Shown here: piece by piece, positions 1 to 64,000 of the stretch
Numbering within the stretch: the stretch's first letter is position 1
Layout: every line of letters begins with the position of its first letter
Source: Alphaproteobacteria bacterium
GTDB taxonomy: Bacteria; Pseudomonadota; Alphaproteobacteria; UBA9655
Length of the DNA stretch: 64,000 bases
Direction: 5' to 3'
Assembly (NCBI GenBank): GCA_019749915.1
Contig: JAIEPE010000015.1
Coordinates: forward strand, 1-64,000
The notes under the pieces: generated by a model
What the model was told of the DNA's origin: nothing
The model's input: the letters and a program-made list of their open reading frames with translations, nothing else
Databases searched by the model: none
Made by a program: the position numbers and the translations under genes

Positions 1-8014: not shown

Positions 8015-9562
8015 TCAAGAATAAGTGTGCTTTGTTAAAAGTTTCTGAAGATCCTTCAACTGGAACGCCCCCACGAGCCAAATTGCCATAAGATAGATCA
8101 AGAACCCTCCTCCAATCCATAAACCCATAATCCCTCCTCGCATCAGTAATGTTTTTGGGAAAGGCATCATAAATTGAAAACCGTAGCAACAGAGGCCCAT
8201 AAGCAAGGAAGCCATCAGAAGACGTGGTACCACTTTTTTAAATCTCTCATCAAAAATCATCCATTGCTTCGTCAACAAAAGTGTCCCTAAAATTGCTGCA
8301 TTAAACCATGCGGCGCAAGCCGTTGCTAAGGCAAGCCCTACATAGCTGAGAGGACCAATAAGAAGGAAATTCAATATAAAATTGAGACCAACCGCCGCAA
8401 TGGCTATTTTCATCGGTGTTTTTGTATCTTGGCGCGCAAAGAATTGGGTGCTTAAAATTTTGACCAAAACATAGGCTGGCAACCCTAAAGAAAAGGCGGC
8501 AAGGGTCATTCCTGTTGCCTGACTATCTTCCAGAGAAAAAGCACCGCGCTCAAACAAAAAAGTGACTATTGGCTTTCCTAAAATAATTAATCCCACGGCC
8601 GCAGGTAATGTGATGGTCAGGGCAAATTCAATGGCCCGATTCTGTCTGTGATGGGCCTCCTCTATCTTCCCGGCCTTAATATGTTTGGAAAGTTCAGGGA
8701 GAAGAGCTGTACTAATGGCAATGCCAATCACCCCCAAAGGAAGTTGATTTAGTCGATCTGCATAAAAAAGATAGGATACCGACCCGGTTGGCAGCCAAGA
8801 GGCAAAGATCATATCCATAAATAGGTTGACTTGAATAACGCCGGCACTGATGGCTCCCGGGATTCCCAAACGAATAAGGGACTTGGTTTCCGGCGTTAAT
8901 TTAGGAAGGACAATTTTAACGCCCATTTTTTGAAAATGGCAGGAAACCCACAGCCACCCTAATTGCAATACGCCCGCAATGAAGACGGCCCAGGCCAATC
9001 CCTTTCCAGGAGAAATCCATTCCAATAAAGCCATAAGAAGGGCTGCGATCATTGTTAAATTTAAGATGATGGGCGTGCCCGCGGCGGCTGCAAACTTTCC
9101 CATAGAATTCAAGATACCGCTTAAAAGAGAGGCAAGAGAGATAAACAAAATATAAGGGAAGGTGATGCGAGAGAGGGTCACCGCTAAATCAAATCGCTCG
9201 GGTGTGGATTCAAATCCAGGGGCAAACAAAAAAACAGCCGTCGGCATGAAATGTTCAATGAGGAGAACAAATCCCGTCAACGTAAAAAGAAGGAGAGCAA
9301 AAATTTTCTCTCCATAAAGCCGCGCTGCCATAGGGCCTGAGGAGACAAGAATCCCTGAGAACAACGGAACAAAGGCCGCATTAAAGGCCCCTTCTGCAAA
9401 AAAACGACGAAAAAAATTAGGAAGCTTAAAGGCCACAAAAAAGGCATCTGTGATACCACTCACACCCAAAATACCTGCAATAAGCGCATCCCGAACAAAC
9501 CCTGTTAGGCGGCTTGCAAAGGTGAAACCCCCAACGGTAGCTATGGACTTGTAAAAACTCAT
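8015..9562 (-). CDS. murJ: lipid II flippase MurJ (paralogue 2)
   Basis: The second 515-residue MurJ-type flippase aligns with its neighbour along the whole length; SIATVGG, FFRR-FAEGAFNA, SRITFP-ILFISL, SGILNSM and YADRLNQLPL are shared. By eye roughly half of the N-terminal 180 residues are identical. The ATG at 9562 follows GAAGGGGAT, a strong ribosome site. It lies downstream of a structured leader element (9583-9690) whose last part supplies the ribosome site. Tandem placement without disruption points to a duplication kept under selection, perhaps for different conditions or substrates. Confidence 0.93.
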   Translation of the reverse strand: MSFYKSIATVGGFTFASRLTGFVRDALIAGILGVSGITDAFFVAFKLPNFFRRFFAEGAFNAAFVPLFSGILVSSGPMAARLYGEKIFALLLFTLTGFVLLIEHFMPTAVFLFAPGFESTPERFDLAVTLSRITFPYILFISLASLLSGILNSMGKFAAAAGTPIILNLTMIAALLMALLEWISPGKGLAWAVFIAGVLQLGWLWVSCHFQKMGVKIVLPKLTPETKSLIRLGIPGAISAGVIQVNLFMDMIFASWLPTGSVSYLFYADRLNQLPLGVIGIAISTALLPELSKHIKAGKIEEAHHRQNRAIEFALTITLPAAVGLIILGKPIVTFLFERGAFSLEDSQATGMTLAAFSLGLPAYVLVKILSTQFFARQDTKTPMKIAIAAVGLNFILNFLLIGPLSYVGLALATACAAWFNAAILGTLLLTKQWMIFDERFKKVVPRLLMASLLMGLCCYGFQFMMPFPKTLLMRGGIMGLWIGGGFLIYLMAIWLVGAFQLKDLQKLLTKHTYS

Positions 9563-9582
9563 ATCCCCTTCGCCTTTCAAGT

Positions 9583-9690
9583 TTCGGGTGCGTTAACCTT
9601 TGGAACTCGCCTTCTGTCGCGTAGGTGACTATGCTCATCGGGCTCGCCGCTTGGTTGCCTACCCGAATCCTTGAAATTCTTCGGGTAAGC
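9583..9690 (-). promoter_or_regulatory. structured leader or interspersed repeat upstream of murJ paralogue 2
   Basis: Read on the minus strand, an 11-bp stem (9690-9680 with 9667-9657, one G-T pair, 12-base loop) is followed by a third segment, ACCCGAA at 9589-9583, that can pair with the same central TTCGGGT. The two pairings exclude each other. A smaller stem, GTCAC...GCGAC, lies between them at about 9615-9630. The last copy ends 20 nt before the murJ ATG and just before its ribosome site. It could be an attenuator-like switch or a dispersed structured repeat. The rest of 9563-9845 holds no gene that I can see. Confidence 0.45.
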
Positions 9691-9845
9691 TAAGCCTCTC
9701 GTTTGTTGAGCTCAAGATATAAGCCTTCGCAAGGGGCGTCAATCGGATTCTCTTTACTCTATTATGGAGAGATCTTCCTTTAAAAATTTTGGAAATTAAC
9801 GCAACATCTCATTCTGTACAGTATGTGGTGAAAGAGATAATCCTC

Positions 9846-11786
9846 TTAAGCCCCGCTTTGAACAGGAGTGGTTTTTGCAGATTTCTTTGGCGTTGTTTTC
9901 TTCTTTTTAGGGGGGGATTTTTTGCCTCCTGAAGGGATAGAAGAAGACAAGGGCATTTCAGGACCTGAAGCATGTTTGGCGCGGTCAAGTTTGCCTTCTT
10001 TAAGGAGGACATTAATTTCATCGCCGCTTAAGGTTTCAAATTCTAATAATGTTTTTGCCAAAAGCTCAAGGTGATTGCGGTGCTTTGTTAAGATGTTCTC
10101 TGCTCGTTTATACCCCTCTTCGACGATGCGCTTGACTTCCTCATCAATAAGTTGTGCTGTGGCCTCTGAAACATTTTTATGTTGGGCCACTGAATGGCCG
10201 AGGAAAACTTCTTGGCTATTTTCTCCATACGTAATGGGACCAAGTTTATCACTCATCCCCCATTCGGTTACCATGCGGCGAGCCATTTGGGTGGCCATAC
10301 TAATGTCGGAAGAGGCGCCGGTTGTGATTTTATTGGGGCCGAAAATCATTTCTTCCGCAATACGGCCGCCCATGGCAACAGCCAAATCAGCTTGCAGTCT
10401 TTCAATGGACATGGATACACGATCGCCTTCGGGAAGGCGCATGACCATCCCTAGAGCGCGCCCCCGCGGGATAATAGTGGCTTTATGAATAGGATCAGAG
10501 GCGGGTGAGTGAAAAGCCACTACCGCGTGTCCTGATTCATGATAAGCGGTGAGGCGTTTTTCTTCCTCAGTCATGACCATGGAGCGACGCTCACTGCCCA
10601 TCATTACCTTGTCTTTTGCTTCTTCTAGCTCAGACATAGAGACAGTGCGACGGTTTCGGCGGGCAGCCAGAAGAGCTGATTCATTAACGAGGTTTGCCAA
10701 ATCAGCTCCTGAAAATCCAGGGGTGCCACGAGCAATGACTTTAAGGTCTACATCATCCGCCAAAGGAACATGACGGGCGTGAACGGCCAGGATTTGTTCG
10801 CGACCCAACACATCAGGATTGGGAACAACTACTTGCCGGTCAAAACGACCGGGTCTTAAGAGAGCAGGGTCAAGAACATCAGGACGGTTGGTGGCCGCAA
10901 TGAGGATCACCCCATCATTGGCTTCAAAACCATCCATTTCGACAAGAAGTTGGTTAAGGGTTTGTTCGCGTTCATCGTTGCCGCCACCAAGACCAGCCCC
11001 TCTGTGACGACCCACCGCATCAATCTCATCGATGAAGATGATACAAGGGGCATTCTTTTTCCCTTGTTCAAAGAGGTCTCTTACGCGACTTGCACCCACA
11101 CCGACGAACATTTCCACAAAGTCAGAGCCAGAAATGGTAAAGAAGGGAACTTCCGCTTCGCCAGCAATGGCGCGCGCCAGAAGGGTTTTACCTGTACCTG
11201 GAGGGCCAACAAGGAGGAGGCCACGGGGAATTTTTCCGCCCAAACGTTGAAATTTTTGTGGATCGCGTAAAAATTCCACAACTTCTTCAACTTCTTGTTT
11301 AGCCTCTTCAACTCCAGCAACGTCCTTAAAAGTGACGCGCATTCCTTTATCATCCATAAGGCGCGCTTTTGATTTTCCAAAACCCATAGCTTTGTTCCCG
11401 CCCGATTGCATTTGACGCATGAAATAAATCCAAACACCAATGAGTAAAATCATGGGGAGCCACCCGAGAAGCATGGAGAAGAAATTAGGGACGTCTTCTT
11501 CTGTTGCCGCAAATTTAATGCGGGCATTACTTTCCGTAAGGCGATTGAGTAAGTTAGGATCATTGAGGGGGATAGTCGCTGAAAAGTTTTTGCCATCAAG
11601 CATTGATCCCGTAACTGATGTGCCATGAATGAGGACCTCTTGAATGCGCCCTTCTTTGGCATCTTGCATTAACGTGGAATAGTCAATGGTGATATTTTGT
11701 TTTTGTGTAGGAGGCGTTTGAAGCAAATTAAAGATTGCAACAAGAAACAATCCTATAATAATCCAAAGAGCTAAGTTTCTATTCAT
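9846..11786 (-). CDS. ftsH: ATP-dependent zinc metalloprotease FtsH
   Basis: This 646-residue membrane-anchored AAA+ protease degrades membrane and regulatory proteins, in many bacteria including LpxC or sigma-32. It has an N-terminal membrane helix, a periplasmic domain and a second helix near residues 105-125. The AAA domain shows Walker A GPPGTGKT, Walker [12 protein letters not shown] and the second region of homology [20 protein letters not shown]. The protease domain has zinc motif HESGH. The tail is unusual in being rich in Lys, Pro and Ser. Start at 11786. It lies directly downstream of tilS, as in many proteobacteria. Confidence 0.97.
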
Positions 11787-11815
11787 GAGCAATCTTTCAT
11801 TTAAGTCTATAAACT

Positions 11816-13081
11816 TTATATAGTGAAGGTTAACGAATCGTGAAAGAGGGGCTTTAAATAAAAAAACTTCCGTTGATTCACTTCATTTTCAATATTGTAG
11901 CAAAGATGAGGGATTGAAACAATCTTTCCTTTAACCTCAATAGCAGGCAAAGTGGGCCAGACAGAGGAGGGGAAGGAGGAGATAACCTTGTCTTTATCAA
12001 AAGGAGAATTTCCTAAAGGAATCAAAAGTGCTTCCTTTTGAAGGAGTGCGTTCTTCAGATGAGGAGACACCCAAAAGCGATTATCCCAAAGGTGAGGTTT
12101 GTTAAGTGAAGAAAGGGGAATTTTCTCTTTCATGGCTGCAGCTTCACGTAAAATCAAGATTTCCTTTGGTTTTGAAACCCAAAAGGCCCTCCCGGCCGTA
12201 AAAGACTGTCCTTCTCTTATTTTTTTAAAAACCCCTTCAACTTGGGTAGAGCGAGGAGGATAGGGGACTCTAGAAAACCACTTGATGAGAAGGGATATCA
12301 TTCTTTTGGCAAGGGCTGGGTGAAGAGCTTCAAATACATCTCGTTGAAGAGTAAAATATCCTTCTTCGAAAATCTTAACCGCATTTTGAAGGGAGGATAA
12401 TAAAGAAGAATTAATAAAGTCCGCATCTTCCTGTAACTTCATCATAACGGCTAACAGGCGTTCATATGTAAGTCCTTCTTCTTTCAGATGAGCTCGAAAA
12501 CGTCCCCGAAAATAAGTTGAGCTCTCATTACTCGGATCTTCAATCCATTCTTGGTTCTTTGCTTTTAAGGTCGCTTTTAACCGCTCTTTTGAGAAGTTCA
12601 GCAAAGGGCGATATATAAGAATCCCTTCACGCTCAATCACAGGCTTCATACCGGTGAGTCCATCAAGCCCGCTTCCCGACGAAAGGCGAAGCCAAAAGGT
12701 TTCTTCTTGATCTTGTTGGTGATGCCCTAAAAGAAGAGTAGGAACCTGATTATTCTTGCACCATGTTAACAAGAGATCATAACGCGCTTCGCGTGCCTTT
12801 TCTTGAATTCGTGTAGTAGGCTTTTTCATCTCCCACTTTAAGATGACGTGCTGAATTCCCAGGTTATGAGCAAGTTTCTGGACATAGAGAGCTTCCTTGT
12901 AGGAGGAGGTCCGCAGCCCATGATCAACGGTTAAAGCAATGATTTTTTTTTTTGTTTTTATTGCAAAATCATGAATAAGCAGCAATAGAGCAAGGCTATC
13001 TGGACCACCAGAGATGGCGATAGCAAGAGGGAAAGAGATATCTTTTAAAGTAGCTTCGAATTCTGCTGATGTAATCTTCAT
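11816..13081 (-). CDS. tilS: tRNA(Ile)-lysidine synthase
   Basis: About 421 residues; it converts C34 of the tRNA-Ile CAU anticodon to lysidine so that AUA is read as Ile. The N-terminal PP-loop ATPase motif SGGPDS and the downstream VDHGLR and [11 protein letters not shown] are all present, followed by the family's C-terminal domains. I start at ATG 13081; a GTG seven codons earlier overlapping the prfA stop is an alternative, and neither has a clear ribosome site. The preceding gene prfA ends 10 nt upstream, so translational coupling is likely. Confidence 0.93.
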
Positions 13082-13091
13082 AAGGAAAAAG

Positions 13092-14171
13092 TCACATATC
13101 ACCTAAGTCAGCGAGACGACTCGCTTGATCTTCTGAAATAAGTGCCTGGATAAGTTCATCAAGAGCACTGCCATCCATAACTCGGTCTAACTTATAAAGA
13201 GTCAGATTGATGCGATGGTCGGTCACACGACCTTGGGGAAAGTTATAGGTACGGATGCGTTCAGATCTATCGCCGGAACCAATTTGGCTCTTGCGACTTG
13301 CGGCGCGAGTGGCTGCTTTTTCAGCACGCTGATGTTCATAAAGGCGAGCTCTTAGAATTTTCAGGGCTTTTGCCTTGTTCTTATGTTGGGATTTTTCATC
13401 CTGTTGCTGTACAACAACGCCCGTTGGAATGTGAGTAATACGGACGGCGCTGTCAGTGGTATTAACCGATTGCCCCCCGGGACCACTTGACCGGAAAACA
13501 TCAATACGTAAATCTTTTTCTTCAATATGAATATCGACTTCTTCCGCCTCTGGTAAAACAGCAACGGTGGCAGCAGAGGTATGAATACGTCCCGCAGCTT
13601 CGGTTTCGGGAACGCGCTGAACGCGGTGAACTCCTGATTCAAACTTAAGTTTCGCAAAAACGCCCTTACCAGAAATTGTCGCGGTGGCTTCCTTAATGCC
13701 TCCTAAACCCGTATCACTTTCATGCATGAGTTCAAACTTCCATCCCTGAAATTCAGCATAACGCTGGTACATACGTAGGAGGTTTGCTCCAAAGAGAGCA
13801 GCTTCCTCTCCACCCGTGCCCGCACGGATTTCTATGATAGCATTTCTGTCATCATCCACATCCTTGGGAAGAAGGAGCAATTGAATTCCATGGAGCATTT
13901 CAGGCAGTCTTTCATTGACCCTCTGCAAATCTTCCTGAGCCATATCCTTTAATTCTTTATCGAGGGAAGAATCTTGAATGAGATCTTCTAAATTTTTCTT
14001 CTCACTGTTAAGGTTTTGCCATTCTGTGATTTTTTCGGCAACAGGGGTGAGATCCGAATACTCCTTCGAGAGCTTTGCAAACTCGGCCGGGTCTTCAACA
14101 GTAGAAGAAACCTTCTCACGAACTTCTTCATAATGGTGAAGAAGTTGGCCTAATTTCTCATCAAAATTCAA
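13092..14171 (-). CDS. prfA: peptide chain release factor 1
   Basis: This 359-residue factor terminates translation at UAA and UAG. The catalytic GGQ lies in [18 protein letters not shown] and the family signature is complete. [20 protein letters not shown] and the [19 protein letters not shown] segment match RF1 rather than RF2. Its start overlaps the hisS stop by 4 nt (ATGA), so hisS, prfA and tilS form one translation operon. A prmC methylase gene, often next to prfA, is not seen here. Confidence 0.97.
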
Positions 14172-15424
14172 AGGACACCTTTATCTTTAAGAATATCAAC
14201 AATTTGTTTTTGAGGCAGAAGAGTTTGCTCCCCTGACTGTAAATCTTTTAAAGTAACAGAGTGAGAAGCAACTTCCTCCTCCCCTAAAATGAGAGCGTAC
14301 CGAGCATTTATTTTATTTGCCTTTTTGAGGCGTTTTCCAAGGCTACCTCCATAGGTCATTTCTGCAATATACCCTGCATCTTGTAAGAGTTTAGCAAGCA
14401 CAAGACCATGCATATCAAAAGGTTCACCCATTGGAATAATAGCAAGAGGAGAAGGAAGAGGGCTTAAATCTTCATCCTTCAACATCATGGCCAAACGATC
14501 AATTCCGCCAGCCCAGCCGACACCAGCGATGGAAGGACCTCCCATGGTTTCTATAAGTCCATCATAGCGTCCGCCAGCGAGGACGGTGCCTTGAGAACCG
14601 AGTTTTGTCGTCGTGAATTCAAAGGCCGTATAGCAATAATAATCTAATCCCCGCACAAGATGAGGATTTAATTTGAAAGAAACTTGTAAGGCTTTAAGCC
14701 CTTCCTTTACTCTTTCAAACATTTCTCGAGAATGCTGATTGAGACTTTCTGTAAGGAGAGGGGCTTCTTTTAAGATTTTTTTATCTCCTTCATCTTTTGT
14801 ATCTAAAATTCGTAAAGGATTTCGCTCCAGTCGCAGCTGGCTGTCGGGAGAAAGATGAGCATGATGATCCTTAAGATAAGTAACCAGTTGATTCCGATAG
14901 GCTTGGCGGCTTTCTTTGTCTCCAAGAGTATTAATTTCTAAAGTGATGTGTTGAGCTAAACCTAATTTCTTTAAGATATCATTGGCAATCGAGAGAACTT
15001 CAACGTCTCCTATGGGATCAGGAACGCCAAAAAGCTCAATGCCAATTTGATGAAGTTGTCGTAGACGCCCCTTCTGAGGCCTTTCATAACGGAACATAGG
15101 GCCCTCATAAAAATATTTTAAGGGCAAAGATTGAGTAAGACCATTTGAAATGATGGCCCGGGCTACGCCTGCCGTACCTTCAGGGCGTAAAACAATTGGG
15201 TCGTCACCGCGGTCAGCAATTTCATACATTTCTTTGGTGACAATGTCAGAAACATCTCCCAAAGTGCGCTTGAATACGTCTTTAAACTCCATAATAGGAG
15301 TTGCCATTTCTCCATAACCATGCGAAGCAGCTACTTTTCGGGCAGTGTCAATGACTAAGGTGTGCTTTCTAAATTCTAGGGGAAGTAAGTCGTGAGCTCC
15401 CCGAATGGGCTGTAAGGTTGTCAT
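14168..15424 (-). CDS. hisS: histidine--tRNA ligase
   Basis: This 418-residue class II synthetase charges tRNA-His. It begins with [10 protein letters not shown], contains motif 2 ([19 protein letters not shown]), the histidine-specific [15 protein letters not shown], and motif 3 region [16 protein letters not shown]. The C-terminal anticodon-binding domain follows. Length is normal. It is the first gene of hisS-prfA-tilS; the rodZ stop lies 34 nt upstream, so rodZ may be in the same transcript. Confidence 0.97.
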
Positions 15425-15458
15425 TAGCTATACTTTAAGTGATTCATGATGCTTTTAG

Positions 15459-16310
15459 TTAATGAGTCTCGGCGATTTGTTCAACCCATTTTTCAGGATC
15501 AAGTGGAATATTACTCTTTACAGTTCCACTGTTTGTCTTAAAAGAAAGCATTTTATTTCCGTAAATGAGTTGTGTTCCCTTGGCATTCCCTGTTTTGAGA
15601 AGAAGATTTACTGGCTCTTTAAACTCATAACTTTCAGTGGGCTCAAAAAGACGGCTCACAATAATGTTCCCTTCTTTGTCCTTGACTTCAACCCATGTCT
15701 GTTCTGAAACTTTTAAAATAACTGTCTCAGAGGAAGGAGGGAGAATTGGCTCAGGAGAATTCGTTGGGGTATCCAGGGCTTCAGTGATCGTTTGCTCTGG
15801 GATAAAGGGTTCTAGAGGAACTTGTGCCTCTGCCTTAATGAGTTCAGTGGAAGGTTCCTGTAGAACTTCGGCAAGGAGATTTTCTTTCTGGGAGGGAGGA
15901 ACGTAGAGAGAAGGAGCGCTTGAATTTTCAATCCACCACCATCCTCCAATAATAGTAAAGAGCACACAAAAAGAAAAAGAAAGAATTTTACGGCTGGGCA
16001 TTCCTTTTCCAGGTGAAGGAGCCGGGAAAGAAAGCTGAGAGGTGTGCGGGGGGGCAGCTTTTTCTTTGAGTTCTTTGCAAAGACTCTCGGAATCAAGACC
16101 TAAATAGTTAGCGTAGGATCTTAAAAATCCTAGGGTATAAACATCACAAGTAAGGTTTTCTTCTTTGTTTTCAAGAGCTTTCAAATAATTTTTACTAATG
16201 CGCAATTTTTTAGCAACATCATCCATCGATAGCTTTTGAGCTTCTCGTGTTTCTTTCAATAACTGTTTAATTGAAAAGTCTTGTTCTGTGAGTAGATCAT
16301 TATTTTTCAT
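15459..16310 (-). CDS. rodZ: RodZ-like cytoskeletal membrane protein (HTH plus DUF4115)
   Basis: This 283-residue protein has an N-terminal Cro/C1-type helix-turn-helix (about residues 12-75, LSMDDVAKKLRISKNYLKALE), a single membrane helix near residues 110-128, a Pro/Glu-rich linker and a C-terminal DUF4115 domain (about 200-270, VSEQTWVEVKDKEGN). RodZ links MreB filaments to the cell envelope to maintain rod shape. Location beside hisS follows the common rodZ-ispG-hisS arrangement with ispG missing. The assignment rests on domain order; sequence identity to E. coli RodZ is probably low. Confidence 0.85.
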   Translation of the reverse strand: MKNNDLLTEQDFSIKQLLKETREAQKLSMDDVAKKLRISKNYLKALENKEENLTCDVYTLGFLRSYANYLGLDSESLCKELKEKAAPPHTSQLSFPAPSPGKGMPSRKILSFSFCVLFTIIGGWWWIENSSAPSLYVPPSQKENLLAEVLQEPSTELIKAEAQVPLEPFIPEQTITEALDTPTNSPEPILPPSSETVILKVSEQTWVEVKDKEGNIIVSRLFEPTESYEFKEPVNLLLKTGNAKGTQLIYGNKMLSFKTNSGTVKSNIPLDPEKWVEQIAETH

Positions 16311-16418
16311 AGAGTTAACCTGATCTTCCTCCCGCCCTTTTTAAGAAGATATCTCGAATCTTAAAGGTCTTTGTCGTACAAAACAAGAAAAATTAATCAT
16401 ATATGCAATGATGCCCCG

Positions 16419-16446
16419 TTTACATTTTTGGAAGATTAGGTATGGT
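16419..16446 (+). promoter_or_regulatory. probable promoter of tRNA-Arg
   Basis: TTTACA at 16419-16424 and TATGGT at 16441-16446 are separated by 16 bases, and the tRNA begins 12 bases further on. This fits a housekeeping sigma promoter with a very short leader. Confidence 0.45.
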
Positions 16447-16457
16447 GTAGTAGTTAT

Positions 16458-16534
16458 GCGCCCTTAGCTCAGTTGGATAGAGCGTCGGCCTTCTAAGCCG
16501 CAGGTCGCAGGTTCGAATCCTGCAGGGCGCACCA
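16458..16534 (+). tRNA. tRNA-Arg (anticodon UCU)
   Basis: The 77-nt sequence folds as a cloverleaf. The acceptor stem GCGCCCT pairs with AGGGCGC, the D arm is GCTC/GAGC, the anticodon loop CTTCTAA gives TCT, and the T arm GCAGG/CCTGC encloses TTCGAAT. The terminal CCA is encoded. The outermost anticodon-stem pair is T-C, a mismatch. It reads AGA, a frequent Arg codon in AT-rich genomes. Confidence 0.97.
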
Positions 16535-16540
16535 CTTTTC

Positions 16541-16561
16541 ATGTGTCCGACCCGGACACAT
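16541..16561. repeat. perfect palindrome just downstream of tRNA-Arg (9-3-9)
   Basis: ATGTGTCCG and CGGACACAT flank a three-base ACC spacer, starting 6 nt after the tRNA CCA end. There is no T-tract, so it is not a typical intrinsic terminator. It may be a processing or terminator hairpin, or the relic of a mobile-element end inserted next to the tRNA. Confidence 0.5.
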
Positions 16562-16575
16562 AGGTAACAGACTAT

Positions 16576-17598
16576 CTAAATATCCTCAAGAGGTTGAAGT
16601 TTTATTAAGGGCGCCGGGCCAACTGAAATCATTCCGTTTTGAAGAGTAATAGGGACTGTAAGTTGTTTGGAGCCAGACCCATCGGTGGTTGTAAATAATT
16701 CTAAAATGAAGGAAGCCATTAAGGCTTTCTTTTTCTTTATCCACCCCAGTTTTACCATATCTTCTAAGGCTTCTTGATAACCTATAATTTTACTCGAAAA
16801 AGATCCCAGCAAATACATGTTTTTATCGAGGGTTAAAGTTCCTTCAGCTTCTGCACTTATGGGAGGCCATGAAATATTTAAGGATATAATATTCATAATT
16901 CCTCCTCCATCACGCCACTGAGAAAGAGAGCGAGGAGAAGAGGTCTTTAAGGTATATCCTGATAATTCTCCTTCAATATTTAGAATCAAGGGATAATCAA
17001 GAGGAGCTGCCTTCAAAAGACTTTCTAAATTTACGACTTCCGTTGTAAAGGTAAATTTTGAGTTGAGGGGGTGATTAAGTTGAGTCATGTTTAAAGAAAG
17101 GTTTTTAAGAGAGACGGATTGAACTTGCGTTTCTAGAAGAGAAGTTATAGCTCCTACCTTAAAATCAGCTTGTTCTAATTTTCCTTCGGAAGAAAGGGTG
17201 AAAACTCCTAATGCCCTTTCAATAGAAAGAGTCCCCAAGGGAATAGGTGCATTTTTTAGCGCGGTTACTTTGTGATTTCCCGAAAAAGAACAAGTCCAAA
17301 TATAAGGTTTCCAAGGATAAACTGAAATCACTAATTCTTTTCCTTGCCATGCCCAAGTCTCTTGTCTCTCTTTGAGAGAGGGATTTTCTAATCTAATTTC
17401 CATTAATAAAGGATTACCTGTTATAGAAATACTAGAGTAAGAGACGGCATACCCCTGTTGTTCAAGCCGGATCTTCGTCAATGAAATTTCTTTCTCAAGC
17501 CATTTTACGCTATACTCGAAAAGAATAAAGCCGCCTAAAATACTAAGGGCGAGGAGAATAAGAAAACCACCTAAGAGTTTTTTACGTGTAAGCTTCAT
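16576..17598 (-). CDS. DUF2125 domain-containing membrane-anchored protein
   Basis: This 340-residue protein has an N-terminal membrane anchor (GGFLILLALSILGGFILF) followed by a long beta-rich periplasmic part of the DUF2125 type found in alphaproteobacteria; function unknown. I start at ATG 17598, which has AGGAGAGG just upstream and overlaps the acyltransferase stop by 17 nt. The extension of this frame further upstream runs through the acyltransferase gene and is not real. The position beside a phospholipid acyltransferase suggests an envelope role; this is inference. Confidence 0.75.
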   Translation of the reverse strand: MKLTRKKLLGGFLILLALSILGGFILFEYSVKWLEKEISLTKIRLEQQGYAVSYSSISITGNPLLMEIRLENPSLKERQETWAWQGKELVISVYPWKPYIWTCSFSGNHKVTALKNAPIPLGTLSIERALGVFTLSSEGKLEQADFKVGAITSLLETQVQSVSLKNLSLNMTQLNHPLNSKFTFTTEVVNLESLLKAAPLDYPLILNIEGELSGYTLKTSSPRSLSQWRDGGGIMNIISLNISWPPISAEAEGTLTLDKNMYLLGSFSSKIIGYQEALEDMVKLGWIKKKKALMASFILELFTTTDGSGSKQLTVPITLQNGMISVGPAPLIKLQPLEDI

Positions 17599-18319
17599 AG
17601 GACCTCTCCTTTTGAACAAGCTCATTAGTTTTTCCTTCAATTTTCTCTTCAAGTATATGCATAAATTCTTGACGTGAAAGACCTGGTTTAATCGGATCCA
17701 TAATAGTAACTGTAATTTGACCAGGATGCTTAACAAAAGTTCGCCGCGGCCAAAATAAGCCTGCATTATGAGCGATAGGGATAACGGAGATATTTAAATG
17801 AAGATAGAGACGTCCGACTCCTGCTTTATACACCCCCTTTTGACCAGGCTTTGAACGGGTTCCTTCTGGAAATATAAGGAGAGACCTTTTACAAGTCACA
17901 GCTTCTTCTGCATTTCTCAATAACCGCATAAGATCTTGACCACCCCTTTTCGTTGAACGTGAGAGAGGAATCATATTTAACTTTTTTAAGTACCACCCAA
18001 AAAAAGGAATCCAAAGGAGTTCTTTCTTTAAAGCAACAACGGGATCTGGAAGAAGGTAATAAAAAATAAAGGTTTCCCAAAAAGATTGATGTTTGACAGC
18101 AAAAAGAGAAGGTGTTTTTAGAAGGCTTTTATTTCCTTCAAGCTTATATTGAAGATGCAAGACATGCTCACAAAGCCAAATAACTTTCTCAATCCAAAAA
18201 TGAGCTACTTTTAAAGTATAAATACGAGGAAGGAAAAGAACAGGGGTAAAAATCACCCCACAGAGAAACGTCCAGCTGTAAAATAGAACATTAAAAAGCA
18301 ATGATCTTATAAATAACAT
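17582..18319 (-). CDS. plsC: 1-acyl-sn-glycerol-3-phosphate acyltransferase (PlsC family)
   Basis: This 245-residue membrane acyltransferase has the HX4E form of motif I (HQSFWE, H77-E82), the later FPEGTR motif and a P-rich VIPIAHNAG segment. It likely adds the second acyl chain to lysophosphatidate to form phosphatidate in phospholipid synthesis. A hydrophobic N-terminus anchors it. It shares one base with the YdcF-like gene before it. The more divergent paralogue at 29119 belongs to a different pathway, so this one is the better plsC candidate. Confidence 0.87.
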   Translation of the reverse strand: MLFIRSLLFNVLFYSWTFLCGVIFTPVLFLPRIYTLKVAHFWIEKVIWLCEHVLHLQYKLEGNKSLLKTPSLFAVKHQSFWETFIFYYLLPDPVVALKKELLWIPFFGWYLKKLNMIPLSRSTKRGGQDLMRLLRNAEEAVTCKRSLLIFPEGTRSKPGQKGVYKAGVGRLYLHLNISVIPIAHNAGLFWPRRTFVKHPGQITVTIMDPIKPGLSRQEFMHILEEKIEGKTNELVQKERSYEAYT

Positions 18320-18933
18320 TAGGATTTCTCTTCAGCCTTGAAAAAACTCTGAATATCTTCAATTGCCCGTCTCATTAAAGCAAAAAGAAACTTATTATAT
18401 TCTTGAAGAACAAGACGTAAGGTAGATGGCTCGAGCCACCATTTAGGTTGTAAAAAGGCTTCTCCTACCACGGGATGGGGGAGAATTTCTACATTTGGAA
18501 CTAAATGTCGAAGCTCTAAAAGACTCCGCGGCATATGATAATTTGATGTAATCAGAATTAAAGATCTAATGTTATTATGATGAACCCAATGGGCTGTTTC
18601 CTCAGCATTTCCTAAAGTATCAAGAGCTTCATATCCCAGAGTTATTCTCTTCTTTGAAGGATTTTGACTCAGTAAAGTAGAAATTTCTGAGTCTGGATTT
18701 ACCCCTGAAATAAGTAGATACTTCCCCCTTTCTTTTTCAAAAAGAACCAGAGCCTCCTTTAAACGTGTTCCCCCTCCCGTAAATATAACAATCCCATCGC
18801 TTGAATGGATGGGCGGTTGAGGCATCGAGGGAATCATTTTTGTAAAAAGAACAAGGCCTATCAGCCATAGACCTGCACCAATCGAGAGAACAATTAAGAA
18901 CCTTAATCCGTAGAGCAAAGTATACTTTACCAT
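18319..18933 (-). CDS. YdcF-like DUF218 membrane protein
   Basis: This 204-residue protein has an N-terminal membrane segment and a DUF218 domain beginning GIVIFTGGGTRLKEAL and containing ISGVNPDSE, LGYEALDTLGNAEETA and LITSNYHMPRS. Such proteins (YdcF, ElyC, SanA) are linked to envelope maintenance; biochemical activity is poorly defined. It lies between ftsX (12 nt upstream) and plsC (1-nt overlap), in an ftsE-ftsX-ydcF-plsC-DUF2125 operon. Confidence 0.85.
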   Translation of the reverse strand: MVKYTLLYGLRFLIVLSIGAGLWLIGLVLFTKMIPSMPQPPIHSSDGIVIFTGGGTRLKEALVLFEKERGKYLLISGVNPDSEISTLLSQNPSKKRITLGYEALDTLGNAEETAHWVHHNNIRSLILITSNYHMPRSLLELRHLVPNVEILPHPVVGEAFLQPKWWLEPSTLRLVLQEYNKFLFALMRRAIEDIQSFFKAEEKS

Positions 18934-18945
18934 AGCCTCTCCAAC

Positions 18946-19815
18946 TTATGAGCATAGAGCTTTCATAACGGCTCTACGTGCAGATAACATCATAAAAAAT
19001 GAGGTGATAAAAGGAGCCAAAATAAAAATGGCAAGAACTTCAAAAAAGAATGACGTCGTCACAACAAAAGTATGACCTGCCTTCTCAAAAAGGAAATAGA
19101 TTCCTAAAAACGTTAAAAAAGCTAAGAAAGCTCCAATGGAACTTGCAAAAAATCCTTGCTTAAAAGTATTGCGTTGAAATTGCTTGGCAATATAAGAAGG
19201 TGTTGCTCCAATTAAGCTTAAAACCTCAACAATTTTACGATGAATCAGAAGGCTTGTTCGTGTTGCAAAAAATGTTGTTACAAGAGTCGAACATAAAATA
19301 AGGAATGTTAAGAACAGTGCAAGAGAAGTGGTAGTAAAAAGTAAATTTGATACTTGGCTTTGCCAAAGACGATGATCAATAAGCTGTATTAAAGGGGAGA
19401 TGTTTTTCAATCTCATTTCTAAATTTTCCACATTAAAAGCATCTCTCTTATTTAAAGAAACATCAACGATGGCGGGAAGAGAAAATGCATCTACACTAGT
19501 GCCCTCTCCCAAAAGAGAATTAAAAAGCGTTTTCATCTCTGTCTTTGAAACGACTTCAACTTTATTAATACCAGGGGTTTTTTGCAAAAGGTCGGTGACC
19601 TGAGTTTGAAGATCATTGCTAGAAGAATCAGAAAAGAAGGGAATTTCGATAGAAAGGTGAGTTGCCAGTTTTTCTTCCCAAAGGAGTGTTGAATGAATCA
19701 TAAAAAAAGTAAAGGTAGAACAAAGGGTTCCAAGATACACCATTAAGATGATGATTTTCGGAACAAAACGAGCAGCAATATCGTTTCTTAGAGGTAAATC
19801 TTGATCTTTATTCAT
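18946..19815 (-). CDS. ftsX: cell division protein FtsX
   Basis: This 289-residue membrane subunit of FtsEX has one N-terminal membrane helix, a periplasmic domain of about 120 residues and three further membrane helices with the MacB/FtsX-like permease pattern (VEVLSLIGATPSYIAKQFQ). FtsEX activates peptidoglycan hydrolases at the septum. The start overlaps the ftsE stop by 4 nt. Confidence 0.93.
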   Translation of the reverse strand: MNKDQDLPLRNDIAARFVPKIIILMVYLGTLCSTFTFFMIHSTLLWEEKLATHLSIEIPFFSDSSSNDLQTQVTDLLQKTPGINKVEVVSKTEMKTLFNSLLGEGTSVDAFSLPAIVDVSLNKRDAFNVENLEMRLKNISPLIQLIDHRLWQSQVSNLLFTTTSLALFLTFLILCSTLVTTFFATRTSLLIHRKIVEVLSLIGATPSYIAKQFQRNTFKQGFFASSIGAFLAFLTFLGIYFLFEKAGHTFVVTTSFFFEVLAIFILAPFITSFFMMLSARRAVMKALCS

Positions 19816-20507
19816 GCGGCCTTCTTTTCTACTGGCAGTTGAAGTACAGTTCCTTCCCTAAGAGCAAGCTGAGGGTATGGAAATTTCTTCAAAATACGTT
19901 GGTTGTGGGTTGTGATAAGAACGGCTGTTCCCGTTTTATTTAATTCTTCAAAAAGACAAAGAAGTTTGGTTGCCATTTCATCGTCCACATTTCCCGTTGG
20001 TTCATCCGCTAAAAGAAGTTGCGGACGTGTAATTATGGCCCGGGCTATAGCTGCTCTTTGTTTTTGCCCTCCTGAAAGGGAGGGGGGATAGGACTTCAAA
20101 CAATCCCCAAGCCCAACCCATTCCAAAAGTTCTCCTGCATGCTTATAGCTTCGTTTTATATCAACACCCCGCACCCTTAAGGGGAGAGAAACATTATCGA
20201 TAATAGTCAAGTGATCCAAAAGATTAAATTCTTGAAAGACAACCCCTATTTTTTGGCGAAGGAAGGGCAGAAGAGTCGGTTTGATCTGAAAAGTATCTTC
20301 GCCAAAAAGCCTAACGCTTCCCCACTTTGGCTTAAGACCTAAATACAAGATCTTAAGAAGAGAGGATTTTCCAGAACCGCTTAGTCCTGTAATAAAACGA
20401 AAAGACCCCTTTTCAATACAAAAACTGACCCCTTTGAAAATTTCAGGACCCTCATCATATTGATGGCCTACACCTAATAATTCGCCGATCATTTCTGACA
20501 CAATCAT
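19812..20507 (-). CDS. ftsE: cell division ATP-binding protein FtsE
   Basis: This ABC ATPase of about 231 residues has Walker A GLSGSGKSS, Q-loop VVFQEFNLL, signature LSGGQKQR, Walker B LLLADEP and switch His in ITTHNQ. It partners with FtsX. The ATG at 20507 is used; the N-terminus is a few residues longer than usual. It is the first gene of the ftsEX operon and is divergent from the zinc-ribbon gene; 20508-20622 should contain both promoters. Confidence 0.94.
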   Translation of the reverse strand: MIVSEMIGELLGVGHQYDEGPEIFKGVSFCIEKGSFRFITGLSGSGKSSLLKILYLGLKPKWGSVRLFGEDTFQIKPTLLPFLRQKIGVVFQEFNLLDHLTIIDNVSLPLRVRGVDIKRSYKHAGELLEWVGLGDCLKSYPPSLSGGQKQRAAIARAIITRPQLLLADEPTGNVDDEMATKLLCLFEELNKTGTAVLITTHNQRILKKFPYPQLALREGTVLQLPVEKKAA

Positions 20508-20622
20508 CAATCCTTTTTAAAATAAAAAATAAAATGGCACAAAATGAAAACATCGTCCAGCTTGCACCGTTTTTATAAAGAGCATATAACCAAAGTAGAT
20601 AATATGTAAGAGGTTTCATTTT

Positions 20623-21273
20623 ATGATCATTACCTGCCCAACGTGTGCAAAGAGGTATATGCTAGATGATAATTTGCTCCCACGAGAAGGGAGGCAAGTT
20701 CGCTGCGTTGCGTGTCAACATATTTGGCTTCAAGCCCCTCTAGAAGAGACATTTCCTATTCTTCCTTTACAGGAAGCTGGGGATATTTTTATTGAACCGC
20801 GCACTTCATTTGAAAAGAAGAGCTCCTGGAAATTTTTGTTTTTCAGCTTTTCTTTTTTCCTTCTAGGAATATTTCTTTTAAGTTTTGGACGAGAACATGT
20901 AATCACTTACTGGCCACAAGCAGAAAAGATTTATAACCTTATTGGATTACGAATAAATCACCCCGGCACAGATCTTTCCATTTTTAATACGTCTTCTCTC
21001 CTTCACAGGGAAGAGGCTGACGAAATACTCCAAATTTCAGGTGATATTATCAATAACTCAAACCAAGTGCGCAAAATCCCGCCTTTAAAAGTTAAATTAC
21101 TTGGTGATTCTTTTCATCCAAGCTGTAAGGAAAAATTGGGAAAAGAATGTGTATTAGATTCTTGGAACCACCGCCTCTCAGAGAGCTCCCTCTTGCCTGG
21201 TGAAAAGATCCATTTTGAAACAGAGGCCCATCCCAAAGTTTCGGGGACACAAAGGGTTTCTGTTGAATTTTAG
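20623..21273 (+). CDS. zinc-ribbon (MJ0042-type) membrane protein
   Basis: This 216-residue protein starts with a CPTC...CVAC zinc ribbon of the MJ0042 family (residues 4-30), typical of alphaproteobacterial proteins that also carry a DUF3426-like tail. A single membrane helix lies near residues 70-88. The C-terminal 110 residues are extracytoplasmic and beta-rich. The function is unknown. In related genomes such genes often sit beside ftsE, as here. Confidence 0.8.
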   Translation: MIITCPTCAKRYMLDDNLLPREGRQVRCVACQHIWLQAPLEETFPILPLQEAGDIFIEPRTSFEKKSSWKFLFFSFSFFLLGIFLLSFGREHVITYWPQAEKIYNLIGLRINHPGTDLSIFNTSSLLHREEADEILQISGDIINNSNQVRKIPPLKVKLLGDSFHPSCKEKLGKECVLDSWNHRLSESSLLPGEKIHFETEAHPKVSGTQRVSVEF

Positions 21274-21373
21274 GATTTATTTATATCTTCAAGGTCTTGC
21301 ATTTGTTTATTTCTTTGATTATGTAAATTACTTATGAATGAAGTTTTTTTAATGAATCCTTTGGGTGTTTGAA

Positions 21374-21889
21374 ATGGCAATTTTAGAAATTTTAACCGCA
21401 CCAGACCCTCGTCTTACCATGAAATCCCTTCCTGTTGAAAAGGTTGATGCTTCTGTTCGAAAACTTATGGATAATCTTCTAGAGACACTTTATGATAATA
21501 ACGGGGTTGGAATTGCAGCTGTTCAAATGGGCATTCATCAAAGAGTTATTGCAATTGATTTAGGGGACAAACATGGCATCTCCCCCAAACCCCTATTTAT
21601 GGCCAATCCAGAATTAACCTGGCTTTCTCCTGCAACTCAAACAACTGCAGAAGCTTGTCTTTCTCTCCCCAATTTTTCTGGGAATGTGACTCGACCATTG
21701 GAGATTGGTGTCAGCTATCTGGATGAAAATAACCAGAAAATGACCTTAAAAGTTAATGGACTTATGGCCGATTGTATACAGCACGAAATTGACCATCTGA
21801 ATGGTATCTTATACATTGAGCATCTTTCCTCCCTAAAGCGAAATTTAATTTTGAGTAAGCTCACCAAAATAAAACGTAAGCAAAGGTAG
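21374..21889 (+). CDS. def: peptide deformylase
   Basis: This 171-residue metalloprotease removes the formyl group from nascent peptides. Motif 1 is GVGIAAVQMG, motif 2 EACLSLP (metal Cys) and motif 3 HEIDHLNG (metal His pair and catalytic Glu). Motif 2 normally reads EGCLS, so Gly is replaced by Ala; motif 1 has Val in place of the usual Pro or Thr. All metal ligands are kept. The ATG at 21374 gives the standard N-terminus. It is followed 3 nt later by fmt, the functional partner. Confidence 0.93.
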   Translation: MAILEILTAPDPRLTMKSLPVEKVDASVRKLMDNLLETLYDNNGVGIAAVQMGIHQRVIAIDLGDKHGISPKPLFMANPELTWLSPATQTTAEACLSLPNFSGNVTRPLEIGVSYLDENNQKMTLKVNGLMADCIQHEIDHLNGILYIEHLSSLKRNLILSKLTKIKRKQR

Positions 21890-21892
21890 TTT

Positions 21893-22840
21893 ATGGCCCC
21901 CAATTCTCCTCCACGCATTGGTTTTATGGGAACTCCTGATTTTGCTCTCAAAATCCTTCAAGCCCTCTTTGAGGCGTCCTATTCAATTGTGGGCGTCTAT
22001 ACTCAACCTCCGCGGCCTGTCGGGAGGGGATATAAAGTTATTCCAAGCCCCGTCCAAAAATTTGCAGAAGACCATCACCTCCCCGTTTTTTGTCCTAAAA
22101 CCCTTAAGTCAGAAGAAGCACAAAAAGAATGGCGAGCTTTGAACTTGGATGTCGCCATCGTTGCTGCCTATGGCCTTATTTTGCCAAAAGAAATTCTGGA
22201 AGCTCCTAAAAAAGGAGCTCTTAACGTTCATGCCTCTCTCTTACCCCGTTGGCGAGGTGCCGCTCCCATCCAACGGGCTATTCTTGAAGGGGATAAAGAA
22301 ACGGGCATCACGATTATGAAAATGGACATAGGCCTTGATACAGGAGACATTGTATCGATGAAAAAAATGCCTTTGACCTCAAAGATGACAACCCCTCTTC
22401 TCTTTGAAAAACTAGCTATGTTAGGAGTAGAAGCCCTTTTGGAAGCTCTTCCCGCTTATCTCGACGGAAAAATAAAGCCCATACCTCAACCCAAAGAAGG
22501 GGTGACTTACGCAAAAAAACTTGAAAAATCAGAAGGGCTCTTAAACTGGAATTTACCTGCATCCACCCTCAATCAGCAAATTCGCGCGTTAAATCCCTGG
22601 CCAGGCACATGGTTCGACGTGGGAGCAGATCGGATTAAAGTGTTAGAAGCCGAAATTATTGCCGGTTCCTTCTCCGAGGCTCCTGGAACCATTATCGATG
22701 AGAGACTTACTATTATCTGCAAAGAAGGAGCTTTACGTCTTCTCAAGGTCCAGAAAATTGGGAAAACGCCCTTATCTACCGATGAATTTTTAAGAGGATA
22801 TCAACTCCTCTCAAAACACCTTCCCCATGGCCCGATTTAA
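21893..22840 (+). CDS. fmt: methionyl-tRNA formyltransferase
   Basis: This 315-residue enzyme formylates initiator Met-tRNA using 10-formyl-tetrahydrofolate. The start IGFMGTPDFAL, the catalytic region NVHASLLPRWRGAAPIQRAI and the tRNA-discriminating MDIGLDTGDI are all present, followed by the C-terminal OB-like domain. The gene follows def and overlaps truA by 14 nt, forming a def-fmt-truA unit. Confidence 0.97.
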   Translation: MAPNSPPRIGFMGTPDFALKILQALFEASYSIVGVYTQPPRPVGRGYKVIPSPVQKFAEDHHLPVFCPKTLKSEEAQKEWRALNLDVAIVAAYGLILPKEILEAPKKGALNVHASLLPRWRGAAPIQRAILEGDKETGITIMKMDIGLDTGDIVSMKKMPLTSKMTTPLLFEKLAMLGVEALLEALPAYLDGKIKPIPQPKEGVTYAKKLEKSEGLLNWNLPASTLNQQIRALNPWPGTWFDVGADRIKVLEAEIIAGSFSEAPGTIIDERLTIICKEGALRLLKVQKIGKTPLSTDEFLRGYQLLSKHLPHGPI

Positions 22841-23564
22841 ACTCACCATTGAATATGAAGGTCCTCCTTTTTCAGGATGGCAGCGCCAGGAAAATCTTCC
22901 CACGGTTCAAGGCATTCTTGAAGAAACTTTTTGTGATTTCTTAGGAAGTCCTGTTACGATTTGGGGTAGTGGACGCACCGATGCAGGAGTTCATGCTTAC
23001 GGGCAAGTGGCTCATGTGGATATTCTCAAACCTTATGAGCCTTTGGCAATTCAAGGTGCTATGAATAAGCGTCTGCGGAATTTTCCTATCAGTATTGTCA
23101 AAGTGGAAGAAGTTTCCCCCGATTTCCATGCCCGTTTTTCAGCAAAAAAGCGCTCCTATGAGTATGTTATTTTAAATCGAAGAGCCCCGTCAGCCCTTGA
23201 AGAAACCCGTGCTTGGTGGGTAATTAAACCCTTATCTATTGCGGCTATGACCGATGCAGCTTCCTCCCTGATAGGTTACCATAATTTTTCATCCTTTCGA
23301 GATAGCCGGTGTCAAGCTAAATCCCCTCTAAAGACATTAGATCATCTTTCCCTCGAAAAGGAAGGGGAGAAAATCCTTGTTAGAGCGAGTGCACGCTCAT
23401 TTCTTCACCATCAAGTCCGCAATATAGTTGGAACTTTAAAACGTATTGGTGAGGGGACTTGGGCGCCAGAAAAGATGCAAGAAATCCTTGAAGCTAAAGA
23501 CAGAAGGGTTGCCGGTCCTACAGCTCCCGCACATGGCCTTTATTTAACAAAAATTGACTTTTAG
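22827..23564 (+). CDS. truA: tRNA pseudouridine(38-40) synthase TruA
   Basis: This 245-residue enzyme isomerises U38-U40 in the anticodon arm. The catalytic Asp is in WGSGRTDAGVHA. RLRNFPISI, the ARFSAKKRSYEY block and the C-terminal LHHQVRNIVGTL are family hallmarks. The length is normal. The 3' end overlaps yqgE, which is convergent, by 4 nt. Confidence 0.96.
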   Translation: MARFKLTIEYEGPPFSGWQRQENLPTVQGILEETFCDFLGSPVTIWGSGRTDAGVHAYGQVAHVDILKPYEPLAIQGAMNKRLRNFPISIVKVEEVSPDFHARFSAKKRSYEYVILNRRAPSALEETRAWWVIKPLSIAAMTDAASSLIGYHNFSSFRDSRCQAKSPLKTLDHLSLEKEGEKILVRASARSFLHHQVRNIVGTLKRIGEGTWAPEKMQEILEAKDRRVAGPTAPAHGLYLTKIDF

Positions 23565-24151
23565 GCTTGACCAAAATCCTCTGATAAAGTTTCGGGTGTC
23601 ACTCCCAACTTTGCAATGGCTCTCGTCCATCTTTTTTCTACAGGAACGTCAAAGAGAAGATCAGGATCGGCTTCAATTTGAAGCCACTTATTACTATGAA
23701 GTTCTGCATCTAGTTGACCTGGAGCCCAACCAACGTAACCCATGGCCAGAAGACAATTTTTTGGCCCTCCACCTTCAGCAATCGACTGTAAAACATCTAC
23801 AGTTGCTGTTAGGGAAATGTCTTTTCCCAAAGAAATGGTCCCAGGATGAGTAAAATCATTGGAATGAAGGACAAAACCACGACCAGAATCTACTGGACCA
23901 CCAAAAAATATAGGCAGGTCTCTTTTTATTGCTTTTTGTGAAAGATTCAAGTAATCTAAAAGTCCTTTAAGGGTTAAATTCCCTAAATGTTTATTAATGA
24001 CGAGGCCCATGGCACCATTTACATCATGACCACAAATGAAAATAACGGCTTTCTCATATCGAAGGTCTTTCATATGTGGCATAGCCAGCAAAAACTGGCC
24101 AGTGAGGTACCCTGAAAGTTCTTCTTGTTTTGCTTTAGATTCTTCTGTCAT
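23561..24151 (-). CDS. yqgE: YqgE/AlgH family protein (UPF0301)
   Basis: The protein of about 196 residues matches YqgE/AlgH: LTGQFLLAMPHM, VIFICGHDVNGAMGLVINK, IFFGGPVDSGRGFVLH and LLAMGYVGWAPGQLDAEL. Its biochemical function is unresolved. I start at MTEESK (24151); an earlier in-frame ATG six codons upstream lies in an AT-rich palindrome. No ribosome site is clear for either. Divergent from the DsbD-like gene. Confidence 0.9.
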   Translation of the reverse strand: MTEESKAKQEELSGYLTGQFLLAMPHMKDLRYEKAVIFICGHDVNGAMGLVINKHLGNLTLKGLLDYLNLSQKAIKRDLPIFFGGPVDSGRGFVLHSNDFTHPGTISLGKDISLTATVDVLQSIAEGGGPKNCLLAMGYVGWAPGQLDAELHSNKWLQIEADPDLLFDVPVEKRWTRAIAKLGVTPETLSEDFGQA

Positions 24152-24166
24152 ATTATATATATGACA
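24146..24166. promoter_or_regulatory. perfect dyad (8-5-8) between yqgE and the DsbD-like gene
   Basis: TGTCATAT and ATATGACA flank TATAT. The left arm covers the yqgE start codon and the right arm ends 39 bases before the DsbD-like start. Such symmetry between divergent genes could be an operator; the AT-rich core could also serve as a -10 region in either direction. Confidence 0.4.
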
Positions 24167-24205
24167 CAAATTGAGTTAAAATTTTATTACAAATGAAAGA
24201 ATTAT

Positions 24206-25957
24206 ATGAAAAATCCATTTTTCAAGCTTTTAAGGGGACTCTTTTGTCTTCTTCTCCTTACATCTTTTGTTGCCGCTACAGATAAAGCGCCGGTTGAACT
24301 AAAACTTGTTTCTGGAGGTCTTAAAGGCCAAAAGGTTCTTGCGGGCCTTGAGATGAAAATCCCTCCTGAATGGCACGTCTATGGCCCCGCACCTCAAGGA
24401 GAAGATGTAGCGGGCTTTGAGCCTACAATCACCTGGGATAAGTCATCAAACCTAAAGGACCTTACTATTTTATGGCCTCCTTCCTTAAAAACTGAAATTC
24501 AAGAACAACTTTCTTACGTTTATGAGGGGGATATTCTGATTCCTTTCGAGTTAACTCCTGAAAAAATCGAGGAACCTGTTGCGCTTAATTTAAATATTTC
24601 CCTTCTTGCATGCGCTTCTATGTGCGTTCCCATTGATACAACACTCTCTTTGACGCTCTCTCCGACCGATAAGGAAGACGATGTTTTTAAGGCGGTGAAG
24701 AAATGGGAAAAGTCTTATGAAGGCCTTTCACTTTTTAGTCTTATTCTAATCGCTCTTCTAGGAGGATTTATTCTGAATTTTATGCCATGCGTTTTGCCTG
24801 TGCTCTCCCTCAAAGTGATGTCTCTTGTCAAACAATCTAAAAAGGCAACAGCTAATCATGCCAAACAAAGCTTTGTCATCACAGGTTTAGGAATTTTATT
24901 TTCTTTCCTTATGCTTGCTCTTATCACTGTTCTTTTAAAGGCTTCAGGATCGGCGTTTGGTTGGGGAATTCATTTCCAAAATCCTCACTTTTTGCTCTTT
25001 GTTTTCCTTGTCTTGGTTGCTTTTTCAGCGAGTCTTTTGGGTATTTTTGAAATCGACCTCCCCTCTGGTTTCGGGACATGGCTTATCACCCATGAAGGAA
25101 AGGGACGGGTTAAAGACTTCCTCTCGGGGGTTTTTGCTACTTTGCTTGCTACTCCTTGTTCTGCTCCCTTCGTGGGAACCGCTCTTAGCTTTGCCTTAGC
25201 CAGGCAAACAGGTGAGATTTTTCTCGTCTTTTTCTTTTTAGGCTTAGGCTTTGCCTTTCCTTATTTTTTGCTCGCCTCCCTTCCTCAGCGCTTCATTATG
25301 TTACCAAAACCAGGGATGTGGATGGTCTGGGTCCAGAGAGCCCTTGGAGGTATTTTGGTTTTGACAGCTCTTTGGATAGGGTGGATTTTAAGCTTCCATC
25401 TGTCTTTATTGACGCTCTTGCTGAGTACGCTTTTAGCGCTTCTTGGCATCTCTCTATTTTGGATAAAGCACCACAATAAACCCACCCTCAATGCTTGGCT
25501 TTATGCAACCCCTCTTTTCTTAATTGCTTGGTCTTTTTCTTGGATTTTACAAACTCCTGAGAAAGCGCCTGCAGATAGACATTCTCAATCTTCCCCAACT
25601 TTGGATATATGGCAGCCCTTTGAACCTGAGGCAATTCCTGCCCTCGTTAATCGTGGAAAGATTGTCTTTGTGGATGCAACGGCGGAATGGTGTGTTACCT
25701 GCGCTGTTAATAAGAGCCTTGTTTTAAGTGATCCTAAAATTGCAAGTTTGCTCAGCCAACCAGGGGTCATCGCGATGCGGGCTGATTGGACAAAGCAGGA
25801 TCCTAAAATCACCGACTTCCTCCAGAAATATGACCGTTATGGCATTCCTTTTAATATTGTCTTTGGACCTAGTAATCCCGAAGGGATTCCTTTGCCAGAA
25901 GTTCTCTCCATCTCTGGGGTTGAGGAGGTTTTACAAAAGGCAGGACTTAAACATTAA
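24206..25957 (+). CDS. dsbD: DsbD/ScsB-like thiol:disulfide interchange protein
   Basis: This 583-residue protein brings reducing power from cytoplasmic thioredoxin to the periplasm. It has a signal peptide, an N-terminal periplasmic domain with a Cys pair ([11 protein letters not shown]), a membrane domain of about eight helices with paired cysteines in [12 protein letters not shown] and [10 protein letters not shown], and a C-terminal thioredoxin-like domain with active site [10 protein letters not shown]. The N-domain resembles the ScsB type more than classical DsbD-alpha. The gene stands alone; its 3' end overlaps the convergent rnhA by 4 nt. Confidence 0.92.
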
Positions 25958-26397
25958 CTTTTCAAAGCTTCTTCAATAGCTTGACGCGCAAGAGCGTCGG
26001 CGCGCTCATTTTCGGGGTGTCCTGAATGTCCACGAACCCAGTGCCAAGAAACGTCATGGTTTTGAGTCAAGGCATCCAGCTCTTCCCACAAATCTTGGTT
26101 TTTGACGGGAGATTTATTTGAAAGGCGCCAATTGTTTTTCTTCCATTGGAAAAGCCACTTGGTAATGCCATCTCTCAAGTATTGGCTGTCTGTATAAACT
26201 TCGATCTTAACAGATCGTGTTAAGGCTTTTATGCCTTCAATAGCAGCCTTAAGTTCCATACGATTATTGGTTGTCATAGCCTCAAAGCCGGACAGTTCCT
26301 TTTCTGTATTTTTATAGCGCAGAATAACGCCCCATCCTCCTGGACCTGGATTTCCTGAACAAGCACCATCTGTATAAATTTCAACTTTTTGTATCAT
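25954..26397 (-). CDS. rnhA: ribonuclease HI
   Basis: This 147-residue enzyme degrades RNA in RNA-DNA hybrids. Catalytic residues are all visible: Asp in [16 protein letters not shown], Glu in [11 protein letters not shown], Asp in [12 protein letters not shown] and Asp in [11 protein letters not shown]. The conserved [12 protein letters not shown] loop contains the catalytic His. The length is standard. Confidence 0.97.
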
Positions 26398-26487
26398 CTC
26401 ATTCCCCTCACTCTAAAAGTGCCATAGATGATTCTTTCTTGTCGAGGGGTTCATCCTTAGTTAAGTTAAAAGAAAATGGAGTAATGT

Positions 26488-26706
26488 ATGAAACCTTATG
26501 AAATCGATCTGGAAAAAGATCAAAAATACTTTTGGTGTACTTGTGGCTTCAGTGCAAAGCAGCCTTTTTGTGATGGGGCTCATAAAGGCTCAGGCCTAAA
26601 ATCCTATTGTTTTAACGCTGAGGTGTCCGAAAAAGTAAAACTTTGCGGCTGTAAGAAGACAAAAAATCCACCCTATTGTGATGGGAGCCATAACACGTGT
26701 CCTTAA
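26488..26706 (+). CDS. double CDGSH iron-sulfur domain protein
   Basis: This 72-residue protein carries two CDGSH-type 2Fe-2S binding sites: CTCGF...PFCDGAHK and CGCKK...PYCDGSHN. Each has the three-Cys, one-His ligand set. The whole protein consists of these two sites, like mitochondrial CISD3 (MiNT). GGAG lies 8 nt before the ATG. It overlaps the lipoprotein gene by 10 nt. Redox or Fe-S transfer roles are known for eukaryotic relatives; the bacterial role is uncertain. Confidence 0.92.
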   Translation: MKPYEIDLEKDQKYFWCTCGFSAKQPFCDGAHKGSGLKSYCFNAEVSEKVKLCGCKKTKNPPYCDGSHNTCP

Positions 26707-27197
26707 GAAGTTATCTTTTTGGTCTATGCTTTCTTTTAGGAGGATGCGCCCTTCCTTCTGACCGTGTTCGCTGTCCCAAAGCGGCAATTCTGGCTGAGTT
26801 TTCAAAGACCATCGATAGAATAGAAGGCGTTCCCATTCGTACTGAATTGGATAGTCTGATTCCTGAGTGTACTCAAGACAATGCCTATACATATGTTACT
26901 TTCCGCCTCCGCACGACAAGCTTTAGGCCCATGTCCTCTCTTAAAATGCCTTTAACTGTTCAAACGTCTTATTTTGTCGCTGTAATCGATGAGAAGGGAA
27001 CGGTCTTGTCGCGCTCTGATCATGACCTGGAGATTACCTTTGCAAGTGATCAAACTACGAAAGTTAACTTCATTCAGGTTCAAGAAAAAATCCCAACTCA
27101 AAAAAAGGCCGCCATCTATGTTGGCTTTAATCTTGACGAATTCCAATTTGAACAGCTTCAAAAAGAGCGGAACAAGACTTTTATTAGTGCTCAGTAA
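26697..27197 (+). CDS. putative lipoprotein, function unknown
   Basis: This 166-residue protein starts at a GTG inside the end of the CDGSH gene. The signal peptide ends in a lipobox (LLGGC), so it should be lipid-anchored after cleavage at Cys17. The mature part is mixed beta/helix with two further cysteines at about residues 26 and 57. I recognise no named domain, but the layout resembles small conserved alphaproteobacterial lipoproteins. The overlap implies coupled translation with the CDGSH protein. Confidence 0.78.
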   Translation: MSLRSYLFGLCFLLGGCALPSDRVRCPKAAILAEFSKTIDRIEGVPIRTELDSLIPECTQDNAYTYVTFRLRTTSFRPMSSLKMPLTVQTSYFVAVIDEKGTVLSRSDHDLEITFASDQTTKVNFIQVQEKIPTQKKAAIYVGFNLDEFQFEQLQKERNKTFISAQ

Positions 27198-27251
27198 AAT
27201 AGTCGGTCTTAGGATAAACCTATGTTAAAGCTGTGGCATAGTCGTAGGTGT

Positions 27252-27266
27252 CGCCTCATAGAGGCG
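27252..27266 (-). terminator. hairpin downstream of tRNA-Leu
   Basis: A perfect 6-bp GC-rich stem (CGCCTC/GAGGCG) with a three-base loop lies 4 nt after the tRNA CCA end. No T-tract follows, so it may be a processing signal rather than a true terminator. Confidence 0.4.
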
Positions 27267-27269
27267 CAG

Positions 27270-27355
27270 TGGTGCCCGCTGCCAGACTCGAACTGGCACG
27301 ACCTTGCGATCGACAGATTTTAAGTCTGTTGTGTCTACCATTCCACCAAGCGGGC
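27270..27355 (-). tRNA. tRNA-Leu (anticodon UAA)
   Basis: This 86-nt class II tRNA has acceptor stem GCCCGCT/AGCGGGC, anticodon stem-loop CAGACTTAAAATCTG giving TAA, a long variable arm and T loop GTTCGAGTC. CCA is encoded. It reads UUA, a major Leu codon in AT-rich genomes. 27356-27497 contains no gene and should hold its promoter. Confidence 0.97.
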
Positions 27356-27497
27356 ACAGACAAGACCTTACCCGTTTCAAGCTCCCAAATCAAGAGGGAT
27401 AGACAGCAACCTTCTCCTGAAATTCCTTTTGGTGAAAAAGTGCTTAATCTCTTTTGCTGGAAGTACTTGAGATTGAAGGTAAAGCAATTAATTTATA

Positions 27498-27716
27498 TTA
27501 TATACCCAAGTCCTTAAAGCGGCCCTTGAACTTAGCGAGCTGACCACCTGAATCTAAAAGACGATGAACGCCTGTCCACGCAGGGTGGGATTTAGGATCA
27601 ATATCGAGACGCAAAGTATCTCCAGGCTTTCCCCAGGTTGAACGAGTTTTAAATTGCTCTCCATCAGTCATAACGACTGTAATTTCATGATAATCTGGAT
27701 GTATTTCTTTTTTCAT
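27498..27716 (-). CDS. rpmE: 50S ribosomal protein L31
   Basis: The 72-residue protein begins [12 protein letters not shown] and contains [17 protein letters not shown] and the Arg/Lys-rich end. It lacks the four zinc-binding cysteines, as is common for alphaproteobacterial L31. It is a single gene downstream of miaB, with 54 nt between. Confidence 0.95.
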
Positions 27717-27770
27717 ATGAAAAATCTCCTATAACTGAGATATTTTTATAAAGAAGTTGTTAAAAAATGT

Positions 27771-29117
27771 CTAGTGTTGTCTTATACTTAATGTTCCTGT
27801 AAGGCTACTGGCAAAAGCTTTTTCAATGTGGACATCAACACATTTTCCTAAAAGAGAAGTGTCTGATGTTATGTGCACTGATTGAAGGTAAGGTGTTTTT
27901 CCTAAATATTGATCTTTTGTCTTCCCCATTCGATCAAATAAAACAGGGAGAATTTTTCCAACATAAGATTCATTAAAATCTTGTTGTTGTTGATTGAGAA
28001 GTTCTTGGAGACGTAAAAGTCGATCGGCTTTAATAGCCTCAGGAACTTGATTTTCCATCAGTGCACCTGGAGTTCCAAGACGAGGGCTGTATTTAAATGT
28101 ATAGGCCTGTGTAAACCCAACTTGCCGTACTAGATCTAAAGTGTCTTCAAAATCCTGGTCTGTTTCTTCAGGAAAACCGACGATAAAGTCAGATGAAAGA
28201 GCAATGTCCGGGCGGAAGGTACGAAGCTTTTCAATGAGGTTTAAATAATGTTCTCGAGTATGTTTGCGATTCATGGCCTCTAAAATGCGGTTAGAACCTG
28301 ATTGGACCGGCAAATGAAGAAAGGGCATGACCTGGGGGACATCCCGATGAGCGATCATCAAAGCCTCATCCATATCCCGTGGGTGAGACGTCATATAGCG
28401 CAATCGCTCAAGCCCTTTGAGAGTTGAAAGGTGCTTCATAAGGTCACCAAGGCCGCACTCTTCGTCACCGAGTAGACCATGATAAGCATTGACATTTTGT
28501 CCTAGGAGAGTGATTTCTTTAACCCCTTTATCAATAAGACTATGGGCTTCTAAGATAATTTCTTGAACAGGACGAGAAAACTCAGCGCCACGAGTATAAG
28601 GCACGACACAAAAAGTACAAAACTTATCGCATCCTTCTTGAATGGTGAGAAAAGCGGAAGTTCCTAAATTCCCTCTTTCTTGAGGGAGAAAATCAAATTT
28701 TGACTCAACAGGAAATTCCACATCTAAAATACCCCGTCCCGCGCCTGGAGTTTTATCTTGGGATCGTTGGGCCCTGGCAATCATTTCAGGAAGACGGTGG
28801 TAAGTTTGAGGACCAAAAACCAAATCAACATAGGGCGCACGGCGCAGGATTTCAGCCCCCTCAGCTTGGGCTACGCACCCCGCAACGGCGAGAACCATTT
28901 TTTTATCCTTATGGGGCTGAATACGTCCCAGATCGGAATAAACTTTTTCATCCGCTTTTTCTCGTATGTGGCAAGTATTTAAGATCACCAAATCCGCATT
29001 TTCTGGAGTTGGGCTGAGGATATATCCTAGGGGTTTTAAAATATCAGTCATACGTTCTGAATCATAGACATTCATTTGACAGCCATAGGATTTAATATAA
29101 AGATTTTTTTGAGTCAT
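27771..29117 (-). CDS. miaB: tRNA-2-methylthio-N6-dimethylallyladenosine synthase MiaB
   Basis: This 448-residue radical-SAM methylthiotransferase modifies A37 of tRNAs reading codons that start with U. Three N-terminal cluster cysteines are in YGCQMN, NTCHIRE and AGCVAQ. The radical-SAM triad is [13 protein letters not shown] domain closes the protein. The start at 29117 ([16 protein letters not shown]) follows the acyltransferase stop by one base; the longer frame upstream runs through that gene and is not real. tRNA-Leu(UAA) encoded nearby is a likely substrate. Confidence 0.96.
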
Positions 29118-29118
29118 C

Positions 29119-29913
29119 TCATTTACCCATTTGTTCTGATAAAGGCCTTGAGAAAGCATCAAGAAGACCCTTTTGAACCCATTTATAACTTTCTTGGGCA
29201 AGTTCTTTGCGGGAGGGGAAGTTAGCCGCCTTAAGAGGAGGATGGATATCCACAATCACTTGGACTGTTCCCCATTGGGCGATGATCCAGAGATGGGAGA
29301 CAAGATCAATGTCAGGGCTAAACCATCCGCATACTTTGCGCATAAAATAAGGCATGGGCAAGCGATTCCATCCTGCATAGGTTATAGTGATGGGTTGGAC
29401 CGTTACATTTTTCTTCATTGCCACATCAAAGAAGGAACTTCCAAAAGGAAGGATGCGACACCCATCAGACGTTGTGCCTTCTGGAAAAAGGATAAGACTC
29501 TCTTTCTTATCAATATAGTCGAGTAACTTATCTGTTCCTTCAGCAATGGCAGTTCGACTTCTATCAATATAAAGAGTCCCCTGATTCGTTGCAAGCCATC
29601 CCATGATAGGCCATTTCGCGACTTCTTTCTTTGCAACAAAACGAGCGGGAACAAATGTCCCAAGAATAAGGATATCTACATAACTCGAATGGTTACAAAC
29701 AAAAAGAGTGGGTTTTTCTTTAGAAAGCTCTCCCTTTATGATAAGTTGATGCCCAATGCACTTGCGCCAACTGGAGAGATAAAATCGTCCAAAACGAAAC
29801 CCAAGGGGTTGATAAATCTTAAGTAAAAACCAATAAAGGGGTGTGTAGGTTAAAAAAATAAGAATAATGAGAATAAAACGCCAGAGGGCGAGTCCAGGTG
29901 ATTGGGGCATCAA
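29119..29913 (-). CDS. olsA: O-acyltransferase, probably OlsA of ornithine lipid synthesis
   Basis: This 264-residue PlsC-family acyltransferase has motif I NHSSYVD (H75-D80) and motif III FPEGTT, with hydrophobic N-terminal segments. Its start overlaps the GNAT acyltransferase stop by 4 nt, the arrangement of olsB-olsA: OlsB makes lyso-ornithine lipid and OlsA adds the second, ester-linked acyl chain. The specific name rests on this context; alone it could be a second plsC. Confidence 0.75.
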
Positions 29914-30734
29914 ACGTCCTCACCGAAAGGTGGAGAAACATATTTATTTGTGTATCTTCCCGTTACAGTTTCTCTCATCACAATAATACATACGTCCAGC
30001 GAATTAAAACTTTGATCGATGAAAGCTCCTTCTCCCACAAAAGCGCCAAGTCGAAGGTATCCCTTGATCAGTGGGGGAAGTTGCCGCATAGCTTCTCTTT
30101 TATCTATTTTATCTTTGGGGATAAGGTTCATATCCTGATAGTGACTTGCAAGGGCACGGACACGTAGTTCAGGAGGAGCTAAATGATTATGATATAGATA
30201 AGCAAGGGCTTGACTATATTTTTGAATGTCCATTCCGATAAAGCTAGCGCAGCCAAAGCATAAATTTACATTGTTTTTTTGAATATAGGCTCCGATACCC
30301 CGCCATAAAAGTTGCATGGTAGGTTTCGTTCTGTAGTCTTTTTGAACACATGAACGGCCCAATTCCATAACCTGTCCGGGAAAAGAAACAATCTTACTAA
30401 TTTCAAATTCCGTTGACGTGTAATAATCGCCATATTGTTCGGCGGCTTCCCGCAACATAAAACGATAGGTGCCAACGATTTTATTTTTTGCGTGATCAAT
30501 GACCAATAAAACGTCACAGAAATCATCAATAAGGGACGTATCTCGCTTTAAAAGAGCCATTTTTGGATCAGGTTGTGCGCCACACTCTTCATAAAAAACT
30601 TCATATCTTAAAGCTTGTGCAGCCTGAATTTCTTCTGCTGTGCGGGCAAGACGAGCTTCAAGCGTTCCCGACGTCAATGTGGGAAGGATCTTTGAAAACT
30701 GTTTAAAAGGTAATGGGCTTACATTTGCTATCAT
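29910..30734 (-). CDS. olsB: GNAT-type N-acyltransferase, probable L-ornithine N-acyltransferase OlsB
   Basis: This 274-residue protein belongs to the OlsB/hemolysin-like acyltransferase group. Signature stretches are AAQALRYEVFYEECGA, IVGTYRFML, MELGRSCVQKDYR and FGCASFIGMD. OlsB transfers a 3-hydroxyacyl chain from acyl carrier protein to ornithine, giving lyso-ornithine lipid, a phosphate-free membrane lipid. OlsA lies immediately downstream. The gene follows fur by 2 nt, so iron or metal state may influence its transcript; that is inference. Confidence 0.82.
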   Translation of the reverse strand: MIANVSPLPFKQFSKILPTLTSGTLEARLARTAEEIQAAQALRYEVFYEECGAQPDPKMALLKRDTSLIDDFCDVLLVIDHAKNKIVGTYRFMLREAAEQYGDYYTSTEFEISKIVSFPGQVMELGRSCVQKDYRTKPTMQLLWRGIGAYIQKNNVNLCFGCASFIGMDIQKYSQALAYLYHNHLAPPELRVRALASHYQDMNLIPKDKIDKREAMRQLPPLIKGYLRLGAFVGEGAFIDQSFNSLDVCIIVMRETVTGRYTNKYVSPPFGEDV

Positions 30735-30736
30735 AA

Positions 30737-31168
30737 CTAACTTTTTTTCTTTTTATCCTTTGTTAAAGGAACTCCATACAATTCTAAGCGATGACCTACA
30801 AGCTCATATCCTAAACTCTTCGCTATTTCCTGCTGAAGAGTTTCAATGCGATCATCATAAAACTCAATAATCTGCCCTGTACCTTTATCAATTAAATGAT
30901 GATGGTGCTCAACAGAAGCATTTTCATAGCGCGCAATTCCATCGCCAAACTCATGCCGCTTTAAGATATGTTCTTCTTGGAATAAGCGCAAGGTCCGATA
31001 AATAGTCGCTAGACTAATTTTTGGATCAACTTGTTGTATGCGTTTATAGACTTCTTCAATGTTTGGGTGATCTTCGGACACTGATAGAACTCGGGCAATG
31101 ACGCGCCGTTGCGTAGTCATTCTTAATCCCTTTTCTTGGCAGGTCTTTTCAAGATGAGAAAGTCTCAT
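30737..31168 (-). CDS. fur: Fur family metal-responsive regulator
   Basis: The protein of about 143 residues has the winged helix (GLRMTTQRRVIARVL...ISLATIYRTLRLFQE) and the metal-sensing HHHHLID region, with no C-terminal CxxC zinc site. This matches alphaproteobacterial Fur/Mur proteins, which may sense manganese or iron. The ATG at 31168 has AAGGAAG just upstream. A strong terminator hairpin ends 14 nt before the start, so expression may depend on readthrough from mucR. The gene begins a fur-olsB-olsA-miaB run. Confidence 0.9.
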   Translation of the reverse strand: MRLSHLEKTCQEKGLRMTTQRRVIARVLSVSEDHPNIEEVYKRIQQVDPKISLATIYRTLRLFQEEHILKRHEFGDGIARYENASVEHHHHLIDKGTGQIIEFYDDRIETLQQEIAKSLGYELVGHRLELYGVPLTKDKKKKS

Positions 31169-31182
31169 GTACTTCCTTAAAT

Positions 31183-31221
31183 AAAAAAGCACCAACGTTG
31201 CATTAAATCAACGTTGGTGCT
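31183..31221 (-). terminator. intrinsic terminator between mucR and fur
   Basis: On the minus strand the perfect 13-bp stem AGCACCAACGTTG / CAACGTTGGTGCT encloses an 8-base loop and is followed by six T residues. It starts 13 nt after the mucR stop. A TTTT on the other side gives a weak plus-strand terminator too. Confidence 0.9.
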
Positions 31222-31234
31222 TTTGTGCCTCTTT

Positions 31235-31663
31235 TTAAGCTGCAATATTACGTTGACGTTCGCGTCGTGTTCCGAGGCCAATGTCTTTGGCAAGATTACT
31301 GCGGCGTTTTGCATAATTTGGAGCTACCATAGGGTAGTCAGGAGATAATCCCCAACGCTCACGGTATTGATCAGGCGTCATATTGTAAGCTGTTCTTAGA
31401 TGACGCTTTAACATTTTTAAGCGACGTCCATCTTCGAGACAAATGATATAGTCTGGATGTACCGAATCCTCAATAGGAACAATGGGTTCTGAACGGTCTT
31501 GTAATAAATAAGACCGGGCTGATCCTAAATTGCAGAGGCTACGATGAACTTGTTGAATTAGTTCGGGAAGTTCCTGAACATCTATTTCATTGTTAGAAAC
31601 ATAAGACGCAACAACGTCTACAACTAATTCAACAACATTGTTGGAATCTATTCTTTGAGTCAT
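31235..31663 (-). CDS. mucR: MucR/Ros family transcriptional regulator
   Basis: This 142-residue alphaproteobacterial zinc-finger regulator controls envelope, exopolysaccharide, motility and cell-cycle genes in relatives. The finger region reads IICLEDGRRLKMLKRHL, with CLED instead of a Cys pair as in other MucR proteins, followed by YRERWGLSPDYPMVAPNYAKRRS. The N-terminal half is the oligomerisation region. The ATG at 31663 follows GAAAGG. It has its own promoter and terminator; MucR proteins usually repress their own gene. Confidence 0.94.
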   Translation of the reverse strand: MTQRIDSNNVVELVVDVVASYVSNNEIDVQELPELIQQVHRSLCNLGSARSYLLQDRSEPIVPIEDSVHPDYIICLEDGRRLKMLKRHLRTAYNMTPDQYRERWGLSPDYPMVAPNYAKRRSNLAKDIGLGTRRERQRNIAA

Positions 31664-31695
31664 TTTCAACCTTTCTCCATAGTTCATTACCACTT

Positions 31696-31724
31696 TCTAT
31701 ATTACATTAATAAAAAGTATTCAA
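31696..31724 (-). promoter_or_regulatory. probable mucR promoter
   Basis: Read on the minus strand, TTGAAT (31724-31719) and TATAGA (31701-31696) are 17 bases apart. The expected start of transcription gives a leader of about 26 nt before the mucR ATG. The surroundings are very AT-rich, which suits MucR autoregulation. Confidence 0.5.
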
Positions 31725-31770
31725 CACTTTTCTATATATTTTTAAAAATAAAAAATTTTCTTTAATTCTC

Positions 31771-32217
31771 TTAGAAGAGTTTTTTCTTAAGGTTCAAGGC
31801 TGTAACACGCTCATTTCCTTCTCTTTTATAGTATTGGGGACGTTTGTTTAATAGCTGAAAACCATAGTTTTTATAAAAATGATATGCCACTTTATTATCT
31901 TCAGCAACTTCAAGAAAAATTTGCGAAATATTTTTATGGACTAAGTAAGTTATAAGAGTCTTTAAAAGTAAACTCGCTTGTCCTTGCTTCTGGTAGGTTG
32001 GATCAACAACTAATGTTAAAACTTCAGCTTCACTTCCGATTTCGCGCCATAAAATAAGGCTTGTGAAGACATCGTTCTTTGTGATTTTTAACCCATAAAC
32101 AAGGGGGTCATTGAGAAAATCTTTAAAATCTTTTTCTGTCCACCCTCTGTAAAAAGCTTGTTGATGAAGAAGAGCAGCTTTTGAGCAATCGTTTTGTATT
32201 AGTGGTGTGATGAGCAT
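31771..32217 (-). CDS. rimI: ribosomal-protein-alanine N-acetyltransferase RimI-like
   Basis: This 148-residue GNAT protein has the acetyl-CoA loop VDPTYQKQGQASLLLKTL and the C-terminal FLEVAEDNKVAYHFYKNYGFQ typical of RimI. RimI acetylates the N-terminal Ala of ribosomal protein S18. It overlaps tsaB by 19 nt, a very common gene pair. Confidence 0.88.
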   Translation of the reverse strand: MLITPLIQNDCSKAALLHQQAFYRGWTEKDFKDFLNDPLVYGLKITKNDVFTSLILWREIGSEAEVLTLVVDPTYQKQGQASLLLKTLITYLVHKNISQIFLEVAEDNKVAYHFYKNYGFQLLNKRPQYYKREGNERVTALNLKKKLF

Positions 32218-32831
32218 GACCTTTTGAAGGGGTTTACATCAGCTTCACGGACATAAAATGCATGGGGTTCGATAAGCAGAGTTGGGTTTTTAAAAAAGGC
32301 GAAAGCGAGCTTTTGAGCTCCTTGCCAGGGGATTGAAATTTCGTTGAAGTTAAGCCCATCGAGGAAAGGATGAATCCCATTTCCCGCAAGGGAAGGGGGA
32401 GAACAGGTTTTGAGAACTTTTTCGAGGTCTTCTCTCTCTAAACTTTGAGGTTGTTGAGGAGTTCCATCAATAAAACGTCTTCCGAAAACGTCTTTGCGAT
32501 GGGCTTCAATTAAAATAAGGATGTCTTTTTGATTATTAAGACAGAGAAAATCAATTAAAAAACCATCCATTCCCTTTAAAGGAATATCTAAACCCATAGA
32601 AAATCCTTTTGCAAAAGAAAGGCCAACACGAATTCCAGTAAATGAACCAGGTCCTAAATTAACAATGATTTGATCAGGAAGCGAGCTTCCAAGACTGTTT
32701 TTGACCAGTTGAGGTAAAAGAGCAGCTTGATCTCTTTCAGAGATCTCTTCATGAAAAGCGAGCTCTTGCCCATTTTCCCAAAAAGCAACTGAACAATTCC
32801 AAGCTGTAGTATCAATGGCCAAGATTTTCAT
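32199..32831 (-). CDS. tsaB: tRNA threonylcarbamoyladenosine biosynthesis protein TsaB
   Basis: This actin-like-fold protein of about 210 residues starts MKILAIDTTAWNCSVA and contains VNLGPGSFTGIRVGLSFAKG. It forms a complex with TsaD and TsaE to make t6A37 in ANN-decoding tRNAs. The ATG at 32831 shares one base with the stop of the preceding acyltransferase gene; the earlier in-frame start lies inside that gene. Its partner tsaD is at the other end of this window. Confidence 0.93.
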   Translation of the reverse strand: MKILAIDTTAWNCSVAFWENGQELAFHEEISERDQAALLPQLVKNSLGSSLPDQIIVNLGPGSFTGIRVGLSFAKGFSMGLDIPLKGMDGFLIDFLCLNNQKDILILIEAHRKDVFGRRFIDGTPQQPQSLEREDLEKVLKTCSPPSLAGNGIHPFLDGLNFNEISIPWQGAQKLAFAFFKNPTLLIEPHAFYVREADVNPFKRSCSSHH

Positions 32832-33721
32832 TAATCTTTCCAACGCCGGTGAAGCCAAAGCCATTGTCCAGGACGCTCTTTAACCCACTTCCCCAGCATT
32901 GTATTAATTGAGAGAAGTAAATCATACATATCCTGACGGTGATCTCCTTTAGGGACATAGTTTATAGGAGGATAAAAAGTGACCCGAAAATGAGAACCGT
33001 CAAGTCGTTCGGAGCGTGCTGGTAAAAGAGGGCAACCTTGATTGAGATACATTCGTGCAACTCCTGTAGCTGTCATGGCTTCTCGTCCTAAGAAAGGAAT
33101 AGACATGCCTTCTCCTAATTTTTGGTCGATGAGGAGAAGAGCGTGCTCTCCTCGTTTGATAAGGGAGAAAAGATCTCTAGGACCTCCTTGTCTTTTTGTG
33201 ATGACATTTTTAACAGCAAGTTTTTGACATTTTAACATAAGAGCATCCACCCATGGGTTGTTTGCTGGACGATACATTTGCGTGAGGTCAAACCCGATGG
33301 ATTGTGCTGCAAGGGTAATCATTTGCCAATTTCCCGTATGGGCTGTGAAAATAATTCCTGGTTTACCATCATTTTGGAAATGCTTTAGATTCTCAAGGCC
33401 AACGATTTCAATATTACGTAAAGTCTTGCCATCCCAAAAAGCATCCGGGCTGGCATATTCGGCTGCTAAAAGACCAAAGTTTTCCCACATTTCCTTAATG
33501 ATTCTTTTGATTTCAATTGAAGTCATATCAGGAAAGCATTTTCTAAGGTTTCTTTTGGCTCTTTTACTCCATGGCAATAAAGGGCCGAAATGCCGTCCAA
33601 TCCACCCTCCTAAGGCAAGAGATTTTTTTGTAGGAAGGAGATAATGGAAGAAAATAAAAGCACTTCCCACAAAAGCCCCCTCAAAAAGATGGCGGGTTCT
33701 CCTTAAAAGACTAAACTTCAT
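32831..33721 (-). CDS. LpxL/HtrB-family lipid A acyltransferase
   Basis: This 296-residue membrane-associated acyltransferase of the LpxL/LpxM family adds secondary acyl chains to Kdo-lipid A. It has an N-terminal hydrophobic segment, KRAKRNLRKCFPD, and the motif I region AHTGNWQ. The His (H128) is present, but the acidic residue of HX4D/E is Gln (Q133). The rest, including QRGGPRDLF and PGQWLWLHRRWKD, looks intact. Its start overlaps the lpxK stop by 4 nt. Confidence 0.87.
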   Translation of the reverse strand: MKFSLLRRTRHLFEGAFVGSAFIFFHYLLPTKKSLALGGWIGRHFGPLLPWSKRAKRNLRKCFPDMTSIEIKRIIKEMWENFGLLAAEYASPDAFWDGKTLRNIEIVGLENLKHFQNDGKPGIIFTAHTGNWQMITLAAQSIGFDLTQMYRPANNPWVDALMLKCQKLAVKNVITKRQGGPRDLFSLIKRGEHALLLIDQKLGEGMSIPFLGREAMTATGVARMYLNQGCPLLPARSERLDGSHFRVTFYPPINYVPKGDHRQDMYDLLLSINTMLGKWVKERPGQWLWLHRRWKD

Positions 33722-34680
33722 GATCTCTCCATTAAAGTGGGAATTTTCCCAAGGATAAAGCGATAGAACTCTTCCTCATTTTGAAATTGGATGCTCATGT
33801 CTAGAACATGGAGCCGTCCTTGCCAAGAGGGATCAATTTTTATCCAATCCTTACGGGTTGTTATAAGAACAGCATCATGATTTCGAGCTAGTTTTTCAAG
33901 ACGAAGAAGATCTGCTTCTTTATAAACATAATGATCAGGAAAACTTTCCGTGGCGACAAGATTAAAGTCCATGTCCTTTATGGACTTGTAAAATTTTTGA
34001 GGAAAGCCAATTCCACAAAAAGCAACGACACGCTTTTTTAAGGATAAAGGTTTCAGCTTAAGGGTTGCTTTAAAGCAGGGTTGAAGAGGAAGGATTGTCT
34101 TTTTCCCAATATATACAAAGCCATCTGCTCTTCTCAGGCCGTCTCTAAGATTCTCTCGCAAAGGTCCGGCCGGCAAAGGATATCCATTCCCAAAGCCCTG
34201 CATGGAGTCAACAACAACTAAAGAAAGATCCTTCACAAGACCGCTTGTTTGATGTCCATCATCTAAAATAACAAGCTCAGCTCCATTCTCTATAGCTTTT
34301 TTAACTCCGTCTCCTCTTTTTTTTGCAACCCACGTTGGAGCTTGCTGAGCGAGAAGAAGAGCCTCATCTCCGACTTCTTGGTAAGTTTGTTGGATAGGAT
34401 CAACTTTGAGAGGACCTATTTCAATTCCTTTATATCCGCGAGTGACAAAGTGGACAGTAAATCCTTTGCTTTGCAGAAGTTTAGCTAGAGAAAGAGCGAT
34501 GGGTGTTTTTCCCGCTCCTCCGCATACTATATTTCCGACGCTAATAATAGGAACTGAGAATTTCTGGTTTTTTTTAAATAAACGAGTACGATTTACAATG
34601 TTACCATATATCCATCCTAAAGGAGAGAGAAAAGTTGAAAGAATTCCTGGAGTTTTGTACCAAAACTGAGGCGCTTTCAT
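33718..34680 (-). CDS. lpxK: tetraacyldisaccharide 4'-kinase
   Basis: This 320-residue enzyme phosphorylates the 4' position of the lipid A disaccharide. It has an N-terminal membrane helix, the P-loop SVGNIVCGGAGKTP, and ILDDGHQT and GFGNGYPLPAGPLRE segments. The length is usual. It overlaps waaA upstream by 4 nt and lpxL-like downstream by 4 nt. Confidence 0.96.
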   Translation of the reverse strand: MKAPQFWYKTPGILSTFLSPLGWIYGNIVNRTRLFKKNQKFSVPIISVGNIVCGGAGKTPIALSLAKLLQSKGFTVHFVTRGYKGIEIGPLKVDPIQQTYQEVGDEALLLAQQAPTWVAKKRGDGVKKAIENGAELVILDDGHQTSGLVKDLSLVVVDSMQGFGNGYPLPAGPLRENLRDGLRRADGFVYIGKKTILPLQPCFKATLKLKPLSLKKRVVAFCGIGFPQKFYKSIKDMDFNLVATESFPDHYVYKEADLLRLEKLARNHDAVLITTRKDWIKIDPSWQGRLHVLDMSIQFQNEEEFYRFILGKIPTLMERS

Positions 34681-35951
34681 ATCTGATCTCGCTTTAGAGC
34701 TTTAAGGTGGGGAGAGAGGAGTGTCATTAAGTTTTTCAAACCATCTTCTCTGTAATTTTTTAAAATAAGAGGCTCCTTATAATTATCCTTTTTCTTTTGT
34801 AACCAAGGATCAATGTAAGCCGCAAGGCCAGGATTTCCATTGATAAGGTGGGAAAAGTTTAAAGCACTAAGAGCTTCGTAGAGCTGTGGATTTTTGAAAA
34901 TATGGGGGCCATGGACAACGAAGGTATTTAATTGGGCTGCTTCAATGGGATTGTGGCCTCCTTTGGGAATCAAGGTGGCGCCCATAAAAACAATCGGGGA
35001 GAGAGCATAAAAAAGTCCCAATTCTCCAAGGGTATCCACAATGTAGATGTGAGCGTCTGAAAAAGACACTGCTTCAGACCTCAAAATAGAAGATAGGCCT
35101 TCTTTTTGGGTTAAATCTTTTAAAAAGGTAGCGCGCTCAATATGACGTGGCACCAAAATTGTTAAAAGATCAGGAGTCGTTTTTTGAAGAATTTTATGGG
35201 TCTCCAAGATAATCTCTTCTTCCCCAGGATGGGTGCTTGCGGCAAGCCAAACAGGTCGTGTTCCGATCTCTTTTTTAAGGGCTATGTACTTTTTAGAATC
35301 AACCTCTAAGGGGGACATCATTAATTTAACATTTCCCATATCAAAAACATTCTTGGCTCCTAAGTCTTTAAAAAGAGAGGCTTGCTTTTCTGATTGAACG
35401 CCACAACAAACAAGACGAGAGAGGAGGGGAGAAATCAGTCCCTTGAGAAGTTTCCAGTTTGAAAAACTTTTCTCTGACATGCGTCCGTTGAGAAGTATGG
35501 TGGGGATGCCTCTTTCTTGAGTTTCATGCATGAGGTTTGGCCAAAGTTCTGATTCAATCCAAATAGCAAGATCAGGTTGCCAATATTCTAAAAAACGACC
35601 TACAGCTTGAGGAGTATCAACAGGGCAAAATTGATGGAAGACATTTTTAGGAAGCCTCTTTTGGATGACAGTTGCTGAAGAAGGCGTTGTCGTTGTGAGT
35701 AAAACATGAACTTCAGGATATTTTCTAATAATTGATTGAATAATGGTGAGAGCTGCGACTGCTTCTCCAACACTGACTGCATTAACCCATAAAAGAGACC
35801 GTTGTGGTCTGGGAAGACTTGCTTTTCCTTTTCGTTCAGAAAGTCGCGCTTTTTCTTCACGTCCTTTAAACGCTCTCCAGTGAAGATAGACTGAAACAAA
35901 AGGGGCTCCTAACCAAGAAACACTATAGTAACCACTTTTTAGCAAACTCAT
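34677..35951 (-). CDS. waaA: 3-deoxy-D-manno-octulosonic acid transferase (Kdo transferase)
   Basis: About 424 residues; it transfers Kdo to lipid IVA. Signature parts are WVNAVSVGEA, LLTTTTPSSATVIQKR, PDLAIWIESELWPNL and the C-terminal FMGATLIPKGGHNPIEAAQL. The ATG at 35951 (MSLLKSGYY) with GGAG 5 nt upstream overlaps the DUF374 gene by 4 nt. I reject the 11-residue extension. Confidence 0.96.
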   Translation of the reverse strand: MSLLKSGYYSVSWLGAPFVSVYLHWRAFKGREEKARLSERKGKASLPRPQRSLLWVNAVSVGEAVAALTIIQSIIRKYPEVHVLLTTTTPSSATVIQKRLPKNVFHQFCPVDTPQAVGRFLEYWQPDLAIWIESELWPNLMHETQERGIPTILLNGRMSEKSFSNWKLLKGLISPLLSRLVCCGVQSEKQASLFKDLGAKNVFDMGNVKLMMSPLEVDSKKYIALKKEIGTRPVWLAASTHPGEEEIILETHKILQKTTPDLLTILVPRHIERATFLKDLTQKEGLSSILRSEAVSFSDAHIYIVDTLGELGLFYALSPIVFMGATLIPKGGHNPIEAAQLNTFVVHGPHIFKNPQLYEALSALNFSHLINGNPGLAAYIDPWLQKKKDNYKEPLILKNYREDGLKNLMTLLSPHLKALKRDQI

Positions 35952-36640
35952 GTTATCTCCATTCCCTTCTCCCCATGCCCGCATTCAAGATCGGCTTCAT
36001 GGGTAATTCTGCGTAAAGATTTTTCTAGTTCTGCGCGAATATCTTCATCACTCTTGGTGGGGTCATTAACTTCAATAAGGGGACCATAACGGATAATACC
36101 CTTTCCAAAGGGAAGAGGAATAAAAAAGCGATCCCAACTCTTCATAAAAAAACCTCGAGTTGAGGAATAGGTCAGAGGCATAATCGCAGCTTTTCCGAGC
36201 CTTGCGATTTGAATCACGCCAAGACTAGCTTGATATCGTGGGCCGCGTGGTCCATCAGGTGTGATTCCAACTGATTCGCCCTTTTTCAAAACTTTTATGA
36301 TATTAAAAAGAGCTTGTCTTCCCCCGCGGGTTGAGGAGCCGGCAATCCACCCAAACCCAAAATTTTGTGTTGTTCTTGCAATAATTTCTCCGTCGGGATG
36401 GCTTGAAATAAGCATGTGTAACTTATGAGGTCCATACCACCCTTTAAATAACATCAAAAGACGGCCATGCCAGAAGCAGGCAATAAGTGGTTTTCCTTCG
36501 CTCCAAGAGGGAGAGGGATGCCCTTTTTCTTGCAATTCCCATTTGTTTGTGAACCAAATAAGCCTAACGTATTGAGCGATAAGGAATCCGGCAGCTCGCC
36601 GAATAAAGGAAGATCCTCTGATTTTTTTAAAGAACTTCAT
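35948..36640 (-). CDS. DUF374 lysophospholipid acyltransferase-like protein
   Basis: This protein of about 230 residues belongs to the DUF374 family, a branch of the acyltransferase superfamily found in lipid A clusters. It contains ACFWHGRLLML, a form of motif I, then SSHPDGEII, GWIAGSSTRGGRQALF and TPDGPRGPRYQAS. The ATG at 36640 is preferred because GGAGG lies 6 nt upstream; the ATG at 36646 directly abuts it. It probably acylates or helps assemble a lipid A precursor; the exact reaction is unknown. Confidence 0.88.
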   Translation of the reverse strand: MKFFKKIRGSSFIRRAAGFLIAQYVRLIWFTNKWELQEKGHPSPSWSEGKPLIACFWHGRLLMLFKGWYGPHKLHMLISSHPDGEIIARTTQNFGFGWIAGSSTRGGRQALFNIIKVLKKGESVGITPDGPRGPRYQASLGVIQIARLGKAAIMPLTYSSTRGFFMKSWDRFFIPLPFGKGIIRYGPLIEVNDPTKSDEDIRAELEKSLRRITHEADLECGHGEKGMEIT

Positions 36641-36652
36641 CCTCATCCTCCT

Positions 36653-38434
36653 TTAAGAAGCCAATGGGATAGCATCGGATGAAAACTGAAGATCAACGAG
36701 TCGTGCGTAGGTTTTCTTATTTTTAAGAAGCTCTTGATGAGTTCCTTCCTCAGTTATGTTTCCCTGCTCCATAACGTAAATCTTATCTGCATCCATAACC
36801 GTTGAAAGGCGATGAGCGACAACGACAGTCGTCCGACCTTTCATAAGACGATTTAAGGCGGTTTGAACTTGACGTTCTGATTCAGTATCAAGGGAAGAGG
36901 TAGCTTCGTCCAAGAGAAGAATAGGCGCATTTTTTAACATAGCACGAGCAATGGAAAGGCGTTGCCGTTGTCCTCCTGAAAGGCGTATGCCTTGCTCCCC
37001 AACAAAAGTATCATATCCTTCAGGAAGTTGAAGGATAAACTCGTGAGCTGCTGCTGCCTTTGCAGCTTTTATAATATCCTCTTCGGAAGCGTCCCAACGA
37101 CCATAGGCAATATTGGCTCTTATCGTATCATCAAACAAAATGACTTCTTGGCTTACAAGAGAGATTTGTGAACGAAGAGATTCTAAGGTAACTTTTTGAA
37201 TATTCACATCATCAATTGAAATAGTTCCACAAGTGACCTCATAAAAGCGAGCAATAAGATTTAAAAGGGTTGATTTTCCAGAGCCACTAGGTCCAACAAG
37301 GGCAATGCGCTTTCCTGCGGGAACTTCTAGGGAAACCGTATTAAGAGCTTTTTTTCCGCGAGAGTATGAAAAGTCGACGGATTTAAGAGAAATTTTCCCT
37401 TTATGTAAGTGAAGAGGAAAAGCTCCTGGAAGATCAACGATATTTGGTTTCAAATCAATAACATTGAAAACGCGTACAGCTGCGGCCAGTCCTTCTTGCA
37501 AATTGGCATTTAAATTGGCAAGACGCTTTAAAGGTTCATAAGCTAGCAAAAGTGCGGTGATGAAAGAAATAAAAGTTCCGGTAGTTCGGTTGCCCGCAAT
37601 AACTTGTGACCCTCCGTAAAGAATAACGATAACAATAGCCATACCGCCCAAAGTTTCCATAATGGGATGGGAAGTGGCCCTGACGCGCCCTCCTTTTATA
37701 TTGAGACGACTTAAGGTATTGATCAGGTGATGGGCACGTTTTTTTTCATAAGTCTCCATGGCATAGGATTTAACGATGCGCATCCCTTGAAACACTTGAT
37801 GGAGAAGAATTGTAAAGACGCCCATTTCTTCTTGTGTGTTGGAGGAGACTTTACGCATTTTTTTACCAATTTTCACAATAGGAAGAAGAGCAACAGGGAA
37901 AACAAAGAAAGCCACGGAAGCCAAAAGCCAATCTTGATAAAACATCAATGCAATTAGAAAGAGAAGAGAAAGCGTATCTTTCCCAATTCCTGTCAAAGCG
38001 GTGGTCACTGCATTGCGCATTAAATTGACGTCATTAATAACCCGTGAAACAAGTCCTCCACTTGAGCGTGCATGAAAGTAAGCTAGATCAGCATCAATAA
38101 AATGGTCAAAAAGTCGTTTTTGGATATCACCAATAATCTTTTGTCCTACATAAATTAAACTGACCGATTCTCCAAAACTAGAAAGTCCCTTTAAGATAAA
38201 TATTCCTAAGACAAGCAAAGCAACCTGAAAGAGCATCCCCTCATTTTTTGCAACAAAAACATCATCAAAAAGAGGTTGGAGCATTTTGGCAAGACTCGCT
38301 GTTGTTAGTGCAGCAATGGTCATGCATAAAAGCCCACCCCAGATATACCAATGATAAGCTTTGATATGTTCCCTCCATAAGCGATTTACAAGAGAAATGC
38401 TGGCTTTATCAGAAAAAAGATTTGTAAAATTCAT
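36653..38434 (-). CDS. msbA: lipid A export ABC transporter MsbA
   Basis: This 593-residue half-transporter has an N-terminal six-helix exporter domain and a C-terminal ATPase with Walker A GPSGSGKS, Q-loop SLVSQEVILFDDT, signature LSGGQRQR, Walker B ILLLDEATSSLD and switch VVAHRLST. MsbA flips Kdo-lipid A across the inner membrane. Placement upstream of DUF374, waaA, lpxK and lpxL-like supports this over a generic drug exporter. It is the first gene of the cluster; 38435-38627 separates it from the divergent rsmE. Confidence 0.92.
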   Translation of the reverse strand: MNFTNLFSDKASISLVNRLWREHIKAYHWYIWGGLLCMTIAALTTASLAKMLQPLFDDVFVAKNEGMLFQVALLVLGIFILKGLSSFGESVSLIYVGQKIIGDIQKRLFDHFIDADLAYFHARSSGGLVSRVINDVNLMRNAVTTALTGIGKDTLSLLFLIALMFYQDWLLASVAFFVFPVALLPIVKIGKKMRKVSSNTQEEMGVFTILLHQVFQGMRIVKSYAMETYEKKRAHHLINTLSRLNIKGGRVRATSHPIMETLGGMAIVIVILYGGSQVIAGNRTTGTFISFITALLLAYEPLKRLANLNANLQEGLAAAVRVFNVIDLKPNIVDLPGAFPLHLHKGKISLKSVDFSYSRGKKALNTVSLEVPAGKRIALVGPSGSGKSTLLNLIARFYEVTCGTISIDDVNIQKVTLESLRSQISLVSQEVILFDDTIRANIAYGRWDASEEDIIKAAKAAAAHEFILQLPEGYDTFVGEQGIRLSGGQRQRLSIARAMLKNAPILLLDEATSSLDTESERQVQTALNRLMKGRTTVVVAHRLSTVMDADKIYVMEQGNITEEGTHQELLKNKKTYARLVDLQFSSDAIPLAS

Positions 38435-38627
38435 TTAAATAACTCAATCATATTTAGCGTTTTTTAGTCGATTATATGAGAAAATACAATACCAAGAAAC
38501 AAAATGATCTCAATAATAGTGTTTTTCTCAAGGACAAGTCCTCATCACTGTGATCTTAGAGGTTTTCAGTGAAGAAGTAATCTTCTATAGTTATTTTATC
38601 ATAGAAAAACATAGAAAAAGAGGAGAG

Positions 38628-39332
38628 ATGATACGACTTTATGTCAATTTTCCCTTAAACAGCGCCAAAGAAGTTGTCTTGGAAGAGGCACAAAATCACT
38701 ACCTTCAAAAAGTCATGCGACTTCGAGTTGGAGAGAGAGTGCTTCTTTTTAATGGTAAAGAAGGCGAATGGCTCGCTGAAGTAAGGGAGTTTAAGAAAAA
38801 ACAGACATATCTTGGAATTATATTGCAAACAGCAGTTCAGTCTTCTGAGCTGGATTTATGGATGCTCTTCTCACCTTTGAAGCCAAAACGACAAGAGTTC
38901 TTGGTGGAAAAGGCAACAGAGTTAGGGGCTACTTGCCTTTGGCCGGTGCAGTGTGAGCGTACATCAATCCCAAGAATCAATCTTGAAAAAATGTCTCTTC
39001 ATAGCCGAGAAGCCGCTGAGCAATGTGGCCGGTTGACTCTGCCGGAGATGAAATCCTTGACACCCCTTCTAAAGGTTTTGAAGGAGTGGCCCAAAGGGAG
39101 AGATCTTCTTTTTGGCGATGAAACCCTTACAGCTCCTTCCTTAAATGAGATTTCTTTTGATAAAGATAAGAAATATGCTTTCCTGGTGGGGCCAGAAGGT
39201 GGATTTAGTCAGCAAGAATTGTCTCTGCTTCGAGGGTTTCCCGGGGGACAAGGAGTTACTTTGAACTCCCATATTTTGCGTGCTGAGACAGCAGCCCTTG
39301 TGGGGCTTTCTTATTTGAAATTTTGTCTTTAA
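38628..39332 (+). CDS. rsmE: 16S rRNA (uracil(1498)-N(3))-methyltransferase
   Basis: This SPOUT-class methyltransferase of about 234 residues shows LQKVMRLRVGERVLLFNG, PLKPKRQEFLVEKATELG, AAEQCGRLTLPEM, LVGPEGGFSQQEL and LNSHILRAETAA. The ATG at 38628 has AGGAGAG next to it; the longer in-frame extension from 38550 lacks a ribosome site. It stands in a same-strand series with yggT, folD and comF. Confidence 0.95.
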   Translation: MIRLYVNFPLNSAKEVVLEEAQNHYLQKVMRLRVGERVLLFNGKEGEWLAEVREFKKKQTYLGIILQTAVQSSELDLWMLFSPLKPKRQEFLVEKATELGATCLWPVQCERTSIPRINLEKMSLHSREAAEQCGRLTLPEMKSLTPLLKVLKEWPKGRDLLFGDETLTAPSLNEISFDKDKKYAFLVGPEGGFSQQELSLLRGFPGGQGVTLNSHILRAETAALVGLSYLKFCL

Positions 39333-39405
39333 AGACAATAAATAAACTATAGCGCCAATTTTTCAAGGACAGTATAATGAAAGAAAAAGAGAAGGAGTGC
39401 TCTTC

Positions 39406-39720
39406 ATGGACATCATTTTTATCCCATTGCTTTCCATCATAAATTATATCATTGGAATCTATGTTTGGATTGTTATTGCCCATGTGATCATGAGTTGGCT
39501 TGTCAGTTTTAACATCATTAATGCCGATAATAATTTTATAATTATGTTTCTGCAGTTTTTATATAGGCTTACAGAGCCTGTTCTTTCAAAAATTCGACGT
39601 GTTTTGCCATTTTTTGGTGGCATAGATTTTTCTCCCGTTGTTTTGATAATTTTCCTATGGTTTGTTCAGGAAGTCATTGAACGACTTAAATCGAAGATTA
39701 TTATGGTGGGCAGTGTCTAA
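39406..39720 (+). CDS. YggT family membrane protein
   Basis: This 104-residue protein has two hydrophobic blocks: IIGIYVWIVIAHVIMSWLV near the start and FSPVVLIIFLWFVQEVI at the end, flanking YRLTEPVLSKIRRVLPFFGG. That is the YggT pattern, linked to osmotic stress and, in Gram-positives, to division (YlmG). GGAG lies upstream of ATG 39406. It overlaps folD by 8 nt. Confidence 0.92.
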   Translation: MDIIFIPLLSIINYIIGIYVWIVIAHVIMSWLVSFNIINADNNFIIMFLQFLYRLTEPVLSKIRRVLPFFGGIDFSPVVLIIFLWFVQEVIERLKSKIIMVGSV

Positions 39721-40582
39721 TATTATTGATGGTCGCAAGCTTGCGGAAGAATTTAAAACAAAACTTTACGCCAGTGCGCAAGACCTTGAAAAAAGTACAG
39801 GAATTAAACCTGGATTAGCAGCTTTAAGGGTGGGAGATAATCCTGCGAGTCAGCTTTATGTACAATTGAAAGGATCTCAAGCTCGTGATCTAGGGTATCA
39901 TTTTGAAGAGCATGTTTTTCCAGCTTGGATTGCCGCCGATATTCTTGAAAGTAAAATTAAGGAGTTGAACCAATCTCCTCATATTCATGGTATTATCCTG
40001 CAGCTTCCGTTGCCTTCTCCGTTGGATAAGTTTTATTTTCTTTCTCTTATTGATCCTTCAAAGGACGTGGATGGCCTTCACCCTTTGAATGCTGGAAAGC
40101 TTTTTCAAGGACTTCCGGGAGGATTTGTAGCTTGTACTCCATTGGGTTGCCTTGCTTTAATTAGAACCGTTCATGATCGACTTGAGGGCTTAAATGTGGG
40201 AGTTATCGGATGTTCTCTCCTTGTGGGGCGTCCTATGGCCCTTCTTATGCTGCAGTATGATTGTACTGTTTTGATGGCTCACTCAAAGACACAAAACTTA
40301 CCTGCCATTTGTGAAATGGCGGATATTCTTATTGTGGCTATTGGAAGTCCTCGATTTATCCAAGGAGACTGGATTCAAAAAGGTGCTACCATCATAGATG
40401 TGGGAATTAATAGACTTCCCACCGGTGAATTTGTAGGAGATGTGGATTTTAGCTCTGCAAAAGAGAAGGCAGGGGCAATTACACCTGTTCCTGGGGGTGT
40501 TGGACCGATGACTGTTGCCTATTTATTGCGCAATACACTAGAGTCTGCTTATCGCCATGCAGAAAAACCTTTCACTCTTTAG
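39713..40582 (+). CDS. folD: bifunctional methylenetetrahydrofolate dehydrogenase/cyclohydrolase FolD
   Basis: This 289-residue protein interconverts 5,10-methylene-, methenyl- and 10-formyl-THF, supplying the formyl donor for Fmt. It has LRVGDNPASQLYVQLKGSQA with the catalytic Lys, HGIILQLPLP, VIGCSLLVGRPMA for the dinucleotide and TPVPGGVGPMTVA. In the more usual SxxVGxP motif it reads CSLLVGRP. I start at the GTG at 39713, giving the standard SNIIDGRKLAEE start and a short overlap with yggT. Confidence 0.95.
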   Translation: MSNIIDGRKLAEEFKTKLYASAQDLEKSTGIKPGLAALRVGDNPASQLYVQLKGSQARDLGYHFEEHVFPAWIAADILESKIKELNQSPHIHGIILQLPLPSPLDKFYFLSLIDPSKDVDGLHPLNAGKLFQGLPGGFVACTPLGCLALIRTVHDRLEGLNVGVIGCSLLVGRPMALLMLQYDCTVLMAHSKTQNLPAICEMADILIVAIGSPRFIQGDWIQKGATIIDVGINRLPTGEFVGDVDFSSAKEKAGAITPVPGGVGPMTVAYLLRNTLESAYRHAEKPFTL

Positions 40583-41288
40583 AAGATTTATTGATCTGCT
40601 TATCCCTTTAAGATGCGTGAAATGTGGCCTTATTATCGAAAAAGAGGAAGGGTTATGCATCACCTGTTGGCCACGTATCCCTTTTATTGTAAAGCCTTAT
40701 TGCTTTTGTTGCGGACGGCCTTTTGACTTTGAAATTGAAGAGGGGGCTTTGTGTGGGGTTTGCAGTCGAGATTTGCCCCCCTATACAACAGCGCGTTCGG
40801 TTTTCTCTTATACAGAAGAAAGTCGTGATCTTATATTAAAATTTAAGCACGCAGATTATCTTTCTGCAACGCCTCTCTATGGAAAATGGATGGCCCATAT
40901 TCTTGATGATCTAAAGGATCCCCTCTGCATTCCCGTTCCCTTGCATTGGACGCGGCTTTTTAGGCGAACCTATAATCAAGCAGCCCTTTTGGCACGTGAA
41001 ATTGCCCTGATTAAGGGATGGGTTTATGCTCCATCTCTGTTAAAACGGAAAAAGCGCACACCCTCTCAAGGGTATCTCACCAAAAAAGAGCGTTATAAAA
41101 ATGTAACTCGTGCTTTTTCTGTAGTCGATTCAAAAAAAATCTTTCTCAAGGGAAAAACGATTCTTCTGATTGATGATGTTTTTACAACCGGTGCAACTCT
41201 GGAGGCATGTGCTAAAATTCTCTTAAAAGTAGGAGCAAAAGAGGTTCATGCTCTGACCTTAGGGAGAGTCGTCAAGCCTGACCTTTGA
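40557..41288 (+). CDS. comF: ComF family phosphoribosyltransferase-like protein
   Basis: This 243-residue protein has two Cys clusters at the N-terminus (CVKCG...CITC and CFCCG...CGVC) that likely bind zinc, and a C-terminal PRTase fold with the PRPP motif LLIDDVFTTGATLEA. In transformable bacteria ComF acts in DNA uptake and processing; in others it is a conserved PRTase-like protein of unclear role. It overlaps folD by 26 nt. Confidence 0.92.
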   Translation: MQKNLSLFRRFIDLLIPLRCVKCGLIIEKEEGLCITCWPRIPFIVKPYCFCCGRPFDFEIEEGALCGVCSRDLPPYTTARSVFSYTEESRDLILKFKHADYLSATPLYGKWMAHILDDLKDPLCIPVPLHWTRLFRRTYNQAALLAREIALIKGWVYAPSLLKRKKRTPSQGYLTKKERYKNVTRAFSVVDSKKIFLKGKTILLIDDVFTTGATLEACAKILLKVGAKEVHALTLGRVVKPDL

Positions 41289-41382
41289 TTCTGACGTGAT
41301 GAAAAACTTTGGTGAGAGACGCTTTTTCTGGCATACTATAAGCATATAAATAAAAAAAGAAATTTCAAGGGACTGAGCGCAC

Positions 41383-42525
41383 GTGCAAACTTTGCCATTC
41401 TTTTTAGAAGAAACTACTGAAACTGTTCGTAAGACAGTGCATGACTTTGCTCAAAAAGAAGTTGCTCCTCATGCTTATGAAATAGATCATAAGGATGTCT
41501 TTCCAAGAGATCTATGGCCAAAGCTAGGTGCCCTTGGTCTTTTAGGGATTACGGTTGAAGAAAAAGACGGTGGCGCTGGGATGGGATATTTGGAGCACGT
41601 GATTGCTATGGAAGAGCTCTCCCGAGCTTCTGCTTCTGTAGGACTCAGCTTTGCCGCCCATTCCAACATTTGTGTAAACCAAATTCGCCTTCATGGAACT
41701 CCTTCACAGAAAAAACAATTTCTTCCAAGGCTCATTTCTGGTGACCATGTGGGAGCTTTAGCCATGAGTGAAGTAGGAGCTGGTTCTGACGTTTTGAGTA
41801 TGCGTGCATCTGCGGTTAAAGATGGGAAAGATTATATTTTGAATGGCACAAAAATGTGGATTACCAATGGTCTCTATGCAGATGTTTTGGTAGTTTATGC
41901 TAGAACTGATGAGGGGATTACAGCCTTTCTTATTGAGAAAGGGATGGCAGGATTTAGAACGGCTCAAAAATTGGATAAGCTTGGCATGCGTGGCTCCGGA
42001 ACTTGTGAGCTTATTTTTGAAGATTGTCGCGTTCCTGAGCCAAATATCCTTGGAGAGGTGAATCAAGGTGTTAAAGTTCTGATGAGTGGTCTTGATTATG
42101 AAAGGGTTGTGCTTGCAGGAGGGCCCTTAGGCATTCTCCAAGCTTGTCTTGATGTGGTTATTCCTTACGTTCACGAACGCCATCAATTCAATAAACCCAT
42201 TGGGGAATTTCAATTTATCCAAGGCAAGATTGCCGATATCTACACAAATTTAAGTGCTTGCCGGGCTTACGTTTATACGGTTGCCAAAGCCTGTGATCAA
42301 AATAAAGTTACGCGAAAAGATTCAGCAGGCGCCATTCTTTATGCGGCTGAAAGAGCCACCCAAATGGCCCTTGAAGCGATTCAATGCTTGGGGGGAAATG
42401 GCTATATTAATGAGTATCCTACAGGTAGGCTTTTAAGAGATGCCAAGTTATTTGAAATTGGAGCGGGAACCTCTGAAATACGTCGCATGCTTATTGGGCG
42501 TGAAATTTTTAAAGAAAATCGTTGA
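41383..42525 (+). CDS. liuA: isovaleryl-CoA dehydrogenase
   Basis: This 380-residue FAD acyl-CoA dehydrogenase oxidises isovaleryl-CoA to 3-methylcrotonyl-CoA. It has [11 protein letters not shown], the FAD loop KMWITNG and [14 protein letters not shown]. The Glu in the [15 protein letters not shown] segment is the catalytic base position specific to isovaleryl-CoA dehydrogenases, and ECLGGNGY-like [14 protein letters not shown] follows. The GTG start is preceded by GGGA. It is the first gene of a complete liu operon, which fixes the substrate assignment. Confidence 0.93.
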
Positions 42526-42537
42526 GAGGAAAACATC

Positions 42538-44124
42538 ATGGCCGTGTTAACCTCATCCCTTGATTCAAAATCAAAAACTTTTCATGAAAATGAAAAGCAT
42601 ATGAAAAAACTTGTGAAGGAGTTCAAGGAAAAACTTAAACAAGTTCAAAGGGGTGGTGATGAGAAAGCCAAAGAAAAACATTTGGCGCGGGGAAAGTTGC
42701 TCCCGCGTGAGCGCATTGAAAAATTGCTGGATGTTGGGGCGCCATTTTTGGAGATTGGTGCCATGGCTGCCTATGGACTTTATAACAATCACGTTCCATC
42801 TGCAGGTCTAATTGTTGGCATCGGTCCTATTCATGGCCATGAGTGTATGATCATTGCCAACGATCCCACCGTGAAGGGAGGGACGTATTATCCCTTGACG
42901 GTGAAGAAGCATTTGCGTGCACAAGAAATTGCAGAAGAAAACCATCTTCCTTGTGTTTACCTTGTGGATTCGGGTGGAGCCAATCTCCCCCATCAAGATG
43001 AAGTCTTCCCCGATAAGGATCATTTTGGGCGTATTTTTTATAATCAAGCCCGTATGTCAGCCAAAGGAATTCCTCAAATAGCAGCAGTGATGGGATCGTG
43101 CACGGCGGGAGGTGCCTATGTTCCAGCCATCGCCGATGAAACGGTTATTGTTCGTAACCAAGGAACAATTTTTTTAGGAGGGCCTCCCCTTGTAAAGGCA
43201 GCTACTGGAGAAATTGTTTCTCCAGAAGAACTGGGTGGAGCTGAGGTTCATACTAAAATTTCAGGCGTGGCGGATTATTTGGCAGAAAATGATCATGAGG
43301 CTTTGCAGCAAATACGCGCTATTGTTGCGACCTTGAACATAAAAAAAGAGCAAAACTTCTCTCTTAAAATGCCAGAAGAGCCCCTTTATCCATTAGAAGA
43401 GCTTTATGGGGCCATACCTCTTCAGTTGCGGAAAGCTTTTGACATTAAAGAAATTATTGCACGTCTTGTGGATGGCAGTCAGTTTGAGGAATTTAAAAAG
43501 AATTATGGTGAAACGCTTCTATGTGGTTTTGCCCATCTTTGGGGGATGCCTATTGGAATCCTGGCGAATAATGGTATTCTGTTTTCTGAATCGGCTTTGA
43601 AGGGGGCTCACTTTATTGAACTTTGCTGTCAGCGCCAAATTCCTCTTTTGTTTTTGCAAAATATTAGCGGGTTTATGGTGGGAAAAAAGTATGAAAATGA
43701 AGGTATTGCAAAAGCAGGTGCAAAGCTTGTGATGGCGGTAGCTTGTGCGGCTGTTCCCAAAATTACGGTCATTGTTGGAGGAAGTTTTGGGGCTGGTAAT
43801 TATGGTATGTGTGGCAGAGCTTATAGCCCTCGTTTTTTATGGATGTGGCCCAATGCTCGTATTTCAGTTATGGGAGGAGAACAGGCTGCAAGTGTTTTAA
43901 CTGAAGTGAAAAAAGAGGATTTAAAAGGTGCCGAGAAAGAGATTTTTAAAAAGAAAATTTTAGAGCAGTATGAAGAGCAGGGGCATCCTTATTATGCTAC
44001 TGCAAGACTGTGGGATGATGGGATTATTGATCCCTTGGATACCCGTCAAGTTATCGCTTTAAGTCTTTTTACGGCTTTAAACGCTCCTTTTTCGCCCACC
44101 CAATTTGGCGTTTTTAGATTTTAA
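42538..44124 (+). CDS. liuB: 3-methylcrotonyl-CoA carboxylase, carboxyltransferase (beta) subunit
   Basis: This 528-residue carboxyltransferase has two crotonase-like halves. Visible features are [53 protein letters not shown] and, in the second half, [15 protein letters not shown] and [15 protein letters not shown]. The extended DSGGANLP segment is characteristic of MCC rather than propionyl-CoA carboxylase. It carboxylates 3-methylcrotonyl-CoA to 3-methylglutaconyl-CoA. It lies 12 nt after liuA. Confidence 0.94.
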
Positions 44125-44133
44125 GGAGATGAA

Positions 44134-44934
44134 ATGGAAGAAGAAATTCTTTTTTCAATTGATGAAGATAAAATCGCAAGGCTTATCTTAAATCGTCCTG
44201 AGGTTCATAATGCTCTTGATGAAAACTCTATTCATAAAATTAGAGATTTCCTTAAAATACTTTATGAGGACTCCACTGTTCGTGCCCTAGTTGTTTCTGG
44301 GAAGGGAAATAGTTTTTGCTCAGGAGCAGATCTACATTGGATGGAGAGGGCCTCAGAGTTTACAGAGGCTGAAAATGTACAAGATGCTAATTTGCTTTTT
44401 TCGATGCTATCTTCTTTTAATGCTCTTCCTATTCCCGTTTTGACTTATGTGCATGGACTTGTTATGGGTGGGGGGATTGGAATTATAGGGTGTTCTGACA
44501 TCGTTATTTCAGATTCCAAAACGGTTTTTAGTTTTCCAGAAGTCAAGCTTGGACTTGCTCCTGCCATTATTTCACCTTATGTTTTAAAAGGAGTTAACTC
44601 ACGCTTAATTCGACGTTATTTCCTTACAGGAGAGAATTTTGATGCCATAAAAGCTCATCAAATGGGTCTTATTCATGAAATAGTTGAAGCTGAATCTCAA
44701 GAGGGAGCTTTAGCTCCTTTTTTGCGGAATATTCTGATTGCAAGTCCAAATGCTTTACGTCAAACAAAGAAGCTTCTTTATCAATTAACTCCAAATATTG
44801 GCGAAAAAGAACATCAGGTAACTGTTGAAGCAATAGCCAGATTGCGGCGCTCAGAAGAAGGACTCCAAGGAATCAATGCCTTTTTAAAGAAAAAATCCCC
44901 TCCGTGGATTCCTGAAAGATTTAAGGATGATTAA
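44134..44934 (+). CDS. liuC: methylglutaconyl-CoA hydratase (enoyl-CoA hydratase family)
   Basis: This 266-residue crotonase-fold enzyme shows LNRPEVHNALDE, SFCSGADLHWM (first oxyanion element) and HGLVMGGGIGIIGCSDIVIS. The expected reaction is hydration of 3-methylglutaconyl-CoA to HMG-CoA, inferred from its position between the two MCC subunits. A good AAGGAG site precedes the ATG. It overlaps liuD by 8 nt. Confidence 0.9.
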   Translation: MEEEILFSIDEDKIARLILNRPEVHNALDENSIHKIRDFLKILYEDSTVRALVVSGKGNSFCSGADLHWMERASEFTEAENVQDANLLFSMLSSFNALPIPVLTYVHGLVMGGGIGIIGCSDIVISDSKTVFSFPEVKLGLAPAIISPYVLKGVNSRLIRRYFLTGENFDAIKAHQMGLIHEIVEAESQEGALAPFLRNILIASPNALRQTKKLLYQLTPNIGEKEHQVTVEAIARLRRSEEGLQGINAFLKKKSPPWIPERFKDD

Positions 44935-46834
44935 ATCTGTCCTTATTGCCAATCGTGGAGAGATTGCATGTCGTATTATAAAAACAGCACGGAAGTTGGG
45001 TATTCGAACTGTTGTCGTTTATTCAGACGTTGATGCCCATTCAAAAGCCATTCAAAATGCGGATGAGGCTTATCCCATTGGTCCTGCCCCAGCTTTAGAA
45101 AGCTATTTAAATGCGCCGCGTATCCTTACTGTAGCAAGGCAAGCCAAAGTTGAAGCCATTCATCCCGGTTATGGATTTTTATCTGAAAACGGAGACTTTG
45201 CTAAGGCTTGTTGTGATGAAGGCTTTATATTTATAGGCCCCTCACCCAAGAGTCTCCAAGATATGGGATCAAAAAAATGCGCCAAAGAAATTGCCAAAAA
45301 ATTAGATATTCCTACCCTTCCTCAATCTGAAGGAATTCTAGAACCATCAACTCTTGGATATCCTCTTGTGATTAAGGCTGTCATGGGTGGTGGTGGTAAG
45401 GGGATGAGGGTTGTTAAATCTGTGGCCTTCTTTGAAAAGGCCCTTCAGGCCTGCCAGCGAGAAGCTAAAGCTGCTTTTGGGAGAGAGGAGGTTTTTCTTG
45501 AAAAATATGTTCCTGATGCGCGGCATATTGAGGTTCAAATTTTTGGAGACGCACATGGAAATCTCGTTCATCTTTTTGAAAGAGATTGTACTCTTCAAAG
45601 GCGCCATCAAAAAATTTTTGAAGAAGCCCCTTCCGGGCTTCCTTTAAAGCTGAAAGATAAGCTTTATAAGGCAGCTCTTACTCTTGGAAAGGCTATCCAG
45701 TATGAGAATGCTGGAACAATCGAGTTTCTTGTGGACAGAAAAGGCAATTACTATTTCATGGAAATGAATCCTCGCCTTCAGGTTGAGCATCCTGTGACAG
45801 AAATAATTACAGGACTTGATCTTGTAGAATGGCAGTTTCGTATTGCCTCAAATGAAAAACTTCCTCTGACACAGAAAGAAATATTAGCTAAAGGTCATGC
45901 CATTGAGCTTCGTCTTTACGCAGAAAATCCAGCCCATAATTTCAAACCTGTAACGGGAGAAATATGGACAAAATCTCTCCCCACTCTTGGACGTATGGAT
46001 ACGGGTTTAAAGGAATTCGATAAAATAACCTCCTATTATGATTCGCTTTTAGCTAAACTTATTGTGGAAGGAGATTCGCGGGGGGAGGCGTTGAAAAAAG
46101 CCGACCATGCTCTTGCACAATGGGAAGTTTTAGGTTTGCAGACAAATGCTTCTTTTTTAAAAAATCTTCTTCAAAATAAACAAGTTATTCAAAATGAAAT
46201 TAATGTGGAGTTTATTGATCATCACGTTTCTATGATAGAACCAATTCAAAATCCTCCTGACAATATTTACGCGGCAGCATCTCTTATAAAAATTCTTTCT
46301 AAGAATACGCTTCAAATCTCTCCTTGGGAGCAAAAAATGCATTGGCGTCTTGAGGGATATGCCCCTTTTGAATTTGAATGGATTTGTGGTGAGGAAAGAC
46401 GAAAAGTATTACTTACCTATACTCTTAAAGGATGGACTCTTAATTCATCTCAACCCTTAGAAGCGTCACTTTCAGAAAATATTCTATTCTTTTCAGATCT
46501 GCGTATCCCTTATTGGGAAAGAAATGAGAAGCTCTCTCTCTTTTATGAAGGTATTAATTATAATCTTATCTCTCATACTAGTGAGACCTTTCAAGGAGTT
46601 GCTCAGAAAAAGGAGGCTCCCCTAAAAGCTCCTTTGACGGGAAAAGTTATTTTAAATCTCGTTTCTGAAGGTGAGTGGGTTAAGGCAGGGCAACCCTTGT
46701 TGATTTTGGAGGCAATGAAAATAGAACACACCATTGTCGCGCCACGGGATGGAAAAATAAGGCGACTCTTTTATAGAGAAGGAAACATTGTTGAAGAAGG
46801 AGCAGATGTTCTTGATATGAGAGAGAAGGAATGA
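44927..46834 (+). CDS. liuD: 3-methylcrotonyl-CoA carboxylase, biotin-containing (alpha) subunit
   Basis: This 635-residue protein has an N-terminal biotin carboxylase (ANRGEIACRIIKTARKLG, HPGYGFLSEN, the Gly-rich ATP loop GGGGKGM, and EMNPRLQVEHPVTE) and a C-terminal biotin carrier domain with LEAMKIEH, where Lys598 is the biotin site. The carrier motif reads AMKIEH rather than the more common AMKME/MKMEH. It pairs with liuB; four bases overlap the next gene. Confidence 0.94.
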   Translation: MIKSVLIANRGEIACRIIKTARKLGIRTVVVYSDVDAHSKAIQNADEAYPIGPAPALESYLNAPRILTVARQAKVEAIHPGYGFLSENGDFAKACCDEGFIFIGPSPKSLQDMGSKKCAKEIAKKLDIPTLPQSEGILEPSTLGYPLVIKAVMGGGGKGMRVVKSVAFFEKALQACQREAKAAFGREEVFLEKYVPDARHIEVQIFGDAHGNLVHLFERDCTLQRRHQKIFEEAPSGLPLKLKDKLYKAALTLGKAIQYENAGTIEFLVDRKGNYYFMEMNPRLQVEHPVTEIITGLDLVEWQFRIASNEKLPLTQKEILAKGHAIELRLYAENPAHNFKPVTGEIWTKSLPTLGRMDTGLKEFDKITSYYDSLLAKLIVEGDSRGEALKKADHALAQWEVLGLQTNASFLKNLLQNKQVIQNEINVEFIDHHVSMIEPIQNPPDNIYAAASLIKILSKNTLQISPWEQKMHWRLEGYAPFEFEWICGEERRKVLLTYTLKGWTLNSSQPLEASLSENILFFSDLRIPYWERNEKLSLFYEGINYNLISHTSETFQGVAQKKEAPLKAPLTGKVILNLVSEGEWVKAGQPLLILEAMKIEHTIVAPRDGKIRRLFYREGNIVEEGADVLDMREKE

Positions 46835-47757
46835 TTTACCCATCGAGAGTTAAAGTTGTAGAGGTTTCTCCTCGTGATGGCTTACAAGCTGAAAAGGTAA
46901 CTGTGTCGGTTGCCTCACGTATTCAATTTGTTAACCTTCTTTCTGATGCTGGGTTTAAGACCATCGAAGTAGGCAGTTTTGTCTCTCCCAAATGGGTTCC
47001 TAATATGGAGGAGAGTGATAAGGTTTATCAAGGCATTACAAAAGAAGAGGGGATCAATTATTCTGTTTTGATTCCTAATCTTAAAGGATATAAGATAGCT
47101 CTTGAAAATAAAGTGGATTCCATTGCTGTTTTTACAGCAGCCTCTGAAACTTTTTGTCAAAAAAATATTAATTCTTCCATAAAGGCAAGCCTGGAGAATT
47201 TTAGAGCTTTTATTCCCGATGCCAAGAAAAAAGGTTTGTGGGTGCGTGGCTATATTTCCTGTGCTATTGCCTGTCCTTATGAGGGGTTTATCTCGCCTAA
47301 AAAGGTCCATGAAATGGCTTTAGCGCTTCTCTCGATGGGATGTGATGAAATTTCATTAGGTGATACTATAGGCGTTGGAACGCCTCTAAAAGTAAAACAC
47401 CTGATTAAGGGAATACCAATTCCTTTAGAAAAATTAGCTGTGCATTTTCATGATACGTATGGTCAAGGAATTGCCAATATTTACGCTGCCCTTTTAGAGG
47501 GAATTTCCATTGTTGATTCTTCGGCTTCTGGTCTTGGAGGATGTCCTTATGCTCCAGGGGCCTCAGGAAACGTAGCGACCGAAGATGTTATTTACCTTTT
47601 GCACGGTCTTGGAATTGAAACGGGCATCGATCTATCAAAGCTCCTTAAAGCCTCGCTTTTTATTGATGATATTCTTAAGAAGGAAACGTCTTCCAAGGCT
47701 TCTAAGGCTTTGCGAATCAATAAGAACAATCTTCATAGGAGTTACTTTGAAAAATAA
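46831..47757 (+). CDS. liuE: hydroxymethylglutaryl-CoA lyase
   Basis: This 308-residue TIM-barrel lyase cleaves HMG-CoA to acetoacetate and acetyl-CoA, ending leucine breakdown. It has VEVSPRDGLQAEK, FVSPKWVPNM, ISLGDTIGVGTP, AVHFHDTYGQGIAN and GGCPYAPGASGNVATED, the segment with the catalytic Cys. A four-base overlap with liuD and an overlap with the following transporter ATPase gene place it inside one long transcript. Confidence 0.95.
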   Translation: MIYPSRVKVVEVSPRDGLQAEKVTVSVASRIQFVNLLSDAGFKTIEVGSFVSPKWVPNMEESDKVYQGITKEEGINYSVLIPNLKGYKIALENKVDSIAVFTAASETFCQKNINSSIKASLENFRAFIPDAKKKGLWVRGYISCAIACPYEGFISPKKVHEMALALLSMGCDEISLGDTIGVGTPLKVKHLIKGIPIPLEKLAVHFHDTYGQGIANIYAALLEGISIVDSSASGLGGCPYAPGASGNVATEDVIYLLHGLGIETGIDLSKLLKASLFIDDILKKETSSKASKALRINKNNLHRSYFEK

Positions 47758-48499
47758 AAAATTAATAGAGCTCAAAAATATTTCAAAAATCTATCCTGAG
47801 AGAGATATTCCAACACTTGATAATCTTTCATTGAGCATTCACGAAGGAGAGAGCTTGGTCATTATTGGCTCTTCAGGATCAGGGAAAACAACCCTCCTTA
47901 AACTGTTAAATGGTCTTGAGACACCGACCTCTGGTTCGATTCAGATCAAGGGAAAAAGTATTAATTCTTATGATATTCTTGATTTACGCAGATCGTTCTT
48001 TGGGTATGTTTTCCAAAAAATAGGGTTGTTTCCTCATATGACTGTAAAAGAGAATATTAGTATTGTCTTACGTTTGACAAAAAAATCTCCAAAATTTTGT
48101 GAAGAAAGGGTTTGTGAACTTTTGAACTTTATTCGGCTTTCTCCTGATGTTTATTTGAATCGCTACCCTGATGAGCTTTCAGGAGGAGAACAACAGCGGG
48201 TGGGCGTTGCAAGAGCACTTGCAGCAGATTCGGAATGTCTGCTAATGGACGAACCTTTTGGCGCTTTAGATGCGGTGACAAGATGTGAATTGCAAGATGA
48301 AATAATCCGTCTTAAAGAGGAATTTAAAAAAACAATTGTATTTATTACTCATGATATCTCAGAAGCTTTTAAACTGGGAGATCGAATTGCGGTTATGCAA
48401 AAGGGAAAAATTGAACAAATTTCTTCCAAAGAAACCTTGTATGGATCTCCCAAAACCCCTTTTGTGGAACAGTTAGTTCAAACGGGGTTGGGAATTTAA
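47747..48499 (+). CDS. osmoprotectant (glycine betaine/choline) ABC transporter, ATP-binding subunit
   Basis: This ATPase of about 250 residues resembles OpuCA/ProV: Walker A GSSGSGKTT, VFQKIGLFPHMTV, signature LSGGEQQRVGVARAL, Walker B LLMDEPFGALD. A CBS tail is absent. I start at TTG 47747, which has AGGAG 5 nt upstream and overlaps the end of liuE by 11 nt; the longer frame beginning at 47585 runs through liuE and is rejected. The next gene encodes its fused permease and binding protein. Confidence 0.88.
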   Translation: MKNKKLIELKNISKIYPERDIPTLDNLSLSIHEGESLVIIGSSGSGKTTLLKLLNGLETPTSGSIQIKGKSINSYDILDLRRSFFGYVFQKIGLFPHMTVKENISIVLRLTKKSPKFCEERVCELLNFIRLSPDVYLNRYPDELSGGEQQRVGVARALAADSECLLMDEPFGALDAVTRCELQDEIIRLKEEFKKTIVFITHDISEAFKLGDRIAVMQKGKIEQISSKETLYGSPKTPFVEQLVQTGLGI

Positions 48500-48505
48500 G
48501 GAGGT

Positions 48506-50068
48506 GTGATCATCGAATTTATTTACTTTTTAAGCGAGAATTTTTCATCTCTCATACAAAAAACTTTTGAGCACATTAGTCTTGTTGCGGCTTCGCTTCT
48601 TTTTGCTTCTGCTATTGCGATTCCTCTTGGAATTCTCATTGCACGCTTTCCAGCAATGCGTGCCCTTCTGCTAAAGGCAGGAAGTGTTTCCCAAACCATT
48701 CCAAGCTTAGCCATGCTCGCTTTATTGGTTCCTGTTTTAGGATTAGGATTTATGCCAACCATATTTGTTCTGACTTTTTACGCAATTTATCCTATTTTAA
48801 GAAACACCTATACGGGCCTTCAAAATATTCCTTTTGAGTATTTGGAGGCGGCAGAAGGATTAGGATTTTTAAGCTTCCAAAAATTAGTGTATGTAGAACT
48901 CCCTTTGGCACTCCCCATGATTATTTCAGGCTTACGTCTTGCAACGGCAACAACCATTGGTATTGCGACAATAGCTGCTTTTATTGGTGCTGGAGGGTTG
49001 GGAGATTTTATTACTCAAGGACTGGCTTTAAATGACTCGAACCTAATTCTCTTAGGGGCGATTCCTACCGCACTCATGGCTTTGGCTTTTGATTATGGGA
49101 TTTCACAGTTCGAAAATTATTTTTATCGCTGCAAGCAAAAAACAACAAACGCTTCAGCGTGGAAATACAAATACCTCTTCTTGGGTGGAATGGGAATTCT
49201 CTTTTTAGGAAACTATTTTTTTCTGACTCCTCAGGGGAATAAGGCATCAAAAGTTATTATTATTGGGAGTAAAAATTTTCCAGAGCAAAATATCTTAGCT
49301 GAAATGATGGCACAGCTCATAGAAGATAGAACCTCTCTGAAAGTTATTCGAAGGTTTAATTTAGGGTCGACAGCTCTTGTACATCAAGCGCTTTTAAATG
49401 GTGAAATTGATCTTTATCCAGAATACGTCGGAACGGCATATTTGACAGTTCTTAAGGAGCCCTGGGATGGCACTCAAAAAGATCTTTTTATAAAGGTTAA
49501 AGAAAACTACAAAAATCAATTTAATCTCAGGTGGTTAGCTTCTTTTGGTTTTTCCAATTCTCAATCTTTAGCGGTGAGAAAGGACTTTGCTGAGGCAAAT
49601 AACCTCAAGTGTTTAAGTGATCTCGCCCCTCTTTCAAAAAATTTGAGTGTGGCAGCACCTCCCGAATTTCTTAAACGCCCAGATGGGCTGATTAATTTAA
49701 AAAAAGCCTATGGGTTTAATTTTAAGAATGTTATTCAGGTCAGTCCTACACTAATGTATGTAACTATAGAACATCAAAAGGCGGATATTATTGCCTCCTT
49801 CACAACAGATGGAAAACTAAGAAGTGCTAATTTAATAATTCTAAAAGATGATAAAAATATCTATCCTTCCTATCAAGCCGCTCCTGTTTTGCGAGAAGTC
49901 GTTCATCAGAAATATCCCCAAATTGAAAAGGCCTTATCGCCAATATTTGGTGTTATTTCAGAACAAAAAATGATAGATTTAAATTCTCAAGTAGAGGAGC
50001 AGGGGCAGTTACCTTCAGCGGTTGTGCATAAATTTCTTAGAGAAAGCCACCTCTTTTCTGAAAAGTAA
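48506..50068 (+). CDS. osmoprotectant ABC transporter permease fused to its substrate-binding protein
   Basis: This 520-residue protein is a fusion. Residues 1-210 are a ProW/OpuCB-type permease with about six helices and the EAA-like loop LEAAEGLGFLSFQKLVYVELPLALPMI. After a further membrane helix (FLGGMGILFLGNYFFL), residues about 250-520 form an OpuAC/ProX-type binding domain starting VIIIGSKNFPEQNILAEMMAQ and containing GEIDLYPEYVGTAY. Such domains bind betaine, choline or carnitine. The GTG start lies only 1 nt after AGGAGG, so the true initiation codon may be slightly downstream. Confidence 0.88.
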   Translation: MIIEFIYFLSENFSSLIQKTFEHISLVAASLLFASAIAIPLGILIARFPAMRALLLKAGSVSQTIPSLAMLALLVPVLGLGFMPTIFVLTFYAIYPILRNTYTGLQNIPFEYLEAAEGLGFLSFQKLVYVELPLALPMIISGLRLATATTIGIATIAAFIGAGGLGDFITQGLALNDSNLILLGAIPTALMALAFDYGISQFENYFYRCKQKTTNASAWKYKYLFLGGMGILFLGNYFFLTPQGNKASKVIIIGSKNFPEQNILAEMMAQLIEDRTSLKVIRRFNLGSTALVHQALLNGEIDLYPEYVGTAYLTVLKEPWDGTQKDLFIKVKENYKNQFNLRWLASFGFSNSQSLAVRKDFAEANNLKCLSDLAPLSKNLSVAAPPEFLKRPDGLINLKKAYGFNFKNVIQVSPTLMYVTIEHQKADIIASFTTDGKLRSANLIILKDDKNIYPSYQAAPVLREVVHQKYPQIEKALSPIFGVISEQKMIDLNSQVEEQGQLPSAVVHKFLRESHLFSEK

Positions 50069-50157
50069 TTTGAATTTATTTATAAATATTTAATATTCTG
50101 CGGTTATTATAATTGTGTCGCTAGATAGCCGTTGAATTTGAAATTAATATAGGAAAG

Positions 50158-51918
50158 TTGTGGAAATTGAAAGCTGTCAAAGTACCAAAGAAATTTGAAG
50201 CTATTTTCAAAAAAGCTGAGAAAACTGTTCAGAAATTTTTTGAAAAAAAAGAATTCAATGTCCCAAAAGGAAAGATTGAAATTTCAGGGGAGCGTTATCT
50301 CTTTGTTCGTGCAGCTTCGCTTTCTTATGACTTTTTTGAATGTATTCTTAACCTTTATAAAGGTAAAAATAAAAAAATCGCGCAGAATTTCACTCGAAAA
50401 CTTGTTTTTGATATGGCGCACGCCATTGGTATGAAGGATGCAGAGCATTTTCATACGGAATGGAAATTAAAAACCCCCATTGAAAAACTTTCAGCAGGTC
50501 CTCCACACTTTGCTTATACAGGGTGGGCCTTTGTTGAACTGCTGGATGATTCTATCCCCACACCTGACATAAATTTTTATCTTTCTTATAAGCATCCCCA
50601 TTCCTTTGAAGCCGATGCTTGGTTAGAGGCAGATAAAAAAAGTGATGTGCCTGTCTGCTTTATGAATGCAGGATATTCTTCAGGATGGTGTGAACAAAGC
50701 TTTGGTATCCCTCTTATTTCAACAGAAATTACTTGCCGAGCTAAAGGAGATAAGGAATGTACGTTTATAATGGCCCATCCTTCTAAAATGAAGGAATATA
50801 TTTCTCACTTCCTTAAAAAAAATCCCGAAATTATGGAATATGCAACAAATTATGAAATTCCTGACTTTTTTAGGTTAAAAAAGGCAGAACTTACTTTGAG
50901 AGATGTTAACTCGCGGTTATTTGAATCTAATAAGCAACTGAAAATTCAAAGAAAAGCTCTTGAGGAGAAGGCTCGCTCAATTTCCCTTCTTAATGAAATG
51001 GGTGAAAACTTCACAAGCGCACACTCAAGCGATGAAATCTATACGATTTGCGCAAAATATACCCAAAAAATGTTTCCCAATTCTAAGGGGATCATTTGGA
51101 TCTATTCTAAAACAAAGAATAAATTGGAAGCAACTGCTCAATGGGGCCATGAAAAGTCTCTTGAAAAGCTTCATATCTCTGCTGAATCCTGTTCAGCTTT
51201 TCAAAAGAGGGCAATTCAAATATCCAGTTGTTCTCACTCTCGTCATAAGAAGGAGGGAAATATCTGTCTTCCCATTTTATCAAGTGATGAATGGTATGGT
51301 GTCTTATCCATCACTTTTGATCTTCCACTGCTTTCGCATACTGAACAAGACTTGATGGCACAAATTTCTCGAAGCCTCACGCTTGCACTTACTAACTTAA
51401 AATTACGTGATTCTCTTTATGAAATGTCTATTCGCGATTACATGACAGGTCTTTATAACAGGCGGTATATGGAAGAAATGTTGTCAAAGGCTCTTGCCAA
51501 TGCCAAGCGTAAGGAATCAAGCCTTGGAATTATCATGTTTGATATTGATTATTTCAAGAACTTTAATGACACTTATGGGCATGAAATGGGAGATCTTATC
51601 TTAAAGAAAATAGGCGAAAGTTTGAAAGAAGAATTTCGTGAAGGTGACATTTTATGCCGTTTTGGGGGAGAAGAATTTTTGATTATTCTTATTGATTCTT
51701 CTGAAAAAATGACCTTAAAACGAGCGGAAAACTTACGAAAAGATGTGCAAAAACTTCGTGTTCCCATTGGGTCACAGGAATTAAAACAGCTTACTGTATC
51801 TTTGGGGGTGGCAACGTTTCCAGAAAATGGATGGACAGAGAAAGAGCTCTTTCAGGCCGTGGATAAGGCGCTTTATCAAGCTAAGGAGAGGGGACGCAAC
51901 CGAGTTTGTGTTGCATAG
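50158..51918 (+). CDS. V4R-GAF-GGDEF diguanylate cyclase
   Basis: About 586 residues, soluble. Residues about 40-215 contain a V4R (4-vinyl reductase) sensor domain, ending YSSGWCEQSFGIPLISTEITCRAKGDKECTF in pieces typical of the family. A coiled-coil linker (240-275) leads to a GAF-like domain (about 275-415). The GGDEF domain (420-586) has FDIDYFKNFND and an active GGEEF near residue 503; REGD five residues before it forms the product-inhibition I-site. It should make cyclic di-GMP in response to a small hydrophobic ligand. The TTG start is uncertain; a second TTG three codons on is possible. No EAL domain. Confidence 0.88.
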   Translation: MWKLKAVKVPKKFEAIFKKAEKTVQKFFEKKEFNVPKGKIEISGERYLFVRAASLSYDFFECILNLYKGKNKKIAQNFTRKLVFDMAHAIGMKDAEHFHTEWKLKTPIEKLSAGPPHFAYTGWAFVELLDDSIPTPDINFYLSYKHPHSFEADAWLEADKKSDVPVCFMNAGYSSGWCEQSFGIPLISTEITCRAKGDKECTFIMAHPSKMKEYISHFLKKNPEIMEYATNYEIPDFFRLKKAELTLRDVNSRLFESNKQLKIQRKALEEKARSISLLNEMGENFTSAHSSDEIYTICAKYTQKMFPNSKGIIWIYSKTKNKLEATAQWGHEKSLEKLHISAESCSAFQKRAIQISSCSHSRHKKEGNICLPILSSDEWYGVLSITFDLPLLSHTEQDLMAQISRSLTLALTNLKLRDSLYEMSIRDYMTGLYNRRYMEEMLSKALANAKRKESSLGIIMFDIDYFKNFNDTYGHEMGDLILKKIGESLKEEFREGDILCRFGGEEFLIILIDSSEKMTLKRAENLRKDVQKLRVPIGSQELKQLTVSLGVATFPENGWTEKELFQAVDKALYQAKERGRNRVCVA

Positions 51919-52000
51919 GTTTAACTTTCTATTTTTTTAAAAAACCGCTATTCTCCTTGAGATTGTCAATTATTTAAGATCGAATAGAAAAAAATAAAAA

Positions 52001-53368
52001 ATGGAATTTGATCCCGCCCTTTTAGCACGTATTCAATTTGCTTTTACCATAAGCTTTCATATCCTTTTCCCATCCTTGACAATTGGACTTGCTAGTTGGC
52101 TTGCTATCGTTGAAAGCCTTTGGCTTAAAACAGGAAATGAAACCTATAGAGATATTTATAAGCTTTGGGTCAAAGTTTTTGCTGTTACTTTTGGAATGGG
52201 TGTTGTTTCAGGGGTCGTGATGTCCTATCAATTTGGAACGAACTGGTCCGTTTTTTCTGACAGAACAGGGAGTGTTCTAGGCCCTTTGTTAGCTTTTGAA
52301 GTCTTAACAGCTTTTTTCCTTGAAGCGTCCTTCCTTGGAGTTATGATTTTTGGGTGGGACAGGGTGACACCCAAAATGCACTTTCTCTCTACAGTTATTG
52401 TTGCGGTTGGAACAGTGATCTCTGCCTTTTGGATTCTCTCAGCAAATAGTTGGATGCAAACCCCAACAGGCTATGAGATAGGAGCTGACAACCTTTTTCT
52501 TCCCGTAAATTGGATAGACATTATTTTCAATCCATCGTTTCTCTATCGGCTTTTGCATATGGTGACAGCAGCCTATCTTACAACAGCCTTTTTTGTTGGC
52601 GGTATTGGTGCTTGGTATCTTTTAAAGAAACAACACCTTAAACAGGCTAAAATTATGGTGGGTATGGCCATGCTCATGGCTATTTTTGTCTCTCCAATTC
52701 AAATTTTTCTAGGCGATCTCCATGGGTTAAATACGCTTAAACATCAACCTCAGAAAATAGCCGCCATCGAAGCCATATGGGACACAGGGAAGGATGTACC
52801 CTTTGTTTTGGTAGGATGGCCAGATGAGAAGACAGAAACTACTCATTTTGAGGTGACGATTCCTCATCTTACTAGTTTACTTCTCACCCATGAGATAGAA
52901 GGAGAATGTCGCGGATTAAAGTCATGGCCTAAAAGTGAAAGGCCTCCCATCCTTCCTATTTTTTGGTCTTTTAGGGTTATGGTAGGGATCGGACTTCTTA
53001 TGCTCCTGACGGGTTTTATGGCAGTTGTGCTGTACTTCCGAAATCAACTTTTTACCCAAAAATGGTTTCAGTATTGGTGTCTTTTTATGACCCCATCTGG
53101 TTTTATTGCAGTGCTTGCTGGTTGGTTTGTCACAGAAATTGGGCGTCAGCCTTATATTGTTTATGGACTGATGCGCACCTCAGAGGCACGTTCTCCAGTC
53201 ATAGGGCAACATATTTTCTTTTCTCTTGTTGCCTTTATATTTGTTTACACCTTTGTGTTTGGGGCTGGGATTTATTATATCGCTAAGCTTATCCGAAAAG
53301 GGCCTAGTTCAAAGGAGAAGAAGGAAGATATTTATGGATCACATGGTCTCAAAACACCACGGTTGTAG
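52001..53368 (+). CDS. cydA: cytochrome bd-type ubiquinol oxidase subunit I
   Basis: This 455-residue membrane protein has FTISFHILFPSLTIGLA with a haem-ligand His, FEVLTAFFLEASFLG with the conserved Glu pair, and WFVTEIGRQPYIVYGLMRT near the end. The Q-loop is short, which fits the cyanide-insensitive (CIO) branch more than E. coli CydA. It oxidises ubiquinol and reduces oxygen to water without proton pumping, suited to low oxygen. cydB follows 15 nt later. Confidence 0.94.
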   Translation: MEFDPALLARIQFAFTISFHILFPSLTIGLASWLAIVESLWLKTGNETYRDIYKLWVKVFAVTFGMGVVSGVVMSYQFGTNWSVFSDRTGSVLGPLLAFEVLTAFFLEASFLGVMIFGWDRVTPKMHFLSTVIVAVGTVISAFWILSANSWMQTPTGYEIGADNLFLPVNWIDIIFNPSFLYRLLHMVTAAYLTTAFFVGGIGAWYLLKKQHLKQAKIMVGMAMLMAIFVSPIQIFLGDLHGLNTLKHQPQKIAAIEAIWDTGKDVPFVLVGWPDEKTETTHFEVTIPHLTSLLLTHEIEGECRGLKSWPKSERPPILPIFWSFRVMVGIGLLMLLTGFMAVVLYFRNQLFTQKWFQYWCLFMTPSGFIAVLAGWFVTEIGRQPYIVYGLMRTSEARSPVIGQHIFFSLVAFIFVYTFVFGAGIYYIAKLIRKGPSSKEKKEDIYGSHGLKTPRL

Positions 53369-53383
53369 GGGGAGGTTATCAGA

Positions 53384-54403
53384 ATGTTTGATTTTTCACC
53401 TTTTTTAAACTTACCCCTTCTGTGGGGAGGAATCATTGCTCTGGCTGTTTTTCTGTATGTTTTGCTTGATGGATTTGATTTAGGAGTTGGTATCCTCTTT
53501 CCCTTCGCTCCTAGCGAGGATTGTCGTCATAAAATGATGAATTCGGTGGCTCCGTTTTGGGATGGGAATGAAACTTGGCTAGTCTTAGGGGGAGGGGGGC
53601 TCTTCGCAGCCTTTCCTCTTGCCTACTCTATTTTGTTTCCTGCCTTTTATATTCCTCTCATCATAATGCTTTTAGGACTTATTTTTCGAGGCGTTGCTTT
53701 TGAATTTCGTTTTAAAGCAAGTCCCGAGACACGAAAACTATGGGATTATTCCTTTCATTTTGGTTCGCTCATCGCCGCTTTTTTTCAAGGGATGATCTTG
53801 GGTTCATTTGTTGAAGGCGTTTCTGTAGAGGGCCGCGGTTTTGTAGGAGGGCCCTTTGATTGGCTGAGCTCATTCTCTTTAATGACGGGCATTGCCCTTG
53901 TTTTTGGCTATGCTCTTTTAGGGGCAACGTGGATTGTCATGAAAACAGAAGGTATTTCCCAAGAGTGGGCGCGGAAAGTAGCCCTTTACGTTTTAATTTA
54001 TGTGGCCATTTTTATGGGGCTCGTGAGCTTATGGGTTCCCTTTTTAAATGAAGAAATTTTTAGGAGATGGTTTACTCTTCCCAATCTTGCTTATCTTTCT
54101 CCCATTCCTATCCTAACCGCGGGTGCCTTCCTTGCTCTTTATGGGAGCCTTTCAAAGAAAAGAGAGTTTCTTCCTTTTTTCTTATCTCTTTTCCTCTTCG
54201 CTCTTGGGTATGTGGGGCTTGTTATAAGCTTATGGCCTTGGATTGTGCCCTATACTATTCCTTTGTGGAAAGCTGCAGCAGACACTCGCTCTCTTTCTCT
54301 GATGTTAGTCGGAGTTGTTCTTTTTCTTCCCTTTGTTCTGGGATATACCTTTTATTCCTATTATGTCTTCCGTGGCAAAGCTACGCCTCAAGAGTGGTAC
54401 TAA
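53384..54403 (+). CDS. cydB: cytochrome bd-type ubiquinol oxidase subunit II
   Basis: This 339-residue membrane protein has about eight helices, with LLDGFDLGVGILFPF, FWDGNETWLVLGGGGLFAAFP and YTFYSYYVFRGK. These match CydB/CioB. It pairs with CydA. A 38-residue one-helix gene follows 1 nt after its stop. Confidence 0.95.
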   Translation: MFDFSPFLNLPLLWGGIIALAVFLYVLLDGFDLGVGILFPFAPSEDCRHKMMNSVAPFWDGNETWLVLGGGGLFAAFPLAYSILFPAFYIPLIIMLLGLIFRGVAFEFRFKASPETRKLWDYSFHFGSLIAAFFQGMILGSFVEGVSVEGRGFVGGPFDWLSSFSLMTGIALVFGYALLGATWIVMKTEGISQEWARKVALYVLIYVAIFMGLVSLWVPFLNEEIFRRWFTLPNLAYLSPIPILTAGAFLALYGSLSKKREFLPFFLSLFLFALGYVGLVISLWPWIVPYTIPLWKAAADTRSLSLMLVGVVLFLPFVLGYTFYSYYVFRGKATPQEWY

Positions 54404-54404
54404 G

Positions 54405-54521
54405 ATGAGTGAAGCTAAATTAAAACCGTGGCTTTGGTTTTTGGGCTTATGGCTCGCCAGCTTATGCTGTACTTTTTTTGTGGTTTATGGGTTGAAACGG
54501 CTTATAAAATTAATGAGCTAA
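54405..54521 (+). CDS. DUF2474-like small subunit of the bd oxidase
   Basis: A 38-residue ORF starts one base after the cydB stop. It has a charged, Pro/Trp-containing start (KLKPWLWF), one hydrophobic helix of about 20 residues (LGLWLASLCCTFFVVYG) and a basic tail (LKRLIKL). Position, size and topology match CydX-type and DUF2474 accessory subunits that stabilise the bd oxidase haems. It is easily missed because of its length. Confidence 0.8.
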   Translation: MSEAKLKPWLWFLGLWLASLCCTFFVVYGLKRLIKLMS

Positions 54522-54539
54522 GAAAAAAGGAGATAACTA

Positions 54540-55547
54540 CTGAATCTTAATTGGAAAAAAATAAAAATCCCTCTTCTTGGTATTGCAGTGCTTATGATTA
54601 TTATTGTGATCTCACTCGTCATAATGTTTTTGCATTATAAGGGGAATTCTAATCATTTAGTTCTTTATGGCAATGTGGATATTCGTCAAGTTGACCTTGG
54701 ATTTCGCGTGAGCGGGCGCCTTAAGAAGATGCTCGTTGAAGAAGGAGATCAAGTTAAGCAGGGTGACCTTTTGGCGGTTTTAGATAAGGTGCCTTACGAG
54801 GCAGACCTTGCTTCAGCTAAGGCAGGACTGGCCCAAGCAGAAGCGAACTATTTAAAGTTACAACATGGGAGTCGGCCTCAGGAAATTGAAGAAGCCCGGG
54901 CCCTTGTGCGCGAAAAACAAGCTGCTGTAACAAATGCGGGGCTTACTTTTGCACGGCAGAAGGAACAAATTAAAATTGGAGCTTCTTCTAAACAGAATTA
55001 TGATGATGCCTTTGCGCAAAAAAATGAAGCAGAAGCTCAGTTAAAAAGTGCTCAAGAAAGCTTAAGTCTTGCGGAAGAAGGATTCCGCAAAGAGGATATT
55101 CAAGCGGGAAAAGCAGCTATGGAAGTCGCCAAGGCTAAACTTGAATCCGCTAAAATCAATTTAATAGACACGGAAATATTTTCTCCTTCCGGTGGAATTA
55201 TTCTTACCCGCGTGCGAGAGCCGGGAGCGATCATTTCTCCCCAATCTATCATCTATACTCTTACGCTCCATAAGCCTGTTTGGATTCGTGCCTATGTTTC
55301 TGAAACTGACTTAGGCCACATCAAACCGGGCATGGAGGCTTTAATTTACACGGATGCGGATCCTGAACATCCCTTTAAAGCTAAAATCGGATTTATCTCC
55401 CCCACGGCTGAGTTTACGCCCAAGACCGTTGAAACGCCTGAACTGCGCACGGATTTAGTTTATCGTCTTCGACTCTATGTGGACGATCCAAAAGGGAAAC
55501 TGCGACAAGGCATGCCTGTTACGGTAAAATTGGATGTCAAAGAATAA
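54540..55547 (+). CDS. ybhG: HlyD-family membrane fusion protein of a YbhGFSR-type exporter
   Basis: This periplasmic adaptor has an N-terminal membrane helix (LLGIAVLMIIIVISLVIMFL), biotinyl-lipoyl halves (GNVDIRQVDLGFRVSGRL and EIFSPSGGIILTRV) around a coiled coil (residues about 90-200) and a beta-barrel tail. I extend it to a CTG at 54540, because AAGGAG lies 7 nt upstream and the extra 16 residues give a normal basic N-terminus; the first GTG at 54588 falls inside the helix and has no ribosome site. It overlaps the ATPase gene by 14 nt. Confidence 0.86.
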   Translation: MNLNWKKIKIPLLGIAVLMIIIVISLVIMFLHYKGNSNHLVLYGNVDIRQVDLGFRVSGRLKKMLVEEGDQVKQGDLLAVLDKVPYEADLASAKAGLAQAEANYLKLQHGSRPQEIEEARALVREKQAAVTNAGLTFARQKEQIKIGASSKQNYDDAFAQKNEAEAQLKSAQESLSLAEEGFRKEDIQAGKAAMEVAKAKLESAKINLIDTEIFSPSGGIILTRVREPGAIISPQSIIYTLTLHKPVWIRAYVSETDLGHIKPGMEALIYTDADPEHPFKAKIGFISPTAEFTPKTVETPELRTDLVYRLRLYVDDPKGKLRQGMPVTVKLDVKE

Positions 55548-57096
55548 AGACGCTATCCACATCACCTCTCTGGGTAAAACCTTTCCTGGTGCTAAAAAAG
55601 CCGCTCTTGACAATATTAATGCCGTGATTCGTCCAGGCATCATAACCGGATTAATTGGGCCCGATGGTGCAGGGAAGACAACCCTTCTAAGGCTTATGAC
55701 AGGCCTTCTATTGCCAAGCTATGGTAAGATCAATGTTTTCGGATTGGATACGGTTCGAGATGCGGAGAAGCTCCATGATATCACAGGTTACATGCCTCAA
55801 AAATTTGGACTTTATGAAGATCTAACAGTTATTGAAAATCTTGATCTTTATGCAGCCCTTCATGGAATTTCTGAGAAAGAAAAGCCTGAAGTTTTTAATA
55901 AAATGCTTCATTTTACCTCCCTCGGACCTTTTACTACTCGGCTTGCGGGAAACTTATCAGGGGGAATGAAGCAAAAACTGGGCCTTGCTTGTTCTCTTTT
56001 AGGAAAGCCAAAGGCTCTCCTTTTAGATGAACCCAGTGTGGGGGTGGATCCAGTTTCACGGCGGGAGTTGTGGAAGATGGTCAGTGATCTTGCAACAGAG
56101 GGGATATGCATTGTGTGGTCCACCTCCTACCTCGATGAAGCCGATAAATGTAGTGAGATTTTTTTGTTAAATGAAGGAAAATTTCTTTTTTATGGGCCGC
56201 CAAAAGATTTAATAAAACAAGTGAATAAAGAGGGGAAAGAGGAGCTCGGATTTGAAGAGGCCTTCATTGAAATTCTTGGAGGAAGCCATAGAGGAGAATC
56301 GGTTTTAGCGAAACATATGTCATCAAAAACAGTTAAGGACGTCCCGCCAATTCAAGCGAAAAATTTGACGAAAAAATTTGGTGACTTTACAGCGGCACGA
56401 GACATCTCTTTTACCATTAAACAAGGAGAAATTTTTGGGCTTTTAGGTCCCAACGGTGCGGGTAAATCGACTATTTTTAAGATGTTATGTGGACTCTTGC
56501 AGCCAACGGAAGGTCATGCTTTGGTTTCGGGCTATAGTTTAAAAACGGCGCCTTCAGAAGCGCGCTTACGTATTGGCTATATGGCCCAAAAATTTTCCCT
56601 ATATAGTGATTTAAGTGTGAAAGAGAATTTAAATTTTTTTTCAGGGGTCTATGGGCTTATGGGCCGTTATCGTCAGACACAAATGGAACAAATGATCTCT
56701 ATTTTTGAGCTCACTCCCTACCTGGGAGAGAATGCAGGGCTGCTTCCCTTAGGCTTTAAACAAAGATTGGCTCTGGCTTGCTCCTTAATGCATGAGCCAG
56801 ATGTTCTCTTTTTAGATGAACCCACCTCAGGGGTGGATCCTCTTGTACGAGAAGAATTTTGGAATCACATTCAGGGTATGGCTGCAAAGGGAGTCACAAT
56901 CATGGTGACAACCCATTTTATGGAAGAAGCGGAGTATTGTGATCGTATTGCCCTAATTTATGGGGGAAGAAGTATTGCTTCAGAAACGCCGAAGGCATTG
57001 AAAGAAATGGTGAAATCAAAGGCATTGCCAAAACCAACTCTTGAAGATGCTTTTATTACCTTGATTGAACAATTTGATCAAAAGGGGAGCTTATGA
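55534..57096 (+). CDS. ybhF: ABC transporter with two fused ATP-binding domains (YbhF-like)
   Basis: This 520-residue protein has two complete NBDs. The first (residues 1-250) has GPDGAGKT, LSGGMKQK and ALLLDEPSVGVDP; the second (about 270-520) has GPNGAGKS, a degenerate signature near LPLGFKQRLALA and VLFLDEPTSGVDP. In the second the canonical LSGG is replaced, a usual trait of YbhF proteins as far as I know. With the two permeases it exports drugs or cations. Confidence 0.92.
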   Translation: MSKNKDAIHITSLGKTFPGAKKAALDNINAVIRPGIITGLIGPDGAGKTTLLRLMTGLLLPSYGKINVFGLDTVRDAEKLHDITGYMPQKFGLYEDLTVIENLDLYAALHGISEKEKPEVFNKMLHFTSLGPFTTRLAGNLSGGMKQKLGLACSLLGKPKALLLDEPSVGVDPVSRRELWKMVSDLATEGICIVWSTSYLDEADKCSEIFLLNEGKFLFYGPPKDLIKQVNKEGKEELGFEEAFIEILGGSHRGESVLAKHMSSKTVKDVPPIQAKNLTKKFGDFTAARDISFTIKQGEIFGLLGPNGAGKSTIFKMLCGLLQPTEGHALVSGYSLKTAPSEARLRIGYMAQKFSLYSDLSVKENLNFFSGVYGLMGRYRQTQMEQMISIFELTPYLGENAGLLPLGFKQRLALACSLMHEPDVLFLDEPTSGVDPLVREEFWNHIQGMAAKGVTIMVTTHFMEEAEYCDRIALIYGGRSIASETPKALKEMVKSKALPKPTLEDAFITLIEQFDQKGSL

Positions 57097-58217
57097 ACTA
57101 TTTTTCCTTCTCCCGCTTTTGGGCTTACTTTAAAAAAGAGGGAAAGCAAATCATGAGGGATCCCAGTACCTTTCTCATTGCCTTTGTTCTTCCTTTAATA
57201 ATGATGTTTATTTTTGGCTATGGGGTGTCCTTGGATGCAGATAAAGTTCCCCTGGGACTTCTTTTGGAAGATACATCCCCCACAGCCAGAAGTCTTGAGA
57301 ATGCGTTTCTGGGCACAACTTATTTTGACGTGAAAACCAGCTATAATCGCTCGGCAATTGAGGAGGACCTTACGGGCGGTCGTGTTCGCGGTATTGTTGT
57401 TGTTTCCCAGGATTTTTCAAAAAATTTACTCAATGGAGTCGAGACTCCTATACAGGTTTTGCTTGATGGGAGTGAGCCCAATACAGCACGGTTTGTTCTT
57501 AATTATGCTGAAGGGGTGGTAAATAATTGGGTGAAACAACAAAAGGATGAAGGAAAATCGTTCCTTACCCGTCCTCTTATTGCAGTGCCGCGTATTTGGT
57601 TTAATGACTCATTGGAAAGCCGCTATGTTTTGCTTCCCGGATCAATTGCTATCATTATGACCCTCATTGGAACTCTTCTCACGGCCCTCGTTGTGGCTCG
57701 TGAATGGGAAAGGGGCACAATGGAGGCTGTCATGGCCACTCCTCTTCGCATTTCTGAAATGCTGCTTGCCAAGCTAGTGCCGTATTATCTTCTCGGTATG
57801 TGTGCAATGATAATGTGTGTTTTTCTTACTATCATCTTGTTTCAGGTTCCCTTCCGGGGATCTTATTTTATCCTATTTATCTCAACGTCCATATTTCTTC
57901 TTGCAGCCTTAGGTATTGGGCTTGTTGTGTCTTCCACGACACGTAATCAATTTGTCGCGAGTCAAATTGCAATTATTATTGGGTTTCTTCCAGCCTTTAT
58001 GCTTTCAGGATTTATTTTTGAAATCAGTTCAATGCCTTGGATTATTCAGATGATGACCTATATTTTTCCCCCCAGGTATTTTGTCACTATTTTGCAGAGC
58101 AGTTTTTTAAGTGGAACGACATGGGCGCTTATTCTCCCGAGTCTTCTTGTGATGTTCCTCATTGCAAGCCTCTTTCTTGGGATCTCGGCGCTTAAAATGG
58201 TGAAGAGAATAGATTGA
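57093..58217 (+). CDS. ybhS: ABC-2 type exporter permease (YbhS-like)
   Basis: This 374-residue permease has one N-terminal helix (FLIAFVLPLIMMFIFGYGVS), a long extracytoplasmic domain (about residues 50-180) and five C-terminal helices, including AREWERGTMEAVMATPL, the ABC-2 coupling motif. Four bases overlap the ATPase gene. It likely pairs with the next gene as a heterodimer. Confidence 0.91.
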   Translation: MNYFSFSRFWAYFKKEGKQIMRDPSTFLIAFVLPLIMMFIFGYGVSLDADKVPLGLLLEDTSPTARSLENAFLGTTYFDVKTSYNRSAIEEDLTGGRVRGIVVVSQDFSKNLLNGVETPIQVLLDGSEPNTARFVLNYAEGVVNNWVKQQKDEGKSFLTRPLIAVPRIWFNDSLESRYVLLPGSIAIIMTLIGTLLTALVVAREWERGTMEAVMATPLRISEMLLAKLVPYYLLGMCAMIMCVFLTIILFQVPFRGSYFILFISTSIFLLAALGIGLVVSSTTRNQFVASQIAIIIGFLPAFMLSGFIFEISSMPWIIQMMTYIFPPRYFVTILQSSFLSGTTWALILPSLLVMFLIASLFLGISALKMVKRID

Positions 58218-58218
58218 T

Positions 58219-59352
58219 ATGAAAAAGAAAATAAAAAATATCTGGTTACCAATTAGGACGCTTATTATTAAGGAAATTCTTGCCGTTTGGCGGGACAAAA
58301 AAAGTCGGATTACACTGGTTGTTCCACCGCTTATTCAATTGATCATTTTATCTCACGCGGCGACTTTAGACGTTAACAATATTTCTATTGGGATTTTTAA
58401 CCAAGATAGCGGCTGGTATAGTCAAGAACTCACCCAAAGGATAAAAGGCTCCCCTTATTTTAAGCATGTTTATGAGTATAAAAAACCGCAAAGTATAAGA
58501 GAGTCTATCGATAAACAAGAAGTGATCGTAGCCCTTCAACTTCAACCTAATTTTTCCAAACTTGTTGCTGGGGGGAACACTGCCCCTGTTCAAGTCATTT
58601 TGGATGGTCGAAAATCAAATGCCTCTCAAATTGTTTTTGGTTATCTTAACCTTATTTTCCAGTCCTATAATCAAGATATCTTAAAGGATCAAGGGATTGA
58701 CATACCTGAGCCAATCACCATTCAATACAGGTCATTTTTTAACCCCAATATTGAGTATATTTATTTTACAGTTCCTTCCTTAGTGGCTATTTTAAGTATG
58801 ATTCTGGCTTTAATGGTAACAGCTATGTCCGTCTCTCGTGAGAGAGAAAACGGGACCTTTGATCAATTGCTGGTTTCTCCCCTTCAACCTTGGCAAATTC
58901 TGGTGGGAAAAATGATGCCTGCTATGGTAATCAGTATTGGTGAGAGTACGCTTTTGATGATTGCCGTGTTGCTCCTTTATAATATTCCTTTTAAAGGTTC
59001 TCTCATTCTACTTTATTTTAGCATGATTATTTTTTTGTTTTCTATTGTGGGAATTGGCCTTTTTATCTCTTCCATTTGTAAAACCCAACAGCAATCTATT
59101 TTGGGAACCTTTGTTTTTATGACGCCCACCATGCTTCTTTCCGGTTATGCAACGCCTATTGAAAATATGCCTCTCTGGCTTCAGCCAATCACAAACATCT
59201 TTCCCATTAAGCACTTCTTTATTATCATTCGTGGTATTTTTTTAAAAGATATGCCTACCTTCGAGGTTTTAAGGTATAGTTGGCCCATGGTCCTTATTGC
59301 TCTTTTCACTCTGACCCTTGCGGGTTGGATGTTTAAAAGGCGGTTAGAATAA
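58219..59352 (+). CDS. ybhR: ABC-2 type exporter permease (YbhR-like)
   Basis: This 377-residue paralogue of the preceding permease has the same layout and the coupling motif SRERENGTFDQLLVSPL. It begins one base after the YbhS-like stop. It closes the adaptor-ATPase-permease-permease operon. An outer-membrane TolC-type channel is not encoded here. Its 3' end overlaps hemY (convergent) by 9 nt. Confidence 0.91.
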   Translation: MKKKIKNIWLPIRTLIIKEILAVWRDKKSRITLVVPPLIQLIILSHAATLDVNNISIGIFNQDSGWYSQELTQRIKGSPYFKHVYEYKKPQSIRESIDKQEVIVALQLQPNFSKLVAGGNTAPVQVILDGRKSNASQIVFGYLNLIFQSYNQDILKDQGIDIPEPITIQYRSFFNPNIEYIYFTVPSLVAILSMILALMVTAMSVSRERENGTFDQLLVSPLQPWQILVGKMMPAMVISIGESTLLMIAVLLLYNIPFKGSLILLYFSMIIFLFSIVGIGLFISSICKTQQQSILGTFVFMTPTMLLSGYATPIENMPLWLQPITNIFPIKHFFIIIRGIFLKDMPTFEVLRYSWPMVLIALFTLTLAGWMFKRRLE

Positions 59353-60540
59353 AACAGGAGGGGTGTAACGTGGAGCTTGAAGGCCCTTTTCAAGCCACTC
59401 CATGGCTGCTTCCATATTTTGATGCTCATGACTTTCTAAATGAGCCATCAGCTGATAAGCGATGGCTGTAGGATGTTTTTCTATAAGTTGTTTTAAAGCA
59501 GTTCGTGCTTCCCCCCAGAGTTTCGCTTTCAAAGCTGTTCGGGCTAATAGCAAGAGACTTTCTGGATTTTTTGGATTTTTCTTCACAAACTCTTTTGTTT
59601 TTTCAAAAGCAGCTCCTTCATTTTTAGGAGAGAGAATTTTTAAATAGAGATCTCCTAATTTTTGAGTGGGTGCTTGATCCCAAGTGATCTGCAGAATGCT
59701 CAAAGCTTGAGCATGATGGCCTTGTTCTTGGAGTAATTCTGCGAGCATTTCGGACACTTGAGTGAGGCTCGGATCTAAATAATGGGCTTGACGAAGGTAA
59801 GTTTCCTTTTGCTCTTGTGAAATTTTAGGTTGAAGAGCTTCCTGATATTCAATGTAGGCCAATTGTTTTTTGCTTTGATTCTTTGTGATATAGCCTAAAT
59901 CGTCTAAACGGAGAGCTATTTTTTCAGCATCAATAAACTTTTTCTGTTCACGTGCTAGGGCTAGAAAGTGCTTAAGAACCCAAGGAGAGGAGCTGAAATC
60001 TTTTTCAGCATGTTTTAAAAGATTATAAGCTCTATTGAAGTCGCCGCGCTTAAGAGCAGCACGTATCTGTCCTTTGAGTCCTAAAAAGAAAGTACCTGGT
60101 TGACCAATGAGGGCCATAAAACATTGTTCTGCTTCCAAGTGGTGTTTTGTTTTTTCGAAAATGTTTCCAGCAATCCAGAGAAAAAAAGGATTTTTTTCAA
60201 GTTTTTTTTTCATCTTTTGAGTTAGTTCAAGGGCCACATTAAAATTTTCAGCTTCGTAGGACATTAGAAGGTTTAACAATTCTGTTTCTACATTACTTTC
60301 CTGTGATTTTTTATGATGATTTGCCCATTTTGAGGGAAGATTAATGAGCCACAAAATACTGTACCCTACAAGGAGAAGGATAGACATGAGAAAAATCAAA
60401 ATGATAAAAGCTAAAATGGCGGAAAGTTGAATGTTATAACCAAACCATATTATTTCTAATGAGCCTGGATTTACAAGATAAACGATACCGAGAAATCCAA
60501 AGAAAATAGCTGTGACAATAAAAAAAAGAAGCCATTTCAT
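59344..60540 (-). CDS. hemY: HemY-like TPR membrane protein
   Basis: This 398-residue protein has two N-terminal membrane helices of the HemY_N type (FGFLGIVYLVNPGSLEIIWFGYNIQ, in pieces) and a long array of TPR-like helices. This is the proteobacterial HemY of the hem operon, not the protoporphyrinogen oxidase of the same name. The role is unresolved; a scaffold for haem enzymes has been suggested. It lies 5 nt after the Mic60-like gene. Confidence 0.88.
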   Translation of the reverse strand: MKWLLFFIVTAIFFGFLGIVYLVNPGSLEIIWFGYNIQLSAILAFIILIFLMSILLLVGYSILWLINLPSKWANHHKKSQESNVETELLNLLMSYEAENFNVALELTQKMKKKLEKNPFFLWIAGNIFEKTKHHLEAEQCFMALIGQPGTFFLGLKGQIRAALKRGDFNRAYNLLKHAEKDFSSSPWVLKHFLALAREQKKFIDAEKIALRLDDLGYITKNQSKKQLAYIEYQEALQPKISQEQKETYLRQAHYLDPSLTQVSEMLAELLQEQGHHAQALSILQITWDQAPTQKLGDLYLKILSPKNEGAAFEKTKEFVKKNPKNPESLLLLARTALKAKLWGEARTALKQLIEKHPTAIAYQLMAHLESHEHQNMEAAMEWLEKGLQAPRYTPPVLF

Positions 60541-60545
60541 CCATT

Positions 60546-61238
60546 TTATCCTTGAGCGAGTTTTATCAGCAGATTTTTATAAAGTATTTCAACTTTGAAT
60601 CGTTCTTGAACTGTTTTTATCCAAGATGAAAAATACTCCTTTTCGTCCGCGGGGAGTTTTTCAAATAAGTTCAAAACCTCGGAAATATTTTTTTCATATA
60701 TAGCCTTTTCAATTTTTTGAGGGGAGCTTGTTTCTGAAGCCTTCTTTTTATCAATTTTTTTAATGCGTATAAGAGATTTTAAACGCTCCCAAAGAGATTT
60801 TGACTTAACAGGAGCGGAAGGCAAGGAAGATTGAAGTTCGGTATAGGTTGGGCAATTGGATATGGTGGAGAGCTCAAGGAGTAAATTGGTGGTATCTTCG
60901 TCAGAGTGCTTTTGAAGGTAGGTTTTAAAGATTGACAAGGGTATCCAACCCTCTAATACGCCTTCCAAAAGTTGGATAGTAATGAGTTGTTGAGGAGGTG
61001 CTGGAGCATTTGTTATGGCTGTATCCATTTTTTCAAGGGGCTCAGGATTTTCAACTTTAGCTTTAACTTCTTGAAAATTTATTATTTCATCTTCTTTGTA
61101 TTTTTTCCATAAAATAAAAATGGAAAGAAAAAGAAGAATAAACAAGAAAAAATAAGCCAGGTATCTTTTAGAGGACTTTAAGGTTTGGCTGAAACGCTGC
61201 CAAAACAAGCTCTTATAAGTTTTTTTATTTTCCGTCAT
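60546..61238 (-). CDS. Mic60/mitofilin-like inner membrane protein (short form)
   Basis: About 230 residues with one N-terminal membrane helix (YLAYFFLFILLFLSIFILW). The C-terminal 130 residues resemble the mitofilin domain, with SLWERLKSLIRIKK, an amphipathic region and FEKLPADEKEYFSSWIKTVQERF. Alphaproteobacterial Mic60 genes sit in this same place between hemD and hemY and shape intracytoplasmic membranes. This copy lacks the long coiled coil normally found between helix and mitofilin domain. It overlaps hemD by 14 nt. Confidence 0.68.
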   Translation of the reverse strand: MTENKKTYKSLFWQRFSQTLKSSKRYLAYFFLFILLFLSIFILWKKYKEDEIINFQEVKAKVENPEPLEKMDTAITNAPAPPQQLITIQLLEGVLEGWIPLSIFKTYLQKHSDEDTTNLLLELSTISNCPTYTELQSSLPSAPVKSKSLWERLKSLIRIKKIDKKKASETSSPQKIEKAIYEKNISEVLNLFEKLPADEKEYFSSWIKTVQERFKVEILYKNLLIKLAQG

Positions 61239-61932
61239 CAAAGTATCCTAGCATATTGTATGTTGAGGGATGAGGACTTATCCAAATTTCTTTCCAAAGA
61301 ATTTTTTGTGCTTTTTCAGCTATATCATAACTTAAACAGAGGGCTTTATTCAAGGCAATCTCCTTTTCAAGTTTTGAAACTTTGACAAGATTAACAAACA
61401 GTTCAGTTGTTCTAGGAGAAAAAAATAACACATGAGATATTTTTTTATTAAAAAAATCAGTTATGAGAGAATTGGAGAAGTGCTCAATATCATTGACTTG
61501 ATAAACAATCTGGCGCTGAGCTTTAAAACCTAAGACTCTTAATTTGTGAACTATATCTCTTTTGATAATTTGGCCGGAGAGATAATATAAAACTCCTTTT
61601 TCTGGCTTGGCTTGTCGTGTCACGAGCTCTTGTAAGTCACGGCTGTTTCCGCTTGCATTGAATATGGTGATGAATCCTAACTGATGAGCAAGGGCTGCTG
61701 TTTGATCTCCCACGACGTAAAGCGGAATTTTTTTAAGATGACTATAATCCTTTAGAGCGCGTAGTGCATTTTTGCTCGTGATGATCAGGGCTTGAGGATT
61801 CTCAAGTGGAGGAACGGTAAAAAACATAGGCTCAAAAAGTGGGTAACAAAGAACTTTTTTTCCAAGTGCTTCCAAATGTGAAGCGAGAGGAAGAGCATCT
61901 TCAAGGGCCCGAATTAAGAGAACGTGGGACAT
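61225..61932 (-). CDS. hemD: uroporphyrinogen-III synthase
   Basis: This 235-residue protein closes the linear tetrapyrrole with inversion of ring D. Sequence conservation in HemD is low; the assignment rests on ALIITSKNALRAL, YVVGDQTAALA, YLSGQIIKRDIV and HVLFFSPRTTELF plus its position after hemC. It overlaps hemC by 19 nt. Confidence 0.9.
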   Translation of the reverse strand: MSHVLLIRALEDALPLASHLEALGKKVLCYPLFEPMFFTVPPLENPQALIITSKNALRALKDYSHLKKIPLYVVGDQTAALAHQLGFITIFNASGNSRDLQELVTRQAKPEKGVLYYLSGQIIKRDIVHKLRVLGFKAQRQIVYQVNDIEHFSNSLITDFFNKKISHVLFFSPRTTELFVNLVKVSKLEKEIALNKALCLSYDIAEKAQKILWKEIWISPHPSTYNMLGYFDDGK

Positions 61933-62828
61933 ATGCCCTCTTTGAGAAGTATATTAGCCGCTTCACAGCCAATTTCTTTTGGGTGAGAAGCTAACCCTTT
62001 GTGAGTAACAAAACGCATGTTATGGCCATTTAGATCGCTGATCATTCCCTTTAAAGTGAGAACTTCTTCTTCAAGAGTGGCGTAGGCAGCAATAGGAGTG
62101 CGACAAGAGCCATTGAGAGTTTTCATAAAGGCCCGTTCTGCTGAGACGGTTGTAAAAGTTACGGGATGGTTTATGGAGGAGAGAAGTTCGAGAAGATCAA
62201 AGTCCTTCTCGCGACATTGAATCCCAATAGCTCCTTGAGCCACTGCGGGGAGGCAATCTTCCAGAGATAAAATTTGTGTTATTTCGTCCATTAATCCTAA
62301 GCGTTTAAGACCCGCAACAGCTAGGAGTGCTGCATCAACTTCTCCTGTTTTAATTTTTTCGATGCGTGTATTTACATTTCCTCTCAATGATATTGGGGTA
62401 ACGTGAGGAAATTTATTCAATATATAGGCTTGGCGACGCAAGGAAGACGTTCCAAAGAGGGCACCTTTGGGTAAGATTTCGAGTGGGATCCGTCCTCGTG
62501 ATATCAAGGCATCTCGCGGATCTTCTCGTTCAAGCATGGCTGGAAAGAGCAGGCCTTCTAGGCAGTCAACAGTGACATCCTTCATAGAATGAACAGCAAG
62601 GTCAATTTCTTTTTTCAGAAGAGCATGTTCGATTTCTTTTGTAAAAAGGGATTTGCCGCCTAAAGCAATAAGGCTTCTGTCCACAATGGTATCACCCGTG
62701 GTTTTGATAGGAACGATCTCAAGGTGTCCTTTGAGAAAGGGATGATGTTCTAAAAGCTTATCCATAACTTCTTGAGTTTGAATAAGGGCCAGAGGGCTTG
62801 CCCGTGTTCCGATACGAATACTTTTCAT
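61914..62828 (-). CDS. hemC: porphobilinogen deaminase
   Basis: This enzyme of about 304 residues joins four porphobilinogens into hydroxymethylbilane. It shows IGTRASPLALIQT, DLAVHSMKDV, LFGTSSLRRQA, LRGNVNTR and the cofactor Cys in NGSCRTPIAAYA. The ATG at 62828 gives the normal start (MKSIRIGTRAS); the longer frame upstream runs into tsaD and is rejected. It is the first gene of hemC-hemD-Mic60-like-hemY, divergent from tsaD; only 49 nt separate the starts. Confidence 0.97.
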   Translation of the reverse strand: MKSIRIGTRASPLALIQTQEVMDKLLEHHPFLKGHLEIVPIKTTGDTIVDRSLIALGGKSLFTKEIEHALLKKEIDLAVHSMKDVTVDCLEGLLFPAMLEREDPRDALISRGRIPLEILPKGALFGTSSLRRQAYILNKFPHVTPISLRGNVNTRIEKIKTGEVDAALLAVAGLKRLGLMDEITQILSLEDCLPAVAQGAIGIQCREKDFDLLELLSSINHPVTFTTVSAERAFMKTLNGSCRTPIAAYATLEEEVLTLKGMISDLNGHNMRFVTHKGLASHPKEIGCEAANILLKEGICPTFS

Positions 62829-62877
62829 AAGATGTGACTTTAAAGTGTTCTCTTTCTCTTGCCTAGAGGAGTTGTTT

Positions 62878-63930
62878 GTGGTTGAAAAAGGAATGATTTT
62901 TTTAGGTATTGAATCAAGTTGTGATGAAACGGCCGCTTCTCTTGTCACTGAGAGCAAGCAAATCCTTTCGAATGTGATCTCTTCTCAATTTAAAGACCAT
63001 AAACCTTTTGGCGGTGTAGTGCCTGAAATTGCCGCGCGAGCTCACCTGGATCATATGGACTGGATTATAAATGCCGCTTTTAAAGAAGCAAATCTGACCT
63101 TGAATGACATTGATGGGGTTGCTGTTGCTGGGGGGCCCGGCCTTATCGGAGGTGTGATTGTGGGTGTTATGATGGCTAAAGGTTTGGCAATGGCTAAAAA
63201 TTTGCCTTTCATCCCTGTAAATCACCTTGAGGCCCATGCCTTAACGGCGCGGTTGACCTATGAGATTCCTTTTCCCTATCTTTTGTTACTTGTCTCTGGA
63301 GGACACTGCCAGTTTCTGATCGTCGAAGACGTTGGGAATTACACTTACTTGGGGGGGACTTTAGATGATGCCCTTGGGGAATGCTTGGACAAAACTGCAA
63401 GGCTTTTAGGGTATCCTTATCCGGGCGGGCCCACGATTGAGCGACTCGCTCTTCAAGGGAATTCTGATAGATTTAATTTTCCTAAGCCACTTAAAGGTCA
63501 AATGGGATGTGATTTTTCTTTTTCCGGACTTAAAACTGCGGCCCGAAAGGTTATTCTTGAAGCAGATAAAACTTCTCCTCACTTTCATGAAGATTTTTGC
63601 GCGTCTTTTCAAAAGGCGATCGGAGTGATTTTGGAAGATCGATTGAAACATGCTCTCCAAATGGCTCTTGAAAAAAGTCCCAAAATCACCACCCTCGTTA
63701 TAGGAGGAGGGGTTGCAGCAAATCAATATTTTAAGCACCGCTTGGCTTTATGTGCTGAAAGTTATGGTGTTTCGGTGATATCTCCTCCTATAAACCTTTG
63801 TACAGATAACGGAGCTATGATAGCGTGGGCTGGTATTGAAAGATTTAAAAGAAATTTGGATGGCACTCTATCCTTTGCACCGCGTCCACGGTGGCCACTC
63901 GAAGACTTAAAACTTAAAACAGGAGAGTAA
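62878..63930 (+). CDS. tsaD: tRNA threonylcarbamoyladenosine transferase TsaD
   Basis: This catalytic subunit of t6A synthesis has about 350 residues. It has IFLGIESSCDETAAS, the metal-binding HLEAHALTARL (HxxxH), LLVSGGHCQFL and the C-terminal CTDNGAMIAWAG. I start at GTG 62878, 6 nt after GAGGAG; the ATG at 62893 has its AAAAAGGA abutting it and is less likely. It cooperates with TsaB encoded at 32199-32831. It is followed after 5 nt by gpsA. Confidence 0.96.
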   Translation: MVEKGMIFLGIESSCDETAASLVTESKQILSNVISSQFKDHKPFGGVVPEIAARAHLDHMDWIINAAFKEANLTLNDIDGVAVAGGPGLIGGVIVGVMMAKGLAMAKNLPFIPVNHLEAHALTARLTYEIPFPYLLLLVSGGHCQFLIVEDVGNYTYLGGTLDDALGECLDKTARLLGYPYPGGPTIERLALQGNSDRFNFPKPLKGQMGCDFSFSGLKTAARKVILEADKTSPHFHEDFCASFQKAIGVILEDRLKHALQMALEKSPKITTLVIGGGVAANQYFKHRLALCAESYGVSVISPPINLCTDNGAMIAWAGIERFKRNLDGTLSFAPRPRWPLEDLKLKTGE

Positions 63931-63935
63931 ATAAA

Positions 63936-64000
63936 GTGCATCATATCGCTGTTATTGGAGCCGGCGCCTGGGGAACAGCCTTAGCCTTGGCGGCATTTAG
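63936..64000 (+). CDS. gpsA: glycerol-3-phosphate dehydrogenase [NAD(P)+] (5' end only)
   Basis: A GTG start preceded by GGAGAG opens a frame reading HHIAVIGAGAWGTALALAAF, the Rossmann dinucleotide motif GAGAWGTALA diagnostic of GpsA, which makes glycerol-3-phosphate for phospholipids. Only 21 codons lie in the window. tsaD-gpsA is a frequent pair. Confidence 0.88.
   Translation, partial: MHHIAVIGAGAWGTALALAAF

Follow-up and report, generated by a model that had tools for sequence, protein, structure and literature searches.

Organization of the murJ leader

The window (the whole 64,000-nucleotide stretch of DNA that was analysed) carries two tandem, clearly diverged murJ genes on its minus strand (6402-9562), downstream of ftsH. 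The first of them (8015..9562, minus strand) encodes a lipid II flippase; its product was confirmed as MurJ by a match to PF03023 (E 3e-112). A promoter-like TTGACG-17-TATCTT site lies further upstream (9714..9742, minus strand; one such site was found against 0.4 expected in shuffled sequences). Between this site and the murJ ATG stands an element of 128 nt, a rod-shaped imperfect palindrome (9562..9689, minus strand), which was matched with exactly these ends and 125.2 bits by R1, a covariance model of 43 copies from the genus. The A of the murJ ATG is the final base of the element.

The element opens with a left terminal inverted repeat, CTTACCCGAAGAATTTCAAG (9670..9689, minus strand; consensus in the genus TATACYCAAAGGATTTCAAG), and closes with a purine-rich right terminal inverted repeat, CTTGAAAGGCGAAGGGGATA (9562..9581, minus strand), which we propose as the ribosome-binding site of murJ. 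The apical hairpin of the rod, GCATAGTCACCTACGC, occupies 9619..9634 (minus strand); this copy has lost one pairing of the family helix, with an A in place of the G of the family. The ends of the window copy read TTACCC...GGGGATA and those of the genus TATACYC...GRGTATA. The copy at murJ is a decayed one: under R1 it scores 125.2 bits, and the best of the listed copies reaches 147.8.

The original prediction was built on three mutually complementary segments in this leader, whose letters and coordinates are correct when checked on the minus strand. The segment GCTTACCCGAA (9690-9680) is able to pair with the central segment TTCGGGTAGGC (9667-9657) over 11 positions, including a single G-U, and a second ACCCGAA (9589-9583) is located 20 nt 5' of the murJ ATG (9562-9560). 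Two readings had been offered: an attenuator or riboswitch-like translational switch, and a structured repeat of dispersed occurrence from which the ribosome site derives. In such a switch, the ribosome site would be accessible when the centre is paired with the 5' arm and masked when it is paired with the right arm. The second of the two readings is the one that holds up. Its repeat nature is established by the searches reported below, and its role as a ribosome site is suggested by position and orientation.

The leader element is a dispersed repeat

BLAST of the region returned 11 matches in its own genome, itself included, and the region was matched in 10 of the 94 genomes searched (its own included), all of which belong to one genus. 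The copies have TATACYCAAAGGATTTCAAG and CTTGAAAGGCGAAGRGTATA as their common terminal inverted repeats. A search with the right-end pattern was positive in 10 of the 14 genomes of the genus with no match to the reversed control, and the left-end pattern in 9 of the 14 with a single control match. Within the fetched stretches, a profile recovered 94 copies or fragments from 10 genomes. Full copies measure 127-128 bp; deletion forms of ~62 bp, 100-nt forms and forms of ~150 bp with an extra hairpin are also present. In the ~150-bp forms (loci of G002, e.g., L019, L096, L085 and L156), the inserted hairpin has a sequence close to CCCCGCGAAGGCGGGG and is located near the right arm.

The core pattern was identified in 21 stretches of public genomes, all of them in records of Alphaproteobacteria (e.g., GWC2_42_16). 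No match to the exact core pattern was found in viral contigs, and blastn with one copy from the genus gave no match in plasmids and phages. The leader is a copy of a dispersed mobile repeat with defined ends and not a switch.

Folding and covariation of the element

The leader folds at a predicted -46.5 kcal/mol against a mean of -35.2 kcal/mol in shuffled sequences (z -3.28), and it is more stable than 200 of 200 shuffles. The predicted fold is a long-range rod that joins both ends, and most of the start-codon region is paired within it. The centre (9657..9667, minus strand) forms the inner left arm of this rod and the third segment, ACCCGAA (9583..9589, minus strand), is its partner, with pair probabilities of 0.85-1.0, whereas the 5' hairpin of the original prediction has a probability of 0.0. 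When this hairpin was forced, the energy rose to -39.4 kcal/mol, a cost of ~7 kcal/mol. Eight other copies gave z values of -6.4 to -8.1 in five cases and -3.2 to -4.3 in three.

Covariation was then evaluated over 43 full-length copies. The cells of the rod are paired in 89.3% of cases against 84.5% in shuffles, and two-sided changes are found in 18 of the 43 rod pairs against 12.2 in shuffles, a count as high being reached in 1 of 500 shuffles. The number of cells with two-sided changes is 95 against 32.9, and none of 500 shuffles was as high. Sliding the partners by one to three columns reduced the cells paired to 27-46%, a measure in which the rod is favoured because its structure was derived from one aligned sequence. 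The third segment falls in helix 2 of the rod, where 6 of 15 pairs present two-sided changes. Five covarying pairs require a minimum of 4-6 changes each on quick trees, which were built without the columns around those pairs. The same kind of rod is found in one other alphaproteobacterial family, in which 21 of the 38 predicted pairs have changed on both sides (11 sequences).

The pairing of the 5' arm with the centre behaves differently. In the same 43 copies, 2 pairs show two-sided change against 3.3 in shuffles, 62.8% of the cells are paired against 64.2% in shuffles, and runs of at least seven pairs are found in only 4 copies. Covariation, as read from the alignment, supports the rod and not the 5' hairpin; of the three-arm arrangement, the pairing of the centre with the right arm stands and that with the 5' arm does not.

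These results bear directly on the switch. The three complementary segments do exist, and both the window copy and its G003 orthologue allow 9 contiguous pairs between the 5' arm and the centre within the element. Nevertheless, the zero probability and energetic cost of the 5' hairpin, a covariation that is not above shuffles, the scarcity of long runs of pairs, the lack of the element at murJ in 10 of the 12 upstream regions examined in the genus and the presence of the same repeat at unrelated genes make this reading highly improbable. Conserved mutually exclusive pairings, which would characterize a riboswitch or attenuator, were not found at the orthologous leaders. Moreover, no Rfam family reached its gathering score over the element, in agreement with the earlier remark that the leader resembles no known riboswitch; at E <=5, the window element presented only a 12.5-bit partial match on the other strand, to a family with a cut-off of 42.3.

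Relationship to ERIC

ERIC repeats are widely used in strain typing. They are described as elements of 127 bp with terminal inverted repeats, a target-site duplication and TA ends in the review by Delihas (PMC2229807). Their range is given as Enterobacteriaceae and Vibrionaceae in passages of a 2024 review (PMC10969869), and a genome screen reports their presence in E. coli, Y. pestis and V. cholerae (PMC2267715). The element at murJ resembles ERIC (also IRU or RU-1) in several respects. Its terminal inverted repeats start with TATACYC in the genus and carry TA at both ends, its main full-length class is 127-128 nt long (128 nt for the window copy) relative to ~127 bp for ERIC, it forms one long stem-loop with base-pair covariation, and it presents the loop motifs AGGC / CAACGC and GGAG / GTGAC.

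The relationship was assessed with three covariance models, whose E-values are rough: R1, which includes no ERIC copy, R2, built from copies of one outside alphaproteobacterial family, and R3, built from 17 ERIC copies. Across 289 genomes of the class, R1 had hits in 5, of which two belong to the genus; in one outside family, it had hits in 6 of 16 genomes. R2 had hits in 69 of the 398 genomes of the phylum that were searched, and this was the result that pointed to ERIC. A query that we take to be the ERIC sequence was found in 5376 of 5426 E. coli genomes and in 23 of the 398 genomes of the phylum, one of which belongs to the window's class (G679, over 61 nt); plain BLAST with this presumed sequence found nothing in the window's own genome. 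R1 recovered all 12 ERIC loci over their full length (E 1.3e-12 to 1.7e-18), one of these loci coming from a named E. coli and eleven from other genomes of the phylum, and R2 found 9 of the 12. Reciprocally, the element was the only match of R3 at E <=10 in the 64-kb window (48.4 bits, E 5.1e-8). Among 39 loci that were preselected, having already been matched in earlier searches, R3 found 35, namely all 33 alphaproteobacterial loci (E 3e-11 to 0.0013) and two outside the class; its four misses are rods with other termini.

At the sequence level, the consensus of the genus is 69% identical to that of ERIC and the window copy 66% identical to the ERIC consensus (alignment A4). The alignment of the two consensus sequences scores 35 against a mean of -4.3 for base-shuffled sequences (sd 4.5, maximum 10). 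When the ERIC-PCR primers, in the form that we presume, were compared with 24 loci hit by R2, the best match had 6 mismatches of 22. The element is homologous to ERIC copies in both sequence and structure, and differs in its hosts, since the relatives of the genus are Alphaproteobacteria and not Enterobacteriaceae or Vibrionaceae; this is a difference of distribution and not of structure. Because the model matches are reciprocal, we assign it to the ERIC family within Alphaproteobacteria. The leader element is almost certainly an ERIC-family insertion, a link that is carried by structure-plus-sequence models with rough E-values.

A different palindromic repeat, such as Rickettsia RPE, Correia or RUP, might merely resemble ERIC. 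All of these are stem-loop elements of ~100-160 bp with terminal inverted repeats, and several are TA-ended, according to Table 1 of PMC2229807. The RPEs are alphaproteobacterial like the element and measure 105-146 bp, and RUP and Correia/NEMIS are, by their description, short elements with terminal inverted repeats, TA ends and folded transcripts (same source). Yet the end-to-end matches between the models are reciprocal, and four rods with other termini went unmatched by R3 in the same test, which makes this alternative very unlikely. RPEs are further set apart by description, as they are known for in-frame insertion in genes: by a crude test, 3 of 94 hits in the genus lie within the frame of a long ORF, and protein-coding insertion of the Rickettsia RPE kind was rejected on this count. 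RUP is tied to IS630-Spn1 in PMC2229807, and no such partner was found for the element in the fetched loci of the genus.

One Rfam family did present similarity to relatives of the element. RF02818 (V_AS5, Vibrio RNA AS5) gave end-to-end matches, below its gathering score, to L250, L252, L253 and L255, which are relatives from genomes outside the class, and L250 and L255 match the ERIC model too. V_AS5, a Vibrio antisense RNA, looks ERIC-type, and copies of this type may have been the basis of the Rfam family. The copies of the genus are more distant: L005 reached just 20.1 bits (E 3.6) as the sole match among five loci, and V_AS5 did not match the window copy at E <=5. Rfam returned nothing over the element in six loci from outside the genus.

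ERIC is a known kind of element, and its alphaproteobacterial branch and the start-codon junctions described below are apparently undescribed in open papers: neither these nor ERIC as a ribosome-binding site was found in a search of the open literature, most subscription journals lying outside its coverage.

Insertion at murJ and murC

The start region of murJ was matched in 12 of the 14 genomes of the genus, while G006 and G009 gave copies of the element only. By the profile, the element is present at murJ in two of the 12 (G000, the genome of the window, and G003) and absent at the other 10. Each of the 10 element-free loci carries a TTGACN-17-TATCTT or TATTCT site upstream of murJ, and the flank that adjoins the element is uninterrupted in G010 (...CGAGAGACATATATGAGC) and G012 (...GCGAGAGCATGCATGAGC). 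For murC (TIGR01082), the element is present in G009, and no element was found within 75 nt before the gene in 11 other murC upstream regions.

The comparisons at murJ and murC fit insertion at a TA just before TG, with flanks that have since drifted. The left junction at murJ of G000 has drifted and its TA duplication is not clean, so that a target duplication at this site is putative. The element would have inserted at the TA that immediately precedes the TG of the murJ start and would thereby have split the old purine-rich stretch from the ATG. Transcription of murJ would continue from the conserved promoter-like site through the rod, and ribosomes would now load on the purine-rich right end of the element, AAAGGCGAAGGGG.

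Right ends of the element at start codons

Junctions with start codons were counted in 85 alphaproteobacterial copies that possess both ends (68 from the genus and 17 from outside), a start being defined as an ATG or GTG at the head of an open frame of 100 codons or more and called by ORF length only. The right end is located within -3 to +10 of a start codon in 21 of the 85 copies and the left end in 4. With two orthologous repeats removed, the counts are 19 for the right and 4 for the left (p 0.0026), and 13 against 2 when junctions are restricted to -3 to +1 (p 0.007). These counts leave out 26 of the 94 hits in the genus, in which the profile did not reach one of the ends, and 5 of the 22 R1 hits outside the genus (L207, L221, L229, L230 and L231), which are poor or short and none of which would count under the same rule. 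One copy (G009:C9:3455) is counted on both sides, and its left ORF (131 codons) is doubtful. We rely on the contrast between right and left ends because the null expectation from TA sites (415 of 8387) includes coding TAs. Among the 17 ERIC copies from outside the class, the right end is found at a start once and the left end never, with no clear bias; the difference between 21/85 and 1/17 is not significant (p 0.11).

The genes downstream of the element that were checked with family models are murJ, murC, rlmH, aroC, fabF, der, recG, accC and an ABC-F protein, some of these matches falling below the curated cut-off and recG and accC being cut at the end of the locus. The names of the remaining downstream genes were read from their N-termini by eye, and the gene downstream of L004 had no family match. 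A common function of the downstream genes was rejected, as they are unrelated. In an outside alphaproteobacterial family, L213 and L222 (G316:C68 and G315:C4) present the element at the ATG of what is seemingly the same small gene.

Duplex energies were calculated with a 16S tail whose sequence we assume. The right end at murJ pairs with this presumed tail at -7.9 kcal/mol against -3.0 kcal/mol for the two closest uninterrupted murJ sites. More generally, right ends range from -4.2 to -7.9 kcal/mol and left ends from -2.2 to -3.8 kcal/mol, and element-free murC sites gave -0.9 to -5.8 kcal/mol with the same assumed sequence. In the window copy, a G-run lies ~2 nt and AAAGG ~10 nt from the ATG, neither spacing being ideal. 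The lack of a purine-rich stretch at the left end would explain why it is mostly right ends that survive at start codons: insertions at essential genes would persist in one orientation, and the bias between right and left ends would result. Position and orientation suggest that the right end of the element is probably the working ribosome site of murJ.

The insertion could instead be a passenger, i.e., an ERIC without a role in the translation of murJ, which would be achieved by other means such as coupling or a leaderless transcript. The non-ideal spacing of the candidate ribosome site would fit such a case. We consider this unlikely, since the old site now stands ~130 nt from the ATG and right ends are favoured at starts. 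Another unlikely alternative is that the once-mobile rod was domesticated as a cis-regulator controlling murJ translation or mRNA stability, for example through temperature-dependent opening of the right arm or cleavage by an RNase, of the kind that reviews describe for ERIC in Yersinia. The partial pairing of the right arm and the start-codon region in the predicted fold is compatible with this idea, and transcripts of ERIC and Correia are affected by RNase E and RNase III, respectively, in the passages cited from PMC2229807 and PMC10969869. However, the element is found at murJ in just 2 of the 12 genomes examined, and the window copy is decayed both in model score and in folding (z -3.28). 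We therefore favour an ERIC-family insertion at the TA/TG of murJ that retained the old promoter and contributed its right end as the ribosome site, an account to which we attach a probability of roughly 0.85. No ligand or alternative fold is needed for this leader.

Mobility of the element

The mechanism of ERIC mobility was unproven as of the 2007 review (PMC2229807). At the loci of the genus with PF13358 (IS630-type, the one family looked for), the search for a transposase whose ends correspond to those of the element was negative. PF13358 is present in 8 of the 14 genomes of the genus and not in the window's own genome, and the best end match at these loci is one poor 18-mer with 4 mismatches (L185). 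An IS630-derived MITE was considered and rejected, as terminal inverted repeats shared with an autonomous IS were not found at the PF13358 loci.

The presence of filled and element-free orthologous sites in one genus makes this divergent alphaproteobacterial branch an outgroup for the evolution of ERIC, and the branch offers a new place to seek the enzyme that moves ERIC. The junctions at murJ, murC, aroC, fabF, der and other housekeeping genes suggest a simple takeover of translation initiation by a mobile element. The leader also serves as a caution, since what looks like a riboswitch may be a folded repeat.

Rods with other termini

Rods with termini other than those of ERIC were observed in diverse genomes of the phylum (L247, L248, L249, L251, L257, L259, L260, L262, L264, L265 and L270). 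They share the core GCGGAGYKTA...TARMTGAGCA, and 22 of 29 predicted pairs present two-sided changes in 11 chosen sequences. These rods and ERIC possibly constitute one superfamily. A broader proposal, which we hold only tentatively and at somewhat less than even odds when its parts are taken jointly, is that ERIC belongs, as a single branch, to a superfamily of rods found throughout Pseudomonadota, in which the folded strand is selected and some members supply portable ribosome-binding sites. Its members would differ in their termini and have in common the AGGC/AACGC and GGAG-helix-RTGA loops; selection would act on folded RNA or single-stranded DNA and not only on the inverted ends; and fusion to starts at TA/TG would have occurred in at least three alphaproteobacterial families.

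The window's own genome possesses a second rod-type repeat with other termini. Its copies are located at L247 1501-1624 (minus strand; G000:C73:92849-92972), which is the copy that was read, and at G000:C58:34321-34444 and G000:C64:18220-18343 (R2, E 3e-18 to 4e-16). The rod of L247 nearly adjoins a copy of the ERIC type (92974-93100).
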